From the NCBI GenBank assembly GCA_015501585.1, contig JADNRY010000221.1, positions 1-64,000 of the forward strand: a stretch of DNA of 64,000 bases. Direction: 5' to 3'. Source of the stretch: Rhodocollybia butyracea. Lineage: Eukaryota; Basidiomycota; Agaricomycetes; Agaricales; Omphalotaceae. A program made the position numbers and the translations under genes. Shown here piece after piece: positions 1 through 64,000 of this stretch. The notes below the pieces were generated by a model that saw nothing but the letters and a program-made list of their open reading frames with translations, had not been told where the DNA came from and did not search any database. How positions within the stretch are numbered: position 1 is the first letter of the stretch; each line of letters begins with the position of its first letter.

Positions 1-47
1 TATTGGGATCCGCTTGAAACATCAGAAAATATCGTATAACGGACATA

Positions 48-56
48 TGCGTGTAA
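48..56. repeat. Target-site duplication, left copy
   Basis: TGCGTGTAA. An identical 9-mer lies at 7549-7557, just outside the other end of the transposon. Nine bp is the usual MULE target duplication length. Confidence 0.85.
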
Positions 57-67
57 CAGCCTGTATA

Positions 68-240
68 ATTTGGAGTCAGGGTAGTGAGTTTGGAGTCACG
101 ATGGTGAGTCTTGAGTATATTTGATTTGCGTTTGCGTCAAAACTTTCGAGTTTGAGTCAGTTGAGTCAAAAAGATTTGAGTATGAGTTAACTCGATTGGC
201 GTATGAGTTTACTTGATTGGAGTCTGAGTAAAAATGGTAT
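68..240 (+). repeat. Left subterminal GAGTC-rich repeats of the MULE
   Basis: Irregular repeats built on TTTGAGTC, TTGGAGTC and ATGAGTT. They mirror the ACTCAAG/GACTCCAA words at the right end. Such repeats may be transposase-binding sites; that role is inferred. Confidence 0.7.
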
Positions 241-756
241 TCTATCAAGTAGAGTGTAGCTTTATGGACATATATAGTGCTATATGGCAGGTCAGAATCC
301 AGTACTCAGCTATGCGCTGATAACTCTTCACTTTTTTGCTAATATTATGGGCCACTTTTTAAGCTTACTACAGTGACTCCCCAGTATTTCGATGGGAACC
401 AGGCCGCCGTGTGGTGGCACTGCAAATACATTACTGTGCACAGCTGTGCCTAGGTGTGTCAGAACAAATTCTATGCGTCGGCGCGATTGAGTTCACACTG
501 CCACAGTAGAGCATCTGAGCATCTGCGGCACACAGATTGCGCGGCATGTGAGGCGCGGGCCCGGCTGTTCCTCGATGGGACCACCCTGGTTCTTCCTTCC
601 TTCCGGCCTAGCTTTCCGCTCAAGCGCATCGATAAATTTGCAAAATATTTTGATGGGTTTTGAAAACAGCATATAAGGTCCCGGATTTGCGCTTTTTTGC
701 GCTTTTTACCCCCGCTCCCAAAAAAACCTGTAGCCTAGTAGTATACAGTTACCATT
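241..756. other. 5' region of the MULE, no gene seen
   Basis: Unique-looking DNA between the subterminal repeats and the first candidate ATG at 757. An open frame at 454-663 lacks coding character. The promoter of the element gene presumably lies here, but no clear TATA box was identified. Confidence 0.4.
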
Positions 757-3700
757 ATGAGTTGGTTTGTAAGTCGCCAAGCAAAGAAATACAGTTAAAG
801 TAATAATGTAATTACCAGACTCAGCTCCGCAAGTACATTGCCAATGCAATTTACCCCAACAATCCAGAGGCACATTCGGCACCTCCTATGCCGCCTCCTG
901 CCACTGCCTTTGACACACTTCCACTGTTCAACGAGAACGGTATGTTTTTGAAATGTGTAGTGTGAATCATAGGTTAATATTGTTATAATAGGTATACAAA
1001 TCGGCTTTCAACGGGTCCCTCACAATGCTACCGCACAGTTGAACATGCCGCCTGCTTTGGGTACCTTGGCTGGACCTCCAAAAATTGCTACAAGCACTTC
1101 ACGGCCTCCCACTGCTCCAGTTGTCACCGCTCCCCAACCTCGAAACTGGACAGAAATCCCATCCTTTGATCTCACCAACCCTGCTTTGCAAACTTCGTTC
1201 ATTCCACTAGATCCTCAACCCCCTTCAGAAACCCAGTTGGATCAAGGTGTGATTGCTACCTCGTTGGAGAATCTAAATGGTGGGGAGTGGGACCCTGGGT
1301 TAATGGGCGCTTTTGGATGGATCTGAATTACACAGAGCTTCTTGACACCAAGCGGGTTGCAGTGCACTGGGCTACCAAAGGAAACTCTTCATATAATGGC
1401 AAAGGTTCTATCCACTCTCCTGACATTGCAGGGGGAAAAGTCCGTAACAAAAAATGTCTGGGTGTTTTATGCTGCACCAATGAAGACTGCAACTACATCG
1501 GCCGACCTCAAGTGACACCTGGAGGCTTTCAAAAGCAACTTGACGACCAGTGTCCATCCTGCTCTTCTGCACTCAGTCATGAGACTTGTGCATCACGATC
1601 CTACATTATTCAGTGGGGACAAGTTGGGAATGACATATCCACTTCACAGTACCGTTACATAAATGGATTTGCTCATACTCACAGCCGCATTCCAAATGTT
1701 GCCCGTACTACCTCTGCTGAAGATAAACGGTTCACATCCACATACTCAAATCGCCCTAAGGTAACACCTACACAGCTCATGGTTGGTCCTGCTGCTCCAG
1801 AAGGATTTGGGCCTGGAGCTGCCGAGTTGGGTCAGAAGTTTGCCAGTCAAGCGTACACAGGTTACCGCTTGCGTCAGGAGAAGAAGAAAAATGGTAATGG
1901 TCCAACTAGTGCATTTGGGACCTTTGAAAAACTGCAGCAGTGGAAGCAGAAACACCCTGATGCTACCTGCAAGGATTTTGTCAGCAATGACATTGTTTGT
2001 ATTACATTGCAGACGGACTGGATGAGGCAGCAGCTGATGCCTGATATGTCAGGGGTTTCCGAGCCACTGGGTGGATTGCTTACGGATGCTGCCCATAAAT
2101 ACTGGGATGATCCTAATGGCCGCCTGATTGTCACCTCGATCTACTCTCCCCTCATTCAAAAATGGGTTCCAGTTCTTTTTTTCCTATGCCAATGGTTCCA
2201 CTGCTGCTCATTATGAGTACCACTTCTTGATCCTTATTGAAAGCATTGCTGAGGTGGCAGCTGAGAGAGGCATCTCCATCAGTGATGAACATCTGGTTGG
2301 GGTCAGTTTTTCTGAAATCTGTATATGACCCCTTTCAGTGACTGATTGAATTTTCAGGTTGTTGACTTCAGTGATCCAGAGCGGATTGGCTTTCAAGATG
2401 CTTATTGTACCTATTTCCTCGCCCAACCTAATGATCCCCGCTTGGAAGAACAGCTGAGAGCTGCTGCGAAAAAGTTGCTGAAAGGCTGTCTCTATCACTA
2501 TCTCAAAGCTGTTGAGCGGATTGCAAAGATGTCAACAATGGTTGATCCAAACACCAAATCAGAATTTCGAGCGCTTGCTGCATCTCTTCCCAAGCTCCAA
2601 ACTCTTGCCGAGTTTCATGATGCAGTACTACAAATCCGACAGAAATGGCCCCGCGCATCCAGTTGGTTGAACTGGTGGCTCAACATAGATCATGCAGCAA
2701 TGTTGTTTGAGTGTATGCGTGCAATGCCATCACACCTTGCTTCCAAGCTTCCAGAAACCACTAATCCAGAAGAGGCTATACATGCTACTATCCACCGTGC
2801 AGTTGGTAAAAACCATCCTTTTTTTGCCGGCTTGGATGGACTGTTGGTTGTTATCAAATGGTACCGACAGCAAGTACAGAATGCTCAGTGTATATCTCCT
2901 TTCCATCAATTTTTATCCTTTGGTTGACGTTTCTGCTGCAGTGGGAATCAAAAATCATTACGGAAAGTCTGGTCAAGAAGTGCGAAAGGCTCTGAAAGCA
3001 AAATTTGGAACAACACACCCTAGCCGTAAATATCCTAAGGCAAAGGCAAGGGAGCGGCGCAAAGGGCGTAATGAAGGAAACCCCCCATACAGGCCAAGGA
3101 AGACTATTTCTCGCCTACGTCGCTCTAAAAATCCCATTATCTCCCCTCTCAGAAAACGGAACCATCTGGCAAAATCTTCCACACATCATCGCAGTTCACA
3201 TCAGCTCGTCAATTCTGAGTCAAGCACTGACTCTACTTATCTCCCTGAATCTCACACACACTCAGACTCATCCACATCTCTTGACTCCGCATCTGTCAAT
3301 GATTTAGGTTCAGATGCACCTCCTAATCCTTCAAAAGAGCAGAGTACCCTGATAGGGGCGCAGCAGAAGCTAAGGCACATGTCACCTTCTAAACTGAATG
3401 CTAAGTCAGCTGAAAGCCAGTTCCATGCTATACAACTATCGACCATGCATGAGCTTCCTGGCCCGGCATGGACTAATAATTCCTGTTGGCTAGATTCTTC
3501 CATGGAGGCTCTTTTCTGTCCAATGGCCTTTTATGGTAGTTTGGCAGAGTTCAAATCCATTATCACTACCGCCAAAGAAGATCCATCTTCACCAAGTCCT
3601 CTATACTGCTTGTATCTCGCATTTCAGTTCCGTATGGCAGAAGGAATCAATAAATTCCAGCGCCCTAGCCTTGGCCCTGTTTCTCCCTTCCGGCAGCCTG

Positions 3701-6005
3701 CAGAAGAAATCACTAACATCCGGGATGCCTTCCGTAAAGTTCTCCATGAAACCCACACTGTAGAGGGAAAAGTCGGAGCATATCAGATGCCTTTGGTAAA
3801 TCAAAAAAAAAATGCCCTAGTCAATTTTGTGATAACATTTTTCTGTCAGGGATGGCTTGACAATCTTCTTCCAAACAACTCACCAGCTTGTGACTTTTTC
3901 AAACCACACAGTTTGCAGTTCTGGAAATGTATGCATGAGGGGACCGGAATGCAGCACTGTCTTATTACCCTCATATAAAACCAATTGGTTGGTCTCCATT
4001 AGGACGACAGTGGGATCAGTATCATGGGAAGATCCAAAGTTGGTTCTCTTTCCTATGTCAACCCAGTCTAGCTATTACAGTGAAGGAAGACTCTGGTTGC
4101 TGGAGAAAAGAAACAGAGAAAGATGAGATTGAAAAACACACTTGACATCAACATAGAAAACCAACCTATTCCAGCTCTTGATTCTCCTAATTGGATTTCA
4201 TGCTCCACCTCCTCAAAACGTTCCCGGGAGTACAACTTTACCTCGTCCGGTGTACCTACCAAACTCTTTGTTGATGCCCCCTTTCCTACACTGGATGGAC
4301 CAAGTGGGGACGACTTTCAACTTGGTGATCCAACATATCTCTCAGATGACTCAGAGTCCATCACTCACCTCCTTTTGAGTACACTAGAAAATGAGTTCAC
4401 ATCCCCTGCCCCAGTCATATCCACCGGCAGTAACCTCAGCATCTCAAGCTCTCCTCTACCATCTTCACCTCATCATATACTCTGCAGATGTGGTGTTGAA
4501 TCAAATGGATATAGAGAGAGCATTGAACAGATGACTGTTCAATGTGCAATCTGCAAAAATTACACCCACACAGGTTGCATCACCATGCGTTTCAATGGCC
4601 AAATTCCGAAGCATTTTGAATGTGATGACTGCAGATTTCCTGAAGTCCAACATGTTCTTAGGGATGGCTTTGCACACTTCAGAAATACCCTACCAGGCCT
4701 ACGAAAGCAGAAGCTAGCTAGCATTGCAAACCGTCTGTTGTGAGTTTTAAGCATTAATAATTCCCCAATTGAATTCTAAAATTATTAAAGTCCTGGAAAG
4801 GGCATACTGGTTTGCCAAGGAGGTACATACTATTATCCAGCTCGACTGATTGCATGGGATAAAAAAATTAAAGACTGGAACTGTTGAGATGTGGCGGGGT
4901 ATTCAATCTCCAGCAGCAGCAAGGGGAATAATTGATAATGTCAGTTTACCTGATATAGTTGATGGGCTATGGCAAGATCAAGATGGACGTCGCACAATTC
5001 GGGTAAGAAGTACAATAATTCAGAGTTGCCGGTTGCTTTTATTGATCTAGACATAGTTGGGATCATATATCCGTCCACTTGAAGAGCAGATTCATAAGCA
5101 AGAAGCAGAAGATGATCTCCTTGTAAACCCAACCACAGTCAGATGCAGCGGTGAAATAGCAGCTGTGCTTCAGCCACACCGGGTTCTTCTTATGGAGTTG
5201 GCTATTAATCCAGAGAAGTTTTTCACTAAAACAAGTACCTGCTCTTGCTCTCCAAAACTCCAAAGACCTAATCGGCGGAAATGCTACATATTACACTGGG
5301 GGACTATTGGCTACACAGGTAGCAGAGATAAATAATTGGATACATACAAAAATTCCCATGGCAGACAAACTAGATATCAACATGATGCTTAGACCTACTA
5401 TAGGACATGCTCGTACTCTTGTTGTAGCACATCTATTTCGCTCTGAGTTCATGGGTGATATTGAAGATGGGACTCTAGAGCAAAAGGTGCTGGAAAAGGC
5501 TTGGAAGAGATTGAAGGACTGGACTGGGCGCACAACTACTGGGAAGCCAAGGCCAAAAATTGTTGATGTCAACTTTGAGGCTATCAGTCTGTTGGATAAA
5601 ATTATGTTTGATGAATCAGAACGAGCAGGGGCTGCAGGAAACCATCAGTGGGGTTTGGACATTGGACCACACGAGCTTGCTTGGACTCCTCAAATCAATC
5701 ACCATTCTGTCACTACAGACAAACGCAGAGATGGAAAAGATGAAGAAACCTTGGTATGTTTTATTCCGGTATTTCATTTTCTAATCCTTATTAACCTGTG
5801 GCACTTGTTATAGCATGGGAAAAACTATGATTTTGTTGCGGAACAGTATGAGATGGAACGTGCAAAGGAGCGCAGAAATAACCAGCAAGCTAGGTCAAAG
5901 GCTCCAAAGAGAAAGAAGCCAGAAGTGACACCTGCAGAGGATACTAGTAAAGAGAGGAAAGAAAGGCCGACTCGCAATCCCAAACGGACCCGACTCCATC
6001 AATGA
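757..6005 (+). pseudogene. MULE-like transposon protein: zinc finger, transposase tail, cysteine-peptidase-like and PHD regions (frameshifted)
   Basis: A multi-exon gene inside the MULE. Introns recognisable by GT-AG and frame are 940-991, 2302-2357, 2890-2941, 3796-3849, about 5003-5056 and 5754-5813; another probably begins near 4740. Order of regions: a WRKY-GCM1-like Cys-rich finger (1450-1600, CTNEDCNY then CPSC); a transposase C-terminal-like stretch (2640-2870, with WLNWWLN and ETTNPEEA); a basic Ser-rich linker; a USP-like catalytic Cys box (NNSCWLDSS, about 3473-3500); a PHD-type finger (4482-4640, CRCG...CAIC...HTGC...CDDC); a region that may be chromatin-binding; and a basic tail ending at TGA 6003-6005. 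Frames break near 1310, at the T7 run 2176-2182 and near 5222-5235, each mendable by one base. The start at 757 is a guess. The catalytic acidic residues were not placed. Family names are from memory of fungal MULE proteins. Confidence 0.7.
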
Positions 6006-7524
6006 TGTACGTTGTCCACTTATTGTTGGAAAGGGCTTGAAATCTGATACAGCTATAGGATGATGCAAAGCTATATGTCTATTTATTGACTTGACTTTGA
6101 TATTATTTATGTACTAAACCTTGACTAAACCAATCTTGACTTGACATCAGTTATAGAGGAGCTATCCGGCATAGCATGTACACTTGTGGGAGCGGTACCA
6201 ATGTTATCTCCAATGATACTCAAGGGACTCCAACAATACTCAAGTGACTCCAATATGTAGATGCATACGGGATTGTCAACTCTCAGAGTGAGCAGTGCTC
6301 CAGCAATAATAAAGAGTGAGTAAATGGGCACAAAACAAATGAGTATGAACAAGCAATCTGGTGAGTGACAAACAGGTGCGGCAATGAATGGTTATGATAT
6401 TTTCAAGCGGGTATGAGCGAGCATGGTCCAACAGCAATTAAACAACAAACAGGCACAGGTGCGGCGCCGACAATGAGGGAATTTGGGCACAGTAAGTGCA
6501 GCAGCGGGTGAGAGAATTTGGGCACACTGAATTAGACACTGATAAGTACAATGGCGGGTAAAATGGATTCAACAGCGGCTACAAGCACAACAGATGGCGG
6601 CGAGCATTGAGTCTCATAATCTGTAGATGTGTATGGGATCGTCGACTCTCAGAGCAAGAGGAATCGCGGCGACGTAGTGTACATTCAATAAACTACCTAA
6701 TTATCTAAAAGACGGAGCGACTAGACGACAGTAAGTATACTTTAACACAATACAACTCAAGCAACTCCAATAAAACTCAAGTGACTCCAATTAAACTCAA
6801 GTGACTCCAATTAAACTCAAGTGACTCCAATAAAACTCAAGTGACTCGTACTTGACTCACTCAACTCTAATAAGACTCAAATGACTCCGAGTTGAATTTT
6901 TTAGTGTGACTCAAGCTTGACTCAAGCTTGACTCACTGAACTCCAATGTAACTCAAGTGAACTCAAATGTAACTCAAGTGACTCAAATATAAATATGAGT
7001 CAAACATTTGAGTCACTTGAGTTTGAGTATACTCAAGTCCTTGACTCAACTTGACTCAACTTGACTCAATTTGACTCAACTTGACTCAACTTGACTCACT
7101 TGACTTTTTAACATTTGAGTTCAAGTCAAGTGCGTATAAATTTGGAGTAAGTGGAGTCAAGAGTTATAACATTTTCACTCTGAGTTGGTGAAAGGTTTTA
7201 GATATTCCGTGTCCAGTATTACTTTAGGATAACTAGAGTTTGTTATCCATTGGTATCTAGATAGCTTTGTACACTGCGAAGCTCATTGATGGGTGTATTG
7301 ATCCCATCAAAGCAACTTATGCTAAGGTAAAGACGGTGAGCGGCGAGAATCCCAACCAGAAAACATTCAGCACACTGTTCAGGCTGTAGTACACAATTAT
7401 ACATATTATTTGACATTGTGTAAGTGAACGACTAGGTACTTATGATTTAAGTAGTTGACTCTAATCAATTTGCGTCAAGACTCAAGACTCACCTGACTCC
7501 AAATTTTGACGCAAGACTCACATG
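6006..7524 (+). repeat. 3' region and right subterminal repeats of the MULE
   Basis: After the gene, 6006-6700 is non-coding. From about 6740 to 7160 the DNA is tandem and dispersed ACTCAAGTGACTCCAATT and TTGACTCAAC words, with a local inversion near 6990-7040 that could fold into a cruciform. A second cluster at 7450-7540 is the true inverted counterpart of bases 68-135. Confidence 0.7.
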
Positions 7525-7548
7525 CCTGACTCCAAATTCTACCTACCG

Positions 7549-7557
7549 TGCGTGTAA
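7549..7557. repeat. Target-site duplication, right copy
   Basis: TGCGTGTAA, identical to 48-56. It overlaps the AATCATATAA block that the two tandem secreted-protein promoters share, so the transposon entered a core promoter. Confidence 0.85.
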
Positions 7558-7566
7558 TCATATAAG
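7557..7566 (+). promoter_or_regulatory. TATA-like box of secreted-protein gene A
   Basis: AATCATATAAG, with TATAAG at 7561, about 113 bp upstream of the ATG. The paralogue has AATCATATAAA at 10036-10046, about 125 bp upstream of its ATG. The MULE end at 7548 is 12 bp upstream. Confidence 0.6.
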
Positions 7567-7673
7567 AGAAGAAAGTAATCAAAAATCCCCCCCGAAACTG
7601 CTGGTTCAGTTCGATATCGACATTCACCCCACGCTCCCTCACGCTCCTTCGAGTCAAAAAAACTCATATCGTC

Positions 7674-9232
7674 ATGCAACCTAAAGTTGTCTGTCTATGC
7701 CTCCTTGCAATGCTCATGTTCACCGGTACCGGGTGTGCGCTGCCTCATAACCTTCGTCGTTCCCCTGCTGGTCCTGTAAGCGTTTTTTTTTCTTCTGAAA
7801 CTTGTTATACGTCCCATGCTCAAATTCATCTTTTTCTATTACTCTTGCTTGTTTTCCAGTCGGCACCACAGAACGCAAATCTCCAAAGTCCAGTAGCATC
7901 GACAGAGGGACAAGCTAACGCCAATAACCAAGACATTGGGGTCATTGAGCGTCCTGAAGGAAAAGCAGGAGTCAATTTCAATCTCCAAGTTGCGGTGCGT
8001 TTGAATAGCGACGAGCACGACAAGCTCACATACGACAGGTTCCGGGTAAGTCACATCTGTTGCTTTGCTCTCATGCTCGACCTCTCTCTTTTACAATACT
8101 CAAGAAGTACGTCCGTGACAAGAAGGATTGGGCCGGCATTGACCCTACCAAACGTTTCTCGGAGCAAAATCCCAATGCTATTGACAAGCTCTGTGTCGAG
8201 GTACTTGTCTAAAATTGTACATTCTCGATGTGTGTGCTAACAACATGTTAGATAGCTCGTCTTATCCCATATTTTGGAGTCGAGCGCTTTCCAAACTCCT
8301 GGGCAACAAAAGCCGCGCTGGAGATGAACCTCGATAATGCAAACAGTGACATCCAGGTATCCACGCCCAAGTTCACAGTATCCTTCCTTGATGTCAAGGG
8401 TAGAATCGTACACAACCGCAGGGGTTCTGGGAGTGACATCACTGCAGTAAAAGGCCGATTTAAGAAAGGCCTTTCTGCAATGAATATACAGGCTGAAAAG
8501 GGAGGGGGAGATACCGTCCCGAAAAAGCTCCTAGGAGATCTCACTAGCGTCAAATTTCATTGGGACCCAAAAGATGTTGGACCTGATAATACACCGGTGA
8601 CTTATTTTGCAATCAGGGGATTGGATTTGCTTCCGGGTTGTTATCCTTATTGTCTTGGGTTCTTTGTTACGGCTACGAAATCCAAGAGAAAGTTCTACCA
8701 GGGGGGAGCACAGACGGCTCTCCATGGCGAATTGCACTACCCTGGTAACTCGGCCGCAGGAGAAGGATTCGGGATGTATGCCCTCAATGAAGGTCGAAAC
8801 TACCCGAGAGGTCCACTGGGAGACCCACAAGACCCAACCCCGAATCAATACCGAAAGCAGCTTAACACGTTCTTGGACTTTTTGGAGAAATTTAAGGTGA
8901 AAGTGCAGGATGCGAAGAAAAAGGGTGAAACGCTGCCTGTTCTCGAGTCAGACACTCAAATTCCAGTACAAGGGCCTATTCCCGCGGTCGGGAGTCCGAA
9001 ATCGGAAGGTCCCAAGCGACAACGGGTCAATAGTCCTATTCATACAGACCCTGTATCGAATGCGAAGCACCAAAGCCCAGGGCATGTTCTCCAGTCTCCG
9101 GGCGGGAGTCGTACAGATCTATCATCGCCCCAACCCCCACCGGTTGATCATACGAAAGCGAAGCGCCCAAAATCCAACATCCACGACCTCCTGAACGTGA
9201 ACTCTGATTCGAAGTCAGAAAAGCCGAAGTAG
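7674..9232 (+). CDS. Secreted protein of unknown function, tandem paralogue A
   Basis: Four exons (7674-7775, 7860-8045, 8105-8200, 8252-9232), all introns GT-AG and phase 0, giving about 454 aa. Residues 1-22 form a signal peptide (hydrophobic core LCLLAMLMFTGTG, likely cleavage after CA), so the product should enter the secretory pathway. The body has a conserved CYPYCLGFF motif, then LHGELHYP and RGPLGDP blocks. The last 100 residues are Pro/Ser/Lys-rich and look disordered. The paralogue at 10166-11726 keeps the same exon plan and a last exon of equal length (981 bp), which strongly supports the model. No known domain was recognised. The MULE lies directly against the promoter and may alter expression. 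Confidence 0.85.
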
Positions 9233-10035
9233 ATGGACAGCGTACTTGTAGACTTGCCCCACATCTACACTGTTTCCCCTTAAGCAGACAATAGACGAAG
9301 ATTAATGACGAGGTTGCGTAGTTTGATAGCCTTTCTTGAGTGGCCGTGCCAGGATTAGCGCCTTCGCCTTAACGCTCATGCGTCTTTTGATCTTTCTTCT
9401 CCTCGTTCTTTTGCGTTCTTTCGTCCGAGTTCTCTGCCTTTGCTCATTTTTCAAGTGGACCTTTTGGGACCAAGTCCATCTCATGTCAACGTTAATTCAA
9501 CATCAACTCAGCAGCCACGTCGCCAGTCACCCAGAACAATGTTCAAAAACCTGTAGGGTTCAGTACAGTTTCCTGAGAACCTTCAGCGCTGCTTCAGCTT
9601 CAGCAGACGACGCTTTCGGAGTTTGTTCACTCAATGTTCGTTTGCAAAGCGACTTCGTCTTCTGGAAAGGTATTTGATATGCGTTTCGAAAAAGTCCCTA
9701 CAAGTCCTCGCCAAGCACCAAACATTTCTTACAGCCAGAAAACAGGGTCACTCGTTGCACCAGACATCAGCGGACATCGGGTCGAAAGGACAAGATGTTA
9801 TTACAACACGCTTTACTGGGGCGGAGATAAAGCAGGTACTCTGAAAACTCAGGCTGATCTGAGGGAAGGAAGTTGGCAAGGGGGGGGGGGGGGGTTAGGG
9901 CTTTTAGGTAGGAGGAGAATATCGAGTTTCAATCTGTTTCAATATGGAAAAATAGCGCCGCTACCATCACGAAAATGCGACTATTGCCTATTGGGATAGA
10001 TGGCGATCGGCGTTCGGATCACCGTCGAGCGCCGC
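9233..10035. other. Intergenic DNA between the paralogues; shared 3' flank and a G15 run
   Basis: Bases 9233-9610 resemble 11727-12130 downstream of paralogue B, so the duplication unit includes 3' flank. A run of 15 G lies at 9880-9894. Open frames here reflect pyrimidine-rich sequence and do not look coding. Confidence 0.6.
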
Positions 10036-10046
10036 AATCATATAAA
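10036..10046 (+). promoter_or_regulatory. TATA-like box of secreted-protein gene B
   Basis: AATCATATAAA. It aligns with 7557-7566 upstream of paralogue A. The DNA from here to the ATG, including CTGCTGGTTCAGTTC, is conserved between the two promoters. Confidence 0.6.
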
Positions 10047-10165
10047 GGAGGAAAAGAAACAAAAAAATCCCCTCAACTGCTGGTTCAGTTCCATCGTCGA
10101 CGTCCACGCCTCCCGCCACGCTCTCCTCACGTCCTCGTCTTGAATCAAAAAACTCACACATCATC

Positions 10166-11726
10166 ATGCAACCCAACGTTGTGTGTCTATACCTCCTTGC
10201 CATGCTCATGTTCACCGGTACCGGGTGTGCGCTGCCTCATAACCTTCGTCGTTCCCCTACTGGTCCTGGTCCTGTAAGCATTGTCTTCTAAAACTTGCTA
10301 TACGTCCCATGGTCACGTTCTCCTTATCTACTGCTCTTGCTTGTTCTCCAGTCAGCACCACAGTTGGCATCGAACGCAGATTCCCGAAGCCCGGAAGCGA
10401 TGAAGGGCCAGGTTGTGGCCAATACCCAGCACATCGAGGTCATTGAGCGTCCTGGAGGAAAAGCAGGAGTCGATTTTAGACTTCGAGATGCGGTGCAGTT
10501 GAGACACGACAAGGTCAAATACAGGAAGTTCCGGGTAAGTCACATCTGTTGCCTTGCTCTAACGCTCAATAATCTCTCTCTTTTATGTACATCTTCAAGA
10601 TGCTCGTTCGCACCAAGGCACTTAGCGCTGGCATTGACATTACCAAATCTTACAAAAAGCAACGTCCCACCGCTATTAGCAAGCTCTGTAGCGAGGTATT
10701 CGCTGTTGTATGTAATTGCTGTGTATGCTAACAACAAGATATTAGATTGCTATTGCTATCCCATGGTTTATCGAGGAACGCTTTCCAGATTGCTGGGCAA
10801 CAAAAGCAGCACTGGAGCTTACTAGGTTTAAAAAACCCTCGTCCAAGTTTGCAGTATATTTACTCGATTTCGAGGGCAACCTCATTCACAACGAAGAAGG
10901 GGACCGTTCTAAGAGTGGTATTGGTGCTGATAAAACCCAAGTTTCCAAGGGTTTTACCGCAATGTATAAAGAGTTACGAAAAACTCCCAGTGCCAGCCTG
11001 GTGCCGCTTTTGCGAGATCTTTCTCAGAATACACTTGAATGGGTCGTAAACGGTATTGACCCCGACGACACCGATAAACTGGTGACTTATTTTGCGATCG
11101 AGGGATTGGGCTGTGAACCTTATTGCCTTGGGTTCTTTGTTAGGGGTACGGTCCCCAGAGGAGAGTTCTCACCGGGGGATCAGGTAACGTTTCTCCATGG
11201 CGAATTTCACCACCCTGACATGTCAGCCACGGGATTTGGGATGCGCGCCCTCAGAAGAGGTCGATACTACCGGGGAGGTCCACTGGGAGATCCATATAGT
11301 CAAGACCCACGGCAAGTGCGGCTTGACACGTTTGTGGCGTTTTTGGAGGAAGCGAAGAAGGCGAAAAACAAAGCATTTCTTGGGTTGGCACTAGACAACA
11401 CTCAAATTACACACTCATCGGAACTCTTGCCTGTCCCCCCGGTTGGGAGTCACATTGCACAGCCAGCATCGAACGCGAGGCCCCAGAACCCGCAAGGCTC
11501 GGCACTAGATGCCACTCAAATTACACACTCAGCGCCCCAAAGCCTGGTGCCTCCCAAGCGAGAACGGGTCGAGAGTCATACAGATCAAACATTGCATCCT
11601 CTCAAGCAGTCGCGGGTCGATAGTGCTACACGCTCATCGGAGAAGCCCCAGATCCCACCACAACAGCCCGCTACCCAGCCACACGCAGCATCGAAGGATG
11701 CCAGCCTCCAACATCTCCTAGGGTAG
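10166..11726 (+). CDS. Secreted protein of unknown function, tandem paralogue B
   Basis: Four exons (10166-10273, 10352-10534, 10600-10695, 10746-11726), all introns phase 0, giving about 455 aa. The signal peptide is almost identical to that of paralogue A and ends in GCA. The central part is diverged but keeps the CEPYCLGFF motif, LHGEFHHP, GFGM and GGPLGDP. The C-terminal third has repeats built on LDxTQITHS and is Pro/Ser-rich, ending in a short hydrophobic LQHLLG; paralogue A ends similarly with a HDLLN block. No frameshifts or stops were seen, so both copies look functional. The divergence with fixed exon sizes suggests an older duplication. An effector or cell-surface role is possible but unsupported. 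Confidence 0.85.
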
Positions 11727-14579
11727 ATGGATAACGTACTTGCAGACTTGCCCTAGATCTACTAATAGTCTAATACTATGTAACACTGTTAGCAGACGAT
11801 AGATCGATGAAGAGCAATTGACGACCAGGCTGCTGTCTAGGTTGATTGAACCTTTGTAGTTTGTACGGACTCGTACCAATGAAACAAAGCCGCGGATTAG
11901 CGCCGAACTGCGCCGAACGCTTCTTAACGCTCGTCTTTTGATCTTTCTTCTCTTCTTTCGTTCGAGTTCTATGCGTTTGCTCTTTTTCAGTCCTTTTGCG
12001 GCCTTGTCCATCTCATGTCAACGTTTCAACATTGAGTCAGCAGCCACGTCGCTAATCACCCAGAACGATGTTCAAAAACCTTCCTGGAATAAAGAAAAAT
12101 CTTCAGCGCTTCAGCTTCAACAGACGACGGAGGGCTGTTTGCCACGGCGGGATCATCGGGGTACCGCGTCTTACATTAGTATGTCTCTTTCCTTCTCTCG
12201 TTGGACGCTCTGTTTACGCTCTGTTTAGTGCCCTTCTTACAGAACATCTTTTTTCAAAAAAACCTAATCTCTTCTTGCATTGCTGGAATCGTTGTACAAG
12301 TAATTATTCTACTACTTGGTGTCTACACGTTTTGTCCGTTACCGCCAAAAATGTGCTACTCGCTACAAGTCTACTTCAGTTACTCGCGGATGGCCTTGTC
12401 TCGTCAATAAACAACGTTTTACACGGACACTGTATCAGGGAGAACGAATTGGAAAGTAGAATTAGGTGTTATCTTTAGCAGTTACAACCACTGGCATATC
12501 GGAGGCATGGAGTCAAATAAGCACAACAATACTTCGTCGCTTAGGACTGGCGTCTCGGGAAGTCTATGGGACACGACACCCCGAAACAAAGTTGCGTGGC
12601 TGGGACATTCATCGTTGGTGATCTAGTTGTGCGACTATATTTTTAGTCTTCGAGGCGAAGTATGAAAAGGTGTGAGCCTTGTAAACGCTGGCGGAGAAGT
12701 TCCAAATCGCAAGCTTCGCACCACAAAGTTGACATCGTCTATTCAGAGTTGAATGGCAAGGAGAAGTGGATACGCGTTTGAAAACAGGGTATGTGTTTTT
12801 TTTTTAGAGCTCGTATGAATCCTGGATAATGGTACGTCCTGCTCCACTGCAATGCTGCTGGATTATACTCTCGTGGATCGTGTCTCCGAGCTTGCTATCA
12901 CTCTCTCTCAAGTCATACGCCATCCATATGGGAGGAAACTATGCCACTTACACTGAGCGCGCATCTTAAGGCTCGCAGTCGAGAGAACAAGCCCTTTAGG
13001 TTCATACTGTGACGGTTAGCACAGATCGAGCATAATCCAGGTCGAACAGCACTTTGAGATTCACCCTTTGTCTATCACATACATCGTGCATCCAGAGTCT
13101 GACTTCGCTTCAGCGCAGATTGGTAAGTGTCCGGGAGGCGAGGATCTTCTTCTTCTCAATATGCCTCAGATGGTTTATTCTTTACCACGTTCCAAAAAAA
13201 AACATCTTCACGAAAACCCAAGAGAAACGAGGAAGCTGGAGGGAGTGTTCCTGGATAAATTCAGAATGTACAGAAATAGATGGTAGCTGAGCTGTGGTAT
13301 CCCGATATATCTTATCCTGGGTTGAATGGGATACTTATACAATTCATGGGGATCACAGATTTTCGACTGCCACCGCTGATACACTGTCGAATATTATGTA
13401 CTGCTGTCGACCTAATTCAATCTGCTTCCTAACGAACCTCCTGAACCTCCTGCGCAAAGCAAAATACAATCAACATCAGCTAAATTAAATAGTACATTGA
13501 TATCCAGACGTATTCTTAAGGGCCCCGAACGAAAATAGATGCAGCGATGCATCTCAGAATCGATATACCCACACACACACATACCAGAAATGGTGTTCAT
13601 CCCCCCATGGAGCGGTGCGACGAATAATCCAGTCGACTTCGCAAAGAGCCGCGGTGAATGTTTTTCTTTCGGTGCCCACTGATCATATTTAGCGCAAGTG
13701 AAATGTAAATAGAATCCAAGTACTTATTCGGCGCACCCATTCAATGAAAATCTCTTTCTGGTTTGTTATCAGATTTTCCTTCAAAAAATGAATTCCTGAG
13801 GTGACACGATCGACCTTTCGCTCTTACAGGATCTATTTTGTTCCCAGAGGAAGTACATTTGTTCCGTTCCAGAACTTGTTCGACACGCTTAGATTGCGAT
13901 AGAAGAGGATGTCGATGTTGAGATGATGTCCCGTAGAGATCCCCCTAAGTGCTATTTCCGTGGTAAGACAAGGATATATAGACTCACTGAGGATACCTTA
14001 GGATACCTTCGGCCGAAAAAAATGAAGAGAGTTATCGCGATCGTCGCAATTGGAACAACGAATTCGAAAACGGAATTCATCGAATTCATCCCGAACATCT
14101 AATATCAGAAGCCTGGCTTTGGCAGTGTATTTTTCGCTTAAGCTTGTCAGATCGCAATTAAGTAGGGATACAATTCCTGCGATGTAGCGCCTCGCTTGAA
14201 GCTTGAAGCCCCGATAGACACATCTGATGCGTCCATCCTTGAGTATATCGAGGTATCTCTGTCGTATTAAAGGAGCTGGGAGGCGATCCTGAGAAATCGA
14301 GTGCGGATTTGTTCCCACCACTATCTTCCTTCCTTCCTTTCTATCGAACTGGAATTTGATATAGCAGCCGTATGTTTACGCAGCGTAATCGTCTGTAATC
14401 CCTCGCAACGCGTGGACGGACAACATGGTAAGAGCACGACAATCGGCCCTTCCCGGCCATCGAAATGTAGATTTGAAAAGATGCTATTATGCGAGGAATG
14501 TGGGAGTAAGTCCAAGAGTAATTATGATAAAAATACAAATCCAGTGAGCATACATGCAGGCAGTTAGATTCATAACCTT
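11727..14579. other. Intergenic DNA, no convincing gene
   Basis: The first about 400 bp duplicate the 3' flank of paralogue A. A frame at 12068-12478 starts with a matching ATGTTCAAAAACC in both flanks but diverges and lacks support. Minus-strand frames at 13998-14321 and 14341-14589 are open, and could be decayed downstream exons of the gene at 14580-15059; I could not join them by splice sites. Confidence 0.4.
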
Positions 14580-15059
14580 CTATCTCCAACGCAGAGGTCT
14601 TCTGCCTCTGTAAGGCGAGGGCAGCACGGGCAACGTGAGCTTTCTCAGCCGCTCCATGGCTTCCTTCGCGAGGAATACTGTCTCTTTATCCTCCTCGTAG
14701 CATTTAAGCTGGTCATCTATTTCTTCGACAATCTGGATGTCTGATGGATGGAAGGCCTTTGCTGTTGAAAAACGGAATATCGTGACGAATTCATGACGGA
14801 AGATTTTCACATCAACAGTTGTTAATGCTGAAGCTGGCGTCATGGATGATACTAGATTGACGTAGTGCCTGATGGTCAGAGACGCCTATTGAAAGAAAAA
14901 TCTAGGAGACTTACCCTGAACGAGGTATATTTCATTCCGTATTCTCGCAAATGCAAACTTTCCTTTACGCACTTGAGATGGGCCTAAAGACACACTAGAT
15001 GGCGCGTTGTACGTCTGCTTTGCTGTGGAAAGGTTGTAAGACTTCCCATAAGCCTCCAT
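14580..15059 (-). CDS. Small hypothetical protein, two exons
   Basis: Exon 1 is 15059-14915 and exon 2 is 14851-14580, with a 63-bp intron 14914-14852 that has a canonical GTAAGT donor, a CTGAC branch-like site and an AG acceptor. The phase-1 join gives about 138 aa beginning MEAYGKSYNL and ending in a basic PYRGRRPLRWR tail. The middle is acidic and helix-prone (IQIVEEIDDQ onward). No signal peptide, membrane segment or known domain was seen. Further minus-strand exons may exist on either side. The model rests on splice signals alone. Confidence 0.45.
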
Positions 15060-17173
15060 GATGAATACACGGGGCTGTCGAGGACGAAGGTTGGAAGAGC
15101 CACCATCCTCGGCTCAGCTTTACTTATATGTTAGCATGCCTGGAACACGAGGAGTGAGGGATGTTACCGAGTCTTTGGATATGTACGTACTATGTATGAA
15201 CGGGCATAAAAGTGCGAATGGGCATAAAATTTAAAGTGATTGCTCTTGATTGAGACTCCGAGATGTTCTTCAAATTCTGACCGAATGGGGGGTATGTGAA
15301 TTGGTGCTCCATGCTTCTTCAATTGTATTTTGGTATATTTCGCAGAAACGGGGTGCCCGCTGGTGTCCGTCGGATAGAAATGCGAATGTTGAGACGGTCT
15401 CACCGCAGACATCGCAGCCGACTATGGACGCGTGTGCCCGATCAGGTCGAGGTGAAATAATTTCTTCGGTCATGTGCATGAAGACTGTGCAACAATTCCA
15501 GCAGCGTACGCCTAGGTGCCCAGATTAGGAATGCCTCGTGGTGCCATTGGAGAAAGGAGAAAGCTGAAAGGCGAAAAATCACACCGCGTGATTCACAGTT
15601 CCCAGCACGTGCGCGTACTCTGCTTTTTCCTCACAGATGTTCAGAGCTGAGCGCTGAGCGCTGAATGTTGGATTGCCAGCTGTCATACGATTCTCATTGC
15701 TCTACCTAATTACCTGCGTGTGGAATAACACTCTGCAAACTTGGACTCCGGTGGGAGCTACATGGTAGCTTGGCACTGTATTCAAGACCCGGAAGAGGTT
15801 CCGCTCAACTAGAAGAGGCATATTGTTTATTGACCGTTCCTGCATTGTTTGTAGATCAGCAAAACACGCAACAAAAACGCTGAAGGTCGAGCTAACCCCG
15901 CGTTCGGATGTTAAGGGGCCAAAAATGAATTGCATTCTGCATGCGTACTAGGTCAACTGGTAAGTTCAAAGTTTAAAGCTCAAGTTCTTTACTTCCTCCC
16001 CCACGCCGAAACCTCCAGAAGTAACTGATAAATAAATTCTAGACAAAGATGGACAACTTTCCCAAGGGAGATCCGTGTCATTTTCGCAGGGGAACATAAG
16101 TTAGTACCCTGTGAGCCTTGATTGCGAGTGTTGACTGACTTAAGAAATTTTTAGAGTTTGAACTTGTCGGTACGCAATGGTATGCATAACCTGCCTTTCA
16201 TCAAATAATAATCCCAAGTAGGAACCTATCGCCCCACACTTCCTGGTCAATGATAATCCGATGATTCTGATAGGATCCAGGCCTAACACTCTTGCTCGCC
16301 ACTTAACTGGACCAGCAACATAACAAATCTTATGCTGAACCAGGGAGAAAACGGTAAAACGGCGATATGAATCATCTACGATATGCACGGAGCTCAAAAG
16401 TATTTCTGGTGGCAGAACCTCTGGTATCTGCTATAACTGGGATCTTGGATCCGGGGAGAACGAGATCTATGGCGCAGGCAACTGTCGGATGTCGATACAT
16501 TTTTTGCAGAGCCTTCAAAGTCTCCGGGCGCATTCGCAAACGATGTCCGAAGGACTTGAATAAAAGATCCCACCGAAAGATTCTGAAATAGTGTCTGCAC
16601 CAGCGCGGCAAATAAAGGACTGTGGACTATCCAGATGACGAACTTAGTCCGAGCTGTCAAAATGGGCTAAGACTGTTAGAGAATAACTAATCTAAATTTC
16701 TTAGAGTGAAATACCCCACGGACAACTCAAAGGTATTACTTATCACCTTTGTTTAGAGCGTGGGGAAAGCTGGAGTGCGACTCGACTCGATGGATCCAAG
16801 TACTGTGAGTGCACGTTCAAGCAAATACATGAAAATAGTCGGAACTAAGACTTCTGGGCTCATTCATAGGAAAGACGTCGATAGATGGAGAAGCTTTTGA
16901 AACTATGCCATTAAACCATACTTACATCTAACAATATGTAAGCTACACTTCCCTCAACAAAGGACGTTCAACGTGCAGTAAGTAGCTGCGGAGCGTGCCA
17001 CGCTCCAACCTCAAGCGCTATCACTGAGTGATAGCAACGTTGGGCCATGACCAAATCCATAATAAGACGGCGGAGGCGTTACAGATCCTGCATGGATCAC
17101 ACGGTGTTGTGCTTGTGAGTCCATCGCTGGCTGCCGCTTCTCAGGCCTAGTCGCTACGTAGAAGGAATAAGAA
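15060..17173. other. Intergenic DNA, weak coding hints only
   Basis: Minus-strand frames at 15270-15479 (with a CDVCG pair) and 16140-16660 look partly protein-like but could not be assembled into a model. No repeat or RNA gene was recognised. Confidence 0.35.
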
Positions 17174-18150
17174 TCAGGAAGGCCGGGGAAAATGTAATTG
17201 AGAGGCATCACCTTGTTCTGAATATCGAGACGTGGCTGGCGTAAGGTATGAGCTATTGTTACGGCTGAAAGCGCCACTAAAACCACATATTAGCCAGGTT
17301 GAAGTCAAAGATCTACATGGTTAAAATTCACTATGGATAGATAGTTGCCCGTGTAGCTTCCGAATAGGCTTGCTTTGCTTGCCTTCGACGGACAAACCAG
17401 CATATGAGGAAAATCAATGATAGTAAGAGGATGCCGCCCGTTACGCCTCCAATTACTGCGGTTGATGATTTGGACTTTTTGGAAGCACCATCGCTGACGA
17501 CAGATGAAGATGGCGTGGCGGTGGGTGTGCTTATGGCAAAAGATGGAAGATCAGTCAAGGGCGCAGCTATGGTTGAGCTCGCGAACACAGATGGCGTCGG
17601 GGACGGGAAAGGAAAACCTATAGTTTCAAGGTCAAGTCTCAAGTACTCAAGCTGGAGGATGCATGTTATTGCACTCGTACCTGGACTCTGAGATGTCACG
17701 AGCATCGTTTCAACTGCGACCTCGAACGCAATGGGGGTTCCCACCGCAATGTCGTTGTTGAATACGTTGCCAATGTCACAAGATACCGACGTTGCAGCAA
17801 CGAATTGGCAACCTCCTGTAACGATCAAGCCGAGCAGTGTGTTGTTTGTGCTTTCCGAAAATCCGGATGCGGAGACTACCATAGTTTCCGAAATAACCTC
17901 AGAAGGATTGGCATGAAGTACATATATGTAGGTGGTGGCGTCGTCTACCACCCCTACTTCTTGAAATGTAGCCGATGCGATGTCGAAAATATCACCACTC
18001 GCTTGGTAGAGCGTTAATTGGCAATGAATATAATCTGAGAATATTCAAAAGAACAAGTTCAAGCCATACAACGGTTGAAAGGTATAGGATATCAAGCTTA
18101 CCTGTCCATAGTGCTGCTACTCCCAGCAGTTTGTAGATTAAGCGTGTCAT
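17174..18150 (-). CDS. Single-pass membrane protein with Ser/Thr-rich extracellular part
   Basis: Three exons (18150-18102, 18034-17332, 17276-17174) joined by GT-AG introns of 67 and 55 bp, giving about 284 aa. The N-terminus (MTRLIYKLLGVAALWT) is a short signal-like segment. An ectodomain of about 170 residues follows, then a Ser/Thr/Pro-rich stretch, a Gly-rich transmembrane helix (GGVTGGILLLSLIFLICWF) with a basic stop-transfer RRRQ, and a cytoplasmic tail with Tyr/Ser sites. This is the layout of Mid2-like type I proteins common in Agaricomycetes; no specific family was recognised. The third exon is chosen because it turns an immediate stop into a plausible tail ending HFPRPS. Confidence 0.75.
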
Positions 18151-19500
18151 GGAGCCCTCAGACCGAGGGCGGTAACAAGGAAGAAAAGTTGTTTAGGTTT
18201 TCTGCATCGAACCGTGTTTATTACTGGGGCTGCTCAAGCGCTCTACGTTCAGTTCTCAGCGAGTCAGCTTATCATCTCCCTCACAACCTCCCTTCCGAAT
18301 TTTGATCTTCTCTTAGAACGATTTGGGCCAAGATCGTTGTCATACGCATGGCAAGCTAGTACTGCGTTTTCCTGTATATGCCTCAAGCTAGTCTCAAACT
18401 ATGGTAAGGTTTAAAGGTCCTGTGGACTAGAATAGAGCTCGTAGATACTGTATATTGCGGTATCGAGTGATAGGAGATAGTGGTATAAGGTGATAGTGGT
18501 ATAAGGTTGGTTATCTAATAATAACCGGCCCGGATATCTCGGAGTTGACTAGGAGGTTTAACAAAACTACTCTCAAAATGAGTTAATACTCCTTGGACAA
18601 GCCTATAGCCTATCATTGCACAATGATCGCTTCTGCGTAGGCTTCCGATCATTTCACGCTGCCTTTCACTTGCAGCTTTCATGTCCTGGTTGTACATCTA
18701 CAAAGATTTAAGCTCAGATCCTCAAGTATGGTGCTTCTCAATCCTGTGCAGGCTACTATGTAAATAGTGGTAAAATTAGTGCTGGGTGACGCCGGGAAGA
18801 TAAGGTGATCATTACAGCCAGTCGCGCTGCGAGTGGGAGATATGATTTGATGAATCCCCCCGAAAATGGAACGAAGACTCGGATAACCCGATAGCCTGGT
18901 TGATTTTCGGGTTAGTTTAAATCGGTCTGAGTTGCATAGTGGCGGTGGGCTCCAGATGAGATGAGATGCTAGTAGTCGTCCTGAGTGCGGCAGCTAGATC
19001 CAAGTTCGGGAGGCACTTCGGTAGTCTTCATAGCTTCTAATAAGACTTGGTCACTCACGAAAAGATGAACTGCGTTTATTCAGAAAGTCAGGGAAGGGAC
19101 GAGTAATGGAAGGGCGGAATGTGTGAGTGCGGGTCAAGTAAGATCCACCAAAACACCTGAATTTCGGCTCTCCTCGAGACGCAAGACTTCAAAAGCTTTC
19201 GAAGCGTTAAACTTATATAAAATTTATGTATACGACAACGAATCAAAGAAAACGAACGAAAACGAACAAGAAAAAAAAAGAAATAATTAAGAAAAACAAA
19301 GCAATTACCTATCAACGAAAGTAACTGAATGAAAAGAATAGCGAGAACGAAAAGGCACAAGAACTACGTACGTACATCGTGAGCGTTATCGCGGTCCTAC
19401 ACAAGAACAAGTACTGAACAACAAGAACAACACGAGGAACTTGCACCTCACGCCTCGCTCAGAAAAGTAATCGAACAAGAATCGACACCTTCCTAGAGAC
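18151..19500. other. Intergenic DNA
   Basis: No gene recognised. A short direct repeat (GATAGTGGTATAAGGT, two copies) lies near 18475-18510. An A-rich tract at 19255-19310 may belong to the 3' flank of the downstream minus-strand gene. Confidence 0.4.
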
Positions 19501-22322
19501 CTAAAAATCCCACCCCTCAACCCTAAACGTCTTCCCGTATTGCAGATAGCTATCCATGATCTTCATGATCGGCTCTGGCAGCCCCATGCTGATGAGCGTG
19601 TACGAGATCTTGGCGTGCCCGTGGATCTGCCCAAGCTTGAAGAAAGAGCGCGCGATTTGGGTGGGGTACTGTGGGGGAAGGAAGGGGAAGGATGAGTAAG
19701 ATATATAGAGAGGTAGAACGAGAGATAATGCCAAACAGAAGGAACTCACCGTCATCTCCGTATAATCCGCCCACTGATACGCTGCGACCCTTATAGCAGT
19801 CTGTATGCCACGCTGTATATCGCCCTCTTCCGCATACACCTCCATGAGCTTCGCCCAGGGCTTCTGCGAGTACCGCGGTGTGTCGAGGCAGCGCTGGTAC
19901 GCCTACGGAGATGTAAGCAAAAGATGTAAGTAAACTCGAACCAAAAAAAAAACAGAAAAATGAGAGCACGTACCTCCTTCGCCTCCTCCCGATGCCGCAG
20001 GCGCACGCCCAGGTCCCCAAGGATCTCCCACTCGAGCCCGGTCTTGCGGTACGCGACGTGCTGGGTCTTGAAGTGTGCGACCTCGGCGCGGAAGATGGTC
20101 CACACGCGGAGGTCCTCGTAGAGCACCATGAAGAGGTTGTCGAGCCAGCGCTCGCAGAGGCGTTTGTTGGTGAACGAGGGTGGGGTGGGGGTGGTGGTTG
20201 AGTTTGAGTTTGAGTGTGCGGTTGAAGTTGAGGGATTTGATGGGGCAGAGTTGGAGTTTGAATTTGGTTGGGAGGGGTGTGGGTGGGAGGGGCTACCGGG
20301 GGTTTGGGATTCATGTATCGACTCTTTATCTTTATCGTCCTCCGACGCCGCGGCGGCCTGCGCAGGCTTTTTCCAGGTGCAGCTCTGCAGCATCCGCATC
20401 CCAGGTGGTCTTCCCATTCCTCGCAGCAGTAGCATCGCCCAAATCGCCAGAGTCCGTCGTGATCCTAATCGTAGGGATCCCCGTGTCTGTGTCGCTTTTA
20501 GGTGAAATATCAGTTTTATCAAAGTTGTCGGTTATGCCAGAAACGCCATTGACAGCATCCTGTGATTCTGACGGATGCGGCGACACGATGCCCCGAGTCG
20601 ACGCGTCGTCGTCTTCGTCGCCTTCTCCAGTTGAATGTCCCGCCAACGTGGAACCATCCAACAACCCCTCTGCTGTACCGATGACACCCTCGATGTCGCC
20701 CTGCGCCTTCTGCATCCTGTACTCCTCCTCCATGACGAACACGCTGCTGCGGGTCTTGAGGAGCTCGTCCCAGCCGATTTGTGCAACGAGGCGGGTGAGG
20801 AGGGCGTATGCGCGGGCCCAGGTGCCGCGGAGGCCGGGGGCAGGGAGACGTAGCAGGGCGGGGTCGGCCTGTGGGGAGGTAAGGTAAGTAAGTAAGCCTT
20901 GTTAACAGGTAACAGAAGGAAAGCTGGGCACCTCATCATCCTCCGTCTTCACCCTATCCGGCAGAATCTCGCCAATGGGCCTGGTAAACGGCAGATGCAC
21001 CCTCGCAGGGGTAAGATTCCGATGGGCGTCCCTCCCATTAAACGTAAACATAGGACACGAATTAAGCGTAAGCAGGGCATTCTCGAACTCGCCAAGGTCG
21101 ATCCAGCACTCTGTGAGTTTCTCCCATGTTACAAACTCTGATGGCGCGCAGTTGACGGCCTGGCGGGCGAGCTTTGCGGCGGATGCGAAGCGGCCCTTTG
21201 AGCGGAGGAGGTCGCACTGGGCGTGGAGGAGGGTGTAGGAGGCAGGGGTGGCGCGGACGGAGGCGGCCATGATTTGGACGGCTTTGACTTCTTCGTGCAT
21301 GCCGATGTAGCTGCGGGCGAGCAGGGAGGCGACTTCTGGCTCGCCTTTGGCGGCGAGCTTTTCAAAGAGGTTGGCGGCGGGTTGGTAGCGGCCACTGTCG
21401 CCGAAGTATTTCATGATGCCGGCGGTGAGGTGGTTGGAGACGACGGTGGCGACTTGGATTTCGGGGTCGGAGCCGACTTGCCAGCCTTGGGTGGGGTGTT
21501 AGTCTAGCTCGTAGTAATGGAAAGTTACGGAGTTACGGCTACCTTTTAAGAAAAGAGCCTCTGCGGCTTGAAGGAATCGTATTTCGCTTTCTGGACTTGT
21601 GATTGGATCTAGTTTGCGATACGCGTCGAGCCAGTAGTTGGGGTCATCAGAGTATAATATGGATCTGAGCAAAGCCGAGACATAAGTTTCCTGCCAAAGT
21701 TCTGGTGTTGCTTCGTGGCGTTCTCCTCTGAGATCAATCGCGTATGCGTTGACGCCTCCTGGGATTTTGACGTCGACGCGGACATCGACACGGGAAAAAG
21801 CGTTGAAACAGCTTGTGTGCAACGTCAGTGTCAGTTTACTGCTGATTCGTGTAAAAACACACCAATAACACCCGTTTTTTAACTTTCCATGAACTTCCTT
21901 TACTGAACCAAGCAGAGTTGTCTTCGATAGCGTAGGTTAGAGAATTAATGTAGGCTGCGAGTGAAGCTGAAGAAGAGGCGTCAACGCCGGAAATGTAATG
22001 GTACGACCCGAGCTGTAAATCTCCAGTTTCAGTTTCAGTACAAAAAACCATTCAAAAAACAACTCACATCTCGCTGTCCGCTTCGTCCAGTACTCTTCAC
22101 AACATGACATAGATCTGGCGGTCCAAGTTCGCGGAATGTAGCTGCGAAAAATCAGAACAATACATGGAAACTGAAGATATAAACTTACACAGAACTTCAG
22201 TTCGCGCTGTTAGTGATTCTCCTAAATCGACCTAGAGTCGTGTTAGTAGATAAAACCTGCAACTTGAGATAGAAAAATACCTCGAATAACTCGGGAATGT
22301 CTTTGAACGACGCTTCCGCCAT
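19501..22322 (-). CDS. BUD7: Chs5p-Arf1p-binding (ChAPs/BUD7-like) exomer subunit, with two one-base homopolymer excesses
   Basis: ChAPs proteins bind Chs5 and Arf1 to form exomer, the trans-Golgi coat that exports chitin synthase III and a few other membrane cargoes. Nine exons: 22322-22281, 22231-22189, 22141-22068, 22012-21863, 21811-21543, 21485-20932, 20868-19974, 19902-19750 and 19668-19501. TPR-like repeats are encoded at 21414-20932 (NCAPSEFVTWEKL, LTLNSCPMFTFN). A variable acidic/Ser-rich linker follows, then the conserved C-terminal part (RLCERWLDNLFMVLYEDLRV) and the end GKTFRVEGWDF. Splice phases require one base fewer in exon 4 (T6 at 21874-21879 on the plus strand) and in exon 7 (T5 at 20368-20372). 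With both changes the protein is about 781 aa, close to the family size near 750. These may be sequencing errors or real mutations. Confidence 0.9.
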
Positions 22323-22955
22323 CTACGTTGGTTCGGGAATAGACGCCCGTTTTCAGAATAAGCGCTGAAGCTCTGACTGGCAAAATGGGCGGGATGACGA
22401 GAGCTTACAGACGATTATTGAATATTGAGTAGGCGCAGTTCAATCTCTATTTGCAAGTGGTTTGACTGATTCTTTTCTCCTCGTTGCTTTTATAATCTGC
22501 AACTCGACACTAGCAAATACTTGGACAAACAAAGACATGCGAAATAAGACACTGGCGAGAGTGCTGCGTCCTAGGATTGGGTGCAGACGATGAGGAAAAG
22601 GGAGCGGCAACGACGGGCTCGAGCACAATGGAACAGGATGAGCAATATTAATAAAGCTTCAAATCTCGTGGGTGGGCGCGGCTGGATTTGAGTTTCTGAA
22701 ACTGTTGGGTGCCTTGAGGTACGCCTGCTCCTCAATTCGGATAGCACCCATAAATCTCGAATCCGAGCAGGCCAAGTTAAGGTCTGACTGGCAGATTGGG
22801 ACTCGGGATATGACTGTGTTCGAAAAGTATCAAAATAGCGACTGGATTAAGCACACATATGGGAACTAGTATATGGCGACGCAGGAGTAAGCGAGGTAGG
22901 AATATGGAAATACCAACAACAAAATCCTACAGGCTACCTTCAAGTACATGCCAAT
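22323..22955. other. Intergenic DNA upstream of BUD7
   Basis: Holds the BUD7 promoter (22323-22420 is partly repeated near 32430-32460 by the pseudogene copy). No gene recognised. Confidence 0.4.
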
Positions 22956-22959
22956 TAAT

Positions 22960-24342
22960 CTACCCAAGTGGCACCGCCAGCAAAGGCTCCAAAACATAAT
23001 CATCCAGATTCCATTCCTGCAATGGCACGTCTTGAACAAAAGACCCCTCAGCCTTGACTGGAAAGTCCTCAAAAAACCTCTCCACCATTTCAAGTACAAT
23101 CTGAGGCCACAAGCCATCATATTGGTCTACACGCACGATTAGATTGGTACGTTGTAACACACACTCTGACCGCTTTATTACCCCTTTCAGCTCGCTAACA
23201 GAAGTGGTAGCTTCAAAAGCTCCCCTGGGCTAGTGTTCATGATCAACAAGGCCAGGCAGTGCGACTCGCACTTTGCTCAACTTTGGGAGCGTAACACCGT
23301 TCCAAGCCCCATTTTCGACCTTCGCAAAAGTATATCTCTCCGCAGCGACATGTGATTGGTTGGGCATCCGAGTTTCCTCTGAATTCAAAAGTTTCAAGCG
23401 TTAAGAATTCCAAACAAGGGCATAGGTGAAGTAACCTGGCTAGAGATACACCGATATAGCAGCCAACCGTCAAGACTTCAAGTCTTGACTTGCGATGACA
23501 TCTGCATCTGACTCCGAGAGCTCAGATAAGGTCAGTTTCCGGAGAGGAGGGTGACACTCCAAAATTCGAATCGAATGCTGAGATTTAAATGTCAGATCTT
23601 GGAGAAGTGGAAAATATGGGCGTGTAGAGGAGGATTTGGAAGGGAACCAGCCGTTAATAAATCTCGAAGAAAAAGCCGACGAATTGAATGTAGCTTGCTT
23701 CCATCTATGAGCTTGGGCTACCAAGAGAGAAACGAGAGATGGAAGAAGATCATGGATTACTAGAACAATCCCAATACTCAAGGGTGCCAATACTCCTGAT
23801 CGCAAGATGCATTCACTCAGAAATGCAGTCATTTCAGTGGTGCGTAGAGAATCATCTCGGTTGTGAAAATCAATCTTCATCCTGGACCAGAAGGTAGGGT
23901 ATGAAACAGCCTCATATCGCCACCAGAAGCAGATCCAGGTGAATGAAAGAATGTACCCGGATAGTCTGGTATATCTCCAGGATGTGAAGGTAATACCCGG
24001 TTCACTGGACGTCTCGATGACTTGTTCAAAGATCGCGATCAACACTTCCGAGGGAAGGGTGCTAATAGGAGCTAACAGAGATTCCTGTAGTTCCAGGACC
24101 CTCAAGATCTGGCTATGAGTAGTACCCTCGGAGTATATCTGCAGATCACTTCGGGTCTGATCGATTAGAGTGCGTAATCTAGCTCGGGCAACAGGAGAGT
24201 TGGGGATGTCGTTGTGACGGCTTTTGGTGAGGAATTCTGTGCAGAGTGTCTGGTAGGCAGATTCTATGGAAGAGCACGTTCGAGAATGTGTGCAAGGCAA
24301 GTTTTTGGCGTCCAGCTGATTATGCGGAACGTCGTCCGACAT
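22960..24342 (-). pseudogene. F-box-like protein pseudogene (F-box copy 1)
   Basis: The start at 24342 (MSDDVPHNQ) matches the two intact copies. The first about 290 residues are open, with the F-box-like segment STLPSEVLIAIFEQVI and the ICFWWR..YPTFWSRM stretch. A one-base deletion near 23470-23485 then shifts the frame, about 40 bp are lost near 23340 relative to the copies at 25216 and 27445, and further breaks follow. Recognisable C-terminal sequence (VERFFEDFPVKAEGSF) runs down to about 22980. It lies directly upstream of BUD7, an arrangement repeated in decayed form at 31.7-35.1 kb. Confidence 0.85.
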
Positions 24343-25215
24343 GGTACGTACCACTTTAAGTTAAAGTTAGCGCGTAGTATAGGGTCACATGACTTACTTC
24401 CTATCGTTCCGGCGAGACGTTCCTCCACCTCCAACAGGAGTTTCACAAATATCCAGTTGGAAAAATCGCTAGTACGACAGCAATACGAGCACAGAGATTC
24501 CACAGTATCCTCGTCCAACTTCCGAGTCGTACGGGTCTTAATCTCCTCTCGCGTCTCCTCTCGCGTCGAGTCATCGCTTGGGTAAGATAGATTCGCCGCT
24601 CTGGCCGTGCTGCAGGAAGAGTCGACGAGGACGCCTTTCACTAGCTCTTACAATGTCCAGCCTATCGTGGCGCACGGGCTACATTGGGGGTGTCAGTGGG
24701 ACGGAAGAGCATGGCTATGGAGGGATTGCTGGACAATGAGAAGGTGCTGGAGCCTCTCTTCCAGTTAACGACACGCGCAGGCGATGGAGAAGAAGAGGGA
24801 TTAAGAGCAGTGAAGATAAGGAGTGGAGTTTGGATTTGAGCACTGGTTGATTGATGAAGGTTCAGATTGGGTTCAGATGAGAACCGACAAGGGAGCCCGA
24901 GGAAGGGCAGGTTTTTCTTCTGGTTTCTCTATTCTCTTGCATGCTACTCCTTCTCGCTGTCCATTCTTATTCTCGTCTAATAGCTTATACAATTTCAGCA
25001 CTGTGGCGGTACAGCTGATATCATGCTTATGCGGAGCACAGACCATTTACCAATTTCCATAGTTCACCTCACACACGTCATAGCGTACTGTCTACTGTAT
25101 CCTTCAGGACCATGGGCAATAATCAGAAGTCCAAAAAAGAGTAATATGCCCAATAATGAAGAGTGATCTACAAGCCGTCTTCAAGTATCAAATTTGCAGT
25201 GAGCAATGCAAGCAC
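24343..25215. repeat. Duplicated upstream region of the F-box genes
   Basis: Sequence upstream of copy 1 (24343-24700) is repeated upstream of copies 2 (26605-26960) and 3 (28819-28960), including a TCACATGA word and a CTACATTGGGGG word. Bases 25060-25215 match 27270-27444 downstream of the next copy. The array therefore grew by duplication of units of about 2.2 kb. Confidence 0.7.
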
Positions 25216-26604
25216 TCACCACACCCAATGGTAATTATCCACATTCCATTCCCCAAGTAGCACGTCCTCAATAAACGACCCCTGGGCCTTGACTGGCATG
25301 TCCTCAAAAAACTTTTCCACCATTTCGAGTACCATCTCACGCGGCAGGGAAAGTTGTTCCACACATAACATCAGATTGACATGCTGTAATGCACACTCCG
25401 ACCGCTTCAATACCTCTTTCAACTCACGAAGAGAAGTGTCAGGTTCATAAAATCCATCGGGCCACTGTTCATCGTTGACAAGGCTGGGCAGTGCAACTTC
25501 CAGTTTGATCAACTTGGGAAGCGTAACACAGTTCCAGGCTCCATTTTCGACTACCGGAATATTATCAATATCCCGACCAAGGTCTAAGGTCAATAGGGAG
25601 GATCGACAGGTGATTTGTTGAACATCAGGGTTCGCTACAAAATCAAAAGATTCAAGTGCCAAGGTCTCCAAACAAGGACACACGTGGAGTAATCTGGCGA
25701 GAGATACACCCGTGTAACAGCGAATCTTCAAGGTCTTCAAGCTTCTACTTCCTAAGACATCTGCATATGACTCCGAGAGCTTGACTAGTTCCAGTTTCTG
25801 GAGAGGAGGGTGGCAGTCCAAGATCCAATTAGAGAACGAACAACGAGAGTTGACTGTCAGATCAACGAGAAGAGGAAAGCGTGTAGAGGAGGGCTCGAGA
25901 GGGAATAGGCTGTCAATATGCCGTGAAGATACAAACGACAACTTGATTGTAGCTTGCCTCCATCTATGAGCCTGTGCTACCAACATGGTGACGACAGGTG
26001 GAAGGGGAGCATCAGGGTTTGAAAGAACGATCTCAGTACTCAAAGATGCCGAGACTCCTGATCGCAAAATGAGTTCAGCCAGAAACGCAGTCATTTCAGT
26101 GGTGCGTAGGAAATCATCCTGATGGTGAAAATCAATCTTTATCCTGGACCAGAAGGTAGGGTATGAAACAGCTTCATATCGCCACCAGAAGCAGATCCAG
26201 GCGAGTGAAAGAATGCACCCGGATAGTCTGGTATATATCCTGGATGTGAAAGTGATACCCGGTTCACCGGATGTCTCAATGACTTGTTCAAAGATCGCGA
26301 TCAACACGTCCTCGGGAAGAGTTCGAATGGGAGCCAACAGAGATTCCTGCAGTTCCAGGACCCTCAATATCTGGCTGTGAGTGGTACTCTCGGAGCATGT
26401 TTGCGAATCGCTTCGAGTCTGATCGATTAGAGTGCGTAACCTAGCTCGGGCAACAGGAGAGTTGGGGATGTCGTTGTGGCGGCTTTTGGTGAGAAATTCT
26501 GTGTAGAGTGCCAGGTAGGCAGGTTCTAGGGAAGAGCACGTTTGAGAATATGTGCAATGCAAGTTTTTGGAGTCCAGCTGACTATGTGGAACGTTGTCCG
26601 ACAT
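25216..26604 (-). CDS. F-box-like domain protein, copy 2 (intact)
   Basis: A single-exon gene of 462 aa beginning MSDNVPHSQL. An N-terminal helical segment (LRTLIDQTRSD and the following LELQESLLAPIRTLP) leads into an F-box-like domain near residues 95-150 (LPEDVLIAIFEQVI, WICFWWR, YPTFWSRI). A leucine-rich C-terminal part of about 300 residues follows, as in agaricomycete F-box/LRR-type proteins. Such proteins would link a substrate to SKP1 in an SCF ubiquitin ligase; the substrate is unknown. The neighbouring paralogue at 27445 is clearly similar over its whole length. The C-terminus differs slightly (NYHWVW), probably through a late stop shift. Confidence 0.85.
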   Translation of the reverse strand: MSDNVPHSQLDSKNLHCTYSQTCSSLEPAYLALYTEFLTKSRHNDIPNSPVARARLRTLIDQTRSDSQTCSESTTHSQILRVLELQESLLAPIRTLPEDVLIAIFEQVIETSGEPGITFTSRIYTRLSGCILSLAWICFWWRYEAVSYPTFWSRIKIDFHHQDDFLRTTEMTAFLAELILRSGVSASLSTEIVLSNPDAPLPPVVTMLVAQAHRWRQATIKLSFVSSRHIDSLFPLEPSSTRFPLLVDLTVNSRCSFSNWILDCHPPLQKLELVKLSESYADVLGSRSLKTLKIRCYTGVSLARLLHVCPCLETLALESFDFVANPDVQQITCRSSLLTLDLGRDIDNIPVVENGAWNCVTLPKLIKLEVALPSLVNDEQWPDGFYEPDTSLRELKEVLKRSECALQHVNLMLCVEQLSLPREMVLEMVEKFFEDMPVKAQGSFIEDVLLGEWNVDNYHWVW

Positions 26605-27444
26605 GGTGGTACCACTTTAAGTTGAAGTTAGCGCGTAGTCCAGGTTCACATGATTTCCTTCCCATCGTTCCGGTGAGACGTTTCCACCTCCAACGGCAGT
26701 TTCACAAATCTCCAGTTGGACAGATCGCTTGTACGACAGCAATACTAGCACGGAAACTCCGCAGGATCCTGAGTCCTCGTCCAACTTCCGAGTTGTATGG
26801 GTCATAATCTCCTCTCGCGTCACCTTCATTGCTTGAGTAGGATTAATTCGCCGCTCTGGCAGTGCAGCAGGAAGAGTCGACGAGGACGCCTTCCACTAGC
26901 TGTTACAGTGTCCAGGCCATCGTGGCGCACGGGCTACATTGGGGGCATCAATAGTACAACGAGAAGGTGCTGGAACCTCGGTTCCAGTTCATCAACGAAA
27001 CACCAAACCAACGAAACACACAGGTTTTGACATATTTCTGGTATGCTTCCACTGATCATGAAGAGTGGTGAAGAGCAGGAGCGGAATTTGAGCAGTGGAC
27101 GAAGAGAACCGACAGAGATGTTATTTTATTTTATATCCATTTTTTCTTCTCACTTCTCTCTCACCGTCTATTCTCACTCTCATTTTATAGTCTATATGAC
27201 TTCAGTGGCACTATGGCATTACAGCATATTCTCGCGATCTCATGCTTATGTGGAATTAACCCAGACCAGTTACCAGTTACCATAGACATACACACATATC
27301 GTAGCGTACTGTCTACCGTATCCTTCAGGACCATGGGCAATAATCAAAAGTCAAAAAAAAGAGTAATATGCCTGACAATCACGAGCGATCTACAAGTAGC
27401 AAGTATCAAATTTGCAGCGAGCAATGCAAGCACAGCCATCGCTC
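26605..27444. repeat. Spacer between F-box copies 2 and 3, duplicated
   Basis: The copy 2 promoter side (26605-26960) resembles 24343-24700. The copy 3 downstream side (27270-27444) resembles 25060-25215. A T-rich stretch of about 60 bp lies at 27120-27180. No other gene seen. Confidence 0.65.
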
Positions 27445-28818
27445 TCAATCGTAGTCATCCAGACCCCAATCCTGCAGTGGCACATCCTCGACAAAAGACC
27501 CCTCGGCCTTGACTGGTAAGTCCTCAAAAAACTTCTCCACCAATTCGAGTGCAATCTCAGGCAACAAGTTATATTGCTCCACGAACAATATCAGATTGAC
27601 GTGCTGTAATGCACACTCTGACCGCTTCAGTACCTCTTGCAGCTCGCTAACAGAAGTGTCAGCTTCATAAGCTGCCGTGGGCCAGTGTTCAGCATCGACA
27701 AGGTCGGGCAGTGTAACTTCCAGTTTAGTCAACTTGGGGAGTGAAACACAGTTCCAGGCCCCGTTTTCGATCCTCTCATCGTTATCGACGTCCCCACCGA
27801 TGCTTAATGTCAATAGGGAGGATCGACAGGTGATTTGATTAGCATCAGGATTCCCTGCGAACTTAAAAGATTGGAGTGTCAAGGACTCCAAACAAGGGCA
27901 GAGATGGAGTAACTTGGCAAGAGATACACCCTGGTAATAGCCAACCTTCAAGACCTTCAGGATTCGACTTCCCAAGACACCCACATATGACTCTAAGAGC
28001 TCGCCTAGTTCCAGTTTCTGGAGAGGAGGGTGACAGTCCAGAATCCAATCAGAGAACGAACGGCGAGAGCTGACTGTCAGATCTTCGAGAAGAGGAAAGC
28101 GTGTAGAGGAGGGCTCGAAAGGGAATAGGATGTCAATATACCGTGAAGACACAAACGACAATGTAGCCTGTTTCCATCTATGAGCCTGTGCTACCAACGT
28201 GGTAACAACAGGTGGAAGAAGAACATCAGGATTAGAAAGAATGATCTCAATCCTCAAAGGTGCTGAGACTCCTGATCGCAAAATGAGTTCAGCCAGAAAC
28301 GCAATCATTTCGGTGGTGCGTAGCGAATTATCCTGGTGGTAAAAATCAACCTTTATCCTGGACCAGAAGGTAGAGTATGAAACAGCCTCATGTCGCCACC
28401 AGAAGCATATCCATGTGAGTGAAAGAATACGGCCAGATAGTTTGGTGGATATCCAGGATATGTAGGTGATACCAGGTTTACCAGATGTCTCAATGACTTG
28501 TTCAAAGATCGCGATCAATACATCCGAGGGAAGGGTGCGAATAGGAGCTAACAGAGATTCCTGCAGTTCCAGGACCTTCAAGATCTGGCTATGAGTGGTA
28601 CTCTCGGAGCATGTTTGCAAATCGCTTCGGGTCTGATCGATTAGAGCGCGTAACGTAGCTCGGGCAACAGGAGAATTGGGGATGTCGTTGTGGCGGCTTT
28701 TGGTGAGGAATTCTGAGTAGAGCGCCTGGTAGGCAGATGATAGGGAAGAGCACGCTTTAAAATGCCTGTAAGGCATGTTTTTGGAGTCCAGCTGACTATG
28801 CGGAACATTGTCCGACAT
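27445..28818 (-). CDS. F-box-like domain protein, copy 3 (intact)
   Basis: A single-exon gene of 457 aa starting MSDNVPHSQLDSKN. It has the same plan as copy 2: helical N-terminus, F-box-like segment (TLPSDVLIAIFEQVIE, WICFWWR, YSTFWSRI) and a leucine-rich C-terminal part with CPCLESLTL. It ends GLDDYD, which matches the decayed copy 1 end better than copy 2 does, so this end is probably ancestral. No disabling mutation seen. Role: probable SCF substrate receptor, inferred from the F-box; substrate unknown. Confidence 0.85.
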   Translation of the reverse strand: MSDNVPHSQLDSKNMPYRHFKACSSLSSAYQALYSEFLTKSRHNDIPNSPVARATLRALIDQTRSDLQTCSESTTHSQILKVLELQESLLAPIRTLPSDVLIAIFEQVIETSGKPGITYISWISTKLSGRILSLTWICFWWRHEAVSYSTFWSRIKVDFYHQDNSLRTTEMIAFLAELILRSGVSAPLRIEIILSNPDVLLPPVVTTLVAQAHRWKQATLSFVSSRYIDILFPFEPSSTRFPLLEDLTVSSRRSFSDWILDCHPPLQKLELGELLESYVGVLGSRILKVLKVGYYQGVSLAKLLHLCPCLESLTLQSFKFAGNPDANQITCRSSLLTLSIGGDVDNDERIENGAWNCVSLPKLTKLEVTLPDLVDAEHWPTAAYEADTSVSELQEVLKRSECALQHVNLILFVEQYNLLPEIALELVEKFFEDLPVKAEGSFVEDVPLQDWGLDDYD

Positions 28819-29120
28819 GGTGGTGCTACTTCAGAATAATCAGAAAGTTAGCGCGTAGTAGAGGGTCACATGATTTACTTCCCATCATTCCCATCATTCC
28901 AGCGAGCCGTTCCTCCACTTCCAACCTTGCTTCCAACGGCAGCTCTTCCCTACAAATCTCCTGTTGGACAAAATTTCAATTTAAATGGCCATTGTAAAAA
29001 CGTTTGGGGCCCATGTATTACTTCCTTATTGAGTAAGTATCCTCTCATTGTCTCTGAGATGATGGATCGAACAATAAGTAGTGGCCCTCAAAGTCAAAGC
29101 CAACTCGTGGATCCTGCCCC

Positions 29121-29127
29121 ATATAAA
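29121..29127 (+). promoter_or_regulatory. TATA-like box
   Basis: ATATAAA, about 77 bp upstream of the ATG at 29204, followed by a pyrimidine-rich leader. Supports the small gene downstream. Confidence 0.55.
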
Positions 29128-29203
29128 GGCTCACTAATTTTTCGAATCTCTCATTTTCCCCAACCTTGTCAATCCCCTCGCTTGCCATTCTCCCATATTT
29201 GCA

Positions 29204-29711
29204 ATGATCGATTACACTTCGTCAGATCCATCTCTGCTGAACCCAGCACAGCGCATCATGCGCGAAATGCAGCTTCGTCAACAGGATGTCGATGAGCCCC
29301 AATCCCAATTCTACACAATGCCTGACAACCTAGAGGCCGGGCACTGCGAAACTGGAGACGGTCAGCCTATTGCGCCTGGTCTTTCGGATTCCCAATCCAG
29401 CGACCTCCAAGCCTTGATCGCCTTTGCAAATACTCTCAAAACCGAGTTCGAACTTGAACCAAAGTATTGTGCGTGGCTTGACCGCTTCGTCAACGTGAGC
29501 AGCCTTACCCAGTTTAAATTTCCCTTATTTACTAAATTCTTTTTTACATGTCACATAGTCCTCAGAAGCTGAACGAAGGGTTTTCAATATGGCATTAACT
29601 CTCTACACGGCGCAACTTTTGGAGACTCTCACAAAAATTGAGGAAACAAAACAGCAAAACCAGAGATCGAGACCGCGTGGTAGAAGGATGGATCATGGAC
29701 CAATGGAGTAG
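29204..29711 (+). CDS. Small hypothetical protein, two exons
   Basis: Exon 1 is 29204-29494 and exon 2 is 29559-29711, joined in phase 0 across a 64-bp GT-AG intron, giving 147 aa. The product is helical and polar: an N-terminal part with NPAQRIMREMQLRQQDVDE, an acidic middle, a conserved-looking FNMALTLYTAQLLETL helix encoded across the exon 2 start, and a basic Gln/Arg tail (RSRPRGRRM). No known domain, signal peptide or membrane segment. A diverged fragment of exon 2, with the same intron end, occurs at 61380-61498, so the gene belongs to a small local family. It is divergent from F-box copy 3 and may share its upstream region. Confidence 0.7.
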
Positions 29712-30089
29712 GCAGAGAACAGACGATAGAGTAAAGAGGCTTCGAAACCGTTTGAATCACTCATTTTCAACTTGTTTATAAACTAGCCGTCCCCTATGGA
29801 GGATCACCCAATTGTTTGATCAGAGCATAAAAGATGTCTATTACAGAACTACTGATAAATAAACACGGTGAATTTTTGATTTCAGCAGGGTTGTGCGAAG
29901 AAGCTCATATGGACCAGAAGGCAGTGAACGTGTTGCATGGTGTAGTGGTCTGCTGAGGATACAGCGAGCGGGAACTGGGCTCGTAGTAACTAGAACATGA
30001 CCGTATAACCTGAGATCGTTCAAACATCACTCCTCTCATTTATCATGACACATGCGGCGTACCATCCGTGATCACCTTCCCTACCATCA
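29712..30089. other. Intergenic DNA
   Basis: Nothing recognised. Confidence 0.4.
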
Positions 30090-31260
30090 CCACCTCCTGC
30101 GCAGATGGCTTTGTCGGTACCCACCCGGCAGCATCATCTGTTCGACCTGTTTGAGACTGAGACCCTCCGTTTCGGGGATGAGGAAGTACGGATAGATGAG
30201 ACAGCACCTGCAGATGGAGCCCCATACCCTAAAAACATTCGATGCATTCGTCGGTGGAGACCATGAGCGAGGTGATAACGGAGATGCTGGTACAGTTCGA
30301 CGCAATAGAGAGTGCAACGCCGCGGGATTGAGAAGATTTCACCGGTAGCACCGTGACAGAATCGGTTGCTAAGCATACACACGGAATGAGTAAATATGAA
30401 CGAAAAAAGACACAGAGAAAAGGAACGCGCTATTGAAAGGCTACGACTCAAATATGACAGTGCCACTGACGGCACCGTGGATAAGAGGCCTACACCCAAA
30501 ATGCTCCGTAGTCCAGAAAGAGGAGTAGAACAAACCTCAATCGTCGACGTGAGAGACGCATGGTAGACCGGAGGAAAGTTGACGAAAAGTAGGAAGTGGA
30601 ATCGACGTCGGCCACTGCTGCATCATCCAGAGAGAGGTGCCGAGAACGGTTTTATGGAGATTAGAGGTGGGAGGTGGAGATGCGCAGTCCACCAGTGAAG
30701 CACTTGGTGCCAAGAGCCCCGATATCCGAATTTTCAGGTTGAACATTGAAGCGCAGACGTCTAACCCTCTCGAGCAGATGTCTGGCATACTCCAGCCTTG
30801 TTCAATAATGTAACTTGGGGAGACCAGTAGCGAAAAGTAGATTGCAAACCAGTAGGATTACGATACGAGCCAGTGTCTGTACATTTTTCAGTGGTAAAGT
30901 CGACATAGGAAGCGAGCAGGAGATCGATGGTGATACAGAAATGTAATTCGGAGACCAAAGCCCGACGGACTGTTTGAAGAACGATTTCGGACACCTAGTC
31001 GCTGAAACACCGATCCCGGCTATGAGCCTACGAGCAATGATCCTGCCTAGACCGATGGTATGAGTGATCTGGATGAAAAGATAGATGGTATATACGACAT
31101 ATACAGATATGATTATTGGAGGACAAATTTACCAAGTCACCAGCGAAGAGATCACCAAAGAATGTGGCAGTCGGAATGGTAGAGATGATACGTGGGTCGT
31201 GAGTTCAGCTGGCCCAGGTCCCTCAGTGGATTGGTAGAAGACAAGAAAGACAAGATCTAT
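30090..31260 (-). pseudogene. Decayed MFS sugar-transporter gene
   Basis: Fragments in all three minus frames resemble, in order, a fungal sugar/quinate porter: near 31180 a TATFFGDLFAG piece, at 30900-30994 a FCITIDLLLASYVDF helix with DTGSYRNPTGLQ, and at 30130-30310 a last helix followed by FLIPETEGLSLKQVEQM. That last motif is the typical PETxGLxLExVD signature after transmembrane helix 12. Many frameshifts and deletions separate the parts, so no product can be made. Family call is from remembered motifs. Confidence 0.75.
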
Positions 31261-31689
31261 CTTAGTATGCCATTTTGATACATACTAAACACGTCTATCC
31301 AGGCATTTGATGCGCAACACAACACGGACAAGATGGCCTTTTCAAAGCTGGTAACCGTGCAGGGCAACTCCAATTCTGTGGCATTTCTTCGGACGAATCT
31401 TTCGATTAACGGTCACAGTTTCTAGGACTGGAAACCGCTTTTCCGACGACGGAAGACGAAACTGCGAGAGCTGATGAAGAAGGCTGAGAACGTAGATGTG
31501 TATGTTGTTCCTAGTGAGGACGAACGTGAGTTAGAGCTTGGAAAGTAGTAGTGATCTGAGCTGCATACTGAGATGGGCCAAATAGATGGAAGCAAGTGTA
31601 CAGTATTGCGGGTTGCGATGAGCGACGCGCTTGGATATCTGGGTTCAACGGATCTGCTGCCTTTCTCCGTATTGAATATTTACAGCATC
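31261..31689. other. Intergenic DNA between two pseudogenes
   Basis: Nothing recognised beyond low-scoring fragments. Confidence 0.35.
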
Positions 31690-32430
31690 CAAAGAGCGAC
31701 ACAATGCCTCGGGTAGACGTGTCATAATCATCTTCGCCTTCTCCAGATCCATATGCCGTGCCATCTAGCTCCTCTCCTGCGTCGATAACTCCCTCAATGT
31801 CGCCCTGCACCCTGTACTCTTCCTCCATGACAAACGTGCTGCTACGGGTTTTGAGGAGCTCGTCCCATACGAGCTGTGCGACGAGGCAGGAGAGGAGGGC
31901 GCGCGCGCAGGTGCCACAGAAGTAAGAAGTTGGCGGAGGGCTGGCAGCGAAGGTATTTCATGATGCCGGCGGTAGACGACGACAGCAACTTGGATTTCGG
32001 GGTCGGAGCCGACTTCCCAGCCTAGCCTAGCCTAATTCGAATAGTGATGCCTACAAGTACTTTAAGAGATATAATTTCCCTACCAAAGTTCGGGTTGTGT
32101 TCATGGCGCCTCCTGGGATTTTGACGTCGATGTGCATATCGACACGGGATAAGGCGGATAAGCTTTAAGCTTAAGGCCAAGGCCTTAAGGCGTCGAAACA
32201 GCTGTGTACAATCATTTTCTGTTAGTTTACTACTGATTTGTGTAAAAACACACCAATAACACCCGTTTTTAACTTTCCATGAACTTCCTTTACTGAACTA
32301 AGCTGAATTGTCTTCGATGGTGTATATTAGAGAGTTGATGTAGGCTGCGAGTGAGGTTGAAGAAGAGGCGTCGACTGGTACGACTCGGCCCGAATGTCTG
32401 TAAACGACATCATTAGTTTGGGAAGAGGCG
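31690..32430 (-). pseudogene. Partial, deleted copy of BUD7
   Basis: Blocks match the BUD7 gene at 19501-22322 in order: part of exon 7 (31712-31915), start of exon 6 (31935-32020), parts of exon 5 (32080-32215), the exon 4/5 intron and the 3' half of exon 4 (32220-32370), and a trace of exon 1 with upstream DNA (32390-32450). Exons 2-3 and other parts are lost. The homopolymer in exon 4 has five T here (32256-32260) where the full gene has six; the five-base version keeps the expected frame. Confidence 0.85.
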
Positions 32431-32677
32431 CTCGTTCATCGAATAAGCGCTTAGACTGCTTTCGAAAAGTGATTCAAAAGTAAGTATACACATACTAAGG
32501 AACTATATATAGGAATACCTGGATTTATCCGGCTTCCATTTCTGCAGTGGCACATCCTGTACAAAAGACCCCTCGACCTTGACTGGCAAGTCCTCAAAAA
32601 AGTCCTTCACCATTTCAGGTACATTCTCAGGACACAACACTACTTTCGGAAGCACAATTATATTAGCACACCATAAC

Positions 32678-33344
32678 TAGGGTTTTAAAGTGCGGTGCGG
32701 TTCGGTTTTGTCAGCCATTTTGGGCAAACCGATAACTGCACCGGTGGTATATTTTTTAAATTTCAACAAATCTTGCACTGAACTGATAAGAACTGCCTCA
32801 CCGGTGCCAGTTCAGTGCAGTTATGCGGTTTTGAACTGGTTTGGCAATAACCCGGTGCAAACTGGCGCGGAACCGGTGAAAACGGCGGTTATACCAGTTT
32901 CAAAACATCATATACCCTGTAGTGTTGCCTAATAAAATAATCTCTACTTATGAACAGTGTATAAAGGTATTCTTACATTAGTATAAAGTAAATTTGATGC
33001 GGTCATCAAGATTTTGATTGTATACAGCTCACAGGCACCCAAATCAAATGTGGCACATGGGCGCCTGTGAGCTGTATACAATTAAAAATTTGATTACCAG
33101 ATCACATCTACTTTACAATACATAAAGTCAGGCTTGAAAAACACAGTTAATAGATTATTTTCATTATGTAAATTGCACCGGTTGACCACCGGTTACCACC
33201 GGTTTTGATCAGTTATGCAAATTCTTCAATTTCCAAGAACCGCAAACCGCTGCACTGGTGCAACCTTTATTTACCCTCACCGCGGTTCAGTGCAGTGCGG
33301 TTGTCGGTTATCCAACGGTTTGTGCACTGCACTTTAAAACCCTA
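32678..33344. mobile_element. hAT-type MITE, 667 bp, TIR TAGGGTTTTAAAGTGC, TSD ACCATAAC
   Basis: The ends TAGGGTTTTAAAGTGC and GCACTTTAAAACCCTA are perfect inverted repeats. The 8-mer ACCATAAC flanks both sides (32670-32677 and 33345-33352), as expected for hAT transposition. Subterminal GGTGCGGTT/AACCGC words are inverted too. A palindrome around 33017-33082 (TGTATACAGCTCACAGGC arms) sits near the middle. No coding capacity. It lies inside F-box pseudogene copy 4. Confidence 0.9.
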
Positions 33345-33420
33345 ACCATAACACACACCCAGACCGCTTTACTACCCCTTTCAGCTCACAAAGAGAAGGG
33401 CCAAGTCTATAAGTCCCCCT

Positions 33421-33980
33421 ACTGACACTGATTTAATAATTATGTACTTGTTATATGAAGGCCAACCTTTGTATGACAATTTGCTGATATTAACAACAAT
33501 ACTAATAATTACAGTGCTGATAACTACAATAGGTGTTCTACTTATAAGTACCACTAAGTCCTACTAGTACCTACCTTTCACGCTCAAGTTCATTGAACTC
33601 AACTAGTACTATGCAATGCCATTGGCATTGCCAGAAGTGCATTTAGGGCTTGTTAGGGTTCGGGGCTTGATTAGGGTTTAGGGTTTAGGGTTTAGGGTTT
33701 TGTTAGGGTTTAGGGAGTGCTGCAGGCGCTCAGGATACATATACTGCATAAATAAGGCTTTAGTGTGCCCGCCGACGACTTCCTGGCTTGGGGGACCCCC
33801 TGAGCTTGCGAGGGAGGGGAGGGAAGCAGAGGCAGGCCCGAAATTTACACGTTGACACAATGATGTAATTACGTAGCAACAGCATAATAATTAGCTGTAC
33901 TTGTTATAACAACAATTTTTCATACAAAAGACTGCCTTGTTATAACAAGGCTTTTATTACTATATCTTTGTTCTGAGCTC
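33421..33980. mobile_element. 560-bp insertion of unknown type in F-box pseudogene copy 4
   Basis: It is flanked by AAGTCCCCCT (33411-33420) and AAGTCCCTCT (33981-33990), a 10-bp repeat with one mismatch, where the F-box homologues are continuous. No clear terminal repeats and no coding region. It contains a telomere-like TTTAGGG tract. Confidence 0.55.
33657..33716 (+). repeat. Telomere-like TTTAGGG repeats
   Basis: About four clean TTTAGGG units with TTAGGG variants around them. TTAGGG is the usual fungal telomere unit, so the heptamer is noteworthy, but the tract is short and interstitial. Confidence 0.6.
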
Positions 33981-35143
33981 AAGTCCCTCTGTGCCACCAT
34001 TCACTGTCATCAAGGTCAGGTAGTGTGACCTGCAGTTTGGTCAACTTCGGGAATGTGACACCGGTCCAGGCTCCAGTTTCAACCTTCGCAAAAGTTTCTG
34101 TATCCTCATAAATATATGTAGAGTCGCAACCAATATTTAAGAGGAATAGGGAGGACCGACAGGCAATTTGTTTACCATCAGGGTTCCCTTTAAATTCAAA
34201 GCATTTAAGGGTCAACACCTCCAAGCAAGGACATAGATGGAGTAATTCGGTGATACACCAATGTACTTGCCAGGCTTCAAGACTTTCAAGTTTTGACTTG
34301 CTATGAGATCTGCATATGACTCCAAGAGAATATCTAGTTCCAGTTTCTGGAGCGGAGGGCGACACTGCAGAATTGGATTTTGGCCAAAATATTTGCTGAA
34401 ATTATTGTAACATCGAAATGACAGATCCTCAAGAAGAGGGAAATGGGTAGAAGATGGTTTAAAGGAGAACATGGTGTTAATCAAGTCAACAAATTCAAAT
34501 GACAATGCAGCTTGTCTCCATCTGTGAGCCTGTGCTACCAACATATCAAAGAGAACTGGAGTGAATATTCCATGTATAGAAATCTCAATGCGGATAGGCA
34601 CTGAGACTCCTGATCGTAAGATGCATTCAGTCAGAAATGTAGTCACTTCATCGCTGGGTCTGGGCAAAAGGATGACAAAGTCGTCACTGACTGCTATCCT
34701 GGACCAGAAGGTAGAGTATGAAATAGCCTCTTGTCGCCACCAGAATCCAGGTGAGTGAAATAATACGCCCAGATAGCTTGGTAGACATCCAGAATTTGAA
34801 GGTGATACCAGGTTCACCAGATGTCTCAATGAGTACTTCAAAGATCGCGATCAACATGTCTGAGGAAAGGGTTCAAATGAGAGCCAATAGAGATTCTTGC
34901 AGTTCCAGGACTCTCAAAATTTGGCACTGAGTGGTACTCTCGGAGCATGTTTGCAGATCACTGCGGGTCTGAGCAATTAGATTGCATAATCTAGTTCGGG
35001 CAACAGGAGAGCTGGGAATGTCATTGTGACAGCTTTTGGTAAGGAATTCCATGGTAGGCAGATTCTAGGGAAGAGCACATCTGAGAGTGCATGCAAGGCA
35101 AGTCTGTAGAGTCCGATTGACTATGCTGAACATTGTCCGACAT

Positions 35144-35633
35144 GGTGGTGCTAGCTACAAGCAGAAAGTTAGAACTTGACACTAGCGGGCCACATGATTT
35201 ACTTCCCATCGTCCTGGCGGGCCGTTTGTACACAACCAAGACTCCAGATCTTGTCGTGTTGCGCTACTAATGTGCATCAAATACAATAGATACATGTACA
35301 TTGTTCTCTATTCCAGTTCCTAGACTTAATCAAGTCAAAGGGGAAAGTAATATGCACCCCAGGCTACTTGAACACACAACAAAGGCACTGGACCCAAAGA
35401 AGATGGCGAAGTGAATGGCGGTATGCAACCCAGCAAGTTGGCGGTCCAGTATTATACATCAAGATGAAGCAGTGCACCAGTAAAGAAAATGTACCAGAGT
35501 GACAAAGCTAAGTACCAGTTGTTCACTGATGGCTCAGGCTTTGAAGGACACGTAGATAGGTCCACAGTGCTATGGAGGGAAGGTGAGCATGGCCCCTTGG
35601 AACCTTGGAAGAACATGAGGCCTTCCAGGGCCC
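35144..35633. other. Intergenic DNA beside F-box pseudogene copy 4
   Basis: The first about 80 bp still resemble the F-box upstream region (TCACATGATTTACTTCCC). The rest holds nothing recognised. Confidence 0.4.
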
Positions 35634-36205
35634 TAGAGATGTCCACGAGTCCAGGTCTTCCCAGGTACTTGCAGGTAAGACCCGTGGGAAAAACCGCAAG
35701 TATGTGACTCGTGGATCCTAAGGATCCGTTTCCCATGAGTCTGGCGCAGGTCACAAGTCAGACCTTGGGAAATTTCAGCTGACCCGCAAGTACTTGCATG
35801 ACTTGTGCAAGCAATATAATATCATACATTTTGTAGACAGCTCACGGAGATTGGGCGCTAAATTTAGCGCTCAATCGCCATGAGCTGTCTACAATGCAAA
35901 GCCTTTGTGGCAGCTCATATTTGCTTCATTACAGAGTGTAAAATAGTAGTGAACATGTACAGTGCAATGTTTTATGAGTACTATGTATTAAAAAAAAATC
36001 TGTACACAAGTAAGTCTTTCAATAGCCTCTATGTAATTAACTTGGTAATATTGTTCAGGTACCTGTGAGTATACTTGCAAGTACCTGTGGTGACCTGTAG
36101 TGCAAGTACTTGTGAGTTTACTTGTGCAAAGACTTGCGAGTCAGGGATCTGTTTCCCACAGATCCCTCGCAGGTCACAAGTCAGCCCTTTTGTGCCACAA
36201 CTGTA
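35634..36205. mobile_element. hAT-type MITE of the TAGAGATGTCC family, right end missing
   Basis: It begins TAGAGATGTCCACGAGTCC like the complete copies at 40243 and 41501, and contains the family palindrome (35831-35894). Similarity stops near 36200 before the expected GGACATCTCTA end, so no target duplication can be scored. Confidence 0.75.
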
Positions 36206-36487
36206 TAATTTTGACCATAGGTTCATGTAACACATAACAGGACCCTCTGAACTTGAGAATTTGTAACTTCATAATGCGTAACTTAGAGGTCTGAACTAGT
36301 GAAAATTGACCTTGTAACACACTAAATTTCAAATTTTCTGTCCATGCTGGTGTTTGGCATAATTGAGAATGAAAAACAGAGCTTTTACTTTTGCTTTGCT
36401 TCTGCTTTTGAAGCCGTTGACCATGTAGAACTTTGACTCATAGTCACTGCAAAGATATGAATTCTTTTCAGAAACTAGTGTCTGCCA

Positions 36488-36750
36488 AGAGATATGCACT
36501 AGATCAAACGAGTCTAGAACAAACAAGTCTAGAATGAATGAGTCTAGAATGAACAAGTCTAGAATGAACAAGTAGATACATGGAACAAATGAAGAGATAT
36601 GTGGAACAAACAAAGAGTACATGGAACAAACAAAGAGATACATGGAACAAATGAGGAGATGCTTGGAACAAACAAAGAAATACATGGAATGAACGAAGAG
36701 ATACATGGAACAAACAAAGGTATACGTGGAACAAACAAAGAGGAAGATCC
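36488..36750. repeat. Minisatellite, about 21-bp units
   Basis: Tandem imperfect units of the type ATACATGGAACAAACAAAGAG, preceded by shorter TCTAGAATGAACAAG units. Long frames on either strand through this tract are produced by the repeat and are not taken as genes. Confidence 0.8.
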
Positions 36751-37826
36751 ATCTGTAAGCAATACTGGGATAATCAAGATGACCATGCACCCTGTTCAGC
36801 TCAGAAAATTGTTAGATTAATGAATGGAAGTCAAGGGAATGGGTGCGAGGGAGTTTGCATAAGAGCGATGGCATCCAGCAGGCCATCGGTGAAGATGGGG
36901 AGGTCGTGATTGACGGCGATGTGCATTGGAATGGCGCTCCTTGACGAGTGGTGATGCAAGAATGTATTAGGCTCCAAGGAGACACTGCATGTTGAAGTGA
37001 CAAACCGGGCAGCGATGGGGGACAAAACATTCGTCGCCTCTGACTCTAGCGGCAGCTGGCACTAAGTCAAGACAATCCAGCCACCGGAGGAACAAACAGA
37101 ATGTAGAGCAGGGAGAGGGTTTAAGAAGAAGTGCGAAGGTGTCAGTGGTGAAAAAAATCGCAATTCAAGAGTATCCACCCACCGGAGTGAGCCTGCAAAG
37201 ACCAACAACCAAACAATTGTTCATTCAATATAACCAAAACCCGCATGTAACCCTCTTATCCATCAGGTTTGGAGTTCGTCCATCTTGTAATGTGACGAGG
37301 GAGTGGCGGGTGTCCTAAAGAAGGGAAGTTAGGCAAAAGCAGAGACCGATGAATGAACTGTACCTTTGAGTCAGCAAAAATGGACTAGATCCAAACGGAG
37401 GGCATGGCTAGTGGTCAGCCAATTGGCAAAGGGATTGCATGAAGTTATATCCAGTTAGAGCCTATTTGCAGCCAGTAAAAATGTTAGTTGTAACAATGAG
37501 ATGCCGATGGGACAGCGTGACAAGCTTGTGGTCATCTTCCGCAATCGTTGGGTGACGTAGCAAGGAGACACCGAGGTAGCTGAGCCGACTGCAAATACAC
37601 TCTAATGTGGCAGCAGTGACACAGCGTGTAACGTGGGAGATGGTGTTAAGGTAATGGTGAAGCTTTGAAGCACTGTGTGGATACTAGTGCTGCTAAAATG
37701 GCTACAAAAAATGAGAATCTCCTGTATTGGTTTGAGTATTGAGGGACTCACAAAACCACTGGTCACAGCTTCAATAACAACAACCCTCCGAGGCCAAATT
37801 GTGTTAAAGGTATGATTTATACAAAG
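36751..37826. other. Intergenic DNA; possible body of a tRNA-derived SINE at its right end
   Basis: No gene recognised. If the tRNA-like sequence at 37827-37901 is a SINE head, its body would run leftward from 37826 on the minus strand. Confidence 0.35.
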
Positions 37827-37901
37827 TGTCCAGACTGGGGATTGAACCCAGGACCTTCTGGTGAAATCCCAAGATGCTCTAACCAACTGAGCTATCTGGC
37901 C
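37827..37901 (-). tRNA. tRNA-like sequence (tRNA pseudogene or SINE head)
   Basis: On the minus strand a perfect box A (TAGCTCAGTTGG) and box B (GGTTCAATCC) are spaced as in a tRNA. The D arm (GCTC/GAGC) and T arm (CTGGG/CCCAG) pair fully. The acceptor stem has one mismatch. The anticodon arm pairs poorly and leaves an 8-nt loop, so no anticodon can be assigned. This argues for a pseudogene or a tRNA-derived SINE. A polymerase III promoter is likely intact. Confidence 0.7.
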
Positions 37902-37904
37902 ATG

Positions 37905-38091
37905 GTTACAACTACTTGGTATCTCATCAATGTAGTGACAGAGGTGCCCTAGTGTCCTCAACCATTATAAGGCATTACATGGATATCTTTTGATCCAACC
38001 CCCTAGGTTGATTATATAGACAAGGGCATTTACACATAACACATACATCTCACCATTGTAGGGTGTCAGGATTGATTATTAATCCCAACAA
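37905..38091 (-). mobile_element. Possible LTR end next to the tRNA-like sequence
   Basis: On the minus strand, sequence from 38091 begins TGTTGGGATTAATAATC, a form common for LTR starts, and has a TATATAA near 38015. No matching second LTR, target duplication or coding region was found. Fungal LTR elements often insert upstream of tRNA genes, which would fit. Weak call. Confidence 0.3.
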
Positions 38092-38192
38092 ATTGTCCAA
38101 TTTTCTAAGAGTAGTGTGATTATTGAGGAGCGGGACATGATCATTGAAAAATCAGAGTAAGCGCGCAATTGACATGGCACTTACGTTGACTA

Positions 38193-38420
38193 ATGTTTAC
38201 GTGGCTGTGCTCTTGTGCGGAATTTGCATGTCCGCGGCCCGAACACTTTTGTCAAAGTTGTTATGACTCGATCAATAGTCTCGTCCAAACCTTCACAGTA
38301 CGTAACTCAGCAGTAAAAATGATAAGAGAAATTAATGAGATTATAGAGCAAGCCTTTCCATTCGTTGAAACCGCTAGGCAAAAAATATATACTCAAACAA
38401 CTAGGCTCAAGTACAGTTAG
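38193..38420 (+). CDS. Short open frame before the hairpin array, uncertain
   Basis: A 75-codon frame whose C-terminal half is protein-like and helical (MIREINEIIEQAFPFVETA). It could be the end of a decayed element gene. The hairpin array starts 31 bp after its stop. No homologue recognised. Confidence 0.2.
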   Translation: MFTWLCSCAEFACPRPEHFCQSCYDSINSLVQTFTVRNSAVKMIREINEIIEQAFPFVETARQKIYTQTTRLKYS

Positions 38421-38451
38421 TAACTAGTTTGTAACGCAAAACTCACAGAAG

Positions 38452-38809
38452 TTATTATTTGGAGATAACTCGACAAATAATAATATGATTACCCTCGGAG
38501 ATAGCTCAACAAGCAGTAATATGAATCAGAACTAGTACTTGGAGATGGCTCAACAAGTAGTAGTGAGTGTGGTGTCTAATACTTGGAGATAGCTCAACAA
38601 GTAATAGTGAGTGTGATGTCTAATACTCGGAGATAGCTCAACAAGTAATAGGAAGTTGCAACTCGGAGATAGCTCAACAAGTGGCAATTAAAGAAGTATT
38701 CACTAGGAGATAGCTCAACAGGTGAATATTAGTGGATACAACTTGGAGTTAGCTCAACAAGATGTATAAATGTGTATTGTAGCTTGGAGATAGCTCAACA
38801 AGATACAAT
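38452..38809. repeat. Array of nine constant-loop, variable-stem hairpins
   Basis: Nine units spaced 36-44 bp. Each has a loop of the form GAGATAGCTCAA (12 nt) between arms of about 9-11 nt that pair with each other but differ between units. Unit starts: 38452, 38489, 38532, 38576, 38620, 38656, 38697, 38736 and 38776. Example arms: TTATTATTTG/CAAATAATAA, TTGCAACTCG/CAAGTGGCAA, TATTCACTAG/CAGGTGAATA and ATTGTAGCTTG/CAAGATACAAT. Inside the loop GAG can pair with CTC, leaving a variable 4-nt tip (ATAG, ATAA, ATGG, TTAG) and a 2-nt bulge. Function unknown. It lies about 300 bp upstream of a TATA-like box. Confidence 0.9.
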
Positions 38810-38945
38810 GAGTTGGTCTGGTGATTCACACAAGTGATAACAGCAAACAAGTGGGGGTTTGGATTTAAGAAAAATAATACGTCTACTGTACATTGGTAAA
38901 TCTAGCCTTCTTATATACTGTTTAATATGTACTAGTTAGGAAATG

Positions 38946-39108
38946 CTGCGGAATGACTAGATTTGAGTCATAACTGCGGAAATGCTGCGGATTGATCAGC
39001 CTGACTGTGGATGCTGTGCAATGACTGATGGTGAATCATTTAAGCAGAACTGTGATTGACTGATGTTGAGTCATTCAGTGGAACCGGAATTGAGTAATAA
39101 TGAGTCAA
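38946..39108. repeat. Second set of short inverted repeats (TGACT/AGTCA)
   Basis: Four or five units of about 45 bp with cores such as ATGACT-7 nt-AGTCAT, ATGACT-7 nt-AATCAT and TGACT-7 nt-AGTCA, separated by TGCTGCGGA-like words. Less regular than the array at 38452. Confidence 0.6.
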
Positions 39109-39113
39109 TACTG

Positions 39114-39120
39114 TATATAA
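39114..39120 (+). promoter_or_regulatory. TATA-like box downstream of the hairpin arrays
   Basis: TATATAA followed by GGGTCTG. It could drive a transcript to the right, or be the promoter in the U3 of an unrecognised LTR. No gene follows within 700 bp. Confidence 0.35.
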
Positions 39121-39292
39121 GGGTCTGTGCAGCATTATCTCAAGCGGTGTGAAGAGAAAATGAGTAATGAATGTGTGTAATAAGTGTGAAGTAGGAATGT
39201 TAATGATAGTGGCCATAGTTGGTTAATAGAAGAAAAAGGTGGGTGCATAGGATGTGGATGTGGGTCATAACAAAAGTAGTATGTAGATTAGT

Positions 39293-39400
39293 AGGGCTCT
39301 TCACTGTATCCATAGGCTACGGTGTACGGCTGTAAGCTACGGGAAATCTTCCGTACTATAAGGCCTTCAAACGACCCATATTTTACCGTACCATTATGCC
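39293..39400 (+). repeat. Dispersed repeat, copy 1 (partner at 47968)
   Basis: About 105 bp starting TAGGGCTCTTCAC and including CTGTAAGCTACGGGAAATCTT, similar to 47968-48075. Both copies start with TAGGGCT, which suggests the end of a hAT-like element, but no matching right end was found. Confidence 0.55.
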
Positions 39401-39878
39401 ATATATGGTACTTTTGGTGAACCTAAGGACATCAATGAATTGCATCAAGTTTTGGGGCTCTCCAGTTCAAAAGAGCACTTGAATGTCACTCCTATAGGTA
39501 CTTTGGTACGGTCACAGGACGGTAATACCAGTAATAGTAGTTTTTATTTGTGCCATAACGACAGGAAAGCTTCAACAAAATTGTGATACAAGAACCCATA
39601 CCCTCTGATCTGACCAAAGAACCTTGTCCAAAAACTCCGTTACTCCATAGTTCTGAGATTGGGACAAACACCGTTACGCAACGCTGAAGGGAAGAGATCT
39701 AGATGTAAAATATCAGTTAGTCAAGGCACTGAGAACTTCATGGCAAGAGGTATTGGTGGATCCGTCCCACTCAGATACCATCAAACTCTGAAGTCACATC
39801 AAAGTCACAGTAAAGGCGCTCAATCCGGGCAGGGTCCTGGCTTGAACTGCTGTTTCTAGCCATGGCCATCACTGGGTG

Positions 39879-41227
39879 TAAAGATGTCCATGAGTCCAGA
39901 TCCAGGTAAACCCGGATCTGTTGCGCAGGTACCTGTGGGCCCCAAGGGGCTACCCGTGACCCGCACGGATCCGTGGGAAACGGATACCGGGATCTGCAGG
40001 TATTTTAACGCAGGTACTTGCAGATCCCAGTGAACACAGGTACTCACAATAACTTGTGAGTACCTGCAAGTATTTAGTACTTACAATAATAGTGAAATGG
40101 CTACTACATGCAAGGTATGAGTGTGAGACACTTAGTAGGTGCTTAGTATGTAGAATAGAGCACAATGTGGGTAGAGAACAGTGGTCCTTGAGTGATACAA
40201 GTCACTGAAGCTAAAGAGGGACTATATTCATCATGATTGTATTAGAGATGTCCATGAGTCCAAGTCAAGTATACTTGCAACCCGTGGCGCAAGTACTTGC
40301 GGCCTATAAGGCTTGACTTGTGACCCGTGGCTGACTCGTGGGAAACGGGTCACTGACTCGCAAGTATTATCTGCAAGTACTTGTGGGTCTCACAAGTACT
40401 TGTAGATCTGTCTATTAAACAAGTAATTACAGCTATAGTCACAAGTATTTACCATTATTTACTTGCATACATTGATTGTACAGTGTATAATGCTATCAAA
40501 AACCTGTACTGTTGCTACACTCATTTCATACTATGTTATGAAGTAAAAATGTACTGACAGTTAGGCTTTGGATTGTAGACAGCTCACGGCGATTGGGCGC
40601 TAATTTTTAGCGCCCAATCGCCGTGAGCTGTCTACAACCTCAAACATGTGTGGCAGCACTTGTTAAGTACTATAATAAATATGATACTGTTAATTACTGT
40701 AAGTTTTGATCACCAATTAATACATATATGAGTTCACAAGTCAGGCAAGTACTTGCAAGTCAACCAAAATTTCCCAAAGTCTGACTTGTGACCCGTGGCT
40801 GACCCGTGGAAAATGGATCTTGGGATCCGCGAGTCAGATACTTGCGAGTTTTCCCATGGATCTTACCTGCGAGTACCTGTGAAGACTTGGACTCATGGAC
40901 ATCTCTAGATTGTATACTGTACAACAGTGCATATAGCCACTTGTAGCTTGCTACATGCTAGGTGGACAGATGAGCTGCTCAGACAAGGTCTAGTGCATAG
41001 TGGAGAGCATATTCCAGCCGTTATTTGAGCGAAAAAAAATATTCTTGCCCTCCCCACAAATACTTGCAGGTACCTGCAGGTAGCACAAATTTACTTGGAT
41101 CCATACCCGTACCCGTACGGATCCGTGGGAAACAGATACCTGGATCCGCAGGTAGACATACCTGCGAGTATTCTCACGGTCATACCTGTGAGTACCTGCA
41201 GATAACTCGGACTCATGGACATCTTTA
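39879..41227. mobile_element. hAT-type MITE interrupted by a younger copy
   Basis: The outer ends TAAAGATGTCCATGAGTCC and GGACTCATGGACATCTTTA are inverted repeats. The flanks ACTGGGTG and ACCAGGCG agree at 5 of 8, and the three differences are all transitions. Removing the inner element (40243-40907 and one duplication) leaves about 676 bp, the normal family size. Confidence 0.75.
40243..40907. mobile_element. hAT-type MITE, 665 bp, TSD GATTGTAT
   Basis: The ends TAGAGATGTCCATGAGTCC and GGACTCATGGACATCTCTA are perfect inverted repeats, flanked by GATTGTAT at 40235-40242 and 40908-40915. At the centre, 40573-40637 is a perfect palindrome with 31-bp arms and a 3-nt loop. Inserted in the older element 39879-41227. 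Confidence 0.92.
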
Positions 41228-41500
41228 ACCAGGCGCTTTGGGTTTCCAGCCATCCCCGACACATGTGCATGGAGACATGATGGAGTATTTCAGAATTGTA
41301 AGTACCGCACGGTCACAGCAAGTTGACAATAGGGCCTTCTAGTAGGTATTTTGCGGTGTGCATACTATTTTACGCTTCCTCTTGCTATTGTCCTTCTTAG
41401 TACCATGCCTTACTTATCCCACACAGTTAATCATGCTTACTTTAAGAGAAAGCAATCAACAAGCAATCAAATTCAGTCCAGGAGCACCTGGACTCTGAAA
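41228..41500. other. DNA between two MITEs
   Basis: Nothing recognised. Confidence 0.4.
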
Positions 41501-42166
41501 TAGAGATGTCCACGAGTCCAAGTCTTCACAAGTACTCGCAGGTAAGATCCGTGGGAAAACCCGCAAGTATGTGACTCGCAGATCCCAGGATCCGTTTCCC
41601 ACGGGTCAGGCGTGGGTCACAAGTCAGACATTTGCAATTTTCGGTTGACTTGCAAGTACTTGTGTGACTTGTGCAAGCAATATGAACTCATATATTTGTT
41701 GTTGGTGATCAAAACTTACAGTAATTAATAGTATCATATTTATTATAGTACTTATCAAGTACTGCCACACATGTTTGAGGTTGTAGACAGCTCACAGTGA
41801 CTGAGCGCTTATTTAGCGCCCAATCGCCGTAGGCTGTCTACAATCCAAAGCCTAACTGTCAGTACATTTTTACTTCATACCATAGTATGAAATTAGTGTA
41901 ACAAGTAAAGTACAGGTTTTTAATAGCATTATACACTGTACAATCACTGTATGCAAGTAAATAATGGTAAATACTTGTGAATATAGCTGTAACTACTTGA
42001 TTAGTGTGCAGATCCACAAGTACTTGTGAGACTCGCAAGTAATACTTGCGAGTCAGTGACCCGTTTCCCACGAGTCAGCCGCGGGTCATGAGTCAGGCCT
42101 TTTAGGCCACAAGTACTTGCGCTCCGGATCCAAGTATACTTGGATCCGGACTCGTGGACATCTCTA
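41501..42166. mobile_element. hAT-type MITE, 666 bp, TSD CTCTGAAA
   Basis: The ends TAGAGATGTCCACGAGTCC and GGACTCGTGGACATCTCTA are perfect inverted repeats, flanked by CTCTGAAA at 41493-41500 and 42167-42174. The central palindrome at 41781-41843 is the same as in the copies at 35831 and 40573 but less perfect. Confidence 0.92.
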
Positions 42167-42239
42167 CTCTGAAACACTCAAGGAACTTACTAGTTGACTT
42201 GCAGAGGAATGCTGAAATACTAAGGGGCAACTGGAGGAG

Positions 42240-42412
42240 AGTAGTGATGTGCTGGCTTGGCCTAAAAGCTATGGGCCGGGCTGAGCCAAGCCAAGCCAGG
42301 CCGTGAAAAGCCGGGCCCTGATACTTGGCCTGGGGTGGCTTTTGGCCTGGCTTGAATTTTGTCAGGCCATGAGCTGGGGCTTCAGGCCGTGGCTTTTTGG
42401 CTTAGTGGATAA
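42240..42412. mobile_element. Possible hAT-like left end rich in GGCC
   Basis: Begins TAGTGATGTGCTGGCTTGGCC and continues with many GGCC/GGCTTGGCC words, a layout of subterminal repeats. No right end seen, so it is a fragment at best. Confidence 0.35.
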
Positions 42413-42461
42413 GGTTTGCAAGGCATACTGACAAGGTATTTGGGGAGTCTGTGACAGATCT

Positions 42462-43436
42462 TTGCACTCTATGCAGTGTTCTCCGGTTGTTTTCTCTGCG
42501 TATGGTGACTTTTTGGATAAAAAATGTCCTATTCTGGGATCAGTATTTCCACTTATGACATTTTCCTCAGGAGAGGATACACAAATTTCTCCTCATAGTG
42601 TTTCTCGGGGTTTTTTACCCCCTGGCCGCCAGGATGTGACTCCACCACCAGATCCATTTGATGCAGGGTCAAGGATGTGGGTACTGCTAGCAATGAGGAA
42701 TCTCTACTTGGAGAAGTGAAAACTGCAAAGACATTACTTTCAGTTGAGACTGAGAGGAAGGGTGTGATATTTCAATTGAGTTTGCACTCGGATTGAAGTA
42801 TTGAGCTCGACGGGGGACCTGCTCAAGATATAGCCAGTTCCTACACGTCTCAGGGAGGTATCTCCAAAGCGCTGGAATTGAGATGGTGGTTTGGATACAA
42901 AGAATTCTTATTTGTCCCAGTACAAGTACAGAAATTATATACCGTAAATATTTGTACAAAATACTAAATAAAGTAATATGATGAGATTCATATGTAGACG
43001 CGTACTTATGTTGAAGCTCGACAAGGGTTCCATGCTCACATGAATGCTGCATGTATACATCTCTTTTTTCCTTTCAGTAAGACAATGTTGAGTACCAATG
43101 TGCTCTGGTACATTGGTACAAACATCATGGCCGTACACCGGATGCGAAGGCAGGGATGTGGATTGTGGAGTCACAGTACCGCAGCAATTTGGAGCCATTT
43201 ATGGCTGTGATACATCTGGATGCCATCCTCCGACGAGGTGCTCACATTCTTCCTGTTTTTGGCCCAGCCACTATAGTACCCAAGAAACTTGATTTCTTGC
43301 AGTCATTGGATGACTTTACTGCATTTTATGTTAGTAAATACACTGACCATCAAATGAATGAAATTATCCACTACTTAGTAGCAGCTACAACTTTGTTTGA
43401 ACTTAAACATACTGCCAGTAGTATAGTAACATAACT
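42462..43436 (+). pseudogene. C-terminal remnant of a Plavaka-type transposase
   Basis: Two plus-strand blocks. The first (42480-42718) has a PPDPFDAGSRMW stretch. The second (43085-43436) reads CALVHWYKHHGRTPDAKAGMW, then AVIHLDAILR, HILPVFG, and DDFTAFYVSKYTDHQMNEI. From memory, the second block is the usual end of fungal Plavaka (CACTA-related) transposases, which close with a VIHLDxIxRxAHLLPVYG and FYVNKYxDHHxxE motif. The catalytic part is absent and the middle is frameshifted, so it is a dead fragment. Confidence 0.7.
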
Positions 43437-43635
43437 TTGAAGATTTCAGATTCTCTGGTACTTGTCAGGGCACCAAATCGGCACCTATAACTACTCCCTT
43501 ACAGGCCAAATCTCACATGGGCTAATTGTTACCTAGGCTGCCCACTGTCACGAATACCTGTAGCCGGGACTCCTTACATACTAGGTGTGGGAGACTGGGA
43601 GAAGATTGAGATATGGTCGGGGTGGGTGTGTGTGG

Positions 43636-44028
43636 CACCGGGGCATTGACCATGGCATCTGAGAATCAGATGCTTTAATATCATCTCCATAGGCACCTTG
43701 AGCGGCATCTGAAAGTCACACATTGGCCTTGCATTGGCCTTGTCACACTTTTATATAGAAGACCCGAATCAATGGCCAATCCTTCCTTTAACAAGTCTCA
43801 AAGGTCTTTAAAGTAGAGACAAAGGGGTTAAACACCAAATTTTGTTTCTGCTTCAAAGGCCTTTGAGACTTGCTAAAGAAATATATGGCCATTGATTCAG
43901 ATCTTGATAGAAAAGTGTGACAAGGCCAATGCACAATTCTCAGATGCCATTCAAGGTGCCTATCGAGAGCCTATCGAGATGATATTAGAGCATCTGACTT
44001 TCAGATGCCATGGTCAATGCCCCCAGTG
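43636..44028. mobile_element. CACTA-like foldback MITE, 393 bp, TSD TGG
   Basis: Arms of about 190 bp are inverted copies (GGGCATTGACCATGGCATCT outermost). The ends are CACCG on the left and CACTG on the right, read inward. TGG flanks both sides (43633-43635 and 44029-44031). A 3-bp duplication with CAC ends fits the CACTA/EnSpm superfamily. Confidence 0.8.
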
Positions 44029-44035
44029 TGGGAGG

Positions 44036-45497
44036 CATCAGGAAAAGTACATAATGCCCAGGCAAACCTAGAATATCCTGAGGCAACCCAGGAATTATCC
44101 AAATTCCTAGGCTGCCTCAGTGTCTCTCAAAGGCTCTGGTTGACCCAGTCACCAGGGAAACCCAGGTTTGAGGCCATATCCTGGGTTTCCTCAGTCATCT
44201 TTGGGTTGTCCTCAGGTTGCCCTGGGTTTCCCTGGCTGTCCCTGAGTCTCCCTGAGGTTGGGTTGTCCTCAGGCTGACCTGGGCTGCCCTGGCTATCTCT
44301 GAGTGTCCCTGAGGTTACAATTATAAAATCACTAAGAAGTTGACAGTCTGAAGTATGACTCATTTGTGAAGAGTGACTCCTTTTGACTGGAGTCATTTTG
44401 AGTGAAGTCAAAAATGTAAAGTTGAAAATGACTCCACCTGACTGGAGTCATTTTTGACATATAAGTACAGGCTCATTTTCGGCTCATTTTCGCCACCTCC
44501 TCCCTTTACCCCAGACCCAAAAATAAGTTTCATTCATATCTCCACCAGTTTTTGCTCAATTTTGACGATATAGGGCGCGTTTAGAATCGTTTATGACTCG
44601 TCTCTTTACTATATAAGTTTTAGGACATTATTTTGTATTTTTGTTACTACCTCCTCCTTCTCACCCAAGCCCTAAAGTGAGTTTTACTCATATCTCCATC
44701 ATTTCTGACTCGATTTTTCCGTTTTAGGTCGCGTTTAGAATCGTCAATGGTCGTATCCATGCTTCGTAAGTTTCAGGGCATCATTTTGTATTTTTGTTAC
44801 TACCTCCTCCTCCTCACCCAAGCCCTAAAGTGAGTTTTACTCATAAAGTTTCCATCATTTCTGACTCGATTTTTCCGTTTTAGGGCGCATTTAGAATTGT
44901 CTAGGACCGTCTCCATGCTTCGTAAGTTTCTAGTCATTATTCCCCATGTTAATTACCTCCTCCTGCTCACAGGCCCAAAAGTGAGTTTTATTCATATCTC
45001 CATCAGTTCTTACTCAATTTTGACAATCCAGGGCATGTTTAGAATCGTTCAGAATGGTCTATCAGTCGTCTCTATGCTCCATATGTTTTGGATCACCATC
45101 CCCCTCCTTGCCTTGCAGTTGATTACTGTACATTAAAGTTAGTAGTATGTTGCTAAATCCATATACAAATGATTTTCTGCTTCTCATTGATAACATGTAT
45201 TGAACAGTCCAATAATACTGATTTCTGAACTGGTGCTTTTTGCTTCAGAAGTTCTGGGCAGACCCCAGAGAGCCTCAGGGAGCCTCAGGGAACCCCAGGG
45301 AGCCCAAGGAAAGCTCAGGGGCATTCAGGGACATTCAGGGATCTCCAATTTAATTTACGGTTCCCTAGGATTTAGGGGGTAGACCCTGGCACCCTGGAAG
45401 TACCTGTGCTCTTGGGGTGCACTGGGGCCCCTGGTTACACTAAGGCCATCTTGGGCCAATTTATGGTTGCCTGGGCCATAGGGACTTTTTCCTGATG
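44036..45497. mobile_element. CATCAGG-family element, 1462 bp, TSD GG
   Basis: The ends CATCAGGAAAAGTACATAA and, reversed, CATCAGGAAAAAGTCCCTA continue into a shared CCCAGGCAA block. GG flanks both sides (44034-44035 and 45498-45499). Subterminal CCTGAGGCAACC words are inverted at the other end (CCTCAGGGAGCC). The interior (44480-45090) has about four tandem monomers of roughly 150 bp with CATATCTCCATCA and CGTTTAGAATCGT cores. No coding region. Confidence 0.8.
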
Positions 45498-45920
45498 GGT
45501 GCAAGAGTAAGCGTAGAATGTAAAAGAACTTGACCTTCAAATCCGCTTTCACCAGCAGAGTTATTTTCTTGCCTGTCATTGCTAACAGATCCATATATGT
45601 CGAAACAGAAAGTCCTCAGATTTTCATACCTACTATTTAAACAGGCAGCCACGTGTGCTCTCGCATTGCCTGACTTCTGTACATATGATATCAAAGTATT
45701 TAGGAAAGAATTGTCTGGGAGAAATTGACATCGGAAGAGAATTAGTACGGGATTGCCATGATGTCATTATCGGATCGGCTAACTACAACACTCCCCCTCA
45801 ATCCGGGACTGTAACAACACAAGTAAGCTCCCCCTGGACTGAGATAGGGTGTGACATGAAATGGGGAACTGTAAGTAAATTATACAGTGCGGATCCCCCG
45901 GGAGTAAGTATACAACTGTA

Positions 45921-46025
45921 ACTATGGAAAGCAAGAAGGGCCTGCCACCTTGGATCCAGATTTTTGATGTAGCTGAACTGATGTTGCCAAATTGGGACAT
46001 GGACCTCGGGCACTCATTACAATTA
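45921..46025 (+). repeat. Inverted repeat, arm 1 (partner 48481-48592)
   Basis: About 100 bp with ATGGAAAGCAAGAAGGGCCT and TTTTTGATGTAGC, present in reverse orientation at 48481-48592. Both arms can encode the same short peptide (LPPxIxIFDVAxLMLPN), so the source was probably coding. Confidence 0.7.
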
Positions 46026-47800
46026 TGTAAATATATTACTATCTATCCATTGGTACGCCATTGGTTGAGAAAAAATGCTAAACATGCTGCAAATTAACAG
46101 CAGAGTATACTACTGCCTCATATACGGTCACAGCGGTGTCGTAAAAGATGGTCGTGACCGTGCAAAGTAAACTGTGCCAGTGACCATGTTGCCATCCCCC
46201 TTTACCTGTTTTTGAGCCTACCACTTGTAACCTGAGTGCTGAGTTCATCAAGGGCTCATTAGGAGGCAAGCACAATATTCAGGTCAGCTCAAGCCTGTAC
46301 AGAATTGCCACTGAATTGATTACCCAGGCCCGGGATTTATTGCTGTTTGATGTTAGAGATGATATAGGGGCTCCTTCAGTCGACAAACATGATTCAGAGA
46401 TTCAAGAAGAGCTAACAACTCTTTCTCTGTACCAGAAATCAAACCTCATTGCTATTGAGATTCCAAGCATAGGCCAGCCTTCCAGATTCCATTCATGATT
46501 CTTCTATGTAGTATGGGATAAGTAAGTACAATATCCCTCAGTAGTACACTTGAGTGTTAATCTACTGGATTAAATTGGACTCAGTAGTACCTGTAGAATG
46601 AGTCATACTTGTATAAGTAACAGGCACTGATTACCTACTAGTAAAGCTACTTAAACTCACCCCAAGACAAGCCTTCAGAAGTAAATACACTTGACTGTAA
46701 TCAACTGAGGGCACTGATGTAAGGGAGAAGTTTGAAACATACTAGATAGAAATCTAGATGGGTGAACAATTCAAGGTCAATTCTGAGTCAGATGCAGGTA
46801 ATTCAGATTTCCTCCTGATGAGCTTGGGATTAGAGTGGGACTCAGCCAGAGTACTTACCCTTAATGATATCTTGGCTAGAAAGTCTGTGTTTGTCACATA
46901 CTTGTTCAATGTATTCGGTACCATTCGGGCTCTTGAACCATCTGGAACTTACCTCGTGCCTACGCTTGAACCAATTCTGATCTAAGTATTCAAGGAGGGA
47001 AAGCCTAGCTTTTCAAAGCAAATTCCAAAGTCTTCTGAGTGAGAATAGTTAGGTTTTCTAGTGAGAGAGTCTGTCTAGCTACTCCTAAGTAATTAGTCCT
47101 TTAAATATGAGCAAGAATTTCAGATTGAATAAATGGTCCTTGAAATAAGTATGTCCTGGTGGGTGTGTATAAGTCATGCTACATGCACAACTGTGCATGT
47201 AGTTCAGCAAACCATGTGGCAGTTCACTGGCACTGGGCAGCTTGTACAAGACTGCCATACTTGCCATATTGGTCATAGCAATGTATTAAGCAGCTGTTCT
47301 GTGTTGAAGGGAGTACTATGGGAAGAGGAGGCCTGCCCGACTTTTGCTTCCGACATAGATGGGACGTGTTTTGGTCCTGGTTTAATTTATCCTCCCGTGG
47401 GGAGCTTCATTTTTCCTTGCCTCTTTTATTTAACCTATGTATCTCGTTTATCTGAGTGCCTTTCTATGACTTGGCAGTTTTGTGCATTTACTTATATATT
47501 CAGGACATGTTGTCCTTTCCCCTCAGTTGTTTACTTTATCTATTTATCTGTGGAACTCGTACTTACGCTTATACATGTAGCTGTACTTATTCGTGTTTAC
47601 AGGTACTTACTGTTCTCAATACAAGTTGGTTGTATTGCACACTTCTGAGGCCATACTTATTTGTGTTTTACATTTTGTCGCTGGCTCACTGGTAAAAGGT
47701 ACTGCCAGGGAGAAGAATGACTCCAGGATATAAAGATGTTTGTTTGGAAACTAGAAGAAAACTGAGATGCCACAGATTTTTCTAGTTTAGTTTCAATAGT
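46026..47800. other. Degraded element DNA
   Basis: A plus-strand frame at 46316-46498 and one at 46758-46985 look protein-like but match nothing I recognise. A perfect 11-bp-arm palindrome (CTACATGCACA) lies at 47179-47202. A T-rich tract occupies 47400-47690. Confidence 0.35.
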
Positions 47801-47967
47801 GACACAAGATGGCAAGCTTCTATTACTGGACCTACAGGCAATTATGACTTTGTTATGACTTTAGATTTAACCAAAGATTTGGAAACCCCAGAACTGACAG
47901 CCCCTATAATAGCAGTCCAAGTAGTGCAGTGTGATTACTTATTATTTCTGATGGCACTGAATAGTAT

Positions 47968-48075
47968 GGGCTAGGGCTTGTCACCATATTTGTAGCCTAC
48001 GGAGTGGGGCTGTAAGTTACAGGAAATCTTCTGTACTGTAAGACCTTCAAACGAGCTGTATTTTACCTACGCTGT
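47968..48075 (+). repeat. Dispersed repeat, copy 2 (partner at 39293)
   Basis: Starts TAGGGCTTGTCAC and shares CTGTAAG, GGAAATCTTC and CCTTCAAACGA with 39293-39400. Confidence 0.55.
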
Positions 48076-48480
48076 ATATGACACATCATCACACGCAGGT
48101 ATAACAACTTTTTCTTGCAATTCTGAAACAGGAAAAGCACAGAATAAGAGCCTTAAGCCCTTGTCAAGATACATGCAAAATAATACCATTCACCACATAT
48201 TTGGGGGCAAAGGAGTTCATTGTCACGAGTGAACCTAAGGTACAGTCTGTATATGGAATATGGCCATATTTTGCCTGTACTGTACCATAGGAGACAAGAA
48301 AATCTCCGTACTGTGTATGTTACATATGGTGAAGAGACCTATACTACCAATGGGCGCACACTCTCACGTGAGGCATACATAGAGCACTTAGCCTTGTACT
48401 CTTAGCTAAGGGCATTTAACTTCTTGTCCAAGAACAGAGCAATGAGAACAGCGGTGATAAATAAATTGGATTAGATTTAC

Positions 48481-48592
48481 ATGATTATAACGGGTGCCTG
48501 AGGTCCATGTCCCGATTTGGCAACATCAGTTTGGCTACATCAAAAATCTTGATCTGAGGTGGCAGGCCCTTCTTGCTTTCCATATGTAACCT
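48481..48592 (-). repeat. Inverted repeat, arm 2 (partner 45921-46025)
   Basis: Reverse-orientation counterpart of 45921-46025. The pair would form a stem of about 100 bp if transcribed across. Confidence 0.7.
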
Positions 48593-48612
48593 ATAAATCC
48601 AACATAAGAGTG

Positions 48613-48830
48613 ATTGCCCCAGGAGTACACAACTTCGACTGGGCAATAGGACCGTAAGTGAGCTCAGATTGCCCCAGGAGCGCACAGCTTCAACTGGGCA
48701 ATGACCAACACAGGGGATGTCCAATTCCAACCTGTAAGTTTGATATAATAGCGGTGCAGGAGTACACAGCCTCGACTGCAAGAATAGAATGGGGCTGTGC
48801 ACAGGAGTACATAACTTTGACTGGAGGCAT
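48613..48830. repeat. Four related units of a second constant-loop hairpin type
   Basis: Units at 48613-48647, 48668-48702, about 48757-48780 and about 48801-48826 share a loop like GAGTACACAACTTCGA. The first two have arms ATTGCCCCAG/CTGGGCAAT; the third has TGCAG/CTGCA; the fourth only CAG/CTG. Weaker than the array at 38452 but of the same design. Confidence 0.55.
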
Positions 48831-48877
48831 GGGGGAACAGATCTCAACTATCAAACAAATAAAACTAATAACAACAT

Positions 48878-49734
48878 TTACGGGAGCAACTTTCTCGACC
48901 ATAAGACCAATACCAAATGAATAAACCGGTGGGGATTGATGACATGATCCCATATTGCGACACATAAAGCGGGCCTAAAATGCGAAGTTGAAGGCAAGAT
49001 GGGATGAATCACCATGATTGTCATCGAGTCAGATTCGGGCTCTCGGCAGTCTCGAATCATGTGGCCTTTCTTACCACAATGGAAGCAGCATGGTCTGTGC
49101 TGGCGCTGGGATGCATGGGAACGGGAGTAATGACCTGATGCCGGAAGTGCAATTTCTGGGGTGGAATTCTTGGAGCGTATATGGAGGTCTTCCTCGAGAA
49201 TTCTGGAAATCAATTACTGGAGTCTGGATCAGCTGTGTCAGACATGGAGGCGGGGTCAATGGAGGAAATAAATGTGTTCCATGAATCGGGCAATGACATG
49301 AGTAGTGTCATCGAGAAATCAGATGCGTTAAGTGCTTGTCCCAAATTAGCAAGCTCAGTCTGGGATCCACAAAGTGTTCGGATATGGTTTTCTATGTCTG
49401 CACCATTGGGGCAATGTGCGCGGAACAACTTTCGATGCACTGTAACAATGCAGGTAGAACCAGCGGGCTCATACATTCTCTTCAGTGCGTCCCACACTCC
49501 CTTAGCAGTGGTGTCACTGGCAGTGTACACCAGGGGACCATCCTCAACACAGAGTCGGATGATGGGCAGTGCCATTGCATTGATAGATGCTGGTGATGCC
49601 ACTTCAATGTAGCCAATCAGGCCAAGATCCATAAGTATGTTGATCATCTTGATTTTCCATACAGCGTAATTTTTGGAGCCACAGAGAGGTTCAATACAAT
49701 AAGTGCTGGTGGTATCAGTGGAGCTTTCGGCCAT
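48878..49734 (-). pseudogene. Copia gag with CCHC zinc knuckle (one frameshift)
   Basis: Starts at 49734 (MAESSTDTT). The UBN2/gag-type region includes CGSKNYAVWKIKM, AKGVWDALKRMYEPAG and LMSLPDSWNTFISS, the usual Copia gag order. A frame change near 49215 leads to a CCHC knuckle (CFHCGKKGHMIRDC) at about 49040-49085. Downstream similarity is lost. Gag forms the capsid-like particle and binds RNA through the knuckle. Confidence 0.85.
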
Positions 49735-49824
49735 GGTGGAACCAGGTGATGTGTCAATTATACAAATGAGTGACAGAGAAGACCAACAGCAGGTGATTAG
49801 AGTCAAAGGCCAGGGCCCATAACC

Positions 49825-50068
49825 TGTTGTAGGTATCCGGCGCAGTGGGGACTCAGAGCCGTTAGGTTCAGGCAAAGAGGGATAAGAGAAGACAACTGTT
49901 ATTCTACTTGGCCTTGGAGGTAGGCCTTATATACTACAGCACAGCTATTTTAGAGGTATCTACAATGTTCTACCTCTGTAAGTATTAGTAAGTACATCAG
50001 TAAGCAACATCAGAAGAGAATTAGTACCGGATTGCCATGATGTCATCATCGGATCGGCAACTACAGCA
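49825..50068 (-). repeat. Copia 5' LTR, 244 bp
   Basis: On the minus strand it runs from TGCTGTAGTTGCC to CCTACAACA, with TATATAAGG inside. It is the same length as the solo LTR at 50474-50717 and similar along its length. Confidence 0.8.
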
Positions 50069-50245
50069 TTAAGGAGTGTGAAACTAGGGCAGCTGGCACT
50101 TCCACACCGTCACGGTCATATTACAGGTACAACCTCAGGGGCACAACTTTACTTGCTACTTGGCCATGCAAAATTGTATTGAGGATTGAGATTGAGAAGG
50201 GTCTTATCTTGACATTGTAAATACAGCTAAAATACCAATAGCCTC

Positions 50246-50446
50246 CATCTGCAAAACCTGGGATGAACTATGGCTGCTATGGCGTGCTCTGGAGCATTCC
50301 AGAGCAGTCATAGCAGCCATAGTAGCAGCCCTGAGTGCTACAGAGCCCATACACTCTGGTCCCCTCTGGTCCCTTGCTATGGACAGCTATGGGCTGAATA
50401 GCAACTGAATTGAGTTGCTCTGATCAAAACCCAGGTTTTGCAGATG
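50246..50446. mobile_element. Small MITE, 201 bp, TIR CATCTGCAAAACCTGG, TSD CTC
   Basis: The ends CATCTGCAAAACCTGGG and CCCAGGTTTTGCAGATG are perfect inverted repeats. CTC flanks both sides (50243-50245 and 50447-50449). The interior has further short palindromes (CTATGGCTGC/GCAGCCATAG). Confidence 0.75.
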
Positions 50447-50473
50447 CTCATAGTACTGCTAAGTACTTAGTAT

Positions 50474-50717
50474 TGTTGTAAATATCTGGCGCAGGGACTG
50501 AAGGAGCTGTGAGGCTCAAAGGAAAGAAGGACAAATTAATACTATAGGTACTGGCTTTAGAGAAAGCCTTATATACTGTGTACAATAATAAATATTTCTA
50601 ACTTCTAAGGTAGTCTGGTACATACGAAGCATCAGTAGCCGGATAGGTAATGATTGGTAAGTACATCCGGAGTTGTATTATGTCTGATATTGTATTATCA
50701 AAGTGTTACATACAACA
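50474..50717 (-). mobile_element. Solo Copia LTR, 244 bp
   Basis: The ends on the minus strand are TGTTGTATG and TTTACAACA, and the body is similar to the LTR at 49825-50068. The flanking 5-mers AGTAT and AGTTT differ at one base. It probably arose by LTR-LTR recombination. Confidence 0.8.
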
Positions 50718-51238
50718 AGTTTATGGCGGCACAGTCCCTCACAATGACACTACTGTGTAAGTATGGTGGTCCCGTGGAAGTATGGTGGTCCCATGTACTG
50801 GGACAGAGCTTGTAGTGACTGTATATTGCTATATTCAGTGATCAGACTCGGACCAAGTAGTTACTAGTAAGATGAGCAAAGAAATCAAAATTAAGGATCA
50901 TAAATTTATACCAAAAATAAACCTAAACCATAAAACGGCTACAGCCTTCCTGTGGCTAAACTGAAGAGTGGGATCAATAGAGGACATGCTGAGGGTCTTG
51001 CAGAAATGTAGATAAGGTGCATTGATAAGTGGAGGAATGGCCAGCAAAGTCGACATGAATTTGTAATAATGGCCATCAGTGATTTTGATGTGCCGAATCA
51101 CCGATAGCCATTTCTGGCTTGTTGAGAGTGTTGTCTCTTCTTGTCCAGAAGGCAACTAGATCCTATTTTTTCTGAGGATTGAATAAATTACCTAAGTTGC
51201 TCTACCCTGACATTAGTCAAAATGATTGCCTTAATTCT
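50718..51238. other. Intergenic DNA
   Basis: Nothing recognised. Confidence 0.4.
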
Positions 51239-51241
51239 TGG

Positions 51242-51616
51242 CACTATGATTGTTTGCTCAAAGGCAATCCAGATGATTGTCCCCAATAGGAGACAATCTC
51301 ACTGATTGTCCCCAATAGGAGACTATCTCACTGATTGTCCCCAATAGGAGACAATCTCACTGATTGTCTTGGGTTCGTCACTCTAAATGATTGTTTGCTC
51401 AAGACAATCATTTTGATTGTCCTTAATAGTAGGCAATCCAAATGATTGTCTTAAATTGGGCACTCCAAATGATTGTCCTAAGTTGTGGGCATTCTAAATG
51501 ATTGTTTGCTCAAGACAATCAAAATGAGTGTTTGGCAAAAAAACATCTAAATGATTGTTTTTTCAAAAAATGATTGTCTCAGACAATCAAATTAATTGTT
51601 TTTCCTTCCCATAGTG
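51242..51616. mobile_element. CACTA-like MITE with ATTGTC repeats, 375 bp, TSD TGG
   Basis: It starts CACTATG and ends CATAGTG, flanked by TGG on both sides (51239-51241 and 51617-51619). The interior is repeated ATTGTC/GACAAT words, including three tandem copies of a 30-bp unit (ATTGTCCCCAATAGGAGACA...). Similar words just left of 51242 mean the left boundary is less certain than the right. Confidence 0.55.
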
Positions 51617-51619
51617 TGG

Positions 51620-51708
51620 GGGAGCCTGGGTATCCCAGGCTACCTCAGGTTGCCCAGAATTGGGGGGTGTCTCTGGGGAACCTGGGCTTTAGGAACTTTT
51701 TCCTGATG
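51620..51708. mobile_element. Right end of a CATCAGG-family element
   Basis: Ends CTTTTTCCTGATG and has CCTCAGG/CCTGGG subterminal words like the element ending at 45497. Its left end was not found. Confidence 0.55.
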
Positions 51709-53881
51709 TAAGTAGGTAAAAATAGACAATAGCATGATAATAAAGCAATGGCAAGTGGCTTGAAGCCTTCATTTATGTACTTTGTTAGGTGTGGTACCGT
51801 GTTATTGTTAAGTTGTTTTATAACACCTTTCATACACCTACACATAAATACCAAAATACTGGAGTGAGGTTAAACTTTATTTGACAACTTCTTTACTTTA
51901 CTCCAACTTCATAGTTGTCAATACATCAAGGTGATACTCCCCTATGGCTTTCTTGGGAAGTGCAATCACCTTCTTTTTTAGCTGTTCAGCACTTTCCAAC
52001 TCTTCATCTTCATAATATGTACTGCCAAGGCTGGCCATAGGGGTCAATGTATCATCCTGATGCTCTCCGATAACCTTCTTGTGGAGCACAAGCATCTCAT
52101 CCTCCAACTTCTCAGCACTTTCCCACTTTCCAAGTGAATGGTATGCAGCAGCAAGGCCAGCCATGAAGCTCAATGTATGAGGGTGGTGTTCCCCAATAAC
52201 TTTCTTCTGGAGCACCTGCACAACCACCTCCTCTAGCAACTTCTCAGCACTGTTGAACTTTCCAAGTTCATGATATGTCCAGCCTAGGTTGGCCATGGAA
52301 GCTAATGTATCAGGGTGGTTCTCTCCAGTGACCTTCTTCCGTAGCACAAGTACCTCCTCTTCCAACTTCTCAGCACTTTCTGACTTTCCAAGTGAGTGGT
52401 ATGCAGTGGAAAGGCTGGCCATGGATATCAATCTATCAGGGTGGTGTTCTCCAATAATTTTCTTCTGGAGCACAGCCACCTCCTCTAGCAACTTCTCAGC
52501 ACTGTTAAGCTTTCCAAGTTCATGATATGTCCAGCCTAGGTTGGCCATGGAAGCTAATGTATCAGGGTGGTGCTCACCAATGACCTTCTTCCGGAGCACA
52601 AGCACCTCCTCTTCCAACTTTTCAGCACTTTCCAACTTTCCAAGTGAGTGGTACGTAGCAGCAAGGCTGTCCATTGAAGTCAATGTATCAGGGTGGTGCT
52701 TTCCTATGATCTTCTTCCGAAGAACAACCACCTCCTCTTTCAACTTTTCAGCACTATCTAACTTTCCAAGTTCATGATATGTCCAGCCTAGGTTGGCCAT
52801 AGAAGCTAAAGTATCAGGGTGGTGCTCCCCAATGACCTTCTTTAGGAGCACAACCACCTCCTCTAGCATTTTCTCGGCACTTTCTAGCTTTTCAAGTGCA
52901 TAATATGTAGAGCCAAGGTCAGCCATTGAAGTCAGTTTATCTGGGTGATGCTCCCCAATTGCCTTTTTGCGCAACTGAAGTAACTCCTCTCTAAGCTTCT
53001 CTGCACTTGCAAACTTTCCATCTTTATGATATTCAGAGGCAAGGTTGGCCATGGATGTCAATCTATCAAGGTGGAATACTTCAAGATGTTCTTCTGGCAG
53101 TTGCAAAGCTTCATTGGTATTTACCCCTAACTCCTGTGTCCTGCCAAGAGTGTCTGTATCATCTTCTCTTGAATCCTGCCTTGACATTTCCATATGAGGT
53201 TCAAAGGTCAGCAATGACTGTGAATGCACCCCTTGAAATTTTGCAGTGAAGCATTCCACAAGCTCATCTTCGCTGGGGAGTTCTGAGTCTGACTATACCC
53301 AAATAAATGTTCCCCGTATTTGACCAATCATAAAGCCCTGAAATTCTGAATTGCTCACCTCTTCCAACAGGACTTCCCACTGTTTGTCATGGGTCATAAT
53401 AAATTCAATGTTGTTCTATGCAAAGGTCAGTGATCATACCTTATATATTAATTGAGTCAATGTACCACACTGTTGTAGAAATATTGGTGAATAGTATTCA
53501 TTGGATGAGGAAACTGTTAATTCTCTAGTTTCAGTGTCAACTCATGCCAAAGCAGATGAAACATCATACCTTTTGTTGGGGTGGTAGTAATCTCCACTCC
53601 AAATCCTTGGATGTCATTTCTTCAGTTGGTATCACAATGGGATCTAAGGTGTCAATTCCCTTCCCACTAGGGACTTCAGCTGTGATGCCAATACTTTGTT
53701 GATGTATTGTTCTTTTGCTAATCCAATACCCACGGAAGAACACAGTCTCCTTTTTCTGGTCCTTTGGGTTGATCGCAAAGTTGATTGGATTTGCCAGGCT
53801 GCTTTGTAAATTGTACAATGTATTGTCTGAAGAGTCCAGCGATTGCTTGGAGGTGAAGGTGATGTTGACTTGGCTTGTATC

Positions 53882-54729
53882 TGTTACATTCATGCCTTTC
53901 CATCATTATTCCGAGATGTTCCGGCTTGTTCCGAGACTCTCCGAGATTCCCTTACCTTCTCTCACGGTCTCTCACGGCTCCGATAGTTCCCACGACCTTT
54001 GGCGGCTCCGAAACTCCATTCTCTATTTTATCCCTTCCAATATACCTTTGGACTTCACAAATTCACTCCTACTTCGGCACTCACATTTCCGATGCCTTTA
54101 TCGGCCATACCTTCGGCCCGATATATTGGCGGACTCTTTCAGTACTCATTACTTTCCCACGGCAGTCCGCAGTGCGCTGACATTCATCTCTTTTGTCTTT
54201 TCTACTCTATTGCTTATTGTTTTATCATTTGTATTGATTCCACCTCGTTCCGGCCTTGGCACTACCTCGGTCCGACTTTATTGTCTTTATTTAACAATTA
54301 GGTCACTTGTATATAAGCTAGGTACTTTGTACTATTGTTCCTCAGCCAAAAATCACGAATTACATGAGTTACAAGCTATACCAGTTATTGCACACTTTTC
54401 CGAGCTTTCCTTAAGTCTTTCTTTGTTCCTTATTCTCGCTGTTCTGTCCGATACCAGCCGACTCGGCTCGGTCCTTACCTCGGACATATCTTGGACCATT
54501 CTCATGCCCATACCTTGGTCCGACCTTGGTGATTTCTCGCACTTTACTTTCTTTCCTTCTGGGACAACCTTGGTGGTGTGTTGGGGGTGTTGCTAATAGC
54601 TTCACCGAAGTCCCACCATTTCCTTGGCCTTGTAGTCTATTCCGGATATCATTCCCACGATCCTGATCTTGCCTTTTGGCCCTACGTCCGCTCCGCTTCC
54701 ATTCCGGCCTAGGTTGCACGACCTTGTCA
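53882..54729 (+). mobile_element. Solo LTR, 848 bp, TSD GTATC
   Basis: It begins TGTTACATTC and ends CCTTGTCA, flanked by GTATC at 53877-53881 and 54730-54734. A TATATAAGC lies at about 54311. Removing it with one duplication joins two host coding blocks in frame. No internal genes. Probably a Gypsy-type LTR, judged by length and ends only. Confidence 0.85.
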
Positions 54730-55543
54730 GTATCTGCATTGGTGAAAACTGTCATGAAGCAGCAGCTACACTTATGGCAGCCAGTGATCACTCCTAGCTC
54801 CAGTGGTTTCACTTCAGAGAGAACTTTTTGGGTATTTTGATATCACATTTCCAGATTTTCTCAAATATAAGGATCAATAGCATCCTCTATATGGCGGTCT
54901 AACTGTTGATGTGTGATGCCTCTAGGGACAACGAGTAAAGTGCCATCAGGTTGCCCACTTTTGAACAGGAGTCCGCATTCAGATGGTTCATTATGATTGC
55001 AACTACTTGCAGTCATGTTAGTATGTGCAACTTCTCTGAGGACAATCTATGCATATGTACAGACCAAACATTGACATCACGTCCTAGGTGATGGACATAA
55101 AGGCTTTCAGCACTTTGGTTGTGGGATGCAAGTTTTATTGTATAGGAGATATGTTGACCGGGCCTCAATCCTGCCCTAGTATTATAACTGGAGGCTCAAT
55201 TCCTTGCTTGAAAGGCTTGAAACCTTCAGGAGCAAACCGATTGTGTTCACTATTTTCGGGAAGGAAAATATTAAACAGGTAATCATAACCACCTTTGTCA
55301 TTCAAGGTAATGACATCACCAACTAGTAAACTCTCTTCATGAAAGGGAGCTGGAGCACCTGTAGTGATAGGACTTGAGCTCCACAAGGGAATCCCTTGCC
55401 CTATCATAAGAAGCAGTTTAGAATAAGGCACACTCTGGTGCTCTGGGTAGGGTGACTGGGCGGCAATAATTGTGGGCGGGACACTGGTCCGAGACTGTAA
55501 ACCTGATGAGACAGAAGAATCGGAGTTTGGTCCATCAGGGCTA

Positions 55544-55916
55544 CATCAGGAAAAGCCGTTTTTGCCTAGGTGGCCCCAGAGTGGCCTAAAGCAAACTAGG
55601 TGACCTATGAATCCTATGGCATCCTAGGAATTTGGGCTCGTCCCTTGCCAGTCAAGGCTCTTGAGGATTCCCTAGGCAAGCCTAGGTCTGCCCAGGTTTG
55701 CCCAGGTACTCCTGGGGAACACTTGGGGAACACCTGGGCAGACCTGGGCAAACCTAGGCTTGCCCTGGGTTTGCCTAGGATACCCTAGGGAATCCTCAAG
55801 AGCCTTGACTGGCAAGGGATGAGCCCAAATTCCTAGGATGCCATAGGATTCATAGGTCACCTAGTTTGCTTTAGGCCACTCTGGGGTCACCTAGGCAAAA
55901 ATGGCTTTTCCTGATG
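55544..55916. mobile_element. CATCAGG-family foldback MITE, 373 bp, TSD TA
   Basis: Both arms are nearly complete inverted copies, starting CATCAGGAAAAGCC. Inner words such as CCTAGGCAAACC and AGGTCACCTAGTTTGC recur. TA flanks both sides (55542-55543 and 55917-55918). It sits in the first coding block of the TPR gene. A sister copy is at 62661-63011. Confidence 0.88.
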
Positions 55917-56034
55917 TAGCCTCTTGTGTGGTAGAATTAGGAGGCAACTGAGGAACTGATGAATGTATATGAATCTGTTCAGCAGCATAAAAATTGCTCT
56001 GAGCAACATGAAAAGCATTTGCATCATGGAACAT

Positions 56035-56497
56035 CAAGCTGATTTATAAGATTAGATCATGTTGCTAGGGGAAATTAACATGAATGACCCATGTAGTCTT
56101 GAGGCTGGTTTTAATTCACTTGCATTCTTGTCCCTCCAATTACTATTGGTATTAAGTAACCATTAGCACTGACTCCGCACATGAGCAGCCCAGTGCAAGA
56201 CACCTACATGGTAGCAGTAGGACCTTGCCAAACAGGTATTCTGCTAGGCCGCACTCTAGACTGTTGGTATGAGTCTCACCGTATTGATTAGATAGTTACA
56301 TCAGATCACATGTATCTTGACAGGCGCTTAATTAATTGTTGTTTTGTCTCTTGCCACATCATTGTTGCTTGCTTGTCTTCTTTTGTGGAGCCGTCCGGGG
56401 TTGTAAAGTTTAACAGGTTATGGGCAAGTGTTAGCCACTGCCTTGCTGCTTAACTGCCACCACCTAGGTCTATTCCTATTGTCTGCTGTCACAATCA
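56035..56497. other. Upstream region of the TPR gene
   Basis: Probable promoter region. Nothing else recognised. Confidence 0.35.
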
Positions 56498-57059
56498 CAT
56501 CAGGAAAAGGCTAATAGACTCAAGCCAACTTGAGCCAACTTGAGGCCAACTTCAGTATATTTGCCAACTTGAGGCCAACCTGAGTATATTTGTCAACTTG
56601 AGGTTGACATGGGCCAACTTGAGTATATTTGTCAACTTGAGGTTGACCTGGGCCAACTTGAGTAGATTTGCCAACTTGAGGCTAACCTGGGTCAACTTGA
56701 GTAGATTTGTTAGCTTGAGATCAACCAGGGTCAACCTCAGTAGATTTGTCAACTTGAGGTTAACTTGAGATTAACTGAAGTCAACTTGAGCTTAACCTGG
56801 TATAAGGCATGTACTGAGTTCAACTGTAGAGTAGTAATGCCCAAAGTTGCTATTTAAGTTGAACTTGAATGAGGTTTAGGTTTAAAAAAGATCAATTGTG
56901 TAGACAGAGGTCATTAGGTATCTAGACAAATTCTATACAACTGGGGGTAGTGTGGGATGGGACCAGGGTAGAAAAGTGCAAAGACAGGAAGTGAATAAAG
57001 GAACATAGAGAGGCTCCCTAGAGACTGTGAATGTGCCCTACATTTAAAATGAGAGAAAA

Positions 57060-59560
57060 CCAAGGGAGAGATGGCAAAAACATCAAAAATCACCTAAGTG
57101 AGACTGACCAGGGGGAGATGACCCAGATGGAAAGTGACCAGGAAGTGAGTGGAGGAGCATAGAGAGGGTCCTAAGCGAATGTGAATGGGCCCTACCTCGG
57201 AAAAATTGAATGGAAATTGAATGAGTTATGGCAAAAACATTGAAAATCACCTATATGATGAGAGAGTGATGGAAAAAGCTGGGAATTGCTCTAGCGTGAG
57301 TACAGCGACAGTGGGGGGTACCTAGGGGATCTAAACGAGCCCTGGACGAAAGAAATCGAATGGAAACTGATGGAAATATGGCAAATACAGCGAAAATCAC
57401 CTAAGTGAGACTGACCAGGGGGAGATGACCAAGATGGAAGGTGACCAAGAAGTGAGTAGAGGAGCATGGAGAGGGTCCTAAGCGAATGTGAACGGGCCCT
57501 ACCTCGGAAAAATTGAGTAAAAATTGAAGAAGTTATGGCAAAAACATTGAAAATCACCTATATGATGAGAGAGTGATGGAACAAGTTGGGAATTGCTCTA
57601 GCGTGAGTAAGGCGATAGTGAGGGGGTACCTAGGGGATCTAAACGAGCCCTGGACGAAAGAAATCGAATGGAAACTGATGGAAATATGGCAAATACAGCG
57701 AAAATCACCTAAGTGAGACTGACCAGGGGGAGATGACCCAGATGGAAAGTGACCAGGAAGTGAGTAGAGGAGCATAGAGAGGGTCCTAAGCGAATGTGAA
57801 TGGGCCCTACCTCGGAAAAATTGAATGAAAATTGAAGGAGTTATGGCAAAAACATTGAAAATCACCTATATGATGAGAGAGTGATGGAAAAAGTTGGGAA
57901 TTCTCTAGCGTGAGTAAGGCGATAGTGAGGGGGTACCTAGGGGACCTAAACGAGCCCTGGACGAAAGAAATCGAATGGAAACTGATGGAAATATGGCAAA
58001 TACAGCGAAAATCACCTAAGTGAGACTGACCAGGGGGAGATGACCCAGATGGAAAGTGACCAGGAAGTGAGTAGAGGAGCATGGAGAGGGTCCTAAGCGA
58101 ATGTGAATGGGCCCTACCTCGGAAAAATTGAATGAAAATTGAAGGAGTTATGGCAAAAACATTGAAAATCACCTATATGATGAGAGAGTGATGGAAAAAG
58201 TTGGGAATTGCTCTAGCGTGAGTAAGGCGATAGTGAGGGGGTACCTAGGGGATCTAAACGAGCCCTGGACGAAAGAAATTGAATAAGAACTGATGGAATT
58301 ATGGCAAAAACAGCGAAAATCACCTAAGTGAGACTGACCAGGGGGAGATGAATAAGATGGAAAGTGACCAGGAAGTGAGTGAAGGAGCATGGAGAGGGTC
58401 CTAAGCGAATGTGAACGGGCCCTACCTCGGAAAAATTGAGTGAGAATTGAAGGAGTTATGGCAAAAACATTGAAAATCACCTATATGACGAGAGAGAGAT
58501 GGAAAAAGTTGGGAATTGCTCTAGCGTGAGTACAGCGACAGTGAGGGGGTACCTAGGGGATCTAAACGAGCCCTGGACGAAAGAAATTGAATGAGAACTG
58601 AGGGAAATATGGCAAATACAGCGAAAATCACCTAAGTGAGACTGACCAGGGGGAGATGACCAAGATGAAAGGTGATCAAGAAGTGAGTAGAGGAGCATGG
58701 AGAGGGTCCTAAGCGAATGTGAACGGGCCCTACCTCGGAAAAATTGAGTGAGAATTGAAGGAGTTATGGCAAAAACATTGAAAATCACCTATATGACGAG
58801 AGAGAGATGGGAAAAAGTTGGGAATTGCTCTAGCGTGAGTACAGCGACAGTGGGGGGTACCTAGGGGATCTAAACGAGCCCTGGACGAAAGAAATTGAAT
58901 GAGAACTGAGGGAAATATGGCAAAAACAGCGAAAATCACCTAAGTGAGACTGACCAGGGGGAGATGACCAAGATGAAAGGTGATCAAGAAGTGAGTAGAG
59001 GAGCATGGAGAGGGTCCTAAGCGAATGTGAACGGGCCCTACCTCGGAAAAATTGAGTGAGAATTGAAGGAGTTATGGCAAAAACATTGAAAATCACCTAT
59101 ATGACGAGAGAGAGATGGAAAAAGTTGGGAATTGCTCTAGCGTGAGTACAGCGACAGTGGGGGGTACCTAGGGGATCTAAACGAGCCCTGGACGAAAGAA
59201 ATTGAATGAGAACTGAGGGAAATATGGCAAAAACAGCGAAAATCACCTAAGTGAGACTGACCAGGGGGAGATGACCAAGATGAAAGGTGATCAAGAAGTG
59301 AGTAGAGGAGCATGGAGAGGGTCCTAAGCGAATGTGAACGGGCCCTACCTCGGAAAAATTGAGTGAAAATTGAAGAAGTTATGGCAAAAACATTGAAAAT
59401 CACCTATATGATGAGAGAGAGATGGAAAAAGTTGGGAATTGCTCTAGCGTGAGTAAGGCGATAGTGAGGGGGTACCTAGGGGATCTAAACGAGCCCTGGA
59501 CGAAAGAAATCGAATGGAAACTGATGGAAATATGGCAAAAACAGCGAAAATCACTTAAGT
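57060..59560 (-). repeat. Left array: about eight 308-bp dimers of a 154-bp monomer
   Basis: Each dimer has two related halves that begin AAAATCACCTA and end ATGGCAAAAAC. The halves differ in core: GGGCCCTACCTCGG in one, CGAGCCCTGGACGAAAG in the other. The roughly 103-codon frames on the minus strand change frame at each unit (308 is not a multiple of 3), so the array is taken as non-coding. Confidence 0.85.
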
Positions 59561-60060
59561 GAGAATGAACTGAGGAGTGCTGAACAACATGGGGAACTGA
59601 TCATATGAGATCAAAGCAGCATAGAGAATGTCTTTAGGCAATGTGAGTGAGCCCTACTTTGAAGAAATTGCATGAAAACTGCAGGAGATATAATAAGAAG
59701 ACAAAAAAAATGCCTAAGTCTGATGGTCATGTGTTAACTTATGACAAATCATTCAACTTGCATGTTCTCGCTCCTCCACCATCGTCTCTGGGATTCCCTG
59801 CTGTGTTGCCAACAAATCCATCCACCATTAGTCTTTCTTTATTACCCATTTGTTTTGTTTATTTTCTCACTGTAACTGTCTTTCTCGAGAGGCCGAGCTT
59901 GGACATGGTTAAGATAGCACAGTTACAGGCAGCTGCCACCTTTCTCGAGGTTCTTTGGAACTGGTCATGATAGAGCGTTGCATTTTTACTCCTTCTTACT
60001 GTTCCTCTCTGCCTCTTTAATCTTGTCTCAGCAACTCCCCATACTGTCTGTCCCACTTAG
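59561..60060. other. Single-copy centre of the large element
   Basis: It separates the two opposed arrays. A plus-strand frame (59647-59970) runs through it but has no recognisable domain. Confidence 0.4.
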
Positions 60061-60955
60061 GTGAGCTTTGGTGTTCTTGTCATATCTCCTTCAGTTTTCA
60101 CTCAATTTCTTCGATGTAGAGCTCGTTTAGATCCCCTAGGGACCCTCTCCCCACCGCTTCAATATTGTTTGAATAGCTCCCCATCGTGGTTACTGTCCCC
60201 AGGTCAGTCTCACTTAGGTGATTTTCGCTGTTTTTGCCATAATTCCATCAGTTCTTATTCAATTTCTTTCGTCCAGGGCTCGTTTAGATCCCCTAGGTAC
60301 CCCCTCACTATCGCCTTACTCACGCTAGAGCAATTCCCAACTTTTTCCATCTCTCTCTCATCATATAGGTGATTTTCAATGTTTTTGCCATAACTCCTTC
60401 AATTTTCACTCAATTTTTCCGAGGTAGGGCCCGTTCACATTCGCTTAGGACCCTCTCCATGCTCCTCTACTCACTTCTTGATCACCTTTCATCTTGGTCA
60501 TCTCCCCCTGGTCAGTCTCACTTAGGTGATTTTCGCTGTTTTTGCCATATTTCCCTCAGTTCTCATTCAATTTCTTTCGTCCAGGGCTCGTTTAGATCCC
60601 CTAGGTACCCCCTCACTGTCGCTGTACTCACGCTAGAGCAATTCCCAAATTTTTCCATCTCTCTCTCGTCATATAGGTGATTTTCAATGTTTTTGCCATA
60701 ACTCCTTCAATTTTCACTCAATTTTTCCGAGGTAGGGCCCATTCCCATTCACTTAGGACCCTCTCCATGCTCCTCCACTCACTTCTTGGTCACTTTCCAT
60801 CTTGGTCATCTCACCCTGGTCAGTCTCATTTAGGTGGTTTTTCCTGTTTTTGCCATATTCCCCTCAGTTTTCATTCCATTTCTTTGTTATAGGGCTCGTT
60901 TAGATTCCCTAGGTACCCCCTTACTATTGCTGTACTCACGCTAAACTTTGCTATT
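60061..60955 (+). repeat. Right array: nearly three dimers, opposite orientation
   Basis: Same monomers as 57060-59560 in reverse orientation, so the interior can fold back over about 0.9 kb. A first half-unit at 60061-60225 is diverged. Confidence 0.85.
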
Positions 60956-61379
60956 ATCTTATGTTATTATCATTTATTTTGTACTTTGTTTGTATACAAA
61001 TTACATCATTTGAACACTTAGTTGTTGTGACTTGAATGTTCTTGAAGTAATATGTTGCCTACTCACAGGTGGCTTGAGATTGACTTGGGACTACTCTAGC
61101 TGAGTTCAGGCTGACTTGAGACTGACTTGAGTTGCCTTGAAGTTGCTCAAGTTACCCAAGTTGGCTTGAAGCTGGCTTGAAGCTGGTTTGAAGTTGGTTT
61201 GAAGTTGGCTTCAGTGGATTGAAATAGATCAACCTTGCATTGAGTGCTGTATGGCCCCCAATGACCATTGGGGGCCATACAGCCCTCAGGCTGGCTGAAG
61301 GGTCATCCAGGTTGGCTCAACTCTCCTTGAGTAAAGGGGGTATTTTCCTGATGCTTCTCCCATCCCTATATCTCTTTGA

Positions 61380-61498
61380 AAATTTTACATGGTTCACAGT
61401 CTGAACAAATGATTATCAATATGGCATTCACTCTCCATATGGCGCAACTTTTGGACCGTCTCACAAAATCGAAATCTGACCCTCGCCCCCAATGCTCG
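61380..61498 (+). pseudogene. Fragment related to exon 2 of the gene at 29204
   Basis: TTTTACATGGTTCACAG matches the intron end of the 29204 gene, and the frame that follows (NMAFTLHMAQLLDRLTK) aligns with its exon 2. It stops at about 61498. The exon 1 part is absent. The large element ends 27 bp upstream, so the copy may have been cut by that insertion. Confidence 0.7.
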
Positions 61499-61785
61499 TA
61501 ATTCCTCCAGAACATCCCACCGTCGTTGAATCTGTGTCGACAATACCAACACAATTGTCTTCCTCTAGAAGTTATTTGGTTTCTTTGTAATGGTTGATGG
61601 TCTTTGAGATCACGACGTCCAGATATAGATAGTGTTTTTCATGATACCTTTTGGGCTTTCGTGTCATGATTTGTGGTACCAAGTGTTGACATGTCTCTCA
61701 CACAAACATGACAGGTGTTTCAATCAGCGCGAGTGTTTCCCATTGCACCACTATCAAAGATTTGGTCTACTTTGACTGTGCTTGA

Positions 61786-63251
61786 CACAGCGGGCAGGGA
61801 CCATGGCAGTTGAATTGCAACTGCGTTTAACGCAGTTGAAAGGTGTTGCCCCAGACAGGTGCCGGCAAAGTATATAACCAGTTCTTGAATTGAGTTGTTG
61901 TTGTAATGTAAACTCCGATACGGAGCGCCCATAGGCGCTCCTTCAATATGATCTTAGCGTTTCTGAGGTATCTCTCCGAGGCTCAGGCTCACTTCTCCTT
62001 GTGGACTGCTGGTGTGTCTCAGGAGACAGAGAGTCATTTGTAGGAATCAACAGTTAACATTGTCAAGCTGCACTGTCAGGCATCGGAACACGAGTATCAA
62101 ACAAGTATCATACTATTAATTAGAGGCTGACAACAACTGAGGGCCTTGAGGATACATTGTCTGAAAGGAATTTATAGCTAAGAGTTCTTTGATGCCTACA
62201 GTACTACTACCTTTGAAAGTGTGGTCTCTACTGGAATTCTGCCAAAAGGCATTCATATTGGGGAATGGGGAAGACTCATTACATGCATGTTATGGTCCTA
62301 TGTATGGCAGGAGTATAGTAAGTAATATGGTGTGGGACCTGGTGTGGGACTCCCTTCCAACCCCTTCCAGCTCTCTTGCTAGTCCTGGCCAGTGACATGT
62401 TTGAGTGAGAGATCCTATGTTCAAGGCACCGTTTTGGCACCATTGATGTGAAAGGATTATAGTAGCAGTAGTATGAGCCATATTATGAGTGCAACAACAT
62501 CACAGGTGAAGATTTTAAGCATAGAAGAAATGAACATATACATTTCTTGGGCAAGCTCAGCAACGAAGTATAAATTAATTACTAGATTCATTTACAAGGC
62601 AGGAAGAATGAGAGCAGCAGACAAAATCCAACCACATAAGCATATATAAAATGACCCCCACATCAGGAAAAGCCGTTTTTGCCTAGGTGACCCCAGAGTG
62701 GCCTAAAGCAAACTAGGTGACCTATGAATCCTATGGCATCCTAGGAATTTGGGCTTGTCCCTTGCCAGTCAAGGCTCTTGAGGATTCCCTAGGGTATCCT
62801 AAGCAAGCCTAGGTTTGCCCAGGTCTCCCCAGGTGCTCCCCAGGAGCACCTGGGCAAACCTGGGCAAACCTAAGCTTGCCTAGGGAATCCTCAAGAGCCT
62901 TGACTGGCAAGGAACAAGCCCAAATTCCTAGGATGCCATAGGATTCATAGGTCACCTAGTTTGCCTTAGGCCACTCTGGGGTCACCTAGGCAAAAACGGC
63001 TTTTCCTGATGCAGCTGTCCTCGAGGAACGATGGCAGCAGGATAAGCACAAGCGCATGAGCGGGAGACATTGTTACAGACGCCGGCTATGATGCCAAGAT
63101 GGGCATGTGCAAGGGCCTAACCTAATTTATATTACAAGGGACATCAAAAGAATTCAACGGTTATTGCTTTGCCGGCAACTGCCTGGGGCAACACCTTTCA
63201 ACTGCGTTAAACGCAGTTGCAAATCAACTGCCATGGTCCTTGCCCCCTGTG
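61786..63251. mobile_element. CACTA-like element, 1466 bp, TSD TGA, with a nested MITE
   Basis: Inverted ends of about 90 bp (CACAGCGGGCAGGGACC and CACAGGGGGCAAGGACC read inward) share TTTAACGCAGTTGAAAGG and TGCCGGCAAAG. TGA flanks both sides (61783-61785 and 63252-63254). The interior is non-coding and holds the MITE at 62661-63011. Confidence 0.78.
62661..63011. mobile_element. CATCAGG-family foldback MITE, 351 bp, TSD CA
   Basis: Same family as 55544-55916, with near-identical outer arms. CA flanks both sides (62659-62660 and 63012-63013). Confidence 0.88.
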
Positions 63252-63363
63252 TGAGCCTGCTATGCTTTCAAATTTGGCTCCATCATCTCGAACATTCCAT
63301 TGCCTGATAAACAAATATAATTGATTGAACTCAATCACTATCAGTGGAGTGCACGCCCTCATG

Positions 63364-63544
63364 CACTCCAAAAGTGGCCAAATTTCAATCGAGCAGAAAT
63401 GACAACTGAAAAGTCACGTGTTTCTATACAAGGTATATCGACAGTCACCTGATATTTCCCACGAGCTTATATGGCTTATCGAAAATCACATGCTTCTATC
63501 AGTGTCCTTTTCTGCTCGGTAGAAATTTGTCCACTTTCGGAGTG
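63364..63544. mobile_element. Small foldback MITE, 181 bp
   Basis: The ends CACTCCAAAAGTGGCCAAAT and CACTCCGAAAGTGGACAAAT (right end reversed) continue as inverted repeats for about 38 bp through GAGCAGAAA. TG flanks both sides. CACTC ends resemble CACTA types. Confidence 0.6.
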
Positions 63545-64000
63545 TGATCATTGTGCATAGATTTAACAGCTTCATGACTAACTCCGCTCTAACTTTCTCT
63601 CCTCATCCGCCTGAGCCATCCTTCCTCACCCTCTGATGCTAGCAGTCGGTATATCACAGTTTCTCTCAGCGCTACAAATCAGCAGGGTAGCCGGTCGAAC
63701 TAATAGCTCTTCGCGCCGCCAATGGTCATTAAGCATCCTCGGATTCAGCCTTGGTATCACTTCTGCTATTTCAGGGTACAGGACTAACTTGCCAATCGTG
63801 ACTGTATGTGGCTCAGGTGCTACTATATTACTTCCTGTGAGCACTCTTTTTAAGCCTCTGAATTCCACAGTCCAATAACTTCTACAATGTCACGGTAGAA
63901 CCTTCATTCTTAGCCAATCTAGTCATTCCGATGCAGGCTATTTAGCACGCGAAGATCTCGTGGATCAATTGATGTTGCTGGAAGCTCAGAGCAATTCATC
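63545..64000. other. Window end, no gene resolved
   Basis: Overlapping frames of about 80 codons on both strands (63626-63878) are mirror images of each other and cannot be chosen between without more sequence. Confidence 0.3.

Follow-up and report, generated by a model that had tools for sequence, protein, structure and literature searches.

A tandem array of hairpins with a near-constant head in the predicted RNA leader of a self-priming Ty3/gypsy chromovirus of Rhodocollybia butyracea

How do neighbouring hairpins keep one loop nearly constant while their stems differ from unit to unit and still pair? This question is raised by a locus of the basidiomycete Rhodocollybia butyracea that lies within the first 64,000 nucleotides of contig JADNRY010000221.1 (assembly GCA_015501585.1), the whole of which was analysed and is hereafter called the window. 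The initial annotation had described nine tandem hairpins there and offered two explanations, namely selection on pairing or a process that copies an arm in reverse around a fixed core.

The hairpins were delimited by alignment and folding of the units. They are numbered s1 to s9 along the minus strand, the sense strand of the carrier element described below, with the unit numbers of the initial annotation in brackets:

38777..38808, minus strand: hairpin s1 (unit 9)
38736..38767, minus strand: hairpin s2 (unit 8)
38697..38728, minus strand: hairpin s3 (unit 7)
38656..38687, minus strand: hairpin s4 (unit 6)
38620..38651, minus strand: hairpin s5 (unit 5), similar central unit
38576..38607, minus strand: hairpin s6 (unit 4), similar central unit
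38532..38563, minus strand: hairpin s7 (unit 3), similar central unit
38488..38520, minus strand: hairpin s8 (unit 2), whose stem contains an internal loop
38452..38483, minus strand: hairpin s9 (unit 1), with a perfect 10-bp stem

The nine units, of approximately 32 nt each, occupy positions 38452-38808 with a spacing of 36-44 nt from start to start. Their core is near-constant (GAGATAGCTCAA on the plus strand, with at most two changes) and their arms vary between units, those of units 3, 4 and 5 (s7, s6 and s5) being near-identical to one another. On the sense strand, a unit consists of a ten-pair stem, commonly with one pyrimidine-pyrimidine mismatch, followed by a UU or UC bulge, three base pairs (GAG/CUC) and a 4-nt tip. 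The fixed part of the hairpin is thus a bulged head, UU-GAG-NNAN-CUC, and the tips found in the window array are CUAU, CUAA, CCAU and UUAU. The 3-bp head can form in 9/9 units; an alternative 2-bp head, preferred by the folding program, fails in s2. The loop had been described as changing in its 4-nt tip alone, which holds for the most part, one change in unit 1 falling in the 2-nt bulge.

Pairing was counted on the plus strand without gaps, over ten arm positions per unit and with Watson-Crick pairs only. Units 1 to 9 make 10, 4, 9, 9, 8, 8, 8, 9 and 9 pairs between their own arms, a total of 74/90. When the arms were re-dealt among units in 100,000 permutations, the pairs averaged 54.5 and never exceeded 73, which confirms the nine tandem hairpins. 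With G-T counted as a pair, the own-arm total is 75, for a re-dealt mean of 62.0 and maximum of 75 (100,000 permutations, P = 4e-5). We also merged units 3, 4 and 5 into one, using majority sense-strand arms. The resulting seven units form 56/70 own pairs, a value reached by 1 of 5,040 arrangements, or 60/70 with G-U included, reached by 4 of 5,040. In a plain tandem minisatellite the units would be alike and their arms unrelated; here, own-arm pairing exceeds the re-pairings. The figure of about 8-10 paired positions out of 10, given initially, is correct for eight units; unit 2 has 4/10 pairs when ungapped and does better only with an internal loop. As for the CTCG arms, the pairs are indeed broken on the plus strand, but they are G-U wobbles on the minus strand.

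Covariation was also assessed by counting paired cells in the nine aligned units. On the sense strand, 89.7% of cells are paired, compared with 78.0% in shuffles, and 14 cells are changed on both sides, compared with 4.4; neither value was reached in 500 shuffles. The diversity of pair types in the nine-unit alignment is not unusual (163/500 shuffles). When the register is slid, paired cells fall to 37-50%.

We then searched the genome (95.6 Mb, 1,381 contigs) for the loop, as had been recommended, and found GAGATAGCTCAACAAG at 1,475 exact places, with none in the reversed control. A looser unit pattern retrieved 2,577 units and a single one in the control, and unit 9 (s1) gave 346 matches genome-wide with up to 3 mismatches. 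A non-A base follows GAGATAGCTCAAC at 3 places in the genome and at 1 in the control. The 100 loci fetched correspond to 61 distinct leaders, 23 duplicates and 16 loci with an unrecognised end. All 61 leaders are inside long terminal repeats (LTRs), which rules out that the hairpins form a free-standing element. The features of the LTR present in the window are as follows:

38259..39272, minus strand (element sense): solo LTR of a Ty3/gypsy chromovirus, with ends TGTTATGAC...GTCATAACA, recognised by its inverted ends and by family LTRs flanking coding elements
38254..38258, no strand assigned: left target-site duplication AAAGT, from the sequence
39273..39277, no strand assigned: right target-site duplication AAAGT, from the sequence
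38911..38917, minus strand: TATATAA box, 34 bp upstream of the primer sequence, from the sequence
38873..38883, minus strand: predicted start of the RNA with the self-primer GACGTATTATT, which matches the primer-binding site (PBS) of intact copies by complementarity, from the sequence
38259..38883, minus strand: predicted 625-nt RNA leader (R-U5), whose single ATG is located at a CpG-type site, from the sequence

This LTR of 1,014 bp has TG...CA-type inverted ends. Because AAAGT is found on both sides and no internal region is present, we consider it a solo LTR. In the family, a perfect 5-bp duplication borders 25 of the 29 LTRs that adjoin neither a PBS nor a polypurine tract. The U3 region of the window copy harbours, at 38939-39075, short direct repeats of its own, some with TGACT...AGTCA mini-palindromes.

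At the Rfam gathering score the array is unmatched, and the only match in the 64-kb window is a tRNA-Lys gene (anticodon TTT, 37826-37901), approximately 360 bp from the LTR. The idea that the element targets tRNA genes was abandoned, as a tRNA was found in the fetched stretch at 0 of 34 other loci scanned. Other repeats are present in the window. A second short inverted-repeat array (51221-51600, TGATTGTC...GACAATCA) has the opposite design, with similar arms and variable loops. At 6748-7105 there is an array of repeats of 10, 11 and 20 bp, based on CTCAAGT/ACTTGAG and on TGACTCAA, with many nested inverted repeats. A 308-bp tandem unit is present in eight copies at 57071-59568, and a further block of 308-bp period at 60197-60943 has a unit that, by eye, looks like its reverse complement. 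Lastly, three related F-box-like frames are arranged in tandem on the minus strand at 23470-28818, with many relatives from Rhodocollybia butyracea. A database search with an F-box-like protein of the window gave 28 relatives, and those carrying a species name are all from this mushroom.

Which kind of element carries the array? Family LTRs occur in pairs, with distances of 4.7, 5.5 or 10.5 kb. Six pairs were compared and show 0, 0, 3, 0, 1 and 6 differing positions between their two LTRs, with gaps in addition in the last pair, and this near-identity indicates that the insertions are young. In family copies, gag and pol proved to be encoded on the strand opposite to the one on which the array was first read, and we consequently dropped a candidate plus-strand U3 promoter array that involved a TATA-like stretch near 39110. 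In one copy, a single Pol ORF contains the Pfam domains RVT_1, RNase H, integrase, SH3_Tf2-1 and Chromo. This family member therefore has the reverse transcriptase-RNase H-integrase order and the C-terminal chromodomain of Ty3/gypsy chromoviruses; the window copy is without a coding part. Database relatives of this Pol show 39-68% identity among the 120 matches listed of 7,262, and the named ones among those 120 come from mushrooms (Lentinula edodes, Termitomyces) and other eukaryotes. Searches for Pol relatives in viral contigs yielded no match with a first pattern and 111 pattern matches with a second, none of which is a relative. Judging from these sequences, the carrier is a Tf1-type, high-copy Ty3/gypsy chromovirus, an element known in kind.

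In two shorter copies (C705 and C578), gag-like frames with what we take to be a zinc-knuckle motif were seen, and no pol in the pieces read. Pfam recognised a retrotransposon gag domain in one of two such frames and nothing in the other. The shorter copies (loci L055, L056 and L103 for C578; L059, L060 and L102 for C705) share their leader with the pol-bearing 10.5-kb element.

In Tf1/sushi elements, a cut by RNase H between nucleotides 11 and 12 of the RNA releases the primer. In our family, 50 LTRs were drawn from the 100 loci, of which 28, including the window copy, were unresolved by the script and 22 were duplicates. TATATAA lies exactly 34 bp before GACGTATTATT, with up to one mismatch in the latter, in 48 of these LTRs; the other two are without an exact TATATAA. 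The stretch that directly follows the 5' LTR, TAATAATACGTC, ends in 11 letters complementary to GACGTATTATT. The predicted RNA 5' end, as placed by the TATA box, can thus pair over 11 nt with AATAATACGTC. A search for the exact LTR-PBS junction gave 52 hits genome-wide and none in the control. The gag ATG is located 17-18 nt past the PBS in 14/14 copies, two of which have an extra ATG 4 nt before. In Tf1, the first 11 nt of the RNA are reported to pair with the PBS before being cut off as a primer (PMC7175516), and the same self-priming arrangement has been proposed for Tj1 (PMC4600332). From the position of the primer downstream of the TATA box and of the complementary PBS after the 5' LTR, it follows that the hairpins fill a leader of approximately 625 nt between the predicted self-primer and the PBS. 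This anatomy, with a self-primer, the array and a PBS, is well supported.

What might the array do in such a leader? We put about even weight on the proposal that it is a cis-acting RNA structure of the self-priming chromovirus leader, which provides repeated Gag-binding sites on stems distinct enough for each hairpin to fold with itself. The hairpins share one head (UU/UC bulge, GAG/CUC 3 bp and 4-nt tip), carried by stems that differ in sequence from one another. The head would be a putative site for the zinc-knuckle Gag of the element, and its repetition 7 to 12 times would make Gag gather on the RNA, where it would package that RNA and help the 5' end reach the PBS. The differences between stems would favour folding of each hairpin with itself and prevent reverse transcriptase or recombination from collapsing the array; in line with this mechanism, the similar central units s5-s7 would be those that vary in number. 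We infer that the head is read by Gag from the contrast between a fixed head and stems that are free but paired, from the repetition of the hairpins, from the presence of a zinc-knuckle Gag and from the leader being shared with seemingly pol-less copies. More tentatively, the 7-12 bulged heads on mutually different stems might form a multivalent docking array that recruits Gag, joins the 5' end to the PBS and allows full elements to carry gag-only relatives along.

The position of the array between primer and PBS is also what would be expected if the hairpins were a mere RNA scaffold, compacting the 600-nt leader so that the primer meets the PBS and RNase H can cut, with a head that binds no particular protein. 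Unconstrained folds of 5 of the 14 leaders (two of them identical) close the primer-PBS helix in 5/5 cases. The predicted pair probability of this helix is 0.96-1.0 in four leaders (0.73 at the last pair) and 0.66-0.90 in the L038 leader, in which a primer mismatch leaves one position unpaired. In these five folds, the mean own-pair probability of the hairpins ranges from 0.33 to 0.95 for s1-s4 and s9 and from 0.17 to 0.74 for the central units, and similar central units mispair with one another in some of the folds; the value of 0.07-0.34 for s8 arises because its internal loop is outside the scored register. RNA structures of Tf1 are likewise described as permitting pairing between the 5' end and the PBS (PMC7175516). 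However, any stable hairpin should suffice for compaction, and a scaffold leaves unexplained why the bulge, GAG/CUC and most of the tip are constant while the stems differ. We therefore find this explanation rather doubtful.

The leader is strongly depleted in start codons. In the same 50 LTRs, 11 ATG were counted in 31.7 kb of leader (0.35/kb) and 659 in 25.5 kb of U3 (25.8/kb). Among the 61 leaders, 46 have none, 13 have one and two have more. Dinucleotide shuffles of two leaders with 1 and 0 ATG contain on average 10.4 and 9.3, and 0 of 2,000 shuffles are as low. As 58/61 leaders hold 10-12 CAT, the depletion affects the sense strand only. It suggests that ribosomes traverse the leader, and the folding energy of single units on that strand is -7.5 to -10.1 kcal/mol; moderately stable hairpins might thus delay or control ribosomes that scan an AUG-poor leader on their way to gag. 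Such translation control has no need of a shared head sequence, however, and AUG depletion would be equally expected of a leader whose hairpins serve packaging, which makes this role unlikely as the reason for the array.

Conservation of the leader was compared with that of U3, gap columns not being counted. For pairs of LTRs with U3 identity below 0.9, divided into four classes with mean U3 identities of 0.49-0.85, mean leader identity is 0.969-0.977, values biased upward by array- and leader-based searches that favour conserved leaders. The leader is the more conserved part in 842/842 such pairs and in 926 of all 1,225 pairs, with the same sampling bias. Among the 364 pairs with U3 at least 97% identical, it is more conserved in only 65 (means of 0.981 for the leader and 0.990 for U3). 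Our only check on the bias consists of six 5' LTRs picked by the PBS alone (6 of 52 junctions), all of which contain array units, with five units and no recognisable primer sequence in L105 and some units lost in L106. At positions 239-741 of the latter, a 5' LTR that adjoins an exact PBS, several hairpins are missing and a chimaera of the s1 5' arm and a central-unit 3' arm is present.

Variants shared by at least five copies were sorted by site over the 61 leaders, with the exclusion of CpG-context sites and of columns with fewer than 40 letters. They affect 0/142 paired and 5/26 mismatched stem sites; in the head, 0/51 GAG/CUC, 0/15 bulge and 2/36 tip sites; and elsewhere in the leader, 3/67 spacer sites, 0/71 sites before the array and 4/167 after it. 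The difference between paired stem and spacer sites has P values of 0.03 at 5 copies and 0.73 at 2 copies, and that between paired stem sites and all non-hairpin leader sites of 0.10 and 0.79, respectively, all four values being optimistic because of the common descent of the copies. Such multi-copy variants are small in number and share descent; several mismatched sites represent one position across the similar central units, and one site is scored as mismatched solely because its majority letter does not pair. The common CpG changes in the 3' arm (CGAG to CAAG or TGAG) retain a standard pair on the sense strand. On this strand, G-U pairs outnumber A-C pairs (341 vs 109 in 564 unit instances), an excess first considered as proof of an RNA role and not retained as independent evidence, since 244 of the 341 G-U come from one pair of CpG type. 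Among the 61 leaders, we saw no case in which both sides of a paired position had changed in a compensatory manner; covariation therefore exists between paralogous units only and stems from older divergence.

The number of units varies from 7 to 12 across the 61 leaders, mainly in the central class, with 197 units as opposed to 60-62 in each of the other classes (two units were dropped from this count). Arm-swap chimaeras, of the kind expected from loss between two cores, represent 9 of 741 units at 82 places from 106 loci, 59 of the 741 being unclassified.

These data bear on a mutational origin without selection, in which inverted copying by template switching at a fixed foldable core would match the arms to each other and the repeats would be passengers. 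A fixed core flanked by arms that match their own partner only is what such a process would leave, arm-swap chimaeras through the core do occur, and compensatory change within the family is missing. On the other hand, mismatches are not repaired at position 7 of the central units, where 0/197 instances show a Watson-Crick pair and one shows G-T, yet of 60 copies of s3, 32 have C-A and 28 have T-A as their outermost pair. In addition, variants in at least five copies avoid paired sites and the leader is conserved while U3 turns over. We regard this origin as improbable. Of the two options initially offered, selection on pairing as RNA is thus the better supported, although on the strand opposite to the one first read, and arm copying was not seen at work; the preference rests on the location of the hairpins, in a retrotransposon RNA whose 5' leader is AUG-depleted, and on multi-copy variants that avoid paired sites.

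Predicted folding of the array is not strand-specific, with z-scores against shuffles of -4.35 for the sense RNA, -3.2 for the antisense RNA and -4.1 (-4.05) for DNA, and with similar mean unit energies (sense -9.0, antisense -8.7 kcal/mol). Some retrotransposons, such as gypsy with its insulator, bear arrays of protein-binding sites near their 5' ends, and DNA folding parameters also yield hairpins (z -4.05), but sites for a chromatin or transcription protein, or a cruciform, at the transcribed start of the LTR are very unlikely to explain the array, since DNA binding would require a constant site rather than variable paired arms, the spacers have 1 G in 69 letters of the majority string on the sense strand, and ATG is depleted on that strand only.

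How does the array, in the RNA-structure reading that we favour, compare with known systems? With Tf1 of Schizosaccharomyces pombe and Tf1/sushi elements, the family shares complementarity between the PBS and the 11 nt at the RNA 5' end, an end that is predicted in our case, as reported for those elements (PMC7175516, PMC4600332), and with Tf1/sushi chromoviruses the chromodomain and the Tf2-1-type SH3 domain in Pol. The accounts of Tf1, Tj1 and Tcn1 on which we drew mention no such leader array, unlike the approximately 625 nt with 7-12 tandem common-head hairpins described here. The 5' RNA of Ty1 and Ty3 similarly comprises a cis-acting region for packaging and the start of reverse transcription; these elements are tRNA-primed, and the source sections consulted report no tandem hairpin array in their 5' RNA (PMC4974528). 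The shorter LTR copies in which only gag-like frames were seen resemble non-autonomous elements of the TR-GAG type, which, according to the sources at hand, have been described mostly from plants.

Beyond retrotransposons, the array recalls the dispersed packaging signals put forward for satellite tobacco necrosis virus 1 (STNV-1) and others, in which, as these are presented in the texts consulted, several stem-loops with a shared loop motif and variable secondary structures are proposed to bind the coat protein. The array likewise combines multiple stem-loops, a shared head motif and variable stems. By those same descriptions, the viral signals are scattered and degenerate, whereas our hairpins are in tandem with near-identical heads. 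Since an in vivo role in plants was reportedly looked for and not found for the STNV-1 signals (PMC6475782), the analogy serves as a lead only.

In the limited literature searched, partly aimed at priming, packaging and gag-only elements, no tandem hairpin array is described for the leader of a fungal LTR element. The initial assertion that no fungal element of this design had been described thus stands, within that literature, for the hairpin array and not for its carrier, an ordinary Tf1-type chromovirus: the leader design looks new, the carrier known in kind. The RNA packaging marks of LTR retrotransposons are reported not to be precisely defined even for the yeast Ty elements (PMC4974528). 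Near-identical heads on distinct stems would constitute an unusually simple and countable signal, in which the dependence of packaging or self-priming on the head, on pairing and on hairpin number would be separable. The array would also suggest how repeats escape collapse under reverse transcriptase, by keeping their stems different.
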